A stretch of 47,463 nt of DNA, taken from Clostridia bacterium. Its GTDB lineage: Bacteria; Bacillota; Clostridia; Oscillospirales; CAG-272. Below the pieces are notes generated by a model. That model did not search any database. It saw only the letters and a program-made list of their open reading frames with translations, and was not told where the DNA came from. The position numbers and the translations under genes are program-made. The DNA lies in contig JAFWPR010000014.1 in the NCBI GenBank assembly GCA_017545225.1, forward strand, positions 1 to 47,463. Reading direction: 5' to 3'. Shown in pieces: positions 1 through 47,463 of the stretch (its first letter is position 1; the number at the start of each line of letters is the position of its first letter).

Positions 1-459
1 ATCCATCCCGGCGCGACCATCGGCCGGCATTTCTTCATCGACCATGGCACGGGCGTCGTCATCGGCGAGACCGCGATCATCGGCGACAACTGCACCCTTT
101 ATCAGGGAGTCACGCTCGGCGGTACGGGCAAGGAATCCGGCAAGCGCCATCCGACGCTCGGCAACGGCGTAATGGTCGGAGCGGGGGCGAAACTGCTCGG
201 CGCGTTCACCGTCGGCGACAACGCGAAGATCGCCGCGGGCGCCGTAGTGCTCCGCGACGTCCCCGCCGATTCGACCGCCGTCGGTATCCCCGCGCGGATC
301 GTCAAAAAAGAGGGCGTCAGAGTCAGGGACGACTTCGACCTCGACCAGGTCAACGTTCCCGACCCCATCGCCGAAGAACTCGCAAAGGTGAAAGAGCGGC
401 TCGCCGCTCTGGAAGGAAAACTCGGCGGAAAAGAGGATCAAAGTGAAAAAGATCTGTAA
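1..459 (+). CDS. cysE: Serine O-acetyltransferase, 5'-truncated by window edge
   Basis: This is the C-terminal 152 residues of a serine acetyltransferase, the enzyme that acetylates L-serine with acetyl-CoA in the first step of cysteine synthesis. The reading frame is open from base 1. It shows the left-handed beta-helix hexapeptide pattern, the [13 protein letters not shown] segment that carries the catalytic His-Asp, the [12 protein letters not shown] loop and the GIPARIV segment typical of the family. The tail after the helix is charged ([17 protein letters not shown]) and probably helical. The start codon and any T-box or other leader lie outside the window. The next gene overlaps its last 17 bases and cysS follows, so it belongs to a cysteine synthesis and charging operon. 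Confidence 0.93.
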
Positions 460-1426
460 AAGCTGCGGCGCGGAAGCGCACCCCCGTGCGAACTTCTGCC
501 GATACTGCGGTTCCTCCCTTATCGTTCCGTACGAACCCCCGCGCTCAAAGGGACGTGCGATAGGCAGTTTCTTCATATATCTCGGTATATGGCTTGCCGC
601 GCAGGTCGTCACGTCCGTCGTGTTTCTGGTTCCGATCACGCTGTCTCTCTTTTCAAACCCGAACCTGATCCGAATGGACTCTGACAAGATTTACGATCTG
701 GTGATGAACAAAACCGCGCAGTACACGACGCTTATTTCCATACTGTCATCCGTTTTGTTTCTTGCGGTCGCGGCAGTCATCTTCACAGTAAGACAAAAAA
801 AGCGCGACGCGCGCGGAGTCGTCCCGGAAAAGAACTATTTCCGCGAGATCGGTTTCATAAAAGCGCCGATTTCGATCTGTGCGGTATCGCTCGTTCTGGG
901 CGTCGCCCTGAACAGGATCGTGACCTATATCGTCGATATCATCCCCTGGCCGGATCTCTTCGTGGAGTCGTTTGACCAGACGTACGAGCCGCTTCTCGGC
1001 GGCGAGTCGTTTATCCTCATTTTCATCGCGACCGTGATAATGGCGCCTGTAACGGAAGAATTCCTCTTCCGCGGGATCGCCTGCTCGCGGTTCACACCCG
1101 CGTTCCCTCACGTCGTGGCGGTCATCTTTTCGTCCCTCGCCTTCGGCATAGCGCACGGCACGCCGATCGCGATAATCTACGCCTCGGCGTTCGGCGTCGT
1201 TCAGGCGTGTATCTTCCTTAGGCACAGATCGCTTTACCCCGTTATGCTCTGCCATTTCGGGTTCAATCTCATTGCGACGCTGGCGCCGGATACGGTCGGG
1301 ACGCTCACGCTTGACCTCGCGGTATTCTGCGTATGCGCCGCCGTGTCGGTCGCGGGGATATGGTTCGTGACCAAAAAGAAAAACGAAGTTCTCCCGGAGG
1401 CAGAAAGAAACCATGAAGCTGTATAA
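443..1426 (+). CDS. CPBP-family intramembrane protease with N-terminal zinc ribbon
   Basis: A 327-residue membrane protein of the CPBP (CAAX protease and bacteriocin-processing) family. Residues 1-23 form a zinc ribbon with C5, C8, C19 and C22. Several hydrophobic segments follow from about residue 40. The family motifs are present: EEFLFR with E205, E206 and R210, a FxxxH motif with H238, and HFGFN with H271 and N275. These are the metal-binding residues of the glutamate-type intramembrane protease. It starts inside cysE and runs 14 bases into cysS, so it is translationally coupled between two cysteine genes. The substrate is unknown; CPBP proteins process prenylated proteins, bacteriocins or anti-sigma factors. 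The zinc ribbon is an extra domain that may mediate protein contacts. Confidence 0.85.
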
Positions 1427-2852
1427 CACTCTGACAAGAGAAAAGGACGAGTTCGTGACGAACGAGCCGGGCGTCGTGAGGATGTACACCTGCGGCCCGA
1501 CCGTCTATCACTTCGCCCATATCGGAAACCTCCGCACGTATATAATGGAGGACGTCCTCGAAAAGTATCTCGCCTACACCGGCTACGACGTGAAGCGCGT
1601 TATGAACATCACCGACGTCGGCCACCTGACGTCCGACGCCGACACCGGAGAGGACAAGATGCTCGCCGGCGCGCGCCGCGAGAAAAAGACCGTTATGGAT
1701 ATTGCGCGGTTTTACACCGACGCGTTTTTCGCCGACTGCGAAAAACTGAATATCAAAAAGCCGGGAACGGTCGTCCCCGCGACGACGGAGGTCGCCGAGT
1801 TCATCAAGGTCGTCGAAGCGCTGATCGAAAACGGCAGCGCCTACGTCTCGGGCGGAAACGTGTATTTCGATACCTCGAAGCTCGACGAATACTACGTGTT
1901 CAATCGCCACGACGCGGAGGATCTCGAAGAAGGCGTCCGCGAGGGCGTAGGCGTCGACGCGGCGAAGAGGAACAAGACCGACTTCGTCCTCTGGTTCACG
2001 AAATCGAAGTTCGAGGATCAGGAGCTGAAATGGGACAGCCCGTGGGGGCTCGGATATCCCGGCTGGCACATCGAATGCTCCGCTATCAGCATGAAGTATC
2101 TCGGCGAGCGGCTCGACATCCACTGCGGCGGTATCGACAACGCGTTCCCGCACCACACGAACGAGATCGCGCAGAGCGAAGCGTACCTCGGTCACAAATG
2201 GTGCAACTTCTGGTTCCACGTCCATCATCTGAATACGAATCACGGAAAAATGAGCAAATCGTCGGGCGAATTCCTGACCGTCTCCCTGCTTGAAGAGAAG
2301 GGTTACGATCCGCTCGCTTACCGTCTCTTCTGCCTCGGCTCGCACTACCGCAAGAACCTGACGTTCTCGTGGGAGGGGCTCGACGGAGCCGCGTCCTCGT
2401 ACGCGGGGCTCGTCAAAAAAGTCGCCGCGCTCAAAGGCCAGGCGGAGATCGCGGCGGGCGACGAAGAAGAGGCGAAGCGGCTCGAAGCGTTGTTCCGCGA
2501 CGCGCTCGACTCGGATCTGAACACCTCGATGGCACTCACCGCTCTCTACGACGTGTTCAAAGCGAAGATCGCTGACGGCACGAAGCTCGCGCTGATCGGA
2601 AAGTTCGACGAAGTCCTCTCGCTCGGTCTGCTCACCGCCGCCGAAAAGGCGAAAGAGAGCGGGGAAAAGGCCGACGGGAGCGCAGGGATCGACGAAGAAC
2701 TGAAAACGAAGATCGAGGGAATGATAAAAGAAAGAGCGGACGCCAAGGCGGCGAAAAACTACGCTGAGGCGGACCGCATCAGAGACGAGCTCTCCGCTAT
2801 GGGCGTGACGCTCATTGACTCCAAAGAGGGCACGACTTATAAGATAGGCTGA
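1413..2852 (+). CDS. cysS: Cysteinyl-tRNA synthetase
   Basis: Class I aminoacyl-tRNA synthetase of 479 residues that charges tRNA-Cys. The ATP-binding HIGH motif appears as HIGN (residues 36-39), with the KMSKS loop at 279-283. The zinc ligands that discriminate cysteine are C27, C222, H247 and E251 (GWHIECS and HHTNE segments). Length is normal for the bacterial enzyme (about 460-480). The start overlaps the end of the CPBP gene by 14 bases and has GGAGG just upstream. A strong hairpin terminator follows the stop. Placement after cysE is common in Bacillota and ties cysteine supply to charging. Confidence 0.97.
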
Positions 2853-2862
2853 AAACAAATAT

Positions 2863-2898
2863 GCCGCTGACGTCGGAAAGACGGCAGCGGCTTTTTTT
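2863..2898 (+). terminator. Intrinsic terminator after cysS
   Basis: A 7-bp outer stem (GCCGCTG/CAGCGGC) with an inner CGTC/GACG stem and a GGAAA loop is followed by seven T residues. It ends the cysE-cysS operon and abuts the stop codon of the convergent hydrolase gene at 2897. Confidence 0.9.
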
Positions 2899-3775
2899 AT
2901 TGCGTCATGAAATCCATCATCGCGCGGTTGACTTTCACGGACGCCGGCAGGTCGGGATAGATGACGTTGTGGACGTGGGCGACCTTTTTGTCGTCCTCGT
3001 CGATATCGACGCGGACGTATTTCTTGCCGAATCTGTCGAGGTCCCCGTAAAGACGGAGAACGCCCTCCCTCAGAAAATCGTTCTTGCACGTCGACACGAA
3101 GACCGGGACGGAGAGCGACGCGATATACGTTCTGGGCGAGACGCGCTCGAGCGAGCCCTTTTCCCTGTAGTCTTTGCCGAGCATCCTTTTTTTCATCCCG
3201 CGGCTGAGCTCCTTCTGTTCCCTGTACGCGGCGTAATCGTAACTCGGACAGTTCAGGAGCGCTCCGTCGAGACGGACCCCGCCGAGATCGATCCCGATCC
3301 CGGGATCGCACGCGCCCTCCGCGTTTATGAGGGCGAGATGGCCGCCCGCGCTGTCTCCGCTGATGAAGAACTTTTCCTCTCCGTCAAGCCCGAGTTTTCC
3401 GAGCGACGAGAAGAGAAATCTCAGGAATTCCGCGACGTCGCCGATCTTTTCCCTCGTGCCGACTCCCTTTCCGCCGACGCGGTACTCGACGGACGCGACG
3501 TCGAATCCCTCCTCGAGGAAGGAGACTGCGAACGGGTACGAATCCCTGTGTCTTCCCCTGATATAGTACCCGCCGTGAACGAGGATGAGGAGGATATTTT
3601 TCCTCTTTTCGGGCGGCGCGTAGAACAGATCGAAGACTTTCGCCTCCCCCTCTCCGTACGGCTCGTCGAGAAGAGGGGAATATCTGTCCCACGGCGGCGC
3701 GTTTCTGACACGCCTGTCGTTGACGCGGTAAACGTATTTGTAAAAGAGAGACAGAGCGGGAAACGTGATCTTCAT
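2897..3775 (-). CDS. Alpha/beta hydrolase (HSL/carboxylesterase type)
   Basis: A 292-residue esterase-like protein. It carries the oxyanion-hole motif HGGYY (residues 67-71) and the nucleophile elbow GDSAGG (S142), typical of the hormone-sensitive-lipase branch. A late Asp lies in the CKND segment and a His in AHVHN, completing a plausible catalytic triad. There is no convincing signal peptide, so it is probably cytoplasmic. It is the last gene of the long minus-strand run, 50 bases after the VanY-like gene. That gap holds two small inverted repeats and may contain an internal promoter. The substrate cannot be told from sequence. Confidence 0.85.
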   Translation of the reverse strand: MKITFPALSLFYKYVYRVNDRRVRNAPPWDRYSPLLDEPYGEGEAKVFDLFYAPPEKRKNILLILVHGGYYIRGRHRDSYPFAVSFLEEGFDVASVEYRVGGKGVGTREKIGDVAEFLRFLFSSLGKLGLDGEEKFFISGDSAGGHLALINAEGACDPGIGIDLGGVRLDGALLNCPSYDYAAYREQKELSRGMKKRMLGKDYREKGSLERVSPRTYIASLSVPVFVSTCKNDFLREGVLRLYGDLDRFGKKYVRVDIDEDDKKVAHVHNVIYPDLPASVKVNRAMMDFMTQ

Positions 3776-3793
3776 TTCATCACCCCGAAATAT

Positions 3794-3830
3794 AATCTTA
3801 CGAAAAGATTATTGACGTCTCTCCGTCAAT
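3794..3830. repeat. Two tandem small inverted repeats in a gene junction
   Basis: AATCTT-N5-AAGATT (3794-3810) lies next to ATTGACG-N6-CGTCAAT (3811-3830), which overlaps the stop codon of the VanY-like gene. Neither has a T tract, so they are more likely operator or mRNA-processing structures than terminators. The right palindrome also contains a TTGACG that could be a -35 element for the hydrolase gene. Confidence 0.4.
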
Positions 3831-4755
3831 TATACACCGAATCGATACCGAGATACTCCTCGAGCGTCAGTCCGCTGTCGCGGAGCGGGATCGAGAGCCA
3901 CGTTCCGACGAATCTGACGTGCCACGGCTCGTAGATGAATCCGGTCGACCACTCTTTGCCCTGAGGGTAACGGATGATGAATCCGTATTCCCAGCAGTGC
4001 GCCGCGAGCCACTGTCCTTCCGCGGTGTTTGCGAACGCCTGCGTCGTCGAGTTGACGTCGATCGCGAGACCCGTCTGGTGCTCGCTGTGGCCGGGACGCG
4101 CCGAGAACGTGTCCGCCGCCTCCCTGCCGTCGCGGTCAACGTACGTCTGGTAGAGCCACGACTGAAGCGAGTACGAGCGGTAGTCGGAGATCGAGTAAAA
4201 ACTCAGTCCCTCCGCCGCCGCAGCGGAACACATCGTGTAGAAAGCCGAAGCGCATTCGGGCGTCATCCCGCCCGGATCGTACCACGACGGAAGAGAGTAC
4301 GTTTTGTTGACTATGAGAAGACCGCCTATATACGTGCGCCCTTCCCTGACCTCGATCGGGAAACCCTTGCTCGTGTACCCTACGATCTCACCCGTCGCCG
4401 GAGGCGCGGTCTCGGGGACCGGATCAGGCACAGGGTCGGGCTCAGGTTCGGGATCGGGCTCCGGATACCATATCGGGTCGGGTTCCGGTTCGGGATCCGG
4501 CTCCGGGTCGGGAACCGGCTCCGGATCGGGCGCGGGCTCCGTTACAGGTTCCGTAACAGGCTCTGTTTCCGTTTCGGTTTCGGTTTCGGTTTCGGTTTCC
4601 GTCTCCGTTTCCGTCACGGGCTCCGTCTGCTTTTCGGCAGTCACGGTCGCCGACTCGGTACCCGTCGTCACGGCGGGCGCTTCCTTGTGGCATCCCGCAA
4701 GAAAGACAATTGCCGAAATTATTAAAAATACGGTCGCTGCTCTCATTACTTTCAT
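3826..4755 (-). CDS. D-alanyl-D-alanine carboxypeptidase lipoprotein (VanY type)
   Basis: A 309-residue lipoprotein that probably trims the terminal D-Ala from peptidoglycan stem peptides. The signal peptide ends in a lipobox LAGC with the lipidated cysteine at 22. Residues of about 45-118 are a low-complexity linker of Thr-Glu repeats and then Pro-Asp-Pro-Glu repeats, holding the enzyme away from the membrane. The C-terminal half has the VanY zinc motifs: SARPGHSEHQTGLAIDV (His and Asp ligands) and EPWHVRF (catalytic Glu and His ligand). The start has GAGGG eight bases upstream. It is cotranscribed with dus upstream (22-base gap). There is no vanHAX-type context, so a housekeeping wall role is more likely than glycopeptide resistance. 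Confidence 0.9.
   Translation of the reverse strand: MKVMRAATVFLIISAIVFLAGCHKEAPAVTTGTESATVTAEKQTEPVTETETETETETETETETEPVTEPVTEPAPDPEPVPDPEPDPEPEPDPIWYPEPDPEPEPDPVPDPVPETAPPATGEIVGYTSKGFPIEVREGRTYIGGLLIVNKTYSLPSWYDPGGMTPECASAFYTMCSAAAAEGLSFYSISDYRSYSLQSWLYQTYVDRDGREAADTFSARPGHSEHQTGLAIDVNSTTQAFANTAEGQWLAAHCWEYGFIIRYPQGKEWSTGFIYEPWHVRFVGTWLSIPLRDSGLTLEEYLGIDSVYN
4408..4620. repeat. In-frame low-complexity repeats encoding the TE/DPEP linker
   Basis: Hexanucleotide repeats (GGTTTC/GTTTCC, encoding Thr-Glu) cover about 4560-4612. A degenerate 6-bp Pro-Asp/Glu coding repeat covers about 4408-4550. Because the unit is a multiple of three, slippage would change linker length, not the reading frame. 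Confidence 0.8.
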
Positions 4756-4777
4756 GATCCTGACCCTCTTTCCCGCA

Positions 4778-5761
4778 TTATATCAAACGTGAGAGTATAT
4801 CTCTGAACTCCGCTTCGGTCGAGGCGTGATTTAGCCGGTCCAGCACCGCGGCGGATCCTTTTATCCCTTTGATGAACCTCGCGGCTCTGCCTCTCGATTC
4901 CCTGACGCCGCGTTCCTCTCCGTAGAGCGCGCAGACGTCCCGAAGAAGGCGAACTGCCGCCGAAACTCTTTGTTCCTTCGTCGGCAGAGGCGGGATCTCC
5001 TCGCCCGCGAGCGCCGCTTTTATCCTGCCGAATATCCACGGATCGCCGAGCGCCGCCCGTCCGACGAGCACCCCGTCGCATCCGGTCTCGCGTATCATCC
5101 GGACCGCGCTTTCGGGCCCGTCGATATCTCCGTTTCCGAACACCTCCGCTCCCTCGCCGATCTTCTCCTTCACGGCGCGGATCACGCCGTTGTCGGACGA
5201 CGGGGCGTACATCTGGTCGCGGGTCCGTCCGTGTACCGTTATCCTGTCCGCTCCCGCGGAGACGAGAACGCAGGCGAACTCCGGGGCGGTGACCTCTCCC
5301 TTTTTCCACCCGGCCCTGATCTTTACCCAGAGCGGGATCCCCGCCGCGTGAGCGGCGCGGGAGGTCGCTTCCGTTATCTTTCCGGCGAGGTCGGGATCCC
5401 GCATGAGCGCGGACCCGTCGCCGGACGACACGATCTTTTTCACGGGGCATCCCATATTGATCTCTATCGCGAGCGGCCGCCTTTCCGCGAGCGCCGCCGC
5501 CGCTTCCGCCGTGACTTCGGGATCGTGACCGAATATCTGAAGAGCGCAGGGCGCCTCGCGCGGGTCCGTCGCGGCCAATCCCTCCGTCTTTTTGTCGTTT
5601 CTCGTGAGAGCCGCCGCCGAGATCATCTCGGATACGGCGAAATCCGCGCCGCCCTCCGTACACAGAAGGCGAAACGGCATATCGGTGAATCCCGCCATCG
5701 GGGCGAGCCCGACTTTTATCGCGCGGCTCACGACGGCGTCATCTTTCTGAGCAGCCGCCAT
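4778..5761 (-). CDS. dus: tRNA-dihydrouridine synthase
   Basis: A 327-residue FMN-dependent tRNA-dihydrouridine synthase (DusB-like). Seen motifs are LAPMAGFTDMPFR near the N terminus, the INMGCPVKKI segment with the catalytic Cys, VKIRAGW, ITVHGRTRDQMY, and VFGNGDI followed by VLVGRAALGDPW for flavin phosphate binding. I place the start at ATG 5761 because GGGAGG lies seven bases upstream; a GTG at 5731 is the alternative. The start region overlaps the end of the WG-repeat gene by 34 bases. Dus is a common partner of wall and translation housekeeping genes in Bacillota. Confidence 0.93.
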   Translation of the reverse strand: MAAAQKDDAVVSRAIKVGLAPMAGFTDMPFRLLCTEGGADFAVSEMISAAALTRNDKKTEGLAATDPREAPCALQIFGHDPEVTAEAAAALAERRPLAIEINMGCPVKKIVSSGDGSALMRDPDLAGKITEATSRAAHAAGIPLWVKIRAGWKKGEVTAPEFACVLVSAGADRITVHGRTRDQMYAPSSDNGVIRAVKEKIGEGAEVFGNGDIDGPESAVRMIRETGCDGVLVGRAALGDPWIFGRIKAALAGEEIPPLPTKEQRVSAAVRLLRDVCALYGEERGVRESRGRAARFIKGIKGSAAVLDRLNHASTEAEFRDILSRLI

Positions 5762-7548
5762 CCGACGTCCTCCCGGTACGCGGTCATGATCCCGTCGGAG
5801 CATTCGCTGATAAACGAGTACCCGAACGGCACGACGATGTTGCCCGCCGCGTCGATCACGCCCGCCTTGCCCTCCGCCGTCGTCAGGACGCCGAGTCCCT
5901 CCGAGAACGGCAGGGCGTTTTTGTAGACCGGCTCCGCGATCCACGCGCCGGTGTAGTCCATATATCCGTATTTTCCGTCTTTTTCAAGCAGTATGACGCC
6001 GTCGGAGTACGCCTTGACCTCGTATCCCTCGGGTACCGGGAACCGCCTGCCCTCGCGGTCTATGAGGATCTCCTTCGTGCCGAGATATCTCACGCGGCAG
6101 TCGTAGATATAGTTGTTTCCGTCGATCGACTCGAGGCGGACCCTGACGAGCCCGTGGTCGTAGTAGAAATACCCGATGCTCTCTTTTCCGTAGCTTACCG
6201 GTCCCATGAACGTCTCAAGTATTATCCTGCCGGTGTTGTCCGTCTTCCTGACCTGTATCGGGAACGCCCTGTTCCCCGCGCGGTTGACGAACGCGAGGCC
6301 GCCGTCGAGATAGTACGGCTCGGTCAGCGTACATCCGAGATCCTCAGAGAAATTGTACGCCCGTTCGAACGTGTCCTCGGAGATCGGGTTGTCCCAGACC
6401 TTGTAAGTCCAGTATCCTTTGTGGAACAGCTCTACCTTCCCGTTCGTATCCTTGCGGTAGAGGTTATAGCGCTTCACCGAGAGGGTGAGTCCCGAATCGG
6501 ACAGACCGTAATACGCCGGATAGTCGAACCTCGCCCCGCGCGAGTCGGTGAACTCGTTGAAATCGGAATACGCGAAATACGACCCGTCGTACGAAATGCG
6601 GTAGTAAGCCGTCGAGTCCTCCCTTACGGGATGGCCCTCGACTTTTTCCCTCTCTTCGTCTTCCTTTTTGTCCTCCTGACCCTCTTTGTCGATCAGATCG
6701 CCCTCGACGAAGACCGTCTTGTCCTTTTCGCGCGGTTCGCGCGCGAGAAGAACGCGGGCGTATTCTTCCTCAGGGTCCTCGAACTTCGGGTCGTCCTCTT
6801 TATATACTTTGATCTCTATCTCTTCCCCGTCGTACGTCACGGACTCAGTCGACGACGGCCTCCTGAAGAGCGGCGCGCCCGATCTGTCGCGCTCGTAAGC
6901 GGGAACGAATTCGGTATCGTCGAACTGGAGCAGACGGTCGCCCGCTCCGGAGTAAAGAGTAAGAATATCGCCTTCGTCAACGACTATATATCCCATATAT
7001 ACGTCGAGCGCGGGGCGGTCGACGGTCTTCTCTATCCCCGTCGGAATGAACTCGCCGTACAGGACCTCCTGATCCGGCACGTAATCCGTTTCGATCTTCG
7101 TGCGCAGCGAGAACTTGTCCGACACCTTGAAATTCGGCGTCATCACGGCGATCTTCATCGACGACGCGTCGTACGGAAGATTCGTCGTGCCCCAGCCCTG
7201 TGCCGAGAGGTTCCCGGCGAACGGCAGTACCGGCATCTCTCCCGCGAGAGTCGCCGTATCGACGATCTTGCGGACCGACCCGTTCGGTTCCCGCCTTACC
7301 TCCGCTCTCGCCTCGTCCTCCGTCACGGTCGGCTCTTTTTCCACTCTCTCGAAGATCGGGTTTTCGTCTTTCTTCTCATCCGGGATGAACGGAGCGGAAT
7401 CGTTGTTCCTCGACGGGTCCTTCGCCGCTCTTCCGAGCTCGGAAAGGGAGACGACGAGCGCGGCGCAGACCGCGAAGAAAGCCAATGCGGAGAGAGCGAC
7501 CGATATCGCTTTCCCGACTTTGCCTGAAAACAACGAGCGAATATTCAA
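5728..7548 (-). CDS. WG-repeat membrane-anchored protein
   Basis: A 606-residue protein with one N-terminal membrane segment (about residues 12-38), a charged Glu/Lys/Asp-rich stretch, and a large extracytoplasmic part. The C-terminal region carries WG-type beta repeats (GKYGYMDYTGAWIAEPVY; GKAGVIDAAGNIVVPFGY), which usually form small propeller-like folds. I choose a TTG start at 7548 because AAAGGAGAG lies just upstream and the first residues then lead straight into the membrane segment. An upstream extension would read back through rlmH. Function is unknown; WG-repeat proteins are thought to bind proteins or peptidoglycan. It overlaps dus and lies 23 bases after rlmH. Confidence 0.8.
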   Translation of the reverse strand: MNIRSLFSGKVGKAISVALSALAFFAVCAALVVSLSELGRAAKDPSRNNDSAPFIPDEKKDENPIFERVEKEPTVTEDEARAEVRREPNGSVRKIVDTATLAGEMPVLPFAGNLSAQGWGTTNLPYDASSMKIAVMTPNFKVSDKFSLRTKIETDYVPDQEVLYGEFIPTGIEKTVDRPALDVYMGYIVVDEGDILTLYSGAGDRLLQFDDTEFVPAYERDRSGAPLFRRPSSTESVTYDGEEIEIKVYKEDDPKFEDPEEEYARVLLAREPREKDKTVFVEGDLIDKEGQEDKKEDEEREKVEGHPVREDSTAYYRISYDGSYFAYSDFNEFTDSRGARFDYPAYYGLSDSGLTLSVKRYNLYRKDTNGKVELFHKGYWTYKVWDNPISEDTFERAYNFSEDLGCTLTEPYYLDGGLAFVNRAGNRAFPIQVRKTDNTGRIILETFMGPVSYGKESIGYFYYDHGLVRVRLESIDGNNYIYDCRVRYLGTKEILIDREGRRFPVPEGYEVKAYSDGVILLEKDGKYGYMDYTGAWIAEPVYKNALPFSEGLGVLTTAEGKAGVIDAAGNIVVPFGYSFISECSDGIMTAYREDVGWRLLRKMTPS

Positions 7549-7571
7549 ATCTCTCTCTCCTTTCGCGAATA

Positions 7572-8054
7572 CTATTTGTGATATCCGGTCCCGCGTCTGA
7601 TCTCCGAAGCGCGGTAGACCGCCTCGTAAAGCATCACCCTGGCGAGCTCGTGCGGGAACGTCATTTTCGACATCGAGAGTCTCTCGCGGCACTTCTCTTT
7701 TACGCGCTCCGACAGACCGTGCGAGGAGCCGATGATGAAGCAAACCGACGAGGAGCCCGTGTTCTTGACGTCCTCAATCATGCGGGACAGTCCGAGCGAA
7801 TCGACCTCTCTGCCCTCAATGCAGAGAGCGATCGCGTACGCTCTTTTCGGGATCGCAGAAAGGATCCGCTCTCCCTCTTTTTCAAGCGCGTCGGCGATCT
7901 GCGCCGCAGACGGGGACGAGGGAGTCTTTTCCTCTTTGATCTCGATCTCGTCGACTTTCCACGACGCGGAAAGCCGCTTTTTGTATTCGTCCGCGGCGTC
8001 CCTGAAATACTTCTCCTTCAGGGAACCGACGGCGACGACGGTGAGATCCGCCAC
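7572..8054 (-). CDS. rlmH: 23S rRNA (pseudouridine1915-N3)-methyltransferase
   Basis: A 160-residue SPOUT methyltransferase that modifies pseudouridine 1915 of 23S rRNA. It has the knot motifs FIIGSSHGL and MTFPHELARVMLYEAVYRA, and ends in the conserved GTGYHK. Length is normal. The start is GTG at 8054, one base after the galactokinase stop, with AAGGGTGA upstream, so it is translationally coupled. Confidence 0.96.
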   Translation of the reverse strand: MADLTVVAVGSLKEKYFRDAADEYKKRLSASWKVDEIEIKEEKTPSSPSAAQIADALEKEGERILSAIPKRAYAIALCIEGREVDSLGLSRMIEDVKNTGSSSVCFIIGSSHGLSERVKEKCRERLSMSKMTFPHELARVMLYEAVYRASEIRRGTGYHK

Positions 8055-8055
8055 G

Positions 8056-9339
8056 TCAGATCACCCTTACCGCCCCCGCGGGACGGACCGAGAGGATATA
8101 GCAGGCGCCGTCGCCGAAAACGGAATCCATCAGCGCCTTGTATTCTCCCGCGAACTCGAGCGGAACGAACGCCTGGACCGTCCCGGCGAATCCGCCGCCG
8201 TGGACGCGGTGAGCGGCCTTTTTCCCTCTCAGGAAATTGTCGGACAGACAAAGTGCGAGCGAAAGGCCCTGCTCTCTCACGTTCTGCGTGGTATATACGT
8301 TCTGAAGATATTTGAAAGAGGAATTGCCGCTCTCGTTTATGCCGCAGAGGAACGCGCCGACGTCGCCGCGCTTGATCGCCTCCACCAGTTCTCCGACGCG
8401 ATTGTTCTCGCCGATGAAGTGAAGGGCGCGCAGGATCGCGCGGTCGCCGCACTTTTCTCTCAGCCCGCCGATCTTGCCGACAACGTCCGCGGTCGTGAAG
8501 CCGCGCATTACCTCGCCTCCGAGACAGGCGGCGACTTCCTTCATCTCACGCGGAACGGACGCGTAGTCCTCGTTGAGGTCGGCGTGGTTGCCGCCCGTGT
8601 TTACGACGCAGAGAGAATACCCGTGCGCGGTGAGGTCAAAATCGAGCGCCTCGATCACGGGATTTGAAGGATCTTCGAAATCAATTGTAATGAACCCGCC
8701 GACGGCGCACGCCGTCTGGTCCATCAGCCCGCAGGGTTTGCCGAAGAACACGTTCTCCGACCACTGGGCCATCTTCGCGATCTCAACGTTCGGGACCTCG
8801 CCTCCGCAGTAAAGGTGATTGAGGATATTGCCTACCATAACCTCGAACGCGGCGGATGACGAAACGCCGGAGCCCTTGAGGACGTTAGACGTGGTGTAAG
8901 CGGTAAAGCCGCCGACTTTATGACCCGCGTTCTCGAACGCGCGTCTCATGCCCGCGATGATCGAGGCGGAGGTGAAGTATTTCGAGGGATCGGGCGATTC
9001 CGAGTCCTTTTCGGTCACGACGTCCTCGTCGAAGCCCTCGCTCTTTATCCTTATCACGCCGTCGGCGGACGGAGCCGCTGCGGCGATTATATCGAGATTG
9101 ACGGACGCGGCGATGACTCTGCCGTGATTGTGATCCGTGTGGTTGCCGGAGATCTCGCTTCGGCCGCCCACGGAATAAAGCGAAACGTCGCCCTCCGCGC
9201 CGTAGAGTTTTTCATATTTGTCGAGCAGAGCGAGATATCTTTTCCTCTCCCCCGTCGCGTCGGCGATCGCGAGGCGCGCCGCCGTCTCTTTGTCGGGGAA
9301 ATTCTCCCCTACCGTTCTTTTCAGCTCTTCGATCTTCAT
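8056..9339 (-). CDS. Galactokinase-family (GHMP) sugar kinase
   Basis: A 427-residue GHMP kinase. The galactokinase signature is present in divergent form at residues 59-73 (GRSEISGNHTDHNHG). The phosphate loop is GSGVSSSA (156-163), CGLMDQ carries the catalytic Asp at 207, and the C-terminal GHMP motif reads RVHGGGFAGTV. Galactose phosphorylation to galactose-1-phosphate is the best guess, but the Ser replacements in the signature mean another hexose is possible. Its ATG overlaps the ruvX stop as ATGA. No galT or galE is in the window. Confidence 0.85.
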   Translation of the reverse strand: MKIEELKRTVGENFPDKETAARLAIADATGERKRYLALLDKYEKLYGAEGDVSLYSVGGRSEISGNHTDHNHGRVIAASVNLDIIAAAAPSADGVIRIKSEGFDEDVVTEKDSESPDPSKYFTSASIIAGMRRAFENAGHKVGGFTAYTTSNVLKGSGVSSSAAFEVMVGNILNHLYCGGEVPNVEIAKMAQWSENVFFGKPCGLMDQTACAVGGFITIDFEDPSNPVIEALDFDLTAHGYSLCVVNTGGNHADLNEDYASVPREMKEVAACLGGEVMRGFTTADVVGKIGGLREKCGDRAILRALHFIGENNRVGELVEAIKRGDVGAFLCGINESGNSSFKYLQNVYTTQNVREQGLSLALCLSDNFLRGKKAAHRVHGGGFAGTVQAFVPLEFAGEYKALMDSVFGDGACYILSVRPAGAVRVI

Positions 9340-9791
9340 TCCGTTTCTCCCTCCGGGTTTTGGATTTCTTTTTCTTTTTCCGCCTTGCGGCGCTCGAGGA
9401 ACGCCTCGAGTATCAGGACGGCGGACAGCTCGTCCACGTGTTTTTTATGTTTTTTCTGTTTGAGTCCCGAGAACGACAGTATCTCGTGGGCGTCGACCGT
9501 CGTCAGCCGTTCGTCCCACGTGACCGTCTTTATCCCGGAGACCGCCTCGACCTCGCGCGCGAAATCGCGGCACTTCTCGCTCCTCGGTCCCGCCGTGCCG
9601 TCCATGTTCACGGGGTCGCCCACGACGATCAGTTCCGCGCCGACCTCTTCCGCCTTCGCCGCCGCGGCGGCGGCGACTTTTTTGAAACCGGGACGGTCGA
9701 TGAGGCCCGCGGGGGACGCGATCAGTTCGGTCCTGTCGCACACGGCGAGTCCGGTGCGGGCGTCGCCGTAATCAATGCTCATTATAACCAT
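9336..9791 (-). CDS. ruvX: Putative pre-16S rRNA nuclease / Holliday junction resolvase-like protein
   Basis: A 151-residue YqgF-family RNase H-fold nuclease that matures the 5' end of 16S rRNA in E. coli. Seen motifs are SIDYGDARTG with the first catalytic Asp, VVGDPVNMDGT, and WDERLTT. The C-terminal tail is charged. It lies three bases after the PfkB kinase gene and overlaps the galactokinase start by four bases. Confidence 0.94.
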   Translation of the reverse strand: MVIMSIDYGDARTGLAVCDRTELIASPAGLIDRPGFKKVAAAAAAKAEEVGAELIVVGDPVNMDGTAGPRSEKCRDFAREVEAVSGIKTVTWDERLTTVDAHEILSFSGLKQKKHKKHVDELSAVLILEAFLERRKAEKEKEIQNPEGETE

Positions 9792-9794
9792 GGA

Positions 9795-10739
9795 TCACGA
9801 ATTCTCCCGCTCTTCTTTTTCGCGCTTGTACTCGGCGAGTTCCTCGAGCGTGGGGATCGAAGTCGACGCGCCCGGACGGGAAACGGAGAGCCCCGCCGCC
9901 GCGTTGCCGAATCTGATCGCCGCGCCGATGTTGCCGTGGTTGACGTAGTAAGTCGTGAGGGCGGCGGTGAAAACGTCGCCGGCCGCGGTCGTGTCGACCG
10001 CTTTTACCCTCTCCGCGGGGTACGAGAAATACTCCTCGCCGTCGAACAGGAACGCGCCGCGCGCGCCGAGCTTCAGAACGACGTATTTAGCTCGGGTGAT
10101 ACCGCGCAGTTTGATAGAGGCGCGCAGGCAGTTCTCCTCGTTCACGGGGTCGATCCCCGTAAAGACGGCGCACTCGTTCTCGTTGAGCGAGAACATCTCG
10201 ACGGGTCCGATCTTTTCGAGCGGGAAGTCTTCCCTCGCGGGCGCCGCGTCGACGAAGATCGGGATCTCCCTCTTGTGCGCGATCGCGCACGCCTCGAGGA
10301 TCGCGGCGTCCGGTATCTCGAACTGTACGTAGAGCGCGTCGGGATAGCAGTTGAAGCATTCCTCGACGTCGTCCGCTCCGAGCGTTCCGTTCGCACCCGG
10401 GAAGACGATTATTCTGTTCGCCCCGCTCTCCTCGACGAGGATGGATGCGAGTCCTGTCGGGACCTCCCCGTCGACGATCACGTATCTCACGTCGATCCCT
10501 TCGGCTCTGTAGAGGTTCGTGAGGATCTTTCCGTTCGCGTCGTCGCCGACCTTGCAAACGAAAACGCAGTCAGCGCCGAGACGCGCCATCGCGATCGCGG
10601 AGTTCGCGCCTTTTCCCCCCGGTACGTACGAATACGACCCGCGGTGTTCGAGAACGGTCTCTCCCGACGCCGGAACGCGCCTTATGCGCTGCACCATATC
10701 CATATTCGCGCTGCTGACTACGAGCACTCTTTTTTTCAT
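9795..10739 (-). CDS. Ribokinase-like PfkB-family sugar kinase
   Basis: A 314-residue carbohydrate kinase. It has the PfkB signature 1 (VPGGKGANSA), a VQFEIP segment, a NENE segment that positions the substrate, and signature 2 DTTAAGDVF. Ribokinase normally has DTTGAGD, so the anion-hole Gly is replaced by Ala here. I start at ATG 10739 because AAAGGA lies eight bases upstream; a longer reading has no homologous sequence. Ribokinase is the most likely identity but the sugar is not proven. It is the first gene of the eight-gene minus-strand run. Confidence 0.85.
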   Translation of the reverse strand: MKKRVLVVSSANMDMVQRIRRVPASGETVLEHRGSYSYVPGGKGANSAIAMARLGADCVFVCKVGDDANGKILTNLYRAEGIDVRYVIVDGEVPTGLASILVEESGANRIIVFPGANGTLGADDVEECFNCYPDALYVQFEIPDAAILEACAIAHKREIPIFVDAAPAREDFPLEKIGPVEMFSLNENECAVFTGIDPVNEENCLRASIKLRGITRAKYVVLKLGARGAFLFDGEEYFSYPAERVKAVDTTAAGDVFTAALTTYYVNHGNIGAAIRFGNAAAGLSVSRPGASTSIPTLEELAEYKREKEERENS

Positions 10740-10777
10740 ATTCCGGATCCTTTCAGAAGGCATACTTTCACGTATAT

Positions 10778-10807
10778 ATTTTACCACAAAGGGCAGTTGA
10801 AAGTAAA
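10778..10807 (-). promoter_or_regulatory. Candidate promoter for the PfkB-ruvX-gal-rlmH run
   Basis: On the minus strand TTTACT, 18 bases, then TAAAAT preceded by TGG (extended -10). It is about 40 bases before the kinase start. The -35 is weak. Confidence 0.5.
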
Positions 10808-10892
10808 TGGAAAAACGCAAAAAAAGACCGCGTGGGGCGCGTTTGTGACGCATATCCTGCGTTAATATATAGATATTTATATACTTTTAACA

Positions 10893-10921
10893 TTGCACGG
10901 AGCGGAAATAAGTGGTATAAT
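10893..10921 (+). promoter_or_regulatory. Strong sigma-A promoter of the lic/surface operon
   Basis: TTGCAC, 17 bases, TATAAT, with a TGG before the -10 (extended -10). It lies 50 bases upstream of the first gene of the operon and is the best promoter candidate for all six genes to luxS. Confidence 0.85.
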
Positions 10922-10957
10922 CTGTTTCGTGCACTGTGAATACGACGTTATTTCCGC
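10902..10957. promoter_or_regulatory. Operator-like inverted repeat spanning the lic promoter
   Basis: Perfect 10-bp arms GCGGAAATAA (10902-10911) and TTATTTCCGC (10948-10957). The left arm sits in the promoter spacer and the right arm just before the ribosome site. Shorter arms TGCACG/CGTGCA (10894-10899 and 10929-10934) are nested in the same region. Confidence 0.55.
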
Positions 10958-10970
10958 AAGAGGATAAAAA

Positions 10971-12203
10971 ATGCTTTCATATATCGATCCCGGAACGGGG
11001 AGCATGCTCTTCACCGTTCTGATAGGAATTCTCGGCGCCGCGGTCTACTCCGTGCGCGTCTTCATACTTAAAATGAAATCGCGCGTAGGCGGAGGCAGAG
11101 CGAAAAAAGGGAAGCGCGTTCCTCTCGCCGTTTTTTCCGACAACAAGCGCTATTTCTCCGTTTTCGATCCGATCCTGCGCGAGCTGTCCGCAAGAGGGCG
11201 GTCCGTTCTTTATCTCACGGCGTCCGAGGACGATCCCGCCCTCGAGTGCGGGTACGAAGGTCTTACGGCCGAATATATCGGCCCCGGCAACCGCGTCTTC
11301 ACGCGGCTCAACTCGCTCGACGCGGCGGTCGTTCTGTCGACGACGCCCGGACTCGACGTATATCAATGGAAGAGATCGCCTGAAGTCACCTTCTACGTTC
11401 ATATTCCTCACGCCGCAAGCGAGATCATCCTTTACCGCTCGTTCGGAATCGACTATTACGACGCGATCCTTCTGTCCGGCGAATATCAGGAAAAGGACGT
11501 CCGCGATTTGGAGAAACTCAGGGGTCTGCCCGAAAAAGAAATCAAGCTCATCGGCATCCCGTATATGGACGAGATGGCGGCTCGCCTTGAAAAAGAGGGC
11601 CCCGCCGATCCTCACGAGCGCACCGTCCTGCTCGCTCCGTCGTGGGGCAAGTCCGCCCTTTTCGGCGTTTACGGCGGGAAGATCATAGAGGATCTGCTCT
11701 CGACCGGCTATCACGTGATCGTCCGTCCCCATCCGCAGTCGTTCCAGTCGGAGACGGAGATGATCGAAGAACTGATGAAAAAATATCCGGAGTCGGACAA
11801 ACTCGAGTGGAACAGGGACAGGGACAATTTCGACGTCCTCAACCGCTCGGATATCCTCGTCTCCGATTTTTCGGGCGTCGTTTTCGACTTCACGCTGATC
11901 TTTGACAAGCCCGTGGTCTACACCGATCCCGACTTCGACCTCGCTCCGTACGACGCGTGGTGGCTCGACCGCCCGCTGTGGACGATGAGCGCGCTGCCTC
12001 GCCTCGGCGAAAAACTCACGCCGGAGGGAGAGGCGAATATGAAGGAACTCGTCGACCGGGTGCTTGAAGATCCGCGTTACGCGGAGGGCAGACGCGAGGT
12101 CAAGGCGGAAACGTGGGCCCATCCGTCCGAGGGCGCGCGCCTCGCCGCCGACTATCTTGAATCCAAGATCGAAGAGATCGAGGGGAAGGAGGAGTCGAAA
12201 TGA
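10971..12203 (+). CDS. CDP-glycerol glycerophosphotransferase-family protein with N-terminal membrane helix
   Basis: A 410-residue member of the teichoic acid TagB/TagF transferase family (GT-B fold). The N terminus has a YIDPGTGSM motif and one membrane helix (about residues 8-34), then a basic stretch. The C-terminal half has the family hallmarks: VLLAPSWGKSALF, VIVRPHPQS, and a SDILVSDFSGVVFDF segment that binds the CDP moiety. Known relatives move glycerol-phosphate or ribitol-phosphate from a CDP donor. Here the neighbours make CDP-choline, so CDP-choline is also a possible donor (inference). It is the first gene of the operon, and its stop overlaps the next start. Confidence 0.85.
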   Translation: MLSYIDPGTGSMLFTVLIGILGAAVYSVRVFILKMKSRVGGGRAKKGKRVPLAVFSDNKRYFSVFDPILRELSARGRSVLYLTASEDDPALECGYEGLTAEYIGPGNRVFTRLNSLDAAVVLSTTPGLDVYQWKRSPEVTFYVHIPHAASEIILYRSFGIDYYDAILLSGEYQEKDVRDLEKLRGLPEKEIKLIGIPYMDEMAARLEKEGPADPHERTVLLAPSWGKSALFGVYGGKIIEDLLSTGYHVIVRPHPQSFQSETEMIEELMKKYPESDKLEWNRDRDNFDVLNRSDILVSDFSGVVFDFTLIFDKPVVYTDPDFDLAPYDAWWLDRPLWTMSALPRLGEKLTPEGEANMKELVDRVLEDPRYAEGRREVKAETWAHPSEGARLAADYLESKIEEIEGKEESK

Positions 12204-14971
12204 GTTTCTGGTCGCTCGTCGAGACCTTCTTTATAGGTCCTCTGAAACTTCTCTTCGAGGTCATCTTCAACTACGCGCACGACCTCGTCCTGTCGCCGGG
12301 GCTCGCGATCATCTTTCTGTCCCTTGCGATGAATATCCTCATCCTGCCGCTTTACCGGCGCGCCGACGCGATGCAGGAAAAGGCGAGGGATACCGAGGCG
12401 GCTCTCAAGCCCGGCATCACCCATATCAAAAAAACGTTTTCGGGCAACGAGCGGATGATGATGCTCCAGACGTACTACCGTCAGAACAACTACTCTCCGA
12501 CGAACGCCCTGCGCGGATCTGTTTCGCTTCTGCTCGAGATCCCGTTCTTCATGGCGGCGTACCGCTTCCTGTCGACGCTCGAGATCCTCAAGGGCGTAAG
12601 CTTCGGCCCGATAGCGGACCTGTCCCGCCCCGACGGCCTTCTCACGATCGGCTCGCTGACGCTCAACCTGCTTCCGATCATAATGACGGTCATCAATTTC
12701 GTCTCCGCGGCGATCTATCTGCGCGGCTTCCCGCTCAAGACGAAGATCCAGCTGTACGGAATGGCCGTTTTCTTCCTTTTCTTCCTGTACTCTTCCCCGT
12801 CCGGCCTCGTCTTTTACTGGACGCTCAACAACGTTTTCTCGCTCGTCAAGAATATCTTTTACAAGATCCCGAAGCCGGGCAGGATCATATCCGTCATATC
12901 GGCTCTCGCCGGCGCGGCGTGCATCGTGACGTTTTTCAACGCGCAGCGGTTCGGCGTCCCGCAGATGAGGCGTCTTATCGTGCCGACGCTCGGTTTCGCC
13001 CTTCTGATCCCGCTGCTCGCGCGGCTGATCAGGTCGGTGCTCCCGAAAAAGGAAAAAAAGCGCGAGCCCGTCCCACACAGACCGGTCTTCATCCTTTCCG
13101 CCGTCTTTCTCACCGTGTTTGTCGGGGTGCTGATCCCGTCCGCGTACGTGGCGAGTTCCCCGCAGGAGTTCATCGACGTCTCGTATTTCTTCCATCCGCT
13201 TTGGTACGTCGCGCGTACAGGCGTGATGGCGGCGGGTACGTTCATCCTCTGGTTCGGAGTCTTCTACTGGCTCGCGAGTCCGCGCGGTAAAGTCGTGTTT
13301 GAGAGGATCATGGCGGCTTTCGCCGTCGTCGCCGCGGTCGACTATATGTTCTTCGGCACGAAGCTCGGCATCATCTCCTCGTCGCTCGTTTATGAGTCGG
13401 GTCTCCGCTTCGAAATATCCGAGATCCTGATCAACGCGGGCGTCCTGATCGCCGTCGCCGCTCTGGTCGTTTTGGCCGTTGCGAAATGGAAGAAAGCCGC
13501 GGGAGCGGTCCTTCTGGCGGGCTCGTTCGCCGTCGCCGTCATGGCGGGCGTCAATATCGTCACCGCCAAAAGCTCGATCGACGGTCTCGTCACTGAAGAG
13601 GGCGCGGAGATGCCCCACTTCACCCTGAGCCGCACCGGAAAGAACGTGGTCGTCATCATGCTCGACCGCGCGCTCGGAGATTTCTTCCCGTACCTCGTCG
13701 CCGAGAACCCGGAACTTGAAAAGAAATTCGACGGATTCACTTACTATTCGAACGTCATCTCCTTCGGCGGCCACACGAATATGGCGGTGCCCGCGATGCT
13801 CGGAGGATACGAATACACGCCGGTCGAACTGAACAAAAGAGACTCCGAACTCCTCGTGGACAAGCACAACGAGGCGCTCAAGGTGATGCCCGTCCTGTTC
13901 ATGAACGAGGGTTACGACGTCACCGTCTGCGACGCCCCGTACGCCAACTACGGCTGGATCCCTGATCTGTCGATCTACGACGAGTACCCGGAGATCTCGA
14001 AATACATCACTCTCGGTTATTTCGGAGAAAAGGAGAAAAAGCAGCAGGCGATCGACGCAGATCTGCGCAATTTCTTCTGCTTCTCACTCATGAAATCGCT
14101 TCCTCTCGCAACGGAGTACGCGGTATACGACCGCGGCGATTATCACTCGATGACGCTCAGCACGGAATCTGCCGAGCAGGAGGCGTATTCGATGTCCGTC
14201 GCCAAGGGCGAAAATCAGGCGTTCATCGAGCCTTACAACGTTCTGTGCAGTCTTGACAGGATGACGAAGGTGACGAAGGACGACCGCGGGACGTTCCTTT
14301 TCCTCAGCAACGACACCCCGCACGAGCCGATGCTTCTCAAGGAGCCGGAATACGTGCCGGCGCCGGAGATCGACAACACTGTCTTTGACAGCACGCATCA
14401 GTCGCGCTTCACTCTGAACGGCAGAACGCTCCACATCACGACGGTCAAGCAGATGGCTCACTACCAGACGAACATGGCGGCGCTGAACGCCGTCGGTGAA
14501 TGGCTCGACTATCTGCGCGCCGAGGGCGTTTACGACAACACGAGGATCATCATCGCGGGCGACCACGGATATTACCTGTTCACGACCGACGCCCTCAATC
14601 TCTCGGCCGAAGGGGTCAGGACCACGGACGCCGCAAACTTCTTCCCTCTCCTTTTAGTCAAGGATTTCGGCGAGACCGGTTTCAAGACGTCGGACGAGTT
14701 CATGACGAACGCCGACATCCCGACGATCGCCCTGGAGGGGCTCGTCGAGGATCCGCGCAACCCGTTCACCGGCAACCCGATCAACTCGGACGAGAAGACG
14801 GCGCACGACCAGTTCATCATGACTTATCACACCGGGTGGGACACGGCGAAGAACAACGGGACTCAGTTCCTGCCTACTCCTTGGGTCGCCGTGACCGACA
14901 ACATCTGGAACAGAGGCGACTGGGAATATATCGACGTTCCGACCGTGCTCACGGAACACAAGATACCTTGA
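12200..14971 (+). CDS. YidC/Oxa1-like membrane domain fused to LtaS/sulfatase-type phosphotransferase
   Basis: A 923-residue membrane protein. Residues 1-220 read as a YidC/Oxa1 insertase core: a first helix LAIIFLSLAMNILILPLY (35-52), a charged cytoplasmic hairpin (53-100), LLEIPFFMAAYRFL, and two hydrophobic hairpins ending FYWTLNNVFSLVKN. Residues 225-450 hold further membrane helices. From about 478 an alkaline-phosphatase-fold domain begins: VVVIMLDR (metal ligand D489), GGHTNMAVP (candidate nucleophile T526), NDTPHEP (H708) and IAGDHG (D788, H789). These match the metal and nucleophile positions of lipoteichoic acid synthase and phosphoethanolamine transferases. The frame is open and uninterrupted across the join, so the fusion is real in this sequence. 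It overlaps the upstream gene as ATGA. A role in making or modifying a lipid-linked teichoic-type polymer is likely. Confidence 0.85.
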   Translation: MSFWSLVETFFIGPLKLLFEVIFNYAHDLVLSPGLAIIFLSLAMNILILPLYRRADAMQEKARDTEAALKPGITHIKKTFSGNERMMMLQTYYRQNNYSPTNALRGSVSLLLEIPFFMAAYRFLSTLEILKGVSFGPIADLSRPDGLLTIGSLTLNLLPIIMTVINFVSAAIYLRGFPLKTKIQLYGMAVFFLFFLYSSPSGLVFYWTLNNVFSLVKNIFYKIPKPGRIISVISALAGAACIVTFFNAQRFGVPQMRRLIVPTLGFALLIPLLARLIRSVLPKKEKKREPVPHRPVFILSAVFLTVFVGVLIPSAYVASSPQEFIDVSYFFHPLWYVARTGVMAAGTFILWFGVFYWLASPRGKVVFERIMAAFAVVAAVDYMFFGTKLGIISSSLVYESGLRFEISEILINAGVLIAVAALVVLAVAKWKKAAGAVLLAGSFAVAVMAGVNIVTAKSSIDGLVTEEGAEMPHFTLSRTGKNVVVIMLDRALGDFFPYLVAENPELEKKFDGFTYYSNVISFGGHTNMAVPAMLGGYEYTPVELNKRDSELLVDKHNEALKVMPVLFMNEGYDVTVCDAPYANYGWIPDLSIYDEYPEISKYITLGYFGEKEKKQQAIDADLRNFFCFSLMKSLPLATEYAVYDRGDYHSMTLSTESAEQEAYSMSVAKGENQAFIEPYNVLCSLDRMTKVTKDDRGTFLFLSNDTPHEPMLLKEPEYVPAPEIDNTVFDSTHQSRFTLNGRTLHITTVKQMAHYQTNMAALNAVGEWLDYLRAEGVYDNTRIIIAGDHGYYLFTTDALNLSAEGVRTTDAANFFPLLLVKDFGETGFKTSDEFMTNADIPTIALEGLVEDPRNPFTGNPINSDEKTAHDQFIMTYHTGWDTAKNNGTQFLPTPWVAVTDNIWNRGDWEYIDVPTVLTEHKIP

Positions 14972-14980
14972 GGAAATAAC

Positions 14981-15862
14981 ATGAAATGTAAAGTTGACAA
15001 CGCCGTCATCATGGCGGCGGGCACGTCGAGCCGGTTCGCTCCGCTCTCGTACGAGCTGCCGAAGGCGCTGATCGAGGTCAGGGGCGAGGTGCTTATCGAA
15101 AGGCAGATCCGCCAGCTCAAAGAGGCGGGCGTGCCCGAGATCGCCGTCGTGACCGGATACCGGGCGGAGGATTTTTCATATCTTCGCGACAAGTTCGGAG
15201 TGAAGATCGTCCATAACCCCGACTATCTCACGCGGAACAACAACTCGACGATCCGCGCGGTGAGCGGACTGCTCAAAAACTCCTACGTCTGCTCCTCCGA
15301 CAACTATTTCACGGAAAATCCGTTCGAGGATGAGGTCGACGGCGCGTACTACGCCGCCGTCTACTCGGCGGGCGAAACGAAGGAGTGGTGCATGACGGAG
15401 GACAGTGACGACTTCATCGACTCGGTGACCGTCGGCGGCAAGGGCGCGTGGTATATGCTCGGCCACACGTTCTGGGACGAGAAGTTCACGCGGGGATTCC
15501 TCGCGATCCTCGACCGGATATACGGCGAGGAACGGACGGCGGGGCTCCTTTGGGAGTCGATATATATGGAACACCTCGACGAGCTGAAAATGAAGATACG
15601 CAAATACCGGGACGGCGAGATCTTCGAGTTCGACACGCTCGACGAGCTCCGTCTCTTCGACGAATCGTACGTCGGCGACACGCGCTCGCATATCCTGAAG
15701 GACTGCGCGCGGAGGCTCGGGTGCAAAGAAAGAGATATTACCGAGGTCACCGCTTTCAAGACCGGCGACAACGCCGCGGCCGGATTCCGCTTCACGGCGG
15801 ACGGCTCGCGCTTTGAATATGATTATGAAACAAAAACGTTAAAAGGAGTTGACAAAAAGTGA
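14981..15862 (+). CDS. licC: CTP:phosphocholine cytidylyltransferase-like nucleotidyltransferase
   Basis: A 293-residue nucleotidyltransferase that should make CDP-choline from CTP and phosphocholine. The N-terminal nucleotide loop is MAAGTSSRFAP (11-21), with the catalytic Lys at 28 in LPKALI. NNNSTIRAV (about 86-94) and SSDNYF (D107, metal ligand) match the LicC pattern. The last roughly 60 residues look like an added small domain. It follows the fusion gene by nine bases and overlaps licA. Identity is supported by adjacency to licA and licB. Confidence 0.9.
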   Translation: MKCKVDNAVIMAAGTSSRFAPLSYELPKALIEVRGEVLIERQIRQLKEAGVPEIAVVTGYRAEDFSYLRDKFGVKIVHNPDYLTRNNNSTIRAVSGLLKNSYVCSSDNYFTENPFEDEVDGAYYAAVYSAGETKEWCMTEDSDDFIDSVTVGGKGAWYMLGHTFWDEKFTRGFLAILDRIYGEERTAGLLWESIYMEHLDELKMKIRKYRDGEIFEFDTLDELRLFDESYVGDTRSHILKDCARRLGCKERDITEVTAFKTGDNAAAGFRFTADGSRFEYDYETKTLKGVDKK

Positions 15863-16755
15863 GAGAGATAGTAAAAGAAGACGTGCCGAAGATCGAAAAG
15901 CTGCTCTCGGACGTTCTCGGATCTGCGGAGTATTCCGCGATCGAGCGGCTCGGCGGGCTGACGAACCACACTTATCACGTTTCGATGAAAGACGGCGCGG
16001 AATACGTCGTAAGGATCCCCGGCGAAGGGACCGAGGAGATGATCGTCAGAGACGACGAGAGAAAGAGCACGGAACTCGCGTGCCGTCTCGGCGTCGACGC
16101 GAAAATGCTCTTTTTCGGCGAAGACGGAACGAAACTGACGGAATACATAAAGGACGCCGTCACGATGTCGGCGGAAGCGTTTCACGACGACCGCCGCGTA
16201 CGCCTCGCCGCGCAGATCTACCGCAGGATCCACGACTGTGGGGAGGACACCGGCGTTCCGTTCGAGGTCTTCGATATGGCTGCGAACTACGAAAAGATCA
16301 TCGCCGATCAGAACGTTCCGATGTTCGCGGACTACGGCGAACAGAAATCGCGCGTGATGAGGATAAAGGAAGAGATCGACCGCACGGTCGCGCCTAAGAA
16401 GGTCCCCTGCCACAACGACCCGCTCTGCGAAAACTGGGTCGAGAGCGGTGACCGCCTCTACCTCATCGACTGGGAATACGCCGGAATGAACGATGGGATG
16501 TGGGACGTCTCCGACGTCTCCATCGAGGCGGGCTTCGACAGCGAATGGGACAAAAAGCTCCTCACAGCATATCTCGGACGCGAGCCGTCGGTCGGCGATC
16601 TCCGCCACTTCCTCGCGAACAAGATCTACGTCGACTTCCTTTGGACTCTCTGGGCAAAGACGAGAGTTCCGTTCGACGGTCAGCCCATGGAGGACTGGGC
16701 GCAGGAGAGATACGCCCGCATGATCGAAAACATAAACGCCTTCGAGGCGCTTTGA
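15859..16755 (+). CDS. licA: Choline kinase
   Basis: A 298-residue choline/ethanolamine kinase-type phosphotransferase. Seen motifs are GGLTNHTY (32-39), RIPGEGTEEMI (52-62), the Brenner motif CHNDPLCENW with D187 as catalytic base and N192, and LIDWEYAG with metal ligand D204. The start is GTG at 15859, overlapping the licC stop as GTGA, with AAAAGGAG upstream. It phosphorylates imported choline to feed LicC. Confidence 0.93.
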   Translation: MREIVKEDVPKIEKLLSDVLGSAEYSAIERLGGLTNHTYHVSMKDGAEYVVRIPGEGTEEMIVRDDERKSTELACRLGVDAKMLFFGEDGTKLTEYIKDAVTMSAEAFHDDRRVRLAAQIYRRIHDCGEDTGVPFEVFDMAANYEKIIADQNVPMFADYGEQKSRVMRIKEEIDRTVAPKKVPCHNDPLCENWVESGDRLYLIDWEYAGMNDGMWDVSDVSIEAGFDSEWDKKLLTAYLGREPSVGDLRHFLANKIYVDFLWTLWAKTRVPFDGQPMEDWAQERYARMIENINAFEAL

Positions 16756-16776
16756 TCGAAAAGGAGAACAACAGAT

Positions 16777-17802
16777 ATGTTTGCAGGTATTTTAGCAGGT
16801 ATCACGTGGGGGCTCGAAACGGTAGCCCTTAACAAAGCGTTCGACCTCAATCCGCTTGAATCAATGATCCTTGCGACTCTGATCACCGCGTTTATGCACG
16901 ACACTTTCTCCGCGATCTTCGCGTGGATCTACAACGGCGTACGCGGTAAGCTTCCCGAAATTTTCCGATCCCTTTTCAAAACGAAGAGCGGCAAATGGGT
17001 CGTCATCGCCGCGATAATCGGCGGACCCGTCGGAATGACCGGTTACGTCATGACCGTTCAGAACCTCGGCTACGCGATCGGCGCGGCGGCAAGCACCGTC
17101 TTCCCCGCTATCGGCGCCGTCCTCGCCTTCATCTTCCTGAAAGAAAAGATGAAATGGTATCAGTGGCTCTTCCTGCTTGCAACGCTCGCGGGAGTGTTCG
17201 GCCTCTTCTATTCGACGGATATCAAGGCTGAAAATATCCTTCTCGGCGTCATCGGCACGCTTCTCTGTTCCTTCGGATGGGGCATCGAGGCCGTCATTCT
17301 CGCAAAGTGCCTGCGCGACGGCGACGTTTCGGACGAAGGCGCTCTGATGATCCGTCAGACGACCTCCGCCGTCATCTACGGCGCGGCGGTACTCCCCGTT
17401 CTCAGCGTGATCCTGAAAGACAACGCATGGGGCCGCACCGTCGCTCTCTTTTCGAACACCGGATGGCTCGTCCCGGTCATCGTGATCGCCGGACAGTTCG
17501 CAACGGCGTCGTATCTGTTCTATTACAAGGCGATCGCAAAAATCGGCGCGTCGAAATCAATGGCTCTCAACGTCAGCTATGCTGCGTGGGCGATGATATT
17601 CGGCAATATCTACTTCCTTATCGATCCGACCTATTCTCAGAAAACCGAGATCACTTTCCTCACCGTTGTCTGCGCGATCGTCGTTCTCGTCTGCTCGATC
17701 TTCGCCGCGGCGGACTTCAAGGATATTTTCAAAAGGAATCCCGCTCCCGCAGTCGCAGAAGGCGGATCCGAACAGGCGGGACCGGAAGATAAAACGGAAT
17801 AA
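16777..17802 (+). CDS. licB: Choline permease, DMT superfamily
   Basis: A 341-residue integral membrane protein with about ten predicted helices in two repeats (EamA-type). The GGPVGMTGYVMTVQNLG and ASTVFPAIGAVLAF segments are typical of the LicB branch. The C-terminal tail is short, cytoplasmic and acidic. Placement directly after licA (21-base gap, AAGGAG site) supports choline uptake as the function. Confidence 0.88.
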   Translation: MFAGILAGITWGLETVALNKAFDLNPLESMILATLITAFMHDTFSAIFAWIYNGVRGKLPEIFRSLFKTKSGKWVVIAAIIGGPVGMTGYVMTVQNLGYAIGAAASTVFPAIGAVLAFIFLKEKMKWYQWLFLLATLAGVFGLFYSTDIKAENILLGVIGTLLCSFGWGIEAVILAKCLRDGDVSDEGALMIRQTTSAVIYGAAVLPVLSVILKDNAWGRTVALFSNTGWLVPVIVIAGQFATASYLFYYKAIAKIGASKSMALNVSYAAWAMIFGNIYFLIDPTYSQKTEITFLTVVCAIVVLVCSIFAAADFKDIFKRNPAPAVAEGGSEQAGPEDKTE

Positions 17803-17833
17803 TCACGCGAAAACGCGCTGAGGGAGAAATCAC

Positions 17834-18358
17834 ATGAAAATGATCGAGAGTTTTTCCGTCGATCACACGAAGATCGTCCCCGGAATTTTCGTTAGCCGGG
17901 CGGACAAGGTCGGCGGCGGCGCCGTCACCACTTACGATATCAGGCTTAAAAGGCCGAACGTCGAGCCGGCGATCGACGCGGCGGCGATGCACTCGCTCGA
18001 GCATCTCATCGCCACGACGCTCAGGAACGATCCCGAAAACAAGGACGACGTTGTCTACTGGGGTCCGATGGGATGCCTGACGGGGTTTTACCTGATCCTC
18101 AAGGGCGTCCGTCCTTCGAGGGATATCTACGGTCTCGTGCTTAACGCCTTCAGGTCGGTGGGGGACGCGGCGGAAGTCCCCGGGACCGCGCCGGAAAACT
18201 GCGGAAACTGTCTTCTTCACGATCTCGAAGGAGCGAAGCGGTACGCCGCGGAGTTCGTCTCCTACCTCGAGGCGCACGCCGACGATCCCGCGATCTTCGA
18301 ATATCCGAAGACGGACCGTCCGCTAACCGAAGACGGCAGAAATTTTTACGATTCGTGA
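17834..18358 (+). CDS. luxS: S-ribosylhomocysteine lyase (LuxS)
   Basis: A 174-residue LuxS that cleaves S-ribosylhomocysteine to homocysteine and the AI-2 precursor DPD. The zinc site is H53 and H57 in HSLEH with C123 in NCGNC; the catalytic Cys is C81 in GPMGCLTGFY. The family normally has GCRTGFY, so the Arg is replaced by Leu. It is slightly longer than the usual 150-160 residues because of a C-terminal extension. It lies 31 bases after licB with AGGGAG and no terminator in between, so it is probably the last gene of the choline operon. The terminator follows eight bases after the stop. Confidence 0.95.
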   Translation: MKMIESFSVDHTKIVPGIFVSRADKVGGGAVTTYDIRLKRPNVEPAIDAAAMHSLEHLIATTLRNDPENKDDVVYWGPMGCLTGFYLILKGVRPSRDIYGLVLNAFRSVGDAAEVPGTAPENCGNCLLHDLEGAKRYAAEFVSYLEAHADDPAIFEYPKTDRPLTEDGRNFYDS

Positions 18359-18365
18359 TCATATA

Positions 18366-18400
18366 AAAAGCCCTCGCGACGTGACGTCGCGAGGGCTTTT
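18366..18400. terminator. Bidirectional terminator between luxS and the SLH esterase
   Basis: A 12-bp GC-rich stem (AGCCCTCGCGAC with its complement) around a short loop, flanked by A5 on the left and T6 on the right. It can end transcription from both converging genes. Confidence 0.92.
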
Positions 18401-18411
18401 TTCGTTATTGT

Positions 18412-19731
18412 TTAACCCTGCGGTTTGGAATGCAGTAGCATCCACGCGTAAACCTCGGGATCGGAATAGACCTGATCCCAGTTGCCGTGGCCTACGCCCT
18501 CGAACGGCGTCAGCTTCGCGTCGGTCCCGCCCGCCTCCTTGATGGCGTTTACGATGTTTACGGAGTAGTAGAATGGGACGGCTTTGTCTTCGGTTCCGTG
18601 GAACGCCCAGATCGGGACGTCGACGAGTCTTGACGCAAGCTGTTTGAGTTTTGCAGCACGTTCAGGGGTATCGTTCTCGCCGATTTTCTCATTTCCGCCG
18701 CCGCCGCAGATCGGCACCGCCGCAGCAAAAGTCTCGGGAGACCTCGACGCCAAAAACCACGTCCCTTCTCCGCCGAGGCTCGTTCCCATCAGATAAACGC
18801 GCGACTCGTCGACCTCGGGAGTCGACGCTATATCGGTGATCATGCTGATCAGCGTTTTATAGTAGGAGATCCATCCCGACATGTCGTCGAGATTAGGCGT
18901 GAGCGTGATGAACGGGTATTCGCTCACATCGAGCTTCGCGATCTCGGTGAAAAACGAGTTCGATGTGAGATATTCGTCGATCCCCGCGCCGACAGATCCC
19001 GAACCGTGCAAGAAGACGAGGAGAGGATACTTCTCGCCCGCTTTGAAACCGTCGGGATAGAGGACCGCGTAGGGCATTCCCTTCGTTTCGCCCTTTATGA
19101 CCGTCGGGGCTTTTTCTCTGTACGAATCGAATCTCTGAAGGATAGCCGCGAGCTGTTCCCTCGTCGCGTTGCTGCCGGGTTCCACGGTCGTTTCGGTCAC
19201 CCCCTTGACGAGGCCGGAGCAGACCGCCCACGAGAGCGCGGTTTTCGCCCAGTCGCTGACGGACTTTTTATCCTTGAAGCCGTCGAGATCAGCCCTGCCC
19301 GTCACTCCGTAGGCCTTGAAGCCGGAATAGCGGTAGAACATCGTCGCGAGCTGTTCGCGGGTGATAACGCCGTCCGGGTCGAAACTCGTCGCGGAAACGC
19401 CGAGCACTACGCCCGCGTCCTTCGCCCAGATCACGGGGACCGAGTACCACTCGTTCGCGGGTACGTCCCCGAAATCGGCCCGGTACGCCGTATCGGGCGA
19501 GCCTTCCATACGCCACAGAACGGTGACGACCATAGCGCGCGTCGTCGTTCCCTGCGGATCGAAATATCCGCCTCCGACGCCTTTGAGATAGCCGTGCCCG
19601 ACGGCGTAGTCGATGTACTCGCAGCTCCAGTCGAGCGGGGACACGTCGCGGAAGGAACCGCCGCCCGCCGCCGCGGGAATCGCCGCGGAGATCATAACGA
19701 GGACGATGAGTAAAGAAACGACTTTTTTCAT
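18412..19731 (-). CDS. S-layer-anchored esterase (three SLH domains plus alpha/beta hydrolase)
   Basis: A 439-residue secreted protein. A signal peptide (1-22, ending IPAAA) is followed by three SLH repeats (about 25-200): FRDVSPLDW, FGDVPANEWY and FKDKKSVSDW each begin one, each ending in a TRxxL/V segment. From about 215 a polyhydroxybutyrate-depolymerase/PlPro-like esterase domain has FLHGSG (oxyanion region), GTSLGGEG (nucleophile Ser), HGTEDKAVPF (Asp) and GVGHGNW (His). It should be bound to the cell wall through SLH domains and hydrolyse an ester, perhaps an acylated or feruloylated polysaccharide. The ATG at 19731 gives a clean signal peptide and has GGAGAGG upstream. Confidence 0.88.
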   Translation of the reverse strand: MKKVVSLLIVLVMISAAIPAAAGGGSFRDVSPLDWSCEYIDYAVGHGYLKGVGGGYFDPQGTTTRAMVVTVLWRMEGSPDTAYRADFGDVPANEWYSVPVIWAKDAGVVLGVSATSFDPDGVITREQLATMFYRYSGFKAYGVTGRADLDGFKDKKSVSDWAKTALSWAVCSGLVKGVTETTVEPGSNATREQLAAILQRFDSYREKAPTVIKGETKGMPYAVLYPDGFKAGEKYPLLVFLHGSGSVGAGIDEYLTSNSFFTEIAKLDVSEYPFITLTPNLDDMSGWISYYKTLISMITDIASTPEVDESRVYLMGTSLGGEGTWFLASRSPETFAAAVPICGGGGNEKIGENDTPERAAKLKQLASRLVDVPIWAFHGTEDKAVPFYYSVNIVNAIKEAGGTDAKLTPFEGVGHGNWDQVYSDPEVYAWMLLHSKPQG

Positions 19732-19765
19732 AATTAAAATGCCTCTCCCTATATTGTTCAAAATC

Positions 19766-19795
19766 ATTATATCACACATCCGATCAAAAAAACAA
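19766..19795 (-). promoter_or_regulatory. Promoter of the SLH esterase gene
   Basis: Minus strand TTGTTT, 18 bases, TATAAT with a TGA before the -10 (extended -10), 35 bases upstream of the start codon. Confidence 0.7.
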
Positions 19796-19805
19796 GAGCG
19801 ACATA

Positions 19806-19831
19806 AGCGGTCGGGCATGAGTCCGACCGCT
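19806..19831. terminator. Hairpin after alaS
   Basis: Perfect 9-bp stem AGCGGTCGG/CCGACCGCT with an 8-base loop, ten bases after the alaS stop. Its long T tract is on the plus strand; on the minus (alaS) strand the T run begins about ten bases later, so efficiency in the alaS direction is uncertain. Confidence 0.6.
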
Positions 19832-19840
19832 TTTTTTCTT

Positions 19841-22471
19841 TTATTTCAGCATACCTTTCAGGATACCTTCGGCGGCGGCGAGCGCCTCGCCGATCTTGGA
19901 AATATCCTGTCCGCCGGAAGACGCGCTGTCCGGTCTTCCGCCGCCTCTGCCTCCGGTTATCGCGGAGACCTCGCGCAGCAGGTTGCCCGCGTGGGCGCCC
20001 GCCGCGACGGCGTCGGTGCCGCAGACCGCGGTGAAGTTCAGTTTGCCGTCAGAATGGATTGCGAAGACCGCGACGATCTTCGGGTCCTTGTCGCGCAGCG
20101 TGTCGCCGAGCGAACGTACGGCGTCCATCTTCTCGCCGCCGAGATCGGCGGTGATGAGTTTCACCGCTCCGACGGGAACGGCGGAACCGAGCAGACCGTC
20201 CGCCTTGCCGCCCGCGAGTTTCGACGAAAGCGCTTCCGCCTCGCGTCTCGTTTCGGACAGCTCGTGCAAGAGCGACGCCGCTCTGCCCGGGATATCGGCG
20301 GGATTGTTGACTTTCAGAGCCGCGGCGGATTCTTTTATCAGGTCCTCGCGCTCCTTCATCAGGGCGAGAACGCCGAATCCGGTGACGCCCTCGATCCTGC
20401 GGACGCCCGCGGCGACGGACGATTCGGATACGATCCTGAAGAGGCCGACGCGCGCCGTGTTGTCGACGTGCGTTCCGCCGCAGAGCTCGGACGAGAAGTC
20501 GCCCATGCTGACGACGCGGACGACGTCTCCGTATTTCTCTCCGAAGAGCGCCATCGCGCCCATCTTCTTCGCTTCATCGATCGAGCACTCGGTCGTCGTG
20601 ACGGGCAGACCCGACAGGATCGCGCCGTTGACGAGCGCTTCGGTCTTTTCTATCTCTTCGGACGTCATCGCGGCGAAATGGGTGAAGTCAAACCTGACCC
20701 TGTCGCCGTCGACGTACGAACCCGCCTGCCCGACGTGATCGCCGAGGACCCGGCGGAGCGCCGCCTGAAGCAGATGGCACGAGGAGTGATTTCTCTTTAT
20801 CGCGTCGCGCAGATCTCCGTCGATCTTCGCAGTTACGGTATCGCCGGTTTTAAGTACGCCCTCTTCGAGCGTGCAGAGGTGAAGGATCACGCCGTCCCTG
20901 ATCTTCGTATCGTTGACGGTGAGGCGGCAGGAGGATGAAACTATCACGCCGCGGTCGCCGACCTGACCGCCCATTTCGCCGTAGAAAGGCGAGCGGTCGA
21001 GAATGACGGTGCAGGAACCCTCGGTGACGGAACTGACGGCTTCGTCGTCCGTGACGAGGGCGGCGACTTTCGCCTCGGTCTCATATTCGCCGTAGCCGGT
21101 GAATACGGTCTTTTCCATCCCTTCGAGCGCGGTCATCGAGGCGGCGGACCATCCCGAGATGTTTCCGCGTGCCGCGCGGGCGCGCTCTTTCTGTTCTTTC
21201 ATCAGTTCGCGGAATCTGTCCGCGTCCACCGAAAGGCCGGCGTCCTTCGCGCCGTCGACCGTCATGTCGAGCGGGAAGCCGAACGTGTCGTAAAGACGGA
21301 AAGCGTCCTCTCCGGGGACGGTATCGCCGCCCTTCGCCTTAACGTCGGCGATGATGCTCGAGAGTTTCGAGAGACCCGCGTCGATCGTGGAGTTGAACCT
21401 CTCCTCCTCGACGGAGATGACCTTCTTGATGAAAGACTGTTTTTCGATTAGTTCGGGATAACCCGCGCCGTTCTCTGCGATGACCGTGTCTGCAAGCTCC
21501 GTGAGGAACGGCTTGTCGATCCCGAGAAGCTTGCCGTGCGCGATCGCGCGGCGCATGAGGCGGCGCAGGACGTATCCTCTGCCCTCGTTGGACGGACTGA
21601 CGCCGTCGGAGATGAGGAAGACGGTCCCTCTTATGTGGTCGGTTATAACGCGGATCGACACGTCGAATTTGTGTTCTTTTCCGTACGCCTTGCCGGATAG
21701 CGCGACGACGTGATCGAGGATCTTTCTGATCGAGTCGATCTCGAACATATTATCGACGCCCTGCATGACGCAGGCGAGACGCTCGAGACCCATTCCGGTG
21801 TCGATGTTCTTCTTGGCGAGTTCGGTGTAGTTGCCCGCCCCGTCGCTGTTGAACTGCGTGAAGACGTTGTTCCAGATCTCCATAAAACGGTCGCAGTCGC
21901 AGCCGGGACGGGAGTCGGGTTTGCCGCATCCGTATTTCTCGCCGCGGTCGAAATATATCTCCGAGCAGGGGCCGCAGGGACCCGAGCCGTGCTCCCAGAA
22001 GTTGTCCGCTTTCCCGAGGCGGGTGATCCGCTCCGCGGGGACGCCGATCGTCTTGTTCCAGATGTCGAACGCCTCGTCGTCCTCCTCGTAAACGGACGGA
22101 TAAAGCAACTCCGCCGGCATTCCGAGCACGTCCGTCAGGAATTCCCACGCCCACGGGATCGCCTCTTTCTTGAAATAGTCGCCGAACGAGAAGTTTCCGA
22201 GCATCTCGAAAAACGTGCCGTGGCGCGCCGTGATACCGACGCTGTCGATGTCGAGCATCCTCATACACTTCTGGCAGGTGGTGACTCTGTGACGCGGCGG
22301 CTCCGCCTCGCCTGTGAAAAATTTCTTCAGGGGCGCCATCCCGGCGTTGATGAGCAAAAGCGACTTGTCCCCCTCGGGTACGAGGGAGAACGAGGGTAAA
22401 CGAAGATGCCCCTTCGATTCAAAAAACGAAAGATATTTCTCGCGAAGATCCGTTACTGACGTCCACTTCAT
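19841..22471 (-). CDS. alaS: Alanyl-tRNA synthetase
   Basis: A full-length 876-residue class II synthetase that charges tRNA-Ala. The N-terminal catalytic region has RHGTFFEMLGNFSFGDYF, and WEHGSGPCGPCSEIYFDRG. The editing domain has HSSCHLL in place of the usual HTATHLL, keeping the two His ligands, and CGGTHVDNT with the remaining Cys and His zinc ligands. The C-Ala region ends with a GGGRPDSA-type motif. It follows hisS by three bases and shares its promoter. Confidence 0.97.
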   Translation of the reverse strand: MKWTSVTDLREKYLSFFESKGHLRLPSFSLVPEGDKSLLLINAGMAPLKKFFTGEAEPPRHRVTTCQKCMRMLDIDSVGITARHGTFFEMLGNFSFGDYFKKEAIPWAWEFLTDVLGMPAELLYPSVYEEDDEAFDIWNKTIGVPAERITRLGKADNFWEHGSGPCGPCSEIYFDRGEKYGCGKPDSRPGCDCDRFMEIWNNVFTQFNSDGAGNYTELAKKNIDTGMGLERLACVMQGVDNMFEIDSIRKILDHVVALSGKAYGKEHKFDVSIRVITDHIRGTVFLISDGVSPSNEGRGYVLRRLMRRAIAHGKLLGIDKPFLTELADTVIAENGAGYPELIEKQSFIKKVISVEEERFNSTIDAGLSKLSSIIADVKAKGGDTVPGEDAFRLYDTFGFPLDMTVDGAKDAGLSVDADRFRELMKEQKERARAARGNISGWSAASMTALEGMEKTVFTGYGEYETEAKVAALVTDDEAVSSVTEGSCTVILDRSPFYGEMGGQVGDRGVIVSSSCRLTVNDTKIRDGVILHLCTLEEGVLKTGDTVTAKIDGDLRDAIKRNHSSCHLLQAALRRVLGDHVGQAGSYVDGDRVRFDFTHFAAMTSEEIEKTEALVNGAILSGLPVTTTECSIDEAKKMGAMALFGEKYGDVVRVVSMGDFSSELCGGTHVDNTARVGLFRIVSESSVAAGVRRIEGVTGFGVLALMKEREDLIKESAAALKVNNPADIPGRAASLLHELSETRREAEALSSKLAGGKADGLLGSAVPVGAVKLITADLGGEKMDAVRSLGDTLRDKDPKIVAVFAIHSDGKLNFTAVCGTDAVAAGAHAGNLLREVSAITGGRGGGRPDSASSGGQDISKIGEALAAAEGILKGMLK

Positions 22472-22474
22472 AAC

Positions 22475-23734
22475 TCAAACTTCCTTTTCGTTGTTATTCC
22501 AATTCTCAACGAGATACTCAAAAACACCTAATCTATTACGGCGATGGAAAATAACAAATCCTTGCTTTTTTAGCGCTTCAACCTGCTTTAAGAATTTCTT
22601 TTTCTTCCGTATGAGTGCTACATCATATTCTTTTCTCTTCGTATCGGCGAATTCCATTGCTTCGACGATCTCACCGTCATCGTATAAGACCGCAGCTTTT
22701 TTCTTTCTGCCCGCACGACGTCCCGCCTCTTTGAGAATCGAGTAAATTCGCTCGAATCCTATAGAAAAGCCGACCGCAGGTATGTTTTCCCCTGTAAATC
22801 TGCTAATAAGGCCGTCGTATCTGCCTCCTCCGGCAACAGTTCCGCCAAACTCTTTACTTTCAATCTCAAATACGGCGCCAGTATAATATCCCTGTCCCCT
22901 AACTAGTTTCGGATCAAAAACGATTTGATAGTTGTTTTTCGCGAGTTCTCTAGCGCGACTAATCATCTCGCAAAAACCTAATGATACAGCTGAATCAGAG
23001 TATTGTCTGATAAAACCATCGTCGTTTTGACATCCGCTGAGCGTGTTAAGAAGTTTTCCCACGCACTCTACGGGGTAACCTTTCCCCGTCAGTTCGTCGC
23101 GAACGCCGTCCTCTCCGATTTTATCGAGTTTGTCAACGGTCACGGCGACGGACGAACAGCAGTCCTCGGCGAATCCGCACGACTTGATCACGTCTCGGAG
23201 GATCCGTCTGTCGTTGACCCTAACAGTAAACGGTCCGATACCGAGCCCCATCAAAGCGCGCGCCGTGACGGTGATGAGCTCGACTTCCGAGTCGAGCGAA
23301 TCGGAGCCGATCACGTCGACGTCGCACTGGACGAACTCGCGTGAGCGCCCTTTCTGCGGTCGCTCGGCCCTGTAAGCCATACCGATCTGTATGCACTTAA
23401 AAGGATCAGGAAGAAACGCCCTGTTGTTCGCCCAGTAGCGGGCGAGCGGCAGCGTCAGGTCGTATCTCAATCCGAGATCGCATAAATTACTGTATTCTCC
23501 TTGCGCTATCGCTTTTTGAAGTTTATCTCCTCTTTTCTGAATTTTGAAAATAAGGCGCAAATTGTCGCCCCCGTCGCTGTTTTCAAGGTTTTCGATGACC
23601 TCGATTGCCGGAGTGGAAATCTTAGTAAAACCGAAAGATCTGTATACTTCTACGATCTTTTCAGTCATCATATCGCGAAGTTCGACATCTTCGGGGAGAA
23701 AATCATTCATCCCCTCCGCCGGTGTTTTCCTCAT
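22475..23734 (-). CDS. hisS: Histidyl-tRNA synthetase
   Basis: A 419-residue class II synthetase charging tRNA-His. Motif 2 is YRAERPQKGRSREFVQCD, histidine-specific motifs are VRGQGYYTGAVFEI and AGGGRYDGL, and the C-terminal motif 3 is GFSIGFERI. The C-terminal anticodon-binding domain (RKKKAAVLYDDGE onward) is rather short. Base composition is patchy: 22501-22560 is 33% GC, 23281-23340 is 63%, and 23641-23700 is 42%, while neighbouring genes are uniformly GC-rich. That suggests a gene of mixed origin. No T-box leader is present in the short upstream gap. Confidence 0.95.
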   Translation of the reverse strand: MRKTPAEGMNDFLPEDVELRDMMTEKIVEVYRSFGFTKISTPAIEVIENLENSDGGDNLRLIFKIQKRGDKLQKAIAQGEYSNLCDLGLRYDLTLPLARYWANNRAFLPDPFKCIQIGMAYRAERPQKGRSREFVQCDVDVIGSDSLDSEVELITVTARALMGLGIGPFTVRVNDRRILRDVIKSCGFAEDCCSSVAVTVDKLDKIGEDGVRDELTGKGYPVECVGKLLNTLSGCQNDDGFIRQYSDSAVSLGFCEMISRARELAKNNYQIVFDPKLVRGQGYYTGAVFEIESKEFGGTVAGGGRYDGLISRFTGENIPAVGFSIGFERIYSILKEAGRRAGRKKKAAVLYDDGEIVEAMEFADTKRKEYDVALIRKKKKFLKQVEALKKQGFVIFHRRNRLGVFEYLVENWNNNEKEV

Positions 23735-23773
23735 AATATTCTCCCCCTTTCAAAGGATAATCAATAATAGATA

Positions 23774-23802
23774 ATAATACCGCTTCCCGGCGCCGTTGTC
23801 AA
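23774..23802 (-). promoter_or_regulatory. Promoter of hisS-alaS
   Basis: Minus strand TTGACA, 17 bases, TATTAT. The -35 overlaps the stop codon of the upstream GH29-like gene. The -10 is about 40 bases before the hisS start, which has a GAAAGGGGGAG ribosome site. Confidence 0.85.
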
Positions 23803-24710
23803 GCATTAATCTCTTTGAGCGCCTCGATCTGCTCGGGATCGAACGACCCGTCGCGGTAAATCGCGATATCGTACGTCACGACTCCGCCCATAAGGTTCAC
23901 GCACTTCGTGAAGTGGCGGAGAAATTCCCCGTCCCTCTGCAGTCCGGGCGCGCCCCATACGGGTCCCACGGGCACGAGCATATGCGCCTGCGCTCCGTCG
24001 ACGAAGCGGCCCTCGGGGATTCCCGTCGGGTGGTCGAACTCGCCGCAGGTGAACTCCTCGTTGGCGTACGTCTTACGGTATCTGATGTCGACGCCCTCGT
24101 TGAGCGCGACGATCGCGTTTTTATTCCCCGCCTTCGCAGCCCGGTAGAGCAGATCGAGCAGTTCGTCGGTGAAGCCGAACATCTCGCGGTAGCATCCGTC
24201 GATCCACCAGCCCTTGACCTTGTCGCCGTAACGGCGGGAGTACTCTTCAAGCACCGCCGCCCACTTCTCGACGAACGGGCGCGTGACGACCTCGCCCTCG
24301 CCGCACGAAAAACCGAACTTCGGTCCGTGTTCCGGGTCGTCCGCCGGTCCGCTGCCGGTAAAGTACAGATAAAGATCAACGCCGCGCTTTGAAAGCGCTT
24401 TGTGCAGATCGAGCACCAGATCGCGCTTCGACGGCCCGGTATTCTCTCCGCCTCCGACGATCTCGTCGTACGTCCTGTTAGGCGCGATGATGTAGCGGGT
24501 ACCTTGCTCCATCGTGAAGAAAAGATAGCTCGCGCCCGTCGAGGCGACGGTATCGGCGATCAGTTCGACGTCGACGTTGTCGACGCACTCGTCCCACGGG
24601 GTCTCGCCGACGCCCTGATTGTGAAGGTCGCCCGCCTTGTTCTGTACGAACGAGAGATAGTGAGTCAGAACTCCCCATTTACTGTCGTGAAATCTGTCGG
24701 TTATATGCAT
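23799..24710 (-). CDS. GH29-like (alpha-L-fucosidase-type) glycoside hydrolase, short form
   Basis: A 303-residue protein resembling the catalytic barrel of alpha-L-fucosidases. The N-terminal HDSKWGVLTHYLSF matches the family FGIFIHWG region, and KGWWIDGCY carries the probable nucleophile D171. There is no signal peptide, so it acts inside the cell. It is much shorter than usual GH29 enzymes (400 or more) because the C-terminal beta-sandwich is missing and one usual His of the first motif reads as HY. Activity on fucosides is therefore uncertain. AGGAGG lies seven bases before the ATG. It sits between the EF-G-like gene (terminator between) and hisS. Confidence 0.65.
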   Translation of the reverse strand: MHITDRFHDSKWGVLTHYLSFVQNKAGDLHNQGVGETPWDECVDNVDVELIADTVASTGASYLFFTMEQGTRYIIAPNRTYDEIVGGGENTGPSKRDLVLDLHKALSKRGVDLYLYFTGSGPADDPEHGPKFGFSCGEGEVVTRPFVEKWAAVLEEYSRRYGDKVKGWWIDGCYREMFGFTDELLDLLYRAAKAGNKNAIVALNEGVDIRYRKTYANEEFTCGEFDHPTGIPEGRFVDGAQAHMLVPVGPVWGAPGLQRDGEFLRHFTKCVNLMGGVVTYDIAIYRDGSFDPEQIEALKEINA

Positions 24711-24725
24711 ATCGTTACCTCCTAA

Positions 24726-24752
24726 AACAGCCGCCGGTTGACGGCGGCTGTT
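24726..24752 (-). terminator. Terminator after the EF-G-like gene
   Basis: Ten-base arms AACAGCCGCC/GGCGGCTGTT around a short loop with TTTT on the minus-strand side. Its tail runs directly into the AGGAGG ribosome site of the GH29-like gene, so that gene may be expressed only by read-through. Confidence 0.8.
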
Positions 24753-24768
24753 CTTGGTTTTAATTCGA

Positions 24769-26835
24769 TTATTCTTCGACCTTCGCCTCTGCGATGATCT
24801 TCTGAGCGACGTTCGCGGGAGCTTCCTCGTATCTGTCGACCGTGAAGTCGAAGCGGCCTCTGCCCTGAGACATGGCGCGAAGGGAGATCGTGTAGTCGGC
24901 CATTTCAGCCGCGGGGACGTCCGCCTCGATGACGGTGTAGCCCTTCTTCTTCTCGTGCGGGTTCATACCGAGAACGCGGCCGCGTCTCTTGTTCAGGTCG
25001 CCGATAGCGTCGCCGACGAGAGCGTCCGGGATCGTGACTTTGAGAGAACCGATCGGCTCGAGGATGATCGGGTTTGCGAGCGGAAGACCTGCTTTGTACG
25101 CGAGTTTTGCCGCGAGCTTGAACGAGATCTCGTTGGAGTCGACGGGGTGATACGAACCGTCGTAGAGGTCGGCTGCGAGGTTGACGACCGGATATCCGGC
25201 GAGAACGCCCTTCTGCATCGCCTCGAGAAGTCCCTTTTCAACGGCGGGATAGTAGCCCTTCGGCACGTTGCCGCCGACGACCGACTGCGTGAAGGTGAGT
25301 CCTTCGGCCTCGCCGTGGGAGAATCTCATCTTGACGTGACCGTACTGACCGGAACCGCCGGACTGCTTCTTGTGCTTTCCTTCGACGTCGGAGGAACCCT
25401 TGATCGTCTCTCTGTAAGCGAGGCGCGGGGTCTCCAGAACGACGGAGGTCGAGTATCTGTTCTTCAGCTTCGACACGACGACGTCGAGGTGGATGTCGCC
25501 CATACCGGCGATCGTCATCTGCTTCGTCTCGGCGTTGTTCTCGTATACGAGGGTCGGGTCCTCCTCGAGCAGTCTCGCGACGCCCTGAGAGATCTTGTCC
25601 TCGTCGCCTTTCGCGGCGGGGAGAAGCGCCTTCACCATGTAAGGATGCGGGAAGACGATCTTCTTGTATTCGACGCTTCCGGAAGCGGAAAGCGTGTCGT
25701 TGGTGTTGATGTCCGCGATCTTGGTCACGACGCCGATGTCGCCGCAGTGGAGCGCTTCGACTTCGGTCTGCTTCTTGCCCTTGATCGTGTAGATGTGAGC
25801 CATCTTGACGCTGCTGCCCGTCTTGAGGTCCTTGAGAGTGTCGTCTCTCTTGACCGTGCCGGACATGACCTTGAAGATGCTCATCTTGCCGACGAACGGG
25901 TCGGCGATCGTCTTGAAGACGAACAGTGAGGTCGGACCGTTCGGATCGACGTCGATCTTCTTTACGCCGTCTCCGTCGATGACGGTCTCCTGACCCTTGT
26001 CGATGAAACTCGGGAACGCGTGCGCGATCGCGTCGAGCAGAGCGCGGACGCCCCAGAACTTCGCGGCGGAACCGCAGTAAACGGGAACGATCGAACCGGT
26101 GGTGATACCGTGGTTCAGAGCTCCGATCGCCTCGGCCTTGGTGATCTCCTCGCCGCCGAAGTACTTCTCGAGAAGCTCCTCGGACGTCTCGGCGATCGCC
26201 TCGTTGAACGCCTCTTTGTATTTCTCGGCGTCGGACTTCATCGCGTCGGTCATCTCCGCGGCGGTGCGGTTGCCCTTGTCGTCGTACTTGAACGCCTGCA
26301 TCTCGATGAGGTCGACCATTACGACTTCATTGCCGTTTTTGAACGGGATGAACACGGGGCACACGGAGGTGCCGAACGTATCTCTCAGTTCGCTGAAGAC
26401 TCTGCCGAAATCGAAATCGGGATCGTCGCACTTGTTGACGAAGATCGCGCGGGAGATGCCCTCGTCGTCGGAGTATTCCCAACCGAGCTCGGCTCCGACC
26501 TCGAGACCCGCCTTGCCGTCGACTACGATAACGGACGCGTCGGCGACGCGGACAGCTTCGATCGCCTCGCCGGCGAAATCGAGGTATCCGGGGGTGTCGA
26601 TGATATTGATCTTTACTTTCTCCCATTCGACGGGAGCGATCGCGAGCGTGAGGGAGAACCCTCTCTTGATCTCCTCGGGATCGTAGTCGCAGACGGTGTT
26701 TCCGTCGGTGACCTTACCGAGTCTGTCGCTGCCCTTCGAAAGGTACAGCATCGCCTCCGCGAGGGAGGTCTTACCCGAGCCGCCGTGGCCCAGGAAGGCG
26801 ATGTTTCTGATCTTGTCAGCGGTATAGTCTGCCAT
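24769..26835 (-). CDS. Elongation factor G-like translational GTPase (EF-G2 type)
   Basis: A 688-residue five-domain translational GTPase. G1 is GHGGSGKT (16-23), G3 is DTPG (80-83), and G4 reads NKCD (134-137) in place of the usual NKMD. The switch 1 segment is RGFSLTLA where canonical EF-G has RGITI. Domains IV and V are complete (GQYGHVKMRF, VEKGLLEAMQKGVLAGYPVV, PHEKKKGYTVIEA). These features fit the EF-G-like branch found as a second copy in many Bacillota and Actinobacteria, not the str-operon fusA. There are no ribosomal protein genes beside it. AAGGAG lies six bases before the ATG. Confidence 0.9.
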   Translation of the reverse strand: MADYTADKIRNIAFLGHGGSGKTSLAEAMLYLSKGSDRLGKVTDGNTVCDYDPEEIKRGFSLTLAIAPVEWEKVKINIIDTPGYLDFAGEAIEAVRVADASVIVVDGKAGLEVGAELGWEYSDDEGISRAIFVNKCDDPDFDFGRVFSELRDTFGTSVCPVFIPFKNGNEVVMVDLIEMQAFKYDDKGNRTAAEMTDAMKSDAEKYKEAFNEAIAETSEELLEKYFGGEEITKAEAIGALNHGITTGSIVPVYCGSAAKFWGVRALLDAIAHAFPSFIDKGQETVIDGDGVKKIDVDPNGPTSLFVFKTIADPFVGKMSIFKVMSGTVKRDDTLKDLKTGSSVKMAHIYTIKGKKQTEVEALHCGDIGVVTKIADINTNDTLSASGSVEYKKIVFPHPYMVKALLPAAKGDEDKISQGVARLLEEDPTLVYENNAETKQMTIAGMGDIHLDVVVSKLKNRYSTSVVLETPRLAYRETIKGSSDVEGKHKKQSGGSGQYGHVKMRFSHGEAEGLTFTQSVVGGNVPKGYYPAVEKGLLEAMQKGVLAGYPVVNLAADLYDGSYHPVDSNEISFKLAAKLAYKAGLPLANPIILEPIGSLKVTIPDALVGDAIGDLNKRRGRVLGMNPHEKKKGYTVIEADVPAAEMADYTISLRAMSQGRGRFDFTVDRYEEAPANVAQKIIAEAKVEE

Positions 26836-26906
26836 TTGAAACTCCTTGTATGTAAACTTAATTTTATCTCAAAGAACGTCCCGATGCCGAGACGACCTCC
26901 TTATAA

Positions 26907-26935
26907 TTATATACTAAACTATATTTTTTTTCAAT
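26907..26935 (-). promoter_or_regulatory. Promoter of the EF-G-like gene
   Basis: Minus strand TTGAAA, 17 bases, TATAAT, in a very AT-rich stretch; the leader is about 65 bases long. Confidence 0.85.
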
Positions 26936-27015
26936 ATGGGAAAACAACGAAACGGCGCGTTTATCCGTCAAAAAACCGAACGGTTTTTTGTGCAGATGTT
27001 ACAAATACGTTTTGA

Positions 27016-27048
27016 TAAAAAACCCGACCGCGAAAACGCGGCCGGGTC
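27016..27048 (-). terminator. Terminator of the first secreted paralogue
   Basis: Stem ACCCGGCCGCG with its near-perfect complement around TTTT (minus strand), followed by six T. It is 26 bases after the stop codon at 27074. Confidence 0.9.
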
Positions 27049-27073
27049 AGGTTATTGAGTTTGACCGGAATAA

Positions 27074-28153
27074 TTATCCGCGGCGTTTGCGGATGATGAA
27101 GGCGCCTGCGGCGGAAACTGCCGCGACTGCCGCCATGACGATCATCGGGTCGCCGGTCCTCGGAGCGCGGGTCTGGTTCGGATTGCCGGGATCCGCGGGA
27201 GTCGGGTTCGGGTTGTCGGGATCCGCGGGAGCCGGGTTCGGATTTCCGGGATCCGCAGGAGTCGGGTTCGGATTGTCGGGATCCGCAGGAGTCGGAGTCG
27301 GATCGTCGGGAACGGGCTGCGGAGCGGGATCGACGGGAGCCGGGATCAGCTCGTCGGACAGAGTTGCGGTCACGTGGCTCTTGGAAGACTTCGCCGCGAC
27401 GAGCCACGACCAGTCGCCGAGCGCGATAGCGTAACTTCTTTCACCCGCGGCGGTCTCGCTGCGGCCGCCCTGCGCGCCGATCGAGAAGTAGAACACGGTG
27501 CCGGGCGCGGCAGCGCCTTCTACGAAGTTGTCGAACGGAACGGACCACTCGATGGTGGAATATCCGTCGCTCGAATAAGAGATCACGTAGTCGACGCCCT
27601 CGGTCGGGTTATAGTTTCCTTTGAGACCGAGCTGGTTGTAGTGACCCTCTTCATACTCGCCAGTGTCGGTACGCTTGCATACCGCGTAGTAGAAGAGCGT
27701 GTCGGCGAGTTTGCCGAGTTTCGGTCCCTGGTCCGCGACGAAGGTATAAGCCACGTTCTTGTTGAAGCCGTCCTCCGGCGGATCGCCCGTTCCCGCGGGG
27801 ATGATCTGCTTCAGCTCGACCGGTTTGTTCCTGACCGCGAAGTTGAAACCGTGAACGTCGTCCCAGGAGAAATAGTACTCCATGGTCGGGAGCATTTCCT
27901 CCGCGTCGTCGAGGTCTTCACTCGACCAGAAATTCCTGTTGAGCGGAGATTCGTCGGGATCGACGCTGACGTAAAATCTCTCATACTCTCCTTCGCTGAT
28001 CACGCCGTCCTTGACGATGCAGTTCGGATCGGCGCGCTTAACGGTGAGAGTCACCGGAGTGTCGTCGACCCTGATCGAAGCTGCGAGCGACGGGAGCGCG
28101 GTGAGCGTGAAGATAAACAAAACGGTGAGAATGATCGCAAGAATTTTTTTCAT
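27074..28153 (-). CDS. Secreted CBM9/DOMON-like protein with sortase-like C-terminal anchor (paralogue A)
   Basis: A 359-residue secreted protein. The signal peptide is residues 1-24 (ends LPSLA). Residues of about 35-270 look like a carbohydrate-binding family 9/DOMON beta-sandwich: KDGVISEGEYERF near the start and YSTIEWSVPFDNF later. A linker of 10-residue NPNPTPADP(D/G) repeats follows, then APRTGDP, a hydrophobic helix and RKRRG. This tail has the order of a sortase signal (motif, membrane span, basic end) but lacks a classic LPXTG. No enzyme motif is seen, so a ligand-binding surface role is likely. Start ATG at 28153 has GGAGG upstream. It is a clear paralogue of the next gene upstream. 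Confidence 0.8.
   Translation of the reverse strand: MKKILAIILTVLFIFTLTALPSLAASIRVDDTPVTLTVKRADPNCIVKDGVISEGEYERFYVSVDPDESPLNRNFWSSEDLDDAEEMLPTMEYYFSWDDVHGFNFAVRNKPVELKQIIPAGTGDPPEDGFNKNVAYTFVADQGPKLGKLADTLFYYAVCKRTDTGEYEEGHYNQLGLKGNYNPTEGVDYVISYSSDGYSTIEWSVPFDNFVEGAAAPGTVFYFSIGAQGGRSETAAGERSYAIALGDWSWLVAAKSSKSHVTATLSDELIPAPVDPAPQPVPDDPTPTPADPDNPNPTPADPGNPNPAPADPDNPNPTPADPGNPNQTRAPRTGDPMIVMAAVAAVSAAGAFIIRKRRG
27180..27300. repeat. 30-bp in-frame minisatellite (Pro-rich linker)
   Basis: The string GGGATCCGC recurs exactly every 30 bases at 27188, 27218, 27248 and 27278, four units each coding ten residues. It is protein-coding and not a CRISPR. Confidence 0.9.
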
Positions 28154-28201
28154 GTCAATGATCCTCCAAATCGGCGCGAATACGCGTATTTATCTTTTTT
28201 C

Positions 28202-28230
28202 TTTATATCATAAATCGTCGCGCTTGTCAA
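28202..28230 (-). promoter_or_regulatory. Promoter of paralogue A
   Basis: Minus strand TTGACA, 17 bases, TATAAA with TGA before the -10. The spacer begins AGCGCG, as in the promoter of paralogue B. Confidence 0.85.
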
Positions 28231-28236
28231 CAGTAG

Positions 28237-28267
28237 AAATCGGACCGCCGAGGGGACGGTCCGATTT
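28237..28267. terminator. Terminator between the two paralogues
   Basis: Perfect 11-bp arms AAATCGGACCG/CGGTCCGATTT, 11 bases after the stop of paralogue B. The long T run is on the plus strand and a TTT on the minus strand. It directly precedes the promoter of paralogue A, so the two genes are separate transcription units. Confidence 0.75.
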
Positions 28268-28277
28268 TTTTATTCAC

Positions 28278-29381
28278 TCAGTGTCTCTTTTTGCGAACGA
28301 TGAAAGCGCCCGCGGCTGAAGCCGCCGCGACTGCCGCCATGATGATCATCGGGTCGCCGGTCCTCGGAGCGGTTCCGTTGCTCTGACCGCCGCCGTTGTT
28401 ATTTCCGCCGTCGGTGTTCTGACCGCCGTCGGTGTTCTGACCGCCGTCGGTGTTCTGACCGCCGTTGTTCTGGCCGCCGCCGTTGTTATTTCCGCCGTCG
28501 GTGTTCTGACCGCCGCCGTTGTTATTTCCGCCGTCATCCGGAGGAATGACTTCTCCGCCGCCGTTCGGAAGCTCATCCGAGGTGAGCAGATACGTGACGT
28601 TGTTGTGCATCGCTTTCTGGTTGACCATAAATCCGAAATCGCCGAGCACTATGCCGTATGCGGTCGAGAAATCGGGTACGGTGTTCGTTCCGGCGTTTGC
28701 CCAGAGGGTGAACTCGATCGTGGAGCCTGCTCCGCCGCCCGCCGTCAGGAAGTTGTTGAGCGGAATGGACCACTCGATGGTGCAGTAGCCGGTGCCGTAG
28801 TCGTAATTGATGATATAGTCCTGAAGCTCGGTCGGGTTGTAGTAACCCTGCGCGCCGAGCTGGTTCCAGTGACCTTCAAGGTATCTGCCGTCGTCCGTTC
28901 TCTTACCGAGAGCGAAATAAAGGGACGGGCTGGCTTCGTTGTCGGTATTGGCGCTGATGCCCCACGCGACGTTCTGGCAGAAATCGTCCTCGGGCTTGTC
29001 GCCTTCCTTGATGTCGAGGAGCTGCTGGATCTCCGCGGGCTTGTTCCTGATGGCTATGTTGATACCGTGAACTTCATCCCAGGAGAAGTAGTATTCCATC
29101 GTCTTCATCATGTCGAGTCCGAGGATCATGTCGTCGCCGGTAATGAACGTGACGTGCAGGGGGCTGCTTTCCTCGGAGAGGTCGACCTCGAATTTTTCAT
29201 ACTCGTTCGAGTTGATGACGCCGTCCTTGACGACGTTGTTCGGATCCGCCTTCTTGACGCTCACGATGTTGTTCGGATCCCATCCGGTTCCGTTCATCGC
29301 CTGCGACTGCGCGCCGACCGCGACTGTGAGCAGAGCTACCGTCATAATCGCGGCGATCGCTATGGCAATAATCTTTTTCAT
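28278..29381 (-). CDS. Secreted CBM9/DOMON-like protein with sortase-like C-terminal anchor (paralogue B)
   Basis: A 367-residue secreted protein with signal peptide 1-24, a beta-sandwich region (KDGVINSNEYEKF; YCTIEWSIPLNNF) and a linker of Gly/Asn/Gln repeats (GGQNTD units). The C-terminal APRTGDP, hydrophobic helix and RKKRH are almost identical to paralogue A, while the linkers are unrelated. Alignment by eye runs through most of the folded part (MEYYFSWDEVHG, GHWNQLGAQGYYNPTE). I place the start at ATG 29381 (AGGTG upstream), which gives a proper signal peptide. A role in binding extracellular glycans or another ligand is inferred. Confidence 0.8.
   Translation of the reverse strand: MKKIIAIAIAAIMTVALLTVAVGAQSQAMNGTGWDPNNIVSVKKADPNNVVKDGVINSNEYEKFEVDLSEESSPLHVTFITGDDMILGLDMMKTMEYYFSWDEVHGINIAIRNKPAEIQQLLDIKEGDKPEDDFCQNVAWGISANTDNEASPSLYFALGKRTDDGRYLEGHWNQLGAQGYYNPTELQDYIINYDYGTGYCTIEWSIPLNNFLTAGGGAGSTIEFTLWANAGTNTVPDFSTAYGIVLGDFGFMVNQKAMHNNVTYLLTSDELPNGGGEVIPPDDGGNNNGGGQNTDGGNNNGGGQNNGGQNTDGGQNTDGGQNTDGGNNNGGGQSNGTAPRTGDPMIIMAAVAAASAAGAFIVRKKRH
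28384..28533. repeat. 18-bp in-frame repeats (Gly/Asn/Gln linker)
   Basis: Tandem units of CCGCCGTCGGTGTTCTGA (plus strand), three in succession near 28408-28461, with diverged copies on both sides. They code GGQNTD on the minus strand. Confidence 0.85.
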
Positions 29382-29455
29382 GTTGCACCTCATAATTATA
29401 ATTTGTGCCCGGAGCGTTGTCCCTCGTGTTCCGTCCGGACTATTGTCCATATTAC

Positions 29456-29484
29456 TTTATACCATACGGAACGCGCTTTGTCAA
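29456..29484 (-). promoter_or_regulatory. Promoter of paralogue B
   Basis: Minus strand TTGACA, 17 bases, TATAAA with TGG before the -10. The leader is about 70 bases. Spacer start (AAGCGCG) resembles that of paralogue A. Confidence 0.85.
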
Positions 29485-29543
29485 GATTTTTTTCGCCCCG
29501 GCGGGAGCCGCCGAGGCCGCGTTTCCCGCGTATCTCCGGGGAC

Positions 29544-29572
29544 TTGACAAATCTTCCCTCTAAATGTAAGAT
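29544..29572 (+). promoter_or_regulatory. Promoter of the OYE-SDR-FAD operon
   Basis: TTGACA, 17 bases, TAAGAT, 32 bases before the first start codon and divergent from the paralogue B promoter 60 bases away. Confidence 0.75.
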
Positions 29573-29604
29573 TTACTTGAAAGAACAACGCGAGGATGAG
29601 ACGA

Positions 29605-30906
29605 ATGAGACCGTTTTTTACGAAAGAAGATTTTCTGCGCGCGGACCCGGGCGGGGCGCCGCTTCCCTTTTCGGAGGACGTCCGCGTTCTCGGCGACGCC
29701 GTCGCCGTCGGGCCGCTCACTGCGCCGTCGCGGATCTTATATCAGCCGATGGAGGGATGCGACGGGGAGCCGGACGGATCCCCCGGCGAGCTGACCGTCA
29801 GACGTTATCTGCGTTTCGCCGCGGGCGGACCGGGTATCATATGGTTTGAAGCTGTCGCCGTAATGCGGGAAGGTCGAGCGAATCCGCGTCAGCTGATGCT
29901 GACGGAGGAAAACGCCGGTTCCTTCTCGCGCCTCGTCGAAAAAATAAAGGAAACGGCGGTGAGATCGGGAAATCCCGAGCCGCTCGTCATAATGCAGGCG
30001 ACGCACTCCGGACGGTATTCGAAGCCGGACGGGACCCCCGCGCCTCTCGTTCCGCAACGCTGTCCCGCTCTCGAAAAGAACGGCGTCCCGGTCACCGTCG
30101 TCGGCGACGGATATCTCGACCGGGTCGGGGAAGCGATCGTCCGCTCGGCGAAGCTCGCCGAAAAGACGGGGTTCGACGGCGTCGACGTGAAATGCTGCCA
30201 CAGATATCTGCTGTCCGAGCTTCTCTCGGCGCGTGAGCGCGACGGAAAATACGGCGGCCGGTTTGAAAACAGAACGCGTCTTCTTCTCGACGCGGTCTCG
30301 GGCGCCCGCGCTGCGTGCCGCGACGGATTCGCCGTCGCGACTCGTCTGAACGTATACGACGGAGCGGAGATCCCGAACGGGTTCGGCTCGGCTCCCGACG
30401 GATCGTTCGACCCCGCGGAACCCGAAAAACTCGCGCGCGAGCTCGCCGCTCGCGGCGTGTCGCTGATCAACGTCACGATGGGGAACCCGTACTTCAACCC
30501 GCACGTCAACAGACCGTTCGCGCAGGGAGCGTACGATCCGCCGGAGTCTCCGCTCGACGGCGTCGCGCGGCTGCTGTCCGGGGCGGAGACCGTTAAACGG
30601 GCGGCTCCTTCCGCCGCGGTCGCCGCGTCCGGCTTTTCGTTCCTCGGAGCGGCGGCGCCGAACGTCGCCGCGGCGTTTACGGCGAACGGATCGTTCGATC
30701 TCTGCGGATTCGGAAGAGAGGCGATAGCGTATCCGGATCTCGCCTCGGATATCCTCAAAAACGGGGCGATGAAAAAAGAAAAACTGTGTATGTGCTGTTC
30801 TAAATGCACGGAAATCATGAGAAAGCCGGGCGGAACGCCCGGGTGCGTGTTAAGAGATAAAGAGGTATATCTCCCGATATACAGGAAGTTTTGTGTGGAG
30901 GACTGA
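29605..30906 (+). CDS. Old-yellow-enzyme-like flavin oxidoreductase with Fe-S cysteines, no NAD domain
   Basis: A 433-residue TIM-barrel flavoprotein of the NADH:flavin oxidoreductase family. Seen are LYQPMEG at the FMN site, MQATHSGRYS, GFDGVDVKCCHRYLLSELLS with the active-site region, NRTRLLLDAV and FDLCGFGREAIAYPDL. Near the C terminus C395, C398, C401 and C414 form a CxxCxxC-x12-C set. Dienoyl-CoA reductases have CxxCxxxC-x11-C over the same 19-residue span, so a 4Fe-4S cluster is likely but the third Cys is shifted. The FAD/NAD domain of those longer enzymes is absent. ATG 29605 is chosen because GAGG lies nine bases upstream; 29596 is too close to it. Substrate unknown. Confidence 0.82.
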   Translation: MRPFFTKEDFLRADPGGAPLPFSEDVRVLGDAVAVGPLTAPSRILYQPMEGCDGEPDGSPGELTVRRYLRFAAGGPGIIWFEAVAVMREGRANPRQLMLTEENAGSFSRLVEKIKETAVRSGNPEPLVIMQATHSGRYSKPDGTPAPLVPQRCPALEKNGVPVTVVGDGYLDRVGEAIVRSAKLAEKTGFDGVDVKCCHRYLLSELLSARERDGKYGGRFENRTRLLLDAVSGARAACRDGFAVATRLNVYDGAEIPNGFGSAPDGSFDPAEPEKLARELAARGVSLINVTMGNPYFNPHVNRPFAQGAYDPPESPLDGVARLLSGAETVKRAAPSAAVAASGFSFLGAAAPNVAAAFTANGSFDLCGFGREAIAYPDLASDILKNGAMKKEKLCMCCSKCTEIMRKPGGTPGCVLRDKEVYLPIYRKFCVED

Positions 30907-30909
30907 ACA

Positions 30910-31635
30910 ATGAAGACCGCAATGATAACGGGAGTCGCCGGAGGGATAGGCGGCGCGTGCGCCGGACTGTTTTTGAAAAACGGATTCACCGTCGTCGGAA
31001 TGGACGTGGTTGAAAAAAGCCCGGAATTCGAGGGGGATTTCACCTATTTCAGAGGCGATCTCTCCTCGCGTGAGGACAGAGCGGCTTTCCTCGCCCTCGC
31101 GCTTGAAAAGCACGGCTCCGTCGACGTTCTGCTGAACGTGGCGGGCGTCGCGCCGAAGGTCAGACGCGATATCCTCGAGATGACCGAGGAAAGCTACGAC
31201 TTCGTCATGGGGATCAACACGAAGGGCACCTTCTTTCTGACGCAGTCGGTCGCGAACGAAATGATAAAAGCGGGGCGCGGCGGCGCGATCGTCAACGTGT
31301 CCTCGATGTCCGCGTACACGAGCAGTACGTCGCGCGGCGAATACTGCATCTCCAAAGCGGGCGTCTCGATGATAACGTCCCTCTTCGCCGATCGCCTCGC
31401 GGAATACGGCATCGCCGTCAACGAAGTGCGCCCGGGCATCATCATGACCGGGATGACCGGTGCGGTGAAGGACAAATACGACAAACTGATAGGCGAAGGG
31501 CTCCTTCCCGTCGCGCGATGGGGAAGGCCCGAGGACGTCGCTGCGGCGATGCTCGCGCTCGCCGACGGTTCCCTTCCCTACGTGACGGGTCAGTCCGTCG
31601 ACGTGGACGGCGGATTCCACATCCGGAGGCTTTGA
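30910..31635 (+). CDS. Short-chain dehydrogenase/reductase
   Basis: A 241-residue SDR with the NAD(P) loop TGVAGGIGGA, the LLNVAGVAPK motif, a catalytic Ser in NVSSMSAY and YCISK (YxxxK). The end VTGQSVDVDGGF is typical of the FabG-like group. It lies three bases after the OYE-like gene and its stop overlaps the next start as TGATG. It probably oxidises or reduces a hydroxyl on the substrate shared by this operon. Confidence 0.92.
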   Translation: MKTAMITGVAGGIGGACAGLFLKNGFTVVGMDVVEKSPEFEGDFTYFRGDLSSREDRAAFLALALEKHGSVDVLLNVAGVAPKVRRDILEMTEESYDFVMGINTKGTFFLTQSVANEMIKAGRGGAIVNVSSMSAYTSSTSRGEYCISKAGVSMITSLFADRLAEYGIAVNEVRPGIIMTGMTGAVKDKYDKLIGEGLLPVARWGRPEDVAAAMLALADGSLPYVTGQSVDVDGGFHIRRL

Positions 31636-33533
31636 TGAAAGAGTTCAATTCATATTCCGCTCTGGTCGCGGGATCGGGATGCGCGGGGCTCGCCGCCGCG
31701 GTCAGACTCGCCGAAGCGGGCGTCCGCACGGCCCTTCTGACGGAGGGGATGGCGCTCGGTACCTCGCGGAACACGGGGAGCGACAAACAGACTTACTACA
31801 AAATGAGTCTGTCGGGCTCCGAGCCCGACAGCCCGCGCGCGATGGCGGACGATCTGTTCGCAGGCGGCGCCGTCGACGGCGACTGCGCTCTGTCGGAAGC
31901 GGCTCTGTCGGTGCGCGCGTTCTGTGATCTTGTCACGCTCGGCGTTCCGTTTCCCCACAACGCGTACGGAGAGTACGTGGGGTACAAGACGGATCACGAT
32001 CCGCGGGCGCGCGCTGCGAGCGCGGGTCCGCTTACCTCTCGCTTTATGACGGAGGCGCTCGAGGGCCGTCTTCGCGAACTGCCCGTCGACGTTTTCGACG
32101 GTTTCCGAGTCCTTGAAATACTGAAATCCGGCAGACGAGCGGCAGGCGTCCTCGCTCTTGATCTCAAAACCGGAGAACTCGCCGCTTTCCGCGCGCCCGA
32201 CGTGATCCTCGCGACAGGCGGACCGGCGGGCATTTACGCCGATTCGGTCTACCCGGAGAGCCAGACCGGATCGACCTCGCTCGCGATCCTCGCGGGAGCG
32301 CAGCTGTCGAACCTCACCGAGTGGCAGTTCGGCCTCTCCTCGGTCGCTCCGCGGTGGAACGTATCGGGAACGTATTTTCAGGTCCTCCCGCGCCTTTTCT
32401 CGCGTGACGCGGACGGCACGGAGAGAGAATTCCTGACGGATATAATACGGGACCCGGGCGAGGCGCTCGGCGTCCTGTTCCTCAAAGGTTATCAGTGGCC
32501 GTTCGACTCCGGACGAGTGAAGAGCGGTTCCTCGATCGTCGATATCGCCGTATACCGCGAGACCGTGCTGAGAGGGCGAAAAGTCTATCTCGACTATACG
32601 AAAAACCCGTTCGGTCTCACAGCGATCGACCCGGATATCCTGCCGGACGAGGCGAGGAATTACCTCGCGGGGGCGGAGGCTTACCTGCCGACCCCGTGGG
32701 AACGGCTTGAAAAAATGAACGCCCCTGCGCTCGACTTTTACGCAAAGCGGGGCGTCGATCTGAGGCGCGAACCGCTCGGGATCGCGCTCTGCGCGCAGCA
32801 CCACAACGGCGGGATCGCCGTCGACGGACGCTGGCGCACGAGCGTGCCGGGCCTTTACGCTATCGGCGAATGCGCCGGAACGCACGGGGTGAGAAGACCC
32901 GGCGGCTCCGCTCTGAACGCGGGTCAGGTCGGCGCGATCCGAGCGACGGAATATATATCCGTTAAAGGCGGCGAGCCGTGTCCGGACGAAGAGTTTTCTG
33001 CAATTGTCGAAAAAGCAGAAAGCACATACGCTTCCCTTGCGGAAAAAGACTCGCCCGCAGCCGACGCGGAAGCGATGATAAAAAACGCTCGCCGCCGCAT
33101 GAGCGACTGCGCCGGAGCGATAAGGGACGCGGATAAAATGAAGGCGGCGCTCCTCGCCGCCGAAGAGGACGAGAAAACCGTCCGCGCCGCGTCTTTCAAA
33201 GGCGCGGACGGAACAGCGAAGTATTCAGCTCTGCTCGACGTGCTGATCACCCAGCGCGCCGTTCTCACCGCGATGATCGACTACGCGGCGCGGTCCGGCG
33301 GATCGCGCGGTTCCGCGCTTTACACCGACCCCGACGGCGAACTCCGGGAAGGCCTTGAAGAGATCTTCCGTATGAGCCCCGAGAACGTAAAGCTGAGGGG
33401 TTCCGTCCAGACCGTCGAGATGCGCGGCGAAAACTTCGCCGTCTGGTGGCGGCCGGTAAGAAAAATACCTCCGGAAGACGGTTTCTTCGAAAACGTCTGG
33501 AGAGGTTACAGAGAAAACAAGAACGTAGAATAA
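31635..33533 (+). CDS. FAD-dependent oxidoreductase (fumarate reductase flavoprotein-like)
   Basis: A 632-residue flavoprotein. The N terminus has the Rossmann motif GSGCAGLAAAVRLAEAG, then GTSRNTGSDKQTYYK. The late motif LYAIGECAGTHGVRRPGGSALNAGQVGA is the FAD-binding C-terminal segment of the fumarate reductase/aspartate oxidase family. Residues 100-400 form a substrate domain unlike true succinate dehydrogenase (no HPTG segment). No membrane anchor or Fe-S subunit accompanies it, so it is probably a soluble dehydrogenase or reductase of a specific metabolite. GGAGG precedes ATG 31635. The operon ends in a hairpin at 33538. Confidence 0.85.
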   Translation: MKEFNSYSALVAGSGCAGLAAAVRLAEAGVRTALLTEGMALGTSRNTGSDKQTYYKMSLSGSEPDSPRAMADDLFAGGAVDGDCALSEAALSVRAFCDLVTLGVPFPHNAYGEYVGYKTDHDPRARAASAGPLTSRFMTEALEGRLRELPVDVFDGFRVLEILKSGRRAAGVLALDLKTGELAAFRAPDVILATGGPAGIYADSVYPESQTGSTSLAILAGAQLSNLTEWQFGLSSVAPRWNVSGTYFQVLPRLFSRDADGTEREFLTDIIRDPGEALGVLFLKGYQWPFDSGRVKSGSSIVDIAVYRETVLRGRKVYLDYTKNPFGLTAIDPDILPDEARNYLAGAEAYLPTPWERLEKMNAPALDFYAKRGVDLRREPLGIALCAQHHNGGIAVDGRWRTSVPGLYAIGECAGTHGVRRPGGSALNAGQVGAIRATEYISVKGGEPCPDEEFSAIVEKAESTYASLAEKDSPAADAEAMIKNARRRMSDCAGAIRDADKMKAALLAAEEDEKTVRAASFKGADGTAKYSALLDVLITQRAVLTAMIDYAARSGGSRGSALYTDPDGELREGLEEIFRMSPENVKLRGSVQTVEMRGENFAVWWRPVRKIPPEDGFFENVWRGYRENKNVE

Positions 33534-33537
33534 CGGA

Positions 33538-33561
33538 CAGGGGACGGAAAACCGTCCCCTG
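33538..33561. terminator. Terminator between convergent FAD and ABC genes
   Basis: Perfect 10-bp arms CAGGGGACGG/CCGTCCCCTG with an AAAA loop. The T tract on the plus strand is interrupted. Confidence 0.7.
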
Positions 33562-33572
33562 ATCTTTATTCT

Positions 33573-35816
33573 TTATTCTTTCTTCATCTTCGACATTTGA
33601 CGCTGTGCCATGACGAGTCCGTGGTAGATGCCGCCCTGTCTCATCAGTTCTTCGTGCGTTCCCGACTCGACGAGTTTTCCTTTGTCGAGGACGATCAGGA
33701 ACGTGGCGTTGCGGAGCGTCGACAGGCGGTGCGCTATCGCGAACGTCGTGCGGTCCGCCGTGAGGCGGGCGAGCGTCTCCTGAATATCGTGCTCCGTCTC
33801 CGTGTCGAGCGACGAGGTCGCCTCGTCGAGGATCAGTATCTTCGGGTCGTGGAGCAGAGCGCGCGCTATCGCCACGCGCTGTCGTTCGCCGCCGGAGAGC
33901 GTGTGTCCTTTCTCGCCTATTACGGTGTCGTAGCCGTCGGTGAGTTTCACGATGAAGCCGTGCGCTCCCGCCGCTTTCGCCGCAGTTATTACCGCCTCCC
34001 GCGAGGCGCCCGGCGAGGCGTACGCGATATTGTCGTAGACCGTGCCGTGGAAGAGGAACGTCTCCTGAAGAACGACGCCCATCTGCGAGCGCAGGGAGTG
34101 CTGAGACAGATCGCGCAGGTCGACCCCGTCGATCGTGATCCTCCCCCCGCCCGGATCGTAAAGACGCATGAGCAGATTTATCATCGTCGACTTTCCGGCG
34201 CCCGATCTGCCGACGATGCCGACCATCTCTCCGGGCTTCACTTTGAGTGATATCCCTTTAAGAACGTCGACGCCCTCGTCGTAACCGAACGACACGTTGT
34301 CGAACTCGACCTCTCCGGTCACGGCGATCTCTTTCGCCGTTTCGGCGTCCGGGACGTCCTCGCGTTCGTCGACGATATCGTATATCTTCACGAGCGAGGT
34401 GATCGTTCGCGAGAGCATCCTCGGCAGACGGACCATCCATCCGAGAGGACCGTAGAGCAGCGTCGCGTACGAGGTGTACATCATGACCTCGCCGAGCGTC
34501 ATCGCGCCGGACAGGATCTTCGAGCCGGTGTAAAGAAGGAGCAGGACCGTTCCGAGATTGAGCACGAACGTGAAGATCGGGTCGATGAGGTTGAAGATCA
34601 TCTCGTTTTTCATCTCTATATCGCGCTCTTTCGTGATAGCGTCGTCGTACCGCGCCTCTTCCTTCCTCTCGGTCCTGTACGCCTTGACGACGCGGATACC
34701 CGAGAAGATGTCGTGAAGGACGGAGCCGGAGAACGAACCGGCGCGCCACTGTTTGTCGTACATCTTTCTGAACTTCTTCATGACTTTCACGCCGATGAGA
34801 AGGCAGAGGGGGACGGGAACGATGACCAGAAGGGCGAGCAGCGGATCCTTGAGACAAATGATAACCGTCACCGCGACGAGAAGGACAAGCTGCTGTATCA
34901 GACCCGGAACTTCGTTCGTGATGAAGCGCTCGATCATCGCCGTGTCCCAAGTGACCGATCGCATCAGTTCACCCGAGGTCCGGCGCGATAGCGTCTTGAC
35001 GGACATCTTTTCTATCTTGTCGAACACCATCCTGCGAAGATCGACGATCAGGCCGCAGCCCGCCTCCATAACGGAGAGGTTGCGGAGCGACTGGAACAGA
35101 TACGAAGAAAGTCCGAGTCCCGCCATCAGAAGGACGGTGAGACAGAAGCCGCGGAAGACGGCTCCTCCGTCGCCCGCGAGCACCGCCGCTCTCGCCGTCT
35201 CGCTGTCGATATATCCGTCGACGAGCAGGCGGTTCACGTACGGTCCCGCAAGGGTCACCGCGAATATGACGAAATACAGGATCACAGAAATTATAAGCCA
35301 TTTTTTATACGGCAGGGCGAGTTTGAGCGTCCGCTTGATAAGCGACGAACGGCTCGCACACCTGATGCACGTGTTCATCCCCGGGCGCAGCCGCCGCCCG
35401 CACTTCGGGCAGACGCGAGGCGCGTCGCCCTCGGCGGGAGCGATATTGCCCGTATCGCGGTACCGCGTCAGACGGCGGGTCGCCTTAGCCATCGCGTCGG
35501 CGTGCGTACACGACGATCGGCAGATCACGACGGGACCGCTTTCCGTCTCGGCGCACATCTCGCACGCGCCGACGAGCGGGTGATACTCGAACTCCTCCGC
35601 GTCGGAAAGCAGCACGGAACGGACGGGGGTCCCGCCCTCAAAGGCGAAAACGCCGTCCTCCGTTATGACCGCCGCGCCGTCGACCGCCGCGCCGTCGAGA
35701 TCGAGATCGTAGGCGAAAGCAGTAATGAGCTCGCCCGAGACCGACCCCTCCGGCAGCGTCTTCAAAAGCTGCGCCGGCGTTTTTCCGGTTCGTCCCGTTT
35801 TCTTCTTCTTCTTCAT
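33573..35816 (-). CDS. ABC exporter with N-terminal zinc-ribbon module (second half of pair)
   Basis: A 747-residue type I ABC exporter half. Residues 25-125 form a compact PH-like beta domain with an extra CxxC...CxxxC set (C85, C88, C99, C103). A zinc ribbon follows (C136, C139, C150, C153). Six membrane helices span about 165-445. The nucleotide domain has Walker A GRSGAGKS, signature LSGGERQ, Walker B ILILDEATSSLD and the H-loop AHRLST. It lies four bases after the DUF1854 gene and is the last gene of the operon. It probably pairs with the other ABC half (36347-38626). Cargo unknown. Confidence 0.9.
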   Translation of the reverse strand: MKKKKKTGRTGKTPAQLLKTLPEGSVSGELITAFAYDLDLDGAAVDGAAVITEDGVFAFEGGTPVRSVLLSDAEEFEYHPLVGACEMCAETESGPVVICRSSCTHADAMAKATRRLTRYRDTGNIAPAEGDAPRVCPKCGRRLRPGMNTCIRCASRSSLIKRTLKLALPYKKWLIISVILYFVIFAVTLAGPYVNRLLVDGYIDSETARAAVLAGDGGAVFRGFCLTVLLMAGLGLSSYLFQSLRNLSVMEAGCGLIVDLRRMVFDKIEKMSVKTLSRRTSGELMRSVTWDTAMIERFITNEVPGLIQQLVLLVAVTVIICLKDPLLALLVIVPVPLCLLIGVKVMKKFRKMYDKQWRAGSFSGSVLHDIFSGIRVVKAYRTERKEEARYDDAITKERDIEMKNEMIFNLIDPIFTFVLNLGTVLLLLYTGSKILSGAMTLGEVMMYTSYATLLYGPLGWMVRLPRMLSRTITSLVKIYDIVDEREDVPDAETAKEIAVTGEVEFDNVSFGYDEGVDVLKGISLKVKPGEMVGIVGRSGAGKSTMINLLMRLYDPGGGRITIDGVDLRDLSQHSLRSQMGVVLQETFLFHGTVYDNIAYASPGASREAVITAAKAAGAHGFIVKLTDGYDTVIGEKGHTLSGGERQRVAIARALLHDPKILILDEATSSLDTETEHDIQETLARLTADRTTFAIAHRLSTLRNATFLIVLDKGKLVESGTHEELMRQGGIYHGLVMAQRQMSKMKKE

Positions 35817-35820
35817 TTCC

Positions 35821-36342
35821 TCAGATATACAGTTCTATCTTTTTCATGCTCGGTCTGTCGAGCCCCGTGAGAGACATCTCGTACCTGTTTCCGTCGACGT
35901 CCGACACCGTCGCGCGGTCCGCGTCGATCTTTCTGAAATTCCTGTAAGTGTCGCGGACGGTGAATTCCTTTTCTCCCTCGTCGGTCAGGACTTTCCACTG
36001 GGAATAGCCGAATTTCTGATTGACCGAGAGGATCTTTCTTATCTTAAAAACGAAATATTTGCGCGCGAGTTCTCGCCGGATCATTCCCGCCGTCGCCTCG
36101 TCGAGTTCCGCGACGCTTCGTATCACGGCGATCTCCTCGTCGTCTTTGTTGAGGACGGAAACGAACTCCTCGGGCGTCTCGTTCGGGAAGTTGCGCTGCA
36201 GTTTCACGCGCGGGTAGTCCTTCTCCTCGCCGTCCGACGTTTTGAATTTTAGGGCAATAAACCCCTCTTTTTCCGTAAAAACCGCGTTTTCGGGAGTGAT
36301 ATACTGAATCGAGATCACGTCTTTGAGTTTTGTGCTTTCCAT
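35821..36342 (-). CDS. DUF1854-family protein
   Basis: A 173-residue soluble protein of the DUF1854 family. The recognisable part is WKVLTDEGEKEFTVRDTYRN followed by VSDVDGNRYEM. DUF1854 genes are known beside ABC transporters, in some proteobacteria linked with cyanophycin genes. None of those are here. It is flanked by the two exporter genes with four-base gaps, and GGAGGAG precedes the ATG. A role as accessory or regulatory subunit of the exporter is inferred. Confidence 0.8.
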   Translation of the reverse strand: MESTKLKDVISIQYITPENAVFTEKEGFIALKFKTSDGEEKDYPRVKLQRNFPNETPEEFVSVLNKDDEEIAVIRSVAELDEATAGMIRRELARKYFVFKIRKILSVNQKFGYSQWKVLTDEGEKEFTVRDTYRNFRKIDADRATVSDVDGNRYEMSLTGLDRPSMKKIELYI

Positions 36343-36346
36343 TTCG

Positions 36347-38626
36347 TCACTCCTCCGTAATTCCTATATTTTTGAGCGCTTCAAGCTGAAGCTTATACAG
36401 ATCGAAATACTTGCCTTTCGAACGGATCAGTTCTTCGTGCGTGCCCGATTCGACGAGTTTGCCCTCGTCGATGACGATCAGGGAATCGACGTCGCGCAGC
36501 GTCGACAGACGGTGCGCTATCATGATCACGGTCCTGTCGCGGGACAGTTCGTTCACCGCCTCGCCTATCTTGCGCTCCGTCGCGGTATCCATCGCCGCGG
36601 TCGCCTCGTCGAGGATCAGTATTCTCGGGTCGAGCAGGATCGCGCGGGCGATCGAGACGCGCTGGCGTTCGCCTCCGGAGAGATCCTTGTATCCGAAACC
36701 GATCATCGTGTCGTACCCGTCGGGCAGTTTCACGATGAAGTCGTGCGCGCCGGCGAGTTTCGCCGCCTTGACGACGTCCTCGTCCGTCGCTTCGGGACAC
36801 GCGTATCTTATGTTGTCACGGATCGAGCCCACAAAGAGATACGTCTCCTGCGAGACGATCCCGACGTTGCGGCGCAGCTCGTCGAAGGAGAGTTTTTTCA
36901 CGTCGACGCCGTCGATGAAGATCGCTCCTTCGTCCACGTCGTATAAACGCATGAGAAGGTTCGCAAGCGTCGACTTGCCCGCGCCTGATTTTCCGACGAT
37001 GCCGAGCGAGCGGCCCGCGCCGACCTCAAACGACACGCCGTCGATGACCTTTTTGCCCTTCTCGTACGAGAAGACGACGTTATCGAATTTCACCGAGCCC
37101 TTCATCCCGCCGAGCGTCTCGGGTTCCGCCGTCTCTCTGACGTCCGGTTCGGCGTCCGCGATCTCGAACAGACGCTGAAGTCCGTTCGTACAGCCGGAGA
37201 ACCAGTACGCCATGTCGACGATCATGAACATCGGCTCGTTCATCAGATTCGAGTACGCGATGAACGCGAGAAGACGTCCGTACGTCATTCCGAACGCTCC
37301 GGTGACCGCCATCCAGCCGCCTACTCCCCAGACGATGATGTTCGAGAGATACATTATGACGGTGGCGACGGGGAAAGCCGTGTTGTTGAAGAACGTTACC
37401 GATCTGCTGTCGCGAGCGAGACGTTTCGACTGTCTGTCGAAGCGCTCCGTCTCCTCTTTCTCACGCGAGAACGCCTTGACGACGCGGAATCCGGTCAGAG
37501 CGTCGGAGAGCGCGGAGTTCAGCGCGCGCGAGCTTCTGTACGTCCTCGCGTGCAGCGAGTTCATACGCCTGAACAGAGCCCTGATCGTGAGCGCGAAGAG
37601 CGGTACCACGACGAGCGCGCAGAGCGCGAGAGGCACGTTCATTATGAACATGATGACGAGAGCGGCGACGATCTGCACCACGTTTTTGATAAAGTACGGC
37701 GCGCCGTCCATGAAGAACCAGTATATCTCGTTGCTGTCGTTGTTTATCTGATTCATCAGCCCGCCCGTCTGGCGCGCGGAGAAGAACGACATCGAAAGCC
37801 GCTCGATCGCGGAGAAGATCGTCTTTTTCAGCTGATAGGTGACCTTCGCCGTCACGCGTGCGGAGATCACGCCGGAGAACGATCCGACCGCAAGGCTGCC
37901 GAATTTGAGAAGGAGCACGAGCAGAGCCGCCGTGACGATCCTTCCGTACCACGGGTTCGACGAGTTCGAAAGAACGCGGTCGTAGAAAAACTCAGTCGAA
38001 ACGTACGGCGCGGCGACGGCCATCGCCGCGGTCAGCGCGAGAGCGAAGAGGACGAGCGCCATATGGCGGCGGTAGTCCTTCGCGAAGACGAAAAGGCGGC
38101 GGTAGAGCTTCGATTTCTCCATGCAGTGCGGACAGATCTTTCTGTCCGGGTCGGGGTACCGCCGTCCGCACTTCGGGCAGAAGCGGTCGTCGCGGAAATC
38201 ATCCTCGTCGATCTCTTCTTCTTTCCCCTCGAGCTTAGGCGCGGCGTATTTGACGAAGATCCGCGCGTCGCGCAGAGCCGTCTTCGTCATCGCCGCGAGG
38301 ACCGTGTCATCGCCCTTGTACGAACAGATCAGTCTCGCCGAGGATACGTATTCCTCGATTGCGAGATCCTTTATTTCGGACGCGTCGTAGACTCTGCAGT
38401 CAGTCTCGTTGAATTTTTTCGTGAATTTCTTTCCCGGCTTGCCCGAGGACGACGTCTGCCCGGTCAGAACGAGAAGTTCCTTTTCGGTCAGGACGAGATA
38501 CACGTCCGCGCGGGAGCGGTCGAGATCCATATCGAGAGCGGCGAACACGGCGACGTCTTCGCAGGAGAGTTTATGTTCGGCGAGAGCGGAAACGAGCTCC
38601 GAGCCCATTTTCGATACTTCGATCAC
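36347..38626 (-). CDS. ABC exporter with N-terminal PH-like domain and zinc ribbon (first half of pair)
   Basis: A 759-residue ABC exporter half. An N-terminal PH-like domain (about 20-135: DVYLVLTEKELLVLTG) is followed by a zinc ribbon (C150, C153, C165, C168), six membrane helices (about 185-470) and a nucleotide domain with GKSGAGKS, LSGGERQ, ILILDEATAAMD and AHRLST. I start at GTG 38626 because AAGGAGG lies eight bases upstream; the ATG further up has no ribosome site. It shares its unusual N-terminal layout with the downstream ABC gene, so both arose from one such ancestor and probably form a heterodimer. Confidence 0.9.
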   Translation of the reverse strand: MIEVSKMGSELVSALAEHKLSCEDVAVFAALDMDLDRSRADVYLVLTEKELLVLTGQTSSSGKPGKKFTKKFNETDCRVYDASEIKDLAIEEYVSSARLICSYKGDDTVLAAMTKTALRDARIFVKYAAPKLEGKEEEIDEDDFRDDRFCPKCGRRYPDPDRKICPHCMEKSKLYRRLFVFAKDYRRHMALVLFALALTAAMAVAAPYVSTEFFYDRVLSNSSNPWYGRIVTAALLVLLLKFGSLAVGSFSGVISARVTAKVTYQLKKTIFSAIERLSMSFFSARQTGGLMNQINNDSNEIYWFFMDGAPYFIKNVVQIVAALVIMFIMNVPLALCALVVVPLFALTIRALFRRMNSLHARTYRSSRALNSALSDALTGFRVVKAFSREKEETERFDRQSKRLARDSRSVTFFNNTAFPVATVIMYLSNIIVWGVGGWMAVTGAFGMTYGRLLAFIAYSNLMNEPMFMIVDMAYWFSGCTNGLQRLFEIADAEPDVRETAEPETLGGMKGSVKFDNVVFSYEKGKKVIDGVSFEVGAGRSLGIVGKSGAGKSTLANLLMRLYDVDEGAIFIDGVDVKKLSFDELRRNVGIVSQETYLFVGSIRDNIRYACPEATDEDVVKAAKLAGAHDFIVKLPDGYDTMIGFGYKDLSGGERQRVSIARAILLDPRILILDEATAAMDTATERKIGEAVNELSRDRTVIMIAHRLSTLRDVDSLIVIDEGKLVESGTHEELIRSKGKYFDLYKLQLEALKNIGITEE

Positions 38627-38677
38627 CGCGTTCACCTCCTTGATCATAGTATAAAACCACATTCTTCCACAAATAGC

Positions 38678-38706
38678 ATTATCTCAAATTCCGCGCGATT
38701 TGTCAA
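38678..38706 (-). promoter_or_regulatory. Promoter of the ABC-DUF1854-ABC operon
   Basis: Minus strand TTGACA, 17 bases, GATAAT, about 50 bases before the GTG start. It begins directly beside the terminator of the upstream LOG gene. Confidence 0.8.
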
Positions 38707-38707
38707 C

Positions 38708-38734
38708 AAAAAAGCCCCCCGAAAGGGGCTTTTT
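38708..38734. terminator. Terminator after the LOG-family gene
   Basis: AAAAAAGCCCC/GGGGCTTTTT hairpin with a small loop, usable in both directions; 32 bases after the LOG stop. Confidence 0.9.
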
Positions 38735-38766
38735 AAGAGAATTAACAGAGTTTTTACAATAGCGCG

Positions 38767-39312
38767 TTATTTGCCTGCCTTCTCTTCGAGATAGGCGAAC
38801 GCCGACTCCGCCGTTTCGCAGACCGTAAAGCAGTCGGCGACGCCGGTCCCTATGAATCCCTTGAACATATCCGAGCCGACGACGGAGAGCATGTTGTCCC
38901 AGAAATTCTTGACGTTGAAGAGAACGATCGGTTTCGTGTTCCTTCCGAGGGATCTCAGAGTCAGGATCTGGAAAAACTCGTCGAACGTTCCGATGCCTCC
39001 CGGCACGATGATGAACGCGTCCGCGAGGGACTCCATCTTGTCCTTTCTCTCGCTAAGCGTCTTCGTGTCTATCAGCTCCGTGCAGTCGTCGAATATCGGC
39101 TCGAACTCGTGAATGAACCGGGGAGTGATCCCGATTATCCTGCCGCCCTCGGCCCTCATACCGCGCGCCGCCGCGCCCATGAGTCCCGACGCGCCGCCTC
39201 CGAATACCATGGTATGGCCGCGCCGCGCCATCTCGCGTCCGAGTTTTTCGACCTCTTCCTTATAGATCGCGTCGACCTTTTCGCTCGCCGCTCCGTATAG
39301 CGTTATGTTCAT
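38767..39312 (-). CDS. LOG-family nucleoside 5'-monophosphate phosphoribohydrolase
   Basis: A 181-residue Rossmann-fold protein of the LOG/TIGR00730 family. It carries GGGASGLMGAAARG and the family motif PGGIGTFDEFF. Plant LOG releases cytokinins from their ribotides; bacterial members release bases from nucleotides such as AMP. ATG 39312 has GGAGG six bases upstream. It lies after the sensor kinase gene with a 90-base gap and has its own terminator, so it may be a separate unit. Confidence 0.9.
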   Translation of the reverse strand: MNITLYGAASEKVDAIYKEEVEKLGREMARRGHTMVFGGGASGLMGAAARGMRAEGGRIIGITPRFIHEFEPIFDDCTELIDTKTLSERKDKMESLADAFIIVPGGIGTFDEFFQILTLRSLGRNTKPIVLFNVKNFWDNMLSVVGSDMFKGFIGTGVADCFTVCETAESAFAYLEEKAGK

Positions 39313-39402
39313 ATCCAGCCTCCGTTTTCCGGATCTCATCCGGTCGATATATTTTATTCTACGCTTTTTTCTTGAGAAAAGAAAGCGTTTGAACGGTTTT
39401 TT

Positions 39403-40686
39403 TCATTTCTTTCCGTGAGATAAGGGCAGCGTAACGGTGAATTCGACTTTTCCGTCGCGGCACCCGACTCCGATCGACCCGCGGTGCGCCTCCGCGATCG
39501 CCTTCGCTATCGCGAGACCGAGACCGAAACTGTCGTCTTCCCCGCGCGCCTCGTCGCGTCTGTAGAACCGCTCGAAGAGGCGGTCTCTGATCTCTTTCGG
39601 TATCTCCTCGCCGTCGTTCGTGACGCGAAGGATCGCCGAGCGGTGATCCGCGACGAGCGAAATTGCGATCTTCTCGCCCGTCCCGTGGCGGATCGCGTTG
39701 TCGATCAGTATAGCCGTCAGCTGTTTCAGCTGACCCGGATCGCCGTCTACAGTAACGCCTTCTTTGATCTGCGCTTGGATCGTGATCCCGCGCTCGAAAG
39801 CGACCGTCTCGAAAGGAAGCTCCTCGCCTTCGACGAGGCGGGAGAGATCGACCGTTTCACTCACTCTTTCGGCGTTCTCCGCGCGTGAGAGCCTGAGCAG
39901 ATCGCGCACGAGCGAGCCCATCCGCTCCGTCTCGTACCTTATGTTCGAGAGCCATTCGTTGTCGCCCCCGCGGGAAAGTATCTCCGTATTCGCGCTGATG
40001 ACGGAGATCGGCGTTTTCAGTTCGTGTCCGGCGTCGGATACGAACTGTTTCTGTCTTTTGTCGTTCTCCTCAAGCGGCTTTATGATCCTCGACGAGAGGA
40101 AAAGCGACAGCAGGAAGATCAGAACGAGCGCGGCTCCGCCTACGATCAGTTCGTACCTCAAAAGAGTCGTCAGACTGTCGTCAGTCACCGAGCTGTCGAT
40201 GAACGCGACGAACGTCCCGTCTCCGCGGTTCTCGACGATGAAGAGAAATCTTCCCGTCCTTCCGGTCTCTTTGCCCGAGGCGGCCGCCTCGCGCGCCGCC
40301 GCGACGAGTTCGTCGCCGTCTATACTGTCGTTTCTGCCGGAGTCGACGGACAGGACCTCGCCCGCCGCGTCGAATTCAACGGAATAGAAAGCCGACGCGC
40401 CGAAAAGATCGTCGCCGGGTTCTCCGCGGCGATCCCTTCCCGGCGATCCGTCCGGGGGCTCTCCTTCGGGCGGTTCCCCGCCGCGCGGTTCTCCGTTCCG
40501 GTCGCCGTCGGGGACGACGGTCAATTCTTCTTTTCCTCTCTCGACGAAGCGCCTCAGCATCTGCTCGTTCTTTGCGTCCGCCGAAAGGCGGCTCGAAACG
40601 TAGATAACGCCGAGCGTCAGCGCGAGAAAGAGCACGAGAGACGCCATTATCAGCGCAACTATTTTGATCCTCGATTTACGGAACAT
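39403..40686 (-). CDS. Sensor histidine kinase (catalytically intact)
   Basis: A 427-residue membrane kinase. Helix 1 is about 8-31 and helix 2 about 180-200, enclosing an extracytoplasmic sensor with a Gly/Pro/Glu/Asp-rich low-complexity stretch (58-93). The H-box is SDAGHELKTPIS with phospho-acceptor H221, the N-box is ILIDNAIRHG, and GLGLAIAKAI is the G2 box. It overlaps its cognate regulator gene by 11 bases. Its sensor and linker align with the upstream kinase-like gene (42827-44026), of which it is a paralogue. Confidence 0.93.
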   Translation of the reverse strand: MFRKSRIKIVALIMASLVLFLALTLGVIYVSSRLSADAKNEQMLRRFVERGKEELTVVPDGDRNGEPRGGEPPEGEPPDGSPGRDRRGEPGDDLFGASAFYSVEFDAAGEVLSVDSGRNDSIDGDELVAAAREAAASGKETGRTGRFLFIVENRGDGTFVAFIDSSVTDDSLTTLLRYELIVGGAALVLIFLLSLFLSSRIIKPLEENDKRQKQFVSDAGHELKTPISVISANTEILSRGGDNEWLSNIRYETERMGSLVRDLLRLSRAENAERVSETVDLSRLVEGEELPFETVAFERGITIQAQIKEGVTVDGDPGQLKQLTAILIDNAIRHGTGEKIAISLVADHRSAILRVTNDGEEIPKEIRDRLFERFYRRDEARGEDDSFGLGLAIAKAIAEAHRGSIGVGCRDGKVEFTVTLPLSHGKK

Positions 40687-41362
40687 CGTCGCACCTCAAT
40701 TCGTATCCGACTCCGCGGACCGCTTTTATCGCGCATTTCGATCCCGTGAAGTTCAGTTTTTTTCTCGTGAAAGTCATATAGACCTCGACGTTGTTGTACT
40801 CGGCGTCGCTCTCGTAGCCCCATATTTTGACCGCGAGCTGTTCGCGAGAGAGCACCTGCCCCTGATTCGCGATCATGTATTCGAGGATCCGCATCTCCTT
40901 TTCACCGAGACGGACGCTCTGTCCGGTAGCGGTACAGGTGAGATTCGCTCCCTGAACGTCGAGCGATATATCTCCGAATTTCAGGCTGCCGTCCGGCGTG
41001 TTGACCTGTCTGCGGCAGAGCGCGCGGATCCGCGCGAGCAGTTCCTTCGTCATGAAGGGCTTCGTGAGGTAATCGTCCGCGCCGCTGTCGAGTCCCGTGA
41101 CCTTGTCGTCAAGCTCCGCACGTGCGGTCAGCATGAGGATCGGCGTTTTGACGCCGCGCCGTCTTACCTCGCGGGCAACGTCGAAGCCGTTCCGTTTCGG
41201 CATCATCACGTCGAGGACGATCACGTCGTAGACGCCGCTCTCGATCGCCTCGAGCGCCGCCTCGCCGTCAGACACGCCGTCGACCTCGTATTTCTCAAGA
41301 CGGAGGATCTCGCAAAGCGCTCTGTTCATTCTCTTCTCATCTTCAGCGACAAGAATTTTCAT
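40676..41362 (-). CDS. OmpR-family response regulator
   Basis: A 228-residue regulator. The receiver has the acidic pair AEDE, phospho-acceptor D51 (VLDVMMP), a Thr in LMLTAR and Lys in TKPF. The C-terminal winged helix ends RGVGYEL. AGGAGG precedes the ATG. It is partner to the kinase it overlaps, and the 11-bp direct repeats at 44755-44774 are candidate binding sites. Confidence 0.94.
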   Translation of the reverse strand: MKILVAEDEKRMNRALCEILRLEKYEVDGVSDGEAALEAIESGVYDVIVLDVMMPKRNGFDVAREVRRRGVKTPILMLTARAELDDKVTGLDSGADDYLTKPFMTKELLARIRALCRRQVNTPDGSLKFGDISLDVQGANLTCTATGQSVRLGEKEMRILEYMIANQGQVLSREQLAVKIWGYESDAEYNNVEVYMTFTRKKLNFTGSKCAIKAVRGVGYELRCDDVP

Positions 41363-41381
41363 AAGAGTTTCCTCCTGCCGA

Positions 41382-42053
41382 TCAAAGCTGGTTTACCACG
41401 TCCTCGTAGGGAGTGATCGCGATCTCGAGATTGCCGTTCTTCGTCCTCAGCTCGTCGATGAACGCCTTTTCCTCTCCCGTCTGTTTCATCCGGATCTTGA
41501 AGGAGAGGCGGAACATCGAACCCATACCGGTCGTCTTGACGCCGACGCATTCGTACGATCTGAGGTAGTGACCGAACGTGTCGTTGAAAACGTCGTGATA
41601 TTCGAGCGACTCGGGGATCGTGACGCGGAGCAGCTTGTCCTTCGCCATGCTCTTATGCTCGAACACGGGGAGGAAGGACAGGAGCATGAACAGGACGGAG
41701 AGGAAAACGAGGATAAGGATCCCGTATCCTATATACCCCATCCCGAACGCGATACCGGAACCCATCGCGATCAGGATGCCGGCGATCTCGTCCGCGCTTC
41801 CCTGCGCGGAACGGAAACGGATCAGACTGAACGCCCCGCCTATAGCGACGCCCGCGCCTATGTTGCCGTTGACGAACGTGATGACCGCTGCGACGACGAA
41901 GGGAACGAGAGCGACGACGATGAAAAATCTCTTCGTCGACCTGATCCTGAACGACATTATTATCGCGTATACGATACCGGAAACGACGGCGGCCGCCGCC
42001 ATGATGAAGAACTGGGACGCCGTGACCGCGCCGGAATAGATCGAATCAAACAT
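41382..42053 (-). CDS. DUF4956 membrane protein
   Basis: A 223-residue protein with four hydrophobic segments in the first 130 residues and a soluble C-terminal domain. It has the family motif GGAFSLIRFRSAQGS after the second helix pair. DUF4956 proteins are often encoded beside VTC-domain proteins, as here (30-base gap). Function is unknown; the cytoplasmic domain may act with the VTC partner at the membrane. AAGGAGG precedes the ATG. Confidence 0.88.
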   Translation of the reverse strand: MFDSIYSGAVTASQFFIMAAAAVVSGIVYAIIMSFRIRSTKRFFIVVALVPFVVAAVITFVNGNIGAGVAIGGAFSLIRFRSAQGSADEIAGILIAMGSGIAFGMGYIGYGILILVFLSVLFMLLSFLPVFEHKSMAKDKLLRVTIPESLEYHDVFNDTFGHYLRSYECVGVKTTGMGSMFRLSFKIRMKQTGEEKAFIDELRTKNGNLEIAITPYEDVVNQL

Positions 42054-42083
42054 TATGTTATCCTCCTTGATTTGCGTTCTGGC

Positions 42084-42812
42084 TCAGGCGACCGGAGCCT
42101 TCGGAGCCGATATTTTTGACATTTGCCTTTTATATGCTTCTCCGTATTTGGAAAAACTGTTTTTGTAGATCCCTTCCCTGTCGAGTAGGTGAGCAAGCCA
42201 CAGAGGGACCGCCTCCTGCACTTTGATCTCGAGGATCGAATATCCGTCGGGAAGAAGCGGCTCTCCCTCCATCGACGCCGTGAGGTCGAGGTCCTCCGTC
42301 CTGTATCTCGGGTCGTTGTCCACCGTGACCCTCAGGTCGCCTCCCGGCTCGTAATACGCCGTGCGCTCGCAGATTATCAGGCACGAGGGAGCGAGATTTC
42401 CGTACAGATCGCGGAAATACGTGATCTCGCGGTTGATCTGCCCTTCCGCGCATATCTCGCCCTCTCCCGCAAAGAATTTTTTCACGAGAGGGAGCGTCGT
42501 CCCGACTCGCCTTTTGTAGACGGTCCCGTACGCTTTCCTCTTCAACTCGAGGAATACGGGCGACTCGTCCGTCGCGAGCCCGTACGAGCGGAGCCTCATC
42601 TTTTCCTTGAAAAACGGTTTTTCGAGCGAGGCGTTTATGAGTCTGTATTCCGGAGTGTCGTAATAGAGGCTCAAGATCGAGGTCCTCCCGTATTCGTCGG
42701 GTCCCATGTGTCCGCGGAGTCCCTCGAGGAAGCGCGCCTCCTGCTCCGGGCTTATAACGTATTTCAGCTCGAAGCGTTTCATCACCGTAACGGGATTCTG
42801 AACTATGACCAC
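42084..42812 (-). CDS. VTC-domain (polyphosphate polymerase-like) protein
   Basis: A 242-residue soluble protein with the triphosphate-tunnel fold. Seen are RFELKYVIS near the N terminus, LSLYYDTPEY, KMRLRSYG, VFLELKRKAYGTVYKRR and ILEIKV: the basic and acidic residues that line the tunnel in yeast Vtc4. Bacterial members are proposed to make or bind polyphosphate. The start is GTG 42812 because GGGAGG lies eight bases upstream; ATG 42782 has no good site. It lies 14 bases after the pseudo-kinase gene and precedes DUF4956. No polyphosphate assay supports the function here. Confidence 0.85.
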   Translation of the reverse strand: MVIVQNPVTVMKRFELKYVISPEQEARFLEGLRGHMGPDEYGRTSILSLYYDTPEYRLINASLEKPFFKEKMRLRSYGLATDESPVFLELKRKAYGTVYKRRVGTTLPLVKKFFAGEGEICAEGQINREITYFRDLYGNLAPSCLIICERTAYYEPGGDLRVTVDNDPRYRTEDLDLTASMEGEPLLPDGYSILEIKVQEAVPLWLAHLLDREGIYKNSFSKYGEAYKRQMSKISAPKAPVA

Positions 42813-42826
42813 GTCAGCCGCCTCCC

Positions 42827-44026
42827 TCAGAACGTCGCCCGGACGGTAAACTCGCCGGCTGAGCAGACGGCGCTTACTCTTCCGCCCGCCTCGCGGACGG
42901 CGTCGCGCACGGAGCACAGGCCTATGCCGTCTCCCTCGACTCCGTCGGCGTTCGGTAACCTTACGAACCGGTCGAACGCCTGCTCGACGGGTCCGTCGGG
43001 AAGATCCGCGTCGTTCGTGACGGTCAGCGTCACCCGTTCCCCGTCGCGCTTCAGCGTCGCCGACGCGCGGCTTTTCGCGAATTTCGCGGCGTTGCGGAAC
43101 AGTTCTTCCGCGGCGCGCGAGACCGCCTCGCCTCCCTCTTTTATCGTCACGCCTTCCGCGATATCGAGGTCGAGCGATACGCCGCGTTCAGAGAACTCCT
43201 CTCTTTTCTTTTTCGCCGCGTCCTTAACGGCGGCGGTGAGGTCGAAAGGCGTGCTCTCTCCTTCGATCAGCGACATCGTGCGGAGCCTTTTCGTTATTTC
43301 CGCCATCCTGACGACCTGCCGCCTGATCGACGCGGTGCGGTCGGTGGGACCGGACGTCCTCTCGATGATCTCGACGTCCGCGCCGATCACGGTGAGGGGT
43401 ACTTTGATCGCCGCCTCGGCCTCCCCGATGAATTTCTTCTGTTTTCTGTCCGCCTCCTCTACCGGTCTTATCAGCTTTCTGCTGAACGCGGAGAGGAATG
43501 CAAGAGCAAGGATCAGGACGACCGCCTCCCCGATGACCGACACGGTCAGGATACGGTAGGAGGGGGTGAGTTCCCTGCCCTGATCGATCACGGTGACGTA
43601 CGTCTCGCCGCTCTTTTTGTAAACGCGGAACCGGTACGTCGTCATCACCCATCCGGTCCTCTTTTCACCGACCAGCTTTCCGGCGATCTCTTTCGCCTCG
43701 TCCTCGGTGAACGCGGAGATGTTGTGAGCGACCGTCTCGGCTTTGCCGTTCTTGTCGAACCGGACCGTGAAAAACCGCGCCGTGAACGGCGTCTCGGGAG
43801 AATCGGGGCCCATCGGTCCCGCCCGTCCGCCCGGGAAGGGTTCTTCACCGTTTTTCATCATATCCCTGAACTCGCCTCCGCCTTCCGCGATCGTTTCCGT
43901 TATCCGGTCCGCGTCCTCGGCGACGAGGGCGAAGTTTATCACGTTTATCAAGGCCAGCAGCGCCGTCAGAAGGATCAGAAGCGCCGCCATGGCGGAGACC
44001 ACGAGTTTTCTTCTGACCTTATTCAT
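42827..44026 (-). CDS. Degenerate histidine kinase-like sensor lacking the phospho-acceptor His
   Basis: A 399-residue paralogue of the kinase at 39403-40686, with the same two helices and sensor layout. Where the intact kinase has GHELKTP, this one has EAAIKVP: the phospho-acceptor His is Ala (A205), the next Glu is Ala and the Thr is Val. The N-box Asn survives (FRNAAKFA), and the G2 box is GDGIGLCSV, but the G1 box is altered (NDADLP). It can hardly be a kinase but may still bind ATP and dimerise. The start at ATG 44026 has AAGGAG nine bases upstream and overlaps the upstream receiver gene by eight bases. Confidence 0.88.
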   Translation of the reverse strand: MNKVRRKLVVSAMAALLILLTALLALINVINFALVAEDADRITETIAEGGGEFRDMMKNGEEPFPGGRAGPMGPDSPETPFTARFFTVRFDKNGKAETVAHNISAFTEDEAKEIAGKLVGEKRTGWVMTTYRFRVYKKSGETYVTVIDQGRELTPSYRILTVSVIGEAVVLILALAFLSAFSRKLIRPVEEADRKQKKFIGEAEAAIKVPLTVIGADVEIIERTSGPTDRTASIRRQVVRMAEITKRLRTMSLIEGESTPFDLTAAVKDAAKKKREEFSERGVSLDLDIAEGVTIKEGGEAVSRAAEELFRNAAKFAKSRASATLKRDGERVTLTVTNDADLPDGPVEQAFDRFVRLPNADGVEGDGIGLCSVRDAVREAGGRVSAVCSAGEFTVRATF

Positions 44027-44363
44027 CTTTCGCATCTCCTTTCTCACCCGCCGTCTTTTCGATCGCGGCGAGCAGTTCCTCCGGCGCGAACGGGTACTTC
44101 AGGATCCCCTCGCCGCGCGCCTCCGCGTCTTCCGTCATAAGGATCGCGGGGATACCCGACGCGCCGAGTTCCTTTATCAGATCGCCCGCCCGGATCAGCG
44201 GCGTCTTCGCGTCCACGAGCGCCGCCCCGAACGATGCTGCGCGCGATTTTTCGATCGCCATGACGCCGTCGTGCGCGGCGTCCGCCTCCATCCCGCAGAG
44301 GATGAGAAGGCCTCGCAGACTGTCGAGCAGATCCCTGTCGGGAGCGACTATCAATACTTTCAT
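44019..44363 (-). CDS. Stand-alone degenerate receiver-domain protein
   Basis: A 114-residue single receiver domain with no output domain. D51 (LVDAKTP) and T77 (LMTED) remain, but the acidic pocket reads APDR where active regulators have EDE/EDD, and the conserved Lys is shifted by one (LKYPF for TKPF). AGGAGGG precedes ATG 44363, just 25 bases from a MITE-like element. It is the first gene of the operon and is coupled to the pseudo-kinase, so the two degenerate proteins may act together. Confidence 0.85.
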   Translation of the reverse strand: MKVLIVAPDRDLLDSLRGLLILCGMEADAAHDGVMAIEKSRAASFGAALVDAKTPLIRAGDLIKELGASGIPAILMTEDAEARGEGILKYPFAPEELLAAIEKTAGEKGDAKDE

Positions 44364-44388
44364 CGCTGTGCCCTCCTGTTTTCTTTTA

Positions 44389-44735
44389 GGGTAACAGAAG
44401 CTACCCAAACCCGGTTTTGCGCGAACAGATAAAGTCGGCTGTCATTGCCCGATACTGCTGTTCGCACGAAGTTTACACTGCCGTGCAAACTTCCGGAGTT
44501 TAACGGTTCCCCTGCTACGTTATCACCCTCGCAGGTAGGAACCGCTACCTGCTTCGGGCACTGCCTTGCCGGGACAAAAATCATCTCCGGCAAAACTCTC
44601 CGACCCCGAGCGGATGATTATACGAGCAGATTTTCGCGCCGAGGACGCCGCCTTATAAACATAAGGCAAGGACGAGAAACGAAAATATGCCGTATAGGCG
44701 CCGCTCCGGGCGGGTTCGGGTAACTTCTGTTACCC
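44389..44735. mobile_element. MITE-like element (347 bp) with terminal inverted repeats and TA duplication
   Basis: The ends are imperfect inverted repeats, 23 of 25 bases paired: GGGTAACAGAAGCTACCC at the left, GGGTAACAGAAGTTACCC at the right (complement). Both ends are flanked by TA (44387-44388 and 44736-44737), the target duplication of Tc1/mariner-IS630 elements. The inside has no good coding region but several hairpins (GCAGGTA...TACCTGC, TGCCGG...CCGGCA, CCTTAT...ATAAGG). It fits a non-autonomous element mobilised by an IS630-type transposase; a structured RNA is the other view. Confidence 0.8.
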
Positions 44736-44742
44736 TACCTCC

Positions 44743-44774
44743 ATTATACCTGACTTTATTGAAAATTTATTGAA
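44743..44774 (-). promoter_or_regulatory. Promoter of the receiver/pseudo-kinase/VTC operon with 11-bp direct repeats
   Basis: A perfect TATAAT (minus strand, 44743-44748) has no good -35. In that position are two copies of TTTATTGAA (plus strand, 44755-44763 and 44766-44774), exactly 11 bases apart, as expected for an OmpR/PhoB-type activator. Predicted start is about 44736, the edge of the MITE-like element. Confidence 0.65.
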
Positions 44775-44814
44775 TTTTTTTAAAATATCGGATGATCGCC
44801 TCCGTCCGGCGGGG

Positions 44815-44843
44815 TTGAAAAACGTCCGGGCAGATTGTATAAT
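44815..44843 (+). promoter_or_regulatory. Promoter of the cohesin/SLH/transglutaminase gene
   Basis: TTGAAA, 17 bases, TATAAT, about 50 bases before the start codon, and about 40 bases from the divergent repeats of the operon to the left. Confidence 0.88.
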
Positions 44844-44894
44844 TAAAAAAAAGAAGTATTGTTCCCTCCGATCAAGCAGAAACGAGGTCGTAAT

Positions 44895-47291
44895 ATGAAA
44901 TACGTCAAAATCATCGCCGCGCTCCTTGCGGCGGTCTTGCTCTCGGGGATGCTCCCCGCCGCCGTCTTCGCAGCGTCCCCCGCGATCACCGTCTCCTCCG
45001 CGAAGTGCGAGCCGGGGGATGAGGCCGCCGTCGAAGTCTCGATCTCGGGCAATCCGGGCGTCTGCGCGGGACGTCTCGCGATCAGCTGCGGCGAGTATCT
45101 CGAGCTGACCGGAGTTGAGGACGGAGGCTTGCTCGACGGCGCGTACTTCGGATCGGACAAATTGGCGAACCCGTATTACGTCACGTGGGACGATACGCTC
45201 GCCGCGAAAGACAACACAAAAAACGGCACGCTCGTCACGCTGAGATTCAGAGTCGGAAAAAACGCGCCGTCCGGCCCTCAGCCCGTGACTGTCTCGTATC
45301 TGCCGGGCGATTTCGTGAACGTATCGCTTCAGCGCGTTTCCTTCGCCGTAACGAACGGCGCGGTCAGAGTCGTCGGCGGTGAGAAATTCTCATTCGACGA
45401 CGTCGATCCGGGCGCCTATTACGCCGATGCGGTCGACTGGGCGGTCGAGGGAGGGATCACCGCCGGTACGAGTGCGACGACTTTCTCACCCGAAGACGGA
45501 TGCACCCGCGGTCAGGTCGTGACGTTCCTGTGGAGAACGGAAGGCGAACCGGAGCCCGTCGGCTCCGCCAACCCGTTCAGCGACATAAAATCGGGCGACT
45601 ATTTCTACAAGGCGGTCCTATGGGCCGTTGAAAAAGGCATAACCAAGGGAACGAGCAGGACGGCGTTCTCGCCGGACGACGTCTGCACGAGAGGCCAGAT
45701 CGTGACCTTCCTTCACAGATGGAAGGGCGAGCCGAAGCCCGCGGGCTCAGTCAATCCGTTCCGCGACGTAAAGCCTGCCGACTTTTTCTTCGAACCCGTC
45801 CTTTGGGCGGTCGAGAAGGGCGTCACGACCGGTACTGACAAAACGCACTTCTCACCCGACGACGACTGCACGAGAGGCCAGATCGTGACCTTCCTCAAAA
45901 GATCGGCGGATGCGGACGCGGCGGAGGCGGATAAAACGGCGGGCGGTCGGACCGTTCTGCGCGAGGGCTCCGCGCTCGAGCTTCTCGGCGGGTCTTCCGA
46001 TCCGTCCGGAAAGAGCGCGGTCGATCTGCTCGTCGAAGGAATGAGAGGATTCGCGCCGAGCATCGACGTTTCAAAGTACGGACTCGACGAGGACGGACTG
46101 CAGTGGGTGTTTCAGGAGATAATCAACACCGTTCCCGATCTTTTCTTTATCGACTCGGGATACAGTTATACCTACGATCCTTCTACAGGGAAGATCGTTG
46201 ATTTCATTCCAACGTACACAATAACGGACACGAAACGCATCGCCGAAATGAAGGTCGAATATGAGGCGCAGATAGAGGATATCTGCTCCCTCGTCGACAA
46301 ATCGTGGAGCGATCTTGAGATCGCGCTGTTCGTTCACGACTACATCGTGACGAGATTCGAATACGACACCTCGTACAAGATCCGTGACGTGTACAATTTC
46401 TTCAAGGAAGGGCGCGGGGTATGTCAGGCGTACACGCTGCTCTATATCGAAGTGCTCAAGCGTTTCGGGATTGAAGCCGACGCGGTCATCAGCACCTCCA
46501 TGAACCATACCTGGAACCGCGTCAAACTGGGCGGAAAGTGGTATCACGTCGACGTGACGTGGGACGACCCGGTACCCGATCAGCTCGGTTACGCGATCCA
46601 CACTTATTTCCTCGTGTCCGACGCATTCCTGTCCTCAACGGACGACGGCAAAAGACCGCACTACGGATGGAAGGGATACGGCGACGATATCGCGTGTACC
46701 GACAGATCGTATGAAAGCGCGATCTGGAACGGCGTCTCCACTCCGTTCATACCGCTCGGAGGATCGTGGTTCTTCATCGGAAAGGACGCGTCGGGATACG
46801 CGATAATGAAGACGGCGGATCTTGTGAGGTCATCGGCCGTAAGACGGCTTTCCGAAAGGTGGGCGGCCGACGTTCCGAACGCCTTTTGGGTCGGATATTA
46901 CTCGGGTCTTTGTTCCTTCGGCGGTCTCCTCGTTTACAATACTCCGCGCGAGATAGTCTCGTTCGACCCGGAGACGGGCGCCGCCGACTCCCTGTTCCGT
47001 CTGCCCGACGGAGGACACGACCTGTACGGAGTCACGGCACGTGACGGAATATATTACGCGGTGCAGTCCGCCCCCGTGAAAGCGGCGGACTATATCGCCG
47101 CGATTCCTCACGCGGAGCGATACGACGCCGACGCCGACGGATATATCGCAATGCGCGACCTCGCCTTCCTGAAGCGTTATCTCAGGGGCGACGCGATCGC
47201 CGTCGATCTCATCGGCGCGGACGCCGACGCGAACGGAACGGTCGACGAATACGACGTACCCGCGATGAAAGCCCGTCTTGCGGGGAACTGA
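44895..47291 (+). CDS. Secreted cohesin-like / SLH / transglutaminase / dockerin protein
   Basis: A 798-residue secreted protein. Signal peptide 1-27 (ends AAVFA). Residues 30-160 resemble a cohesin-type sandwich (ITVSSAKCEPGDEAAVEVSI, then TLVTLRFRV). Three SLH repeats follow (165-338), each with a CTRGQ segment; repeats 2 and 3 share 30 identical bases (45684 and 45867). Residues 390-590 form a transglutaminase-like domain: GRGVCQAY (C510), NHTWNRV (H538) and YHVDVTWDD (D553). At 743-798 lies a dockerin: DADADGYIAMRD and DADANGTVDEYD, two calcium loops with paired helices. A surface scaffold or wall protease/cross-linker is likely. GAGG precedes the ATG. Confidence 0.85.
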   Translation: MKYVKIIAALLAAVLLSGMLPAAVFAASPAITVSSAKCEPGDEAAVEVSISGNPGVCAGRLAISCGEYLELTGVEDGGLLDGAYFGSDKLANPYYVTWDDTLAAKDNTKNGTLVTLRFRVGKNAPSGPQPVTVSYLPGDFVNVSLQRVSFAVTNGAVRVVGGEKFSFDDVDPGAYYADAVDWAVEGGITAGTSATTFSPEDGCTRGQVVTFLWRTEGEPEPVGSANPFSDIKSGDYFYKAVLWAVEKGITKGTSRTAFSPDDVCTRGQIVTFLHRWKGEPKPAGSVNPFRDVKPADFFFEPVLWAVEKGVTTGTDKTHFSPDDDCTRGQIVTFLKRSADADAAEADKTAGGRTVLREGSALELLGGSSDPSGKSAVDLLVEGMRGFAPSIDVSKYGLDEDGLQWVFQEIINTVPDLFFIDSGYSYTYDPSTGKIVDFIPTYTITDTKRIAEMKVEYEAQIEDICSLVDKSWSDLEIALFVHDYIVTRFEYDTSYKIRDVYNFFKEGRGVCQAYTLLYIEVLKRFGIEADAVISTSMNHTWNRVKLGGKWYHVDVTWDDPVPDQLGYAIHTYFLVSDAFLSSTDDGKRPHYGWKGYGDDIACTDRSYESAIWNGVSTPFIPLGGSWFFIGKDASGYAIMKTADLVRSSAVRRLSERWAADVPNAFWVGYYSGLCSFGGLLVYNTPREIVSFDPETGAADSLFRLPDGGHDLYGVTARDGIYYAVQSAPVKAADYIAAIPHAERYDADADGYIAMRDLAFLKRYLRGDAIAVDLIGADADANGTVDEYDVPAMKARLAGN

Positions 47292-47348
47292 TATAATACA
47301 AAAAAGGCGCTGAGGATCGGATGTGAACAGGTCCAGTAAAAACGGACA

Positions 47349-47378
47349 TTGAAAAAAAGAGGCCTCCTATGATACAAT
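47349..47378 (+). promoter_or_regulatory. Candidate IS promoter overlapping the leader hairpin
   Basis: TTGAAA, 18 bases, TACAAT. The -10 covers the end of the left hairpin arm, so a transcript from here would start about 47385 and lack that arm. Confidence 0.6.
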
Positions 47379-47404
47379 CAAAAAGTATCATAGGAGGTTT
47401 TTTT
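47363..47404 (+). terminator. SD-sequestering hairpin and terminator in the IS leader
   Basis: Perfect 13-bp stem (47363-47375 with 47385-47397), 9-base loop, then seven T. The right arm contains AGGAGG, the ribosome site of the transposase at 47405. Confidence 0.8.
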
Positions 47405-47463
47405 ATGCCAAGAAATTACCGACACATACAAGAATACGAGAAAGAGATACTTCAATTACGGAA
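47405..47463 (+). CDS. IS3-family transposase OrfA-like, 3'-truncated by window edge
   Basis: The first 19 codons are visible and encode MPRNYRHIQEYEKEILQLR. This start resembles the helix-turn-helix OrfA proteins of IS3-family elements in gut Clostridia. Codons are AT-richer than in the flanking genes. Only context and this short stretch support the call. Confidence 0.6.
   Translation, partial: MPRNYRHIQEYEKEILQLR

Follow-up and report, generated by a model that had tools for sequence, protein, structure and literature searches.

The window (the whole 47,463-nucleotide stretch analysed, from a bacterium related to rumen Clostridia with a draft genome 86.6% complete) encodes a YidC/Oxa1-type membrane domain fused to an outer, extracytoplasmic enzyme domain of alkaline-phosphatase (AP) fold, and the fusion, first noticed in a sequence-only reading, is confirmed as real. 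Judged by its sequence relatives, YidC-AP is no isolated oddity but a protein family, paired with a TagF-like transferase to which YidC is itself fused elsewhere. We propose, at somewhat less than even confidence, that the TagF-like enzyme would transfer phosphocholine from CDP-choline to a membrane lipid, that this lipid would reach the outer leaflet by way of the YidC-type domain, and that the outer domain would then hand the phosphocholine via Thr526 to a surface glycan, by transfer rather than hydrolysis. The TagF-like enzyme and the YidC-AP protein would act as one machine, with the three parts presumably in contact.

The fusion gene is a single uninterrupted frame, as first read (Table 1). 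A search with the whole fusion as query, which finds separate halves less readily, returned 80 loci, making 81 with the window itself; they hold 106 related ORFs, of which 99 carry both halves, at a coverage of at least 70% each. Six of the remaining seven are truncated where their contigs stop, and in the seventh (L034) the frame is broken; L055, which is included in the 99, likewise looks broken close to its end. The joined layout also occurs in at least 120 relatives, the number listed. This recurrence rules out an assembly or frame artefact joining two genes, an explanation with nothing in its favour beyond the draft status of the genome and a negligible probability.

Table 1. Features of the YidC-AP gene and its operon in the window.
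Feature	Position	Strand	Remarks
TagF-like transferase	10971..12203	+	410 aa; GT-B fold; N-terminal helix with conserved YIDPGTGS motif
YidC-AP fusion protein gene	12200..14971	+	one intact ATG frame, 923 aa
YidC/Oxa1-type domain, residues 1-225	12200..12874	+	five membrane helices and cytosolic C1 hairpin; best-conserved part
Asn45 codon	12332..12334	+	column of YidC groove arginine; Asn in 92/94 relatives
Linking helix pair, residues 226-280	12875..13039	+	poorly conserved
Five predicted membrane helices, residues 291-461	13070..13582	+	in place of LtaS/YejM five-helix region
AP-fold outer domain, residues 478-923	13631..14968	+	predicted phosphotransferase
Asp489 codon	13664..13666	+	candidate metal ligand; invariant 94/94
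Thr526 codon	13775..13777	+	candidate nucleophile; invariant 94/94
His708 codon	14321..14323	+	invariant 94/94
Asp788 and His789 codons	14561..14566	+	candidate metal ligands; invariant 94/94
LicC-like CTP:phosphocholine cytidylyltransferase	14981..15862	+	S. pneumoniae LicC 1jyk, E 2.8e-39
LicA-like choline kinase	15859..16755	+	PF01633, 65.2 bits; 3dxq, E 6e-46; 4r77, E 1.3e-40
LicB-like choline permease	16777..17802	+	LicB 7b0k, E 2.9e-25, sole match
luxS	17834..18358	+	PF02664, 168 bits; ahead of strong terminator-like hairpin
Terminator-like hairpin, 17 pairs	18365..18401	+	longest stem among terminator-like sites of region

The N-terminal domain belongs to the YidC/Oxa1 superfamily both by sequence match and by its fold of five helices with a C1 hairpin. 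Residues 34-221 match Pfam 60KD_IMP (E 5.8e-26, 91.8 bits, cut-off 35), and NCBIfam yidC_oxa1_cterm (TIGR03592) scores 88.3 bits against a cut-off of 84.3. In an AlphaFold2 (AF2) model of the whole protein (pLDDT 91.7, pTM 0.86), the YidC part consists of helices 13-30, 33-79, 82-95, 100-125, 157-173, 179-196 and 201-220. A Foldseek search with this model reaches Bacillus halodurans YidC (3wo7_A) at rank 49 (E 1.2e-5; TM 0.68 over the target, rmsd 3.9), below outer domains of the LtaP, LtaS, YejM, MCR-1 and sulfatase kind. The Oxa1 fold expected of the first 220 residues is therefore found in the predicted structure. Fold, hairpin and family match are common to the insertases B. halodurans YidC2 (3wo7) and E. 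coli YidC, and the Tyr-Trp and Asn of TM5 are also those of YidC2. The fusion differs from the insertases in its attached catalytic domain, in being kept alongside a separate YidC, in forming a tree group of its own (support 100/100, with 32 of the 94 fusion rows inside the group and 18 other YidC rows outside it) and in carrying Asn45 where solved YidCs have a positively charged TM1 groove residue. This Asn is not decisive for membership, because the column varies among 17 ordinary YidC rows of these genomes (R4 K3 E3 Y5 N2) and holds Glu in the other YidC of the window genome.

The alkaline-phosphatase fold assigned earlier to the outer domain is supported by Pfam Sulfatase (E 1.4e-10, 41.5 bits, cut-off 25) and by the Foldseek matches, and all five proposed catalytic residues (D489, T526, H708, D788, H789) prove invariant among the aligned relatives. 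The charges of the loops between predicted helices are compatible with an outer location of the catalytic domain. The further label "LtaS-like" holds for the fold but fails on the features that define LtaS. The fusion has in common with LtaS and LtaP the fold, a Thr nucleophile, an Asp-His metal pair and five helices preceding the domain; it differs in the third metal ligand, a Glu in LtaS (Glu-263 in L. monocytogenes; PMC4192460), for which all 94 relatives have Asp489 (placed by motif). The S-x-N-H of the second glycerol-phosphate site of LtaS, its position counted ungapped from Asp788, occurs in 0 of the 94, and residues 575-600, the place by eye of the phosphate-binding Arg-362 of LtaS, contain no conserved Arg. 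The NCBIfam LtaS equivalog model gives 13.7 bits, far below its cut-off of 970; pairwise comparison with two LtaS-like proteins of the window genome shows no similarity or almost none; and LtaS and LtaP have no additional YidC domain. By these features of its sequence, the fusion protein is not an LtaS.

These differences bear on the alternative that stands close to the earlier idea, in which phosphatidylglycerol is the substrate of an outer domain working as an LtaS-type glycerol-phosphate transferase, a lipid-linked glycan receives phosphocholine from the TagF-like enzyme inside the cell, and YidC does no more than guide or hold the chain. LtaS and LtaP are among the best fold matches, and the one CDP-alcohol phosphatidyltransferase found in the window genome is best matched by PgsA, so that phosphatidylglycerol could be the donor of the outer enzyme, as in LtaS. 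Given the Asp, the missing S-x-N-H and Arg, and the near absence of pairwise similarity, we consider this alternative unlikely, though with an appreciable chance. EptC, MCR-1 and YejM have the same outer-domain fold, and PptA is presumably akin to it; we know of no YidC domain or TagF-like partner in proteins of the EptA/EptC/MCR-1, YejM/PbgA or PptA types. PptA works in a pathway whose donor is a phosphocholine lipid (PMC10434233) and differs from the role proposed for the fusion in modifying pilin.

The TagF-like protein, whose stop overlaps the fusion start by 4 bases, belongs to the TagF/TarL family by its PF04464 (Glyphos_transf) match (43.7 bits, cut-off 22.1) and by the fold of its AF2 model (pLDDT 88.9; best Foldseek match TagF 3l7k_D, E 9.7e-13), for which structural Z ties TagF with UDP-GlcNAc 2-epimerases. 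It is predicted to be a cytosolic transferase using a CDP-activated headgroup. With the CDP-alditol phosphotransferases TagF, TarL and Cps3D it has in common the GT-B fold, His144, His147 and R-P-H-P, all three invariant, and a nearly invariant S-D-F-S; it differs in being short, in its N-terminal membrane-type helix and in travelling with YidC, and the window genome, at its 86.6% completeness, gives no match to the CDP-glycerol enzyme, glycerol-3-phosphate cytidylyltransferase (TagD; TIGR01518). It is the single PF04464 match found in that genome. A TagF-like gene lies within 300 bp on the same strand in 68 of the 81 loci. A second rule, with ORF starts assigned mechanically, puts the TagF-like gene upstream in 58 pairs and downstream in 12, across 65 loci; in 44 of the upstream pairs the gap measures -4 to +5 bases.

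The choline operon proposed from the sequence is upheld, since LicC, LicA and LicB are each assigned by solved relatives. The LicC-like product matches the nucleotidyl transferase/aminotransferase 6pd1 at E 6.9e-7, far behind 1jyk, and the two relatives of the LicA-like product are a choline/ethanolamine kinase family protein (3dxq) and a choline kinase (4r77). The luxS gene lies on the operon strand, its link to the module being unproven, and the 17-pair hairpin could end the operon (terminator-like sites in the region: 13 found, 8.9 expected). LicA, LicB and LicC of the Lic-1 pathway of pneumococcus and Haemophilus are thus all present in one operon, and LicD gives no match in the window genome; in its stead the operon holds the TagF-like enzyme and the YidC-AP protein. 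Because the assembly is 86.6% complete, such absences are weak evidence. Among 18 lic-type relatives searched, LicD gives no match in 13 and is present in five. Within the flank examined at the 81 loci, LicA occurs in 29 and LicB in 13, and a same-strand match to the LicC profile, which may catch other nucleotidyltransferases too, is absent from 42. Because other loci have activation genes predicted to be of phosphoethanolamine or aminoethylphosphonate type, relatives would use this arrangement for small zwitterionic headgroups besides phosphocholine.

The operon also bears on whether the YidC domain could instead stand in for TacF, the flippase of pneumococcus, and carry an undecaprenyl-pyrophosphate phosphocholine glycan across the membrane, for the outer domain to ligate or trim. 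Pneumococcal TacF moves a phosphocholine-decorated repeating unit (PMC13385700). No TacF-like flippase is found among the scanned products of the operon; the operon, however, has no glycan-assembly genes, and three MOP-type flippase matches (two above cut-off) lie elsewhere in the window genome. The YidC groove, moreover, is small. We regard a TacF-like role as improbable. The MOP-type matches equally mean that another carrier is available besides the YidC domain.

The grouping of the three parts is reinforced by a second family, in which YidC is fused to a TagF-like domain; by our own count, 110 of the 120 relatives listed carry both Pfam labels. When the genomes behind 50 of the 80 loci were searched, five proved to hold such a YidC-TagF fusion, and the neighbourhood described here is that of these five loci. 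Four of them encode a separate outer-domain enzyme close upstream of the fusion, as the adjoining gene in three and beyond a single 167-aa ORF in the fourth. All four enzymes retain the five catalytic residues and match the outer-domain profile of the fusion at E 4.6e-14 to 1.3e-18, against 0.009 and no match for two LtaS-like proteins of the window genome; in pairwise comparison the outer enzyme of L130 gives E 8e-9 against 0.03 and 1.5. At 16.3 bits, the enzyme of L162 falls under the Pfam sulfatase cut-off of 25. In the L130 fusion, the TagF portion matches the TagF-like protein of the window (28% over 374 aa, E 2e-42). A headgroup import or activation gene occurs at four of the five loci: LicB at L161, LicC-like and LicC-LicA at L164, HTH-LicC-like with a PhnS2/T2/U2-like transporter at L130, and an NTP-transferase/aminotransferase at L163, where no outer enzyme is seen; L162 has the outer enzyme and no headgroup gene is seen there. 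The YidC domain therefore switches partner between two enzymes, and that TagF-like protein, YidC and outer enzyme form one module is well supported.

This exchange of partners weighs on a reading in which the YidC domain is an insertase or chaperone for its own protein or for the membrane-anchored TagF-like partner and transports no lipid. The family match exceeds a curated cut-off, and many organisms keep specialised YidC paralogues. In both families, however, YidC is covalently joined to an enzyme of one or the other of two particular types; in the YidC-AP protein it is better conserved than the catalytic domain (TM1 0.80, TM2 0.82 and TM5 0.86, against 0.61), and a separate YidC is present in the window genome and in 16 of the 18 relatives searched. 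Such a purely insertase function appears improbable too, if anything by a shade more. The earlier suggestion that the YidC part would act on a lipid substrate stands or gains support. Lipid scrambling in liposomes is reported for E. coli YidC, Oxa1 and Get1 (PMC10491306); such in vitro scrambling may say nothing on specificity.

Fold scores do not tell LtaS apart from phosphonate monoester hydrolase, choline sulfatase, EptC or YejM, so that the outer domain may be a hydrolase; the two hydrolytic enzymes named first rank highest among the structural matches, at Z values near those of the transferases. An enzyme stripping headgroups from lipids or polymers for choline recycling is nevertheless very unlikely, since synthesis is the better fit to the five helices ahead of the domain and to the biosynthetic-type transferase and CTP activation genes that often accompany it.

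Returning to the lipid-linked phosphocholine reading, an Oxa1/YidC-superfamily domain may have become a dedicated headgroup-lipid flippase, fused separately to either of its partners, and with it there may be a third, LicD-free route for phosphocholine and other zwitterions to the surface, a proposal that we put forward tentatively. The PntC/aminoethylphosphonate clusters likewise use CTP to activate a small zwitterionic group destined for the cell surface, and their later tailoring steps have been called enigmatic (PMC6697681); here candidate membrane steps are named. YidC/Oxa1 lipid scrambling has been seen in liposomes; a family tying YidC to lipid-headgroup enzymes makes a possible cellular role directly testable. 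If true, the proposal would assign a function to proteins called simply "YidC/Oxa1 family membrane protein insertase" in some sources, and would explain how many gut and rumen Clostridia could display phosphocholine, a group recognised by host immunity, without LicD.

The fusion frame, whose ATG overlaps the stop of the preceding gene by four bases, is open over 923 residues and encodes two domains, one of the YidC/Oxa1 and one of the sulfatase type, each exceeding its Pfam cut-off. The AlphaFold2 model, based on an alignment of 94 relatives (the window's protein, 18 of the 120 proteins listed by the protein search and 75 ORFs from the loci), reached a pLDDT of 91.7 and a pTM of 0.86. Foldseek matched its first part to YidC and its last part to the outer domains of LtaP, YejM, MCR-1, LtaS and sulfatases. 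These results bear out the sequence-only reading of one frame joining a YidC/Oxa1-like domain to an LtaS-fold domain. A helix pair and five further helices lie between the two domains, so the fusion retains an LtaS/YejM-style helix set, to which the YidC domain is an addition. Judged by loop charges, the C1 hairpin of the YidC domain faces the cytosol and the catalytic domain the exterior. Conservation is highest in the YidC domain (TM5 0.86, TM2 0.82 and TM1 0.80, versus 0.61 for the outer domain), with N45, T163, N166, N210, N211 and K217 as fixed or near-fixed polar residues of its helices. Asn occupies the groove-arginine column (N45) in 92 of 94 fusion rows; little weight is placed on it because ordinary YidCs of the same genomes vary there too (R4 K3 E3 Y5 N2; n=17). 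The earlier label ‘LtaS-like’ holds only for the fold of the outer domain: the fusion has Asp where LtaS has a metal-site Glu, the S-x-N-H site of LtaS occurs in 0 of 94 rows, and no Arg is conserved at fusion residues 575–600, the stretch where by eye the phosphate-binding Arg-362 of LtaS would fall. The fusion is atypical both as a YidC and as an LtaS.

The protein search with the fusion scored 7997 candidates, 4978 of them under E 0.001; among the 120 matches listed, all carry a YidC label and 97 also a sulfatase label (counted from the table). A genome scan matched 192 stretches and confirmed 123 relatives, of which 80 loci were kept, giving 81 with the window; by record titles, the 80 come mostly from rumen and gut Clostridia, plus three Treponema. 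Both halves are present in 99 of 106 ORFs in the 81 loci, the remaining seven being cut by contig ends (six) or broken in frame (one). The YidC-AP fusion is a real family.

A YidC-domain search in the genomes behind 18 loci revealed a second architecture, a 719-residue protein joining YidC to a TagF-like part. Its own search placed 3656 of 7997 scored candidates under E 0.001, and both Pfam labels occur in 110 of the 120 matches listed (counted from the table); YidC-TagF is a family of its own. Its TagF part aligns with the window's TagF-like protein, the predicted transferase encoded directly before the fusion, at 28% over 374 residues (E 2e-42). In a tree of 32 of the 94 fusion rows, 17 ordinary YidCs and one YidC-TagF row (L114), the YidC of L114 groups with ordinary YidCs across a 100/100 branch from the fusion group, a position to be read with the program's warning of long branches meeting, L114 being the longest; this placement suggests that YidC-TagF arose by a separate fusion event. 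A YidC-TagF protein occurs in five (G022, G058, G012, G042 and G039) of the 50 genomes searched, which represent 50 of the 80 loci. Four of these five YidC-TagF genes are closely preceded by a gene for a separate outer-domain enzyme; none was detected at the fifth locus, L163. All four enzymes keep the equivalents of D489, T526, H708, D788 and H789, the candidate catalytic residues of the fusion's outer domain, and match the fusion outer-domain profile at E 4.6e-14 to 1.3e-18; two LtaS-like proteins, drawn from four other sulfatase matches in the window's genome, gave E 0.009 and no hit (E-values for the six-sequence set). Headgroup genes stand at four of the five loci: LicB (L161), a LicC-profile match and a LicC-LicA protein (L164), a winged-helix LicC-like protein with a transporter resembling, below its cut-offs, the putative aminoethylphosphonate system PhnS2/T2/U2 (L130), and an NTP-transferase/aminotransferase (L163). 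L162 has only a weak, sugar-nucleotidyltransferase-looking match.

In the window, three genes follow the fusion: LicC (best solved relative pneumococcal LicC, E 2.8e-39), LicA (choline kinase, E 1.3e-40, with a choline/ethanolamine kinase family protein slightly better) and LicB (solved LicB, E 2.9e-25). Same-strand matches among the 81 loci number 39 for the LicC profile, which may include other nucleotidyltransferases, 29 for LicA and 13 for LicB; within the flank examined, 42 loci have no same-strand LicC-profile match. Among those inspected, four loci without a nearby LicC match (L089, L090, L092 and L095) have a LicC-LicA protein elsewhere in the genome. Other relatives carry winged-helix LicC-LicA proteins, which may sense choline or its products, or NTP-transferases fused with a class I/II aminotransferase domain that resembles threonine-phosphate decarboxylase wherever tested; these fused proteins may convert a phospho-amino acid into CDP-ethanolamine or a related compound. 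In the Treponema genome of L081, a PntC-type NTP-transferase/class V aminotransferase is encoded elsewhere. Near a gene similar to the winged-helix-LicC-LicA ones, L037 encodes a BCCT transporter; by eye, so do L089, L090, L092 and L095. Six Lachnospiraceae loci (L045, L046, L047, L057, L058 and L077) hold the TagF-like/YidC-AP pair in one conserved gene order without lic genes, flanked, by eye, by ftsX-/protease-like and uvrB/uvrA-like genes.

Coordinates of the fusion, related proteins and neighbouring features
Feature	Location	Remark
YidC-AP fusion	window 12200-14971 (+)	
Helix pair	fusion residues 226-280	poorly conserved; between YidC and five-helix parts
Five helices	fusion residues 294-461	LtaS/YejM-style set
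Outer enzyme + YidC-TagF	L161:5770-9657; L162:4925-9217; L164:5645-9619	enzyme immediately upstream
Outer enzyme + YidC-TagF	L130:6239-11103	enzyme upstream, 167-aa ORF between
YidC-TagF, 821 aa	L163:7478-9943	~200 extra residues ahead of YidC part
526-aa protein	L161:10836-12416	after LicB in YidC-TagF locus; no Pfam match
Five consecutive YidC-AP genes	L068:3-13573	first truncated at contig end
NTP-transferase + aminotransferase class I/II	L033:4857-6704; L041:4868-6739; L029:1642-3471; L059:4930-6735; L091:7083-8885	near fusions
NTP-transferase + aminotransferase class I/II	L163:10230-12041	YidC-TagF locus
Winged-helix + LicC + LicA	L023:384-2156; L089:1747-3543; L090:11709-13487; L092:1688-3502; L095:1551-3326	one protein
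Other YidC of window's genome	L001:1435-2601	Glu at groove-arginine column; adjoins jag-looking gene
luxS	window 17834-18358	after licB, same strand
Terminator-like hairpin	window 18365-18401	17 pairs; follows luxS
VanY-type carboxypeptidase	window 3826-4755 (-)	long Thr-Glu and Pro-Asp/Glu stretch near start
Protein with three S-layer homology stretches	window 18412-19818 (-)	hydrolase/esterase-type domain

According to two reports (PMC13385700; PMC10434233), the pneumococcal route finishes with the transferase LicD and the flippase TacF. Neither LicD nor a glycerol-3-phosphate cytidylyltransferase was found in the window's genome, and the single CDP-alcohol phosphatidyltransferase there best matches PgsA; such absences count as indications because the genome is 86.6% complete. 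Of 18 relatives whose loci are lic-type, 13 gave no LicD match and five have LicD. MOP-type matches and LtaS-like proteins occur elsewhere in the window's genome.

The TagF-like, YidC-like and outer-enzyme parts very probably form one module, the main reason for treating them as one machine being their recurrence beside headgroup genes in two covalent arrangements. On the most parsimonious view, the TagF-like enzyme would charge a lipid with phosphocholine on the inner side, the YidC domain would let the charged lipid cross the membrane, and the outer domain would take phosphocholine onto Thr526 and then hand it to a glycan. A preprint describes E. coli YidC, Oxa1 and Get1 moving phospholipids between leaflets in liposomes (PMC10491306), and LtaS (PMC4192460) offers a chemical precedent for the outer step with phosphatidylglycerol; fold comparison of the outer domain does not separate transferase from hydrolase. 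We infer the contact between the parts, the donor, the acceptor, the lipid movement and the transfer, and give this mechanism of inside loading, YidC crossing and outer transfer tentatively, at somewhat short of an even chance.

More than one fusion copy is found in 18 of the 81 loci. By YidC match only, the genome of L073 holds eight fusion-kind frames of 873–941 residues, and that of L061 (G011, Ruminococcaceae YRB3002) nine of 876–934 residues plus one cut frame. Several TagF-like genes also occur in G011, and this multiplicity of both kinds of gene suggests diversified headgroups or acceptors.
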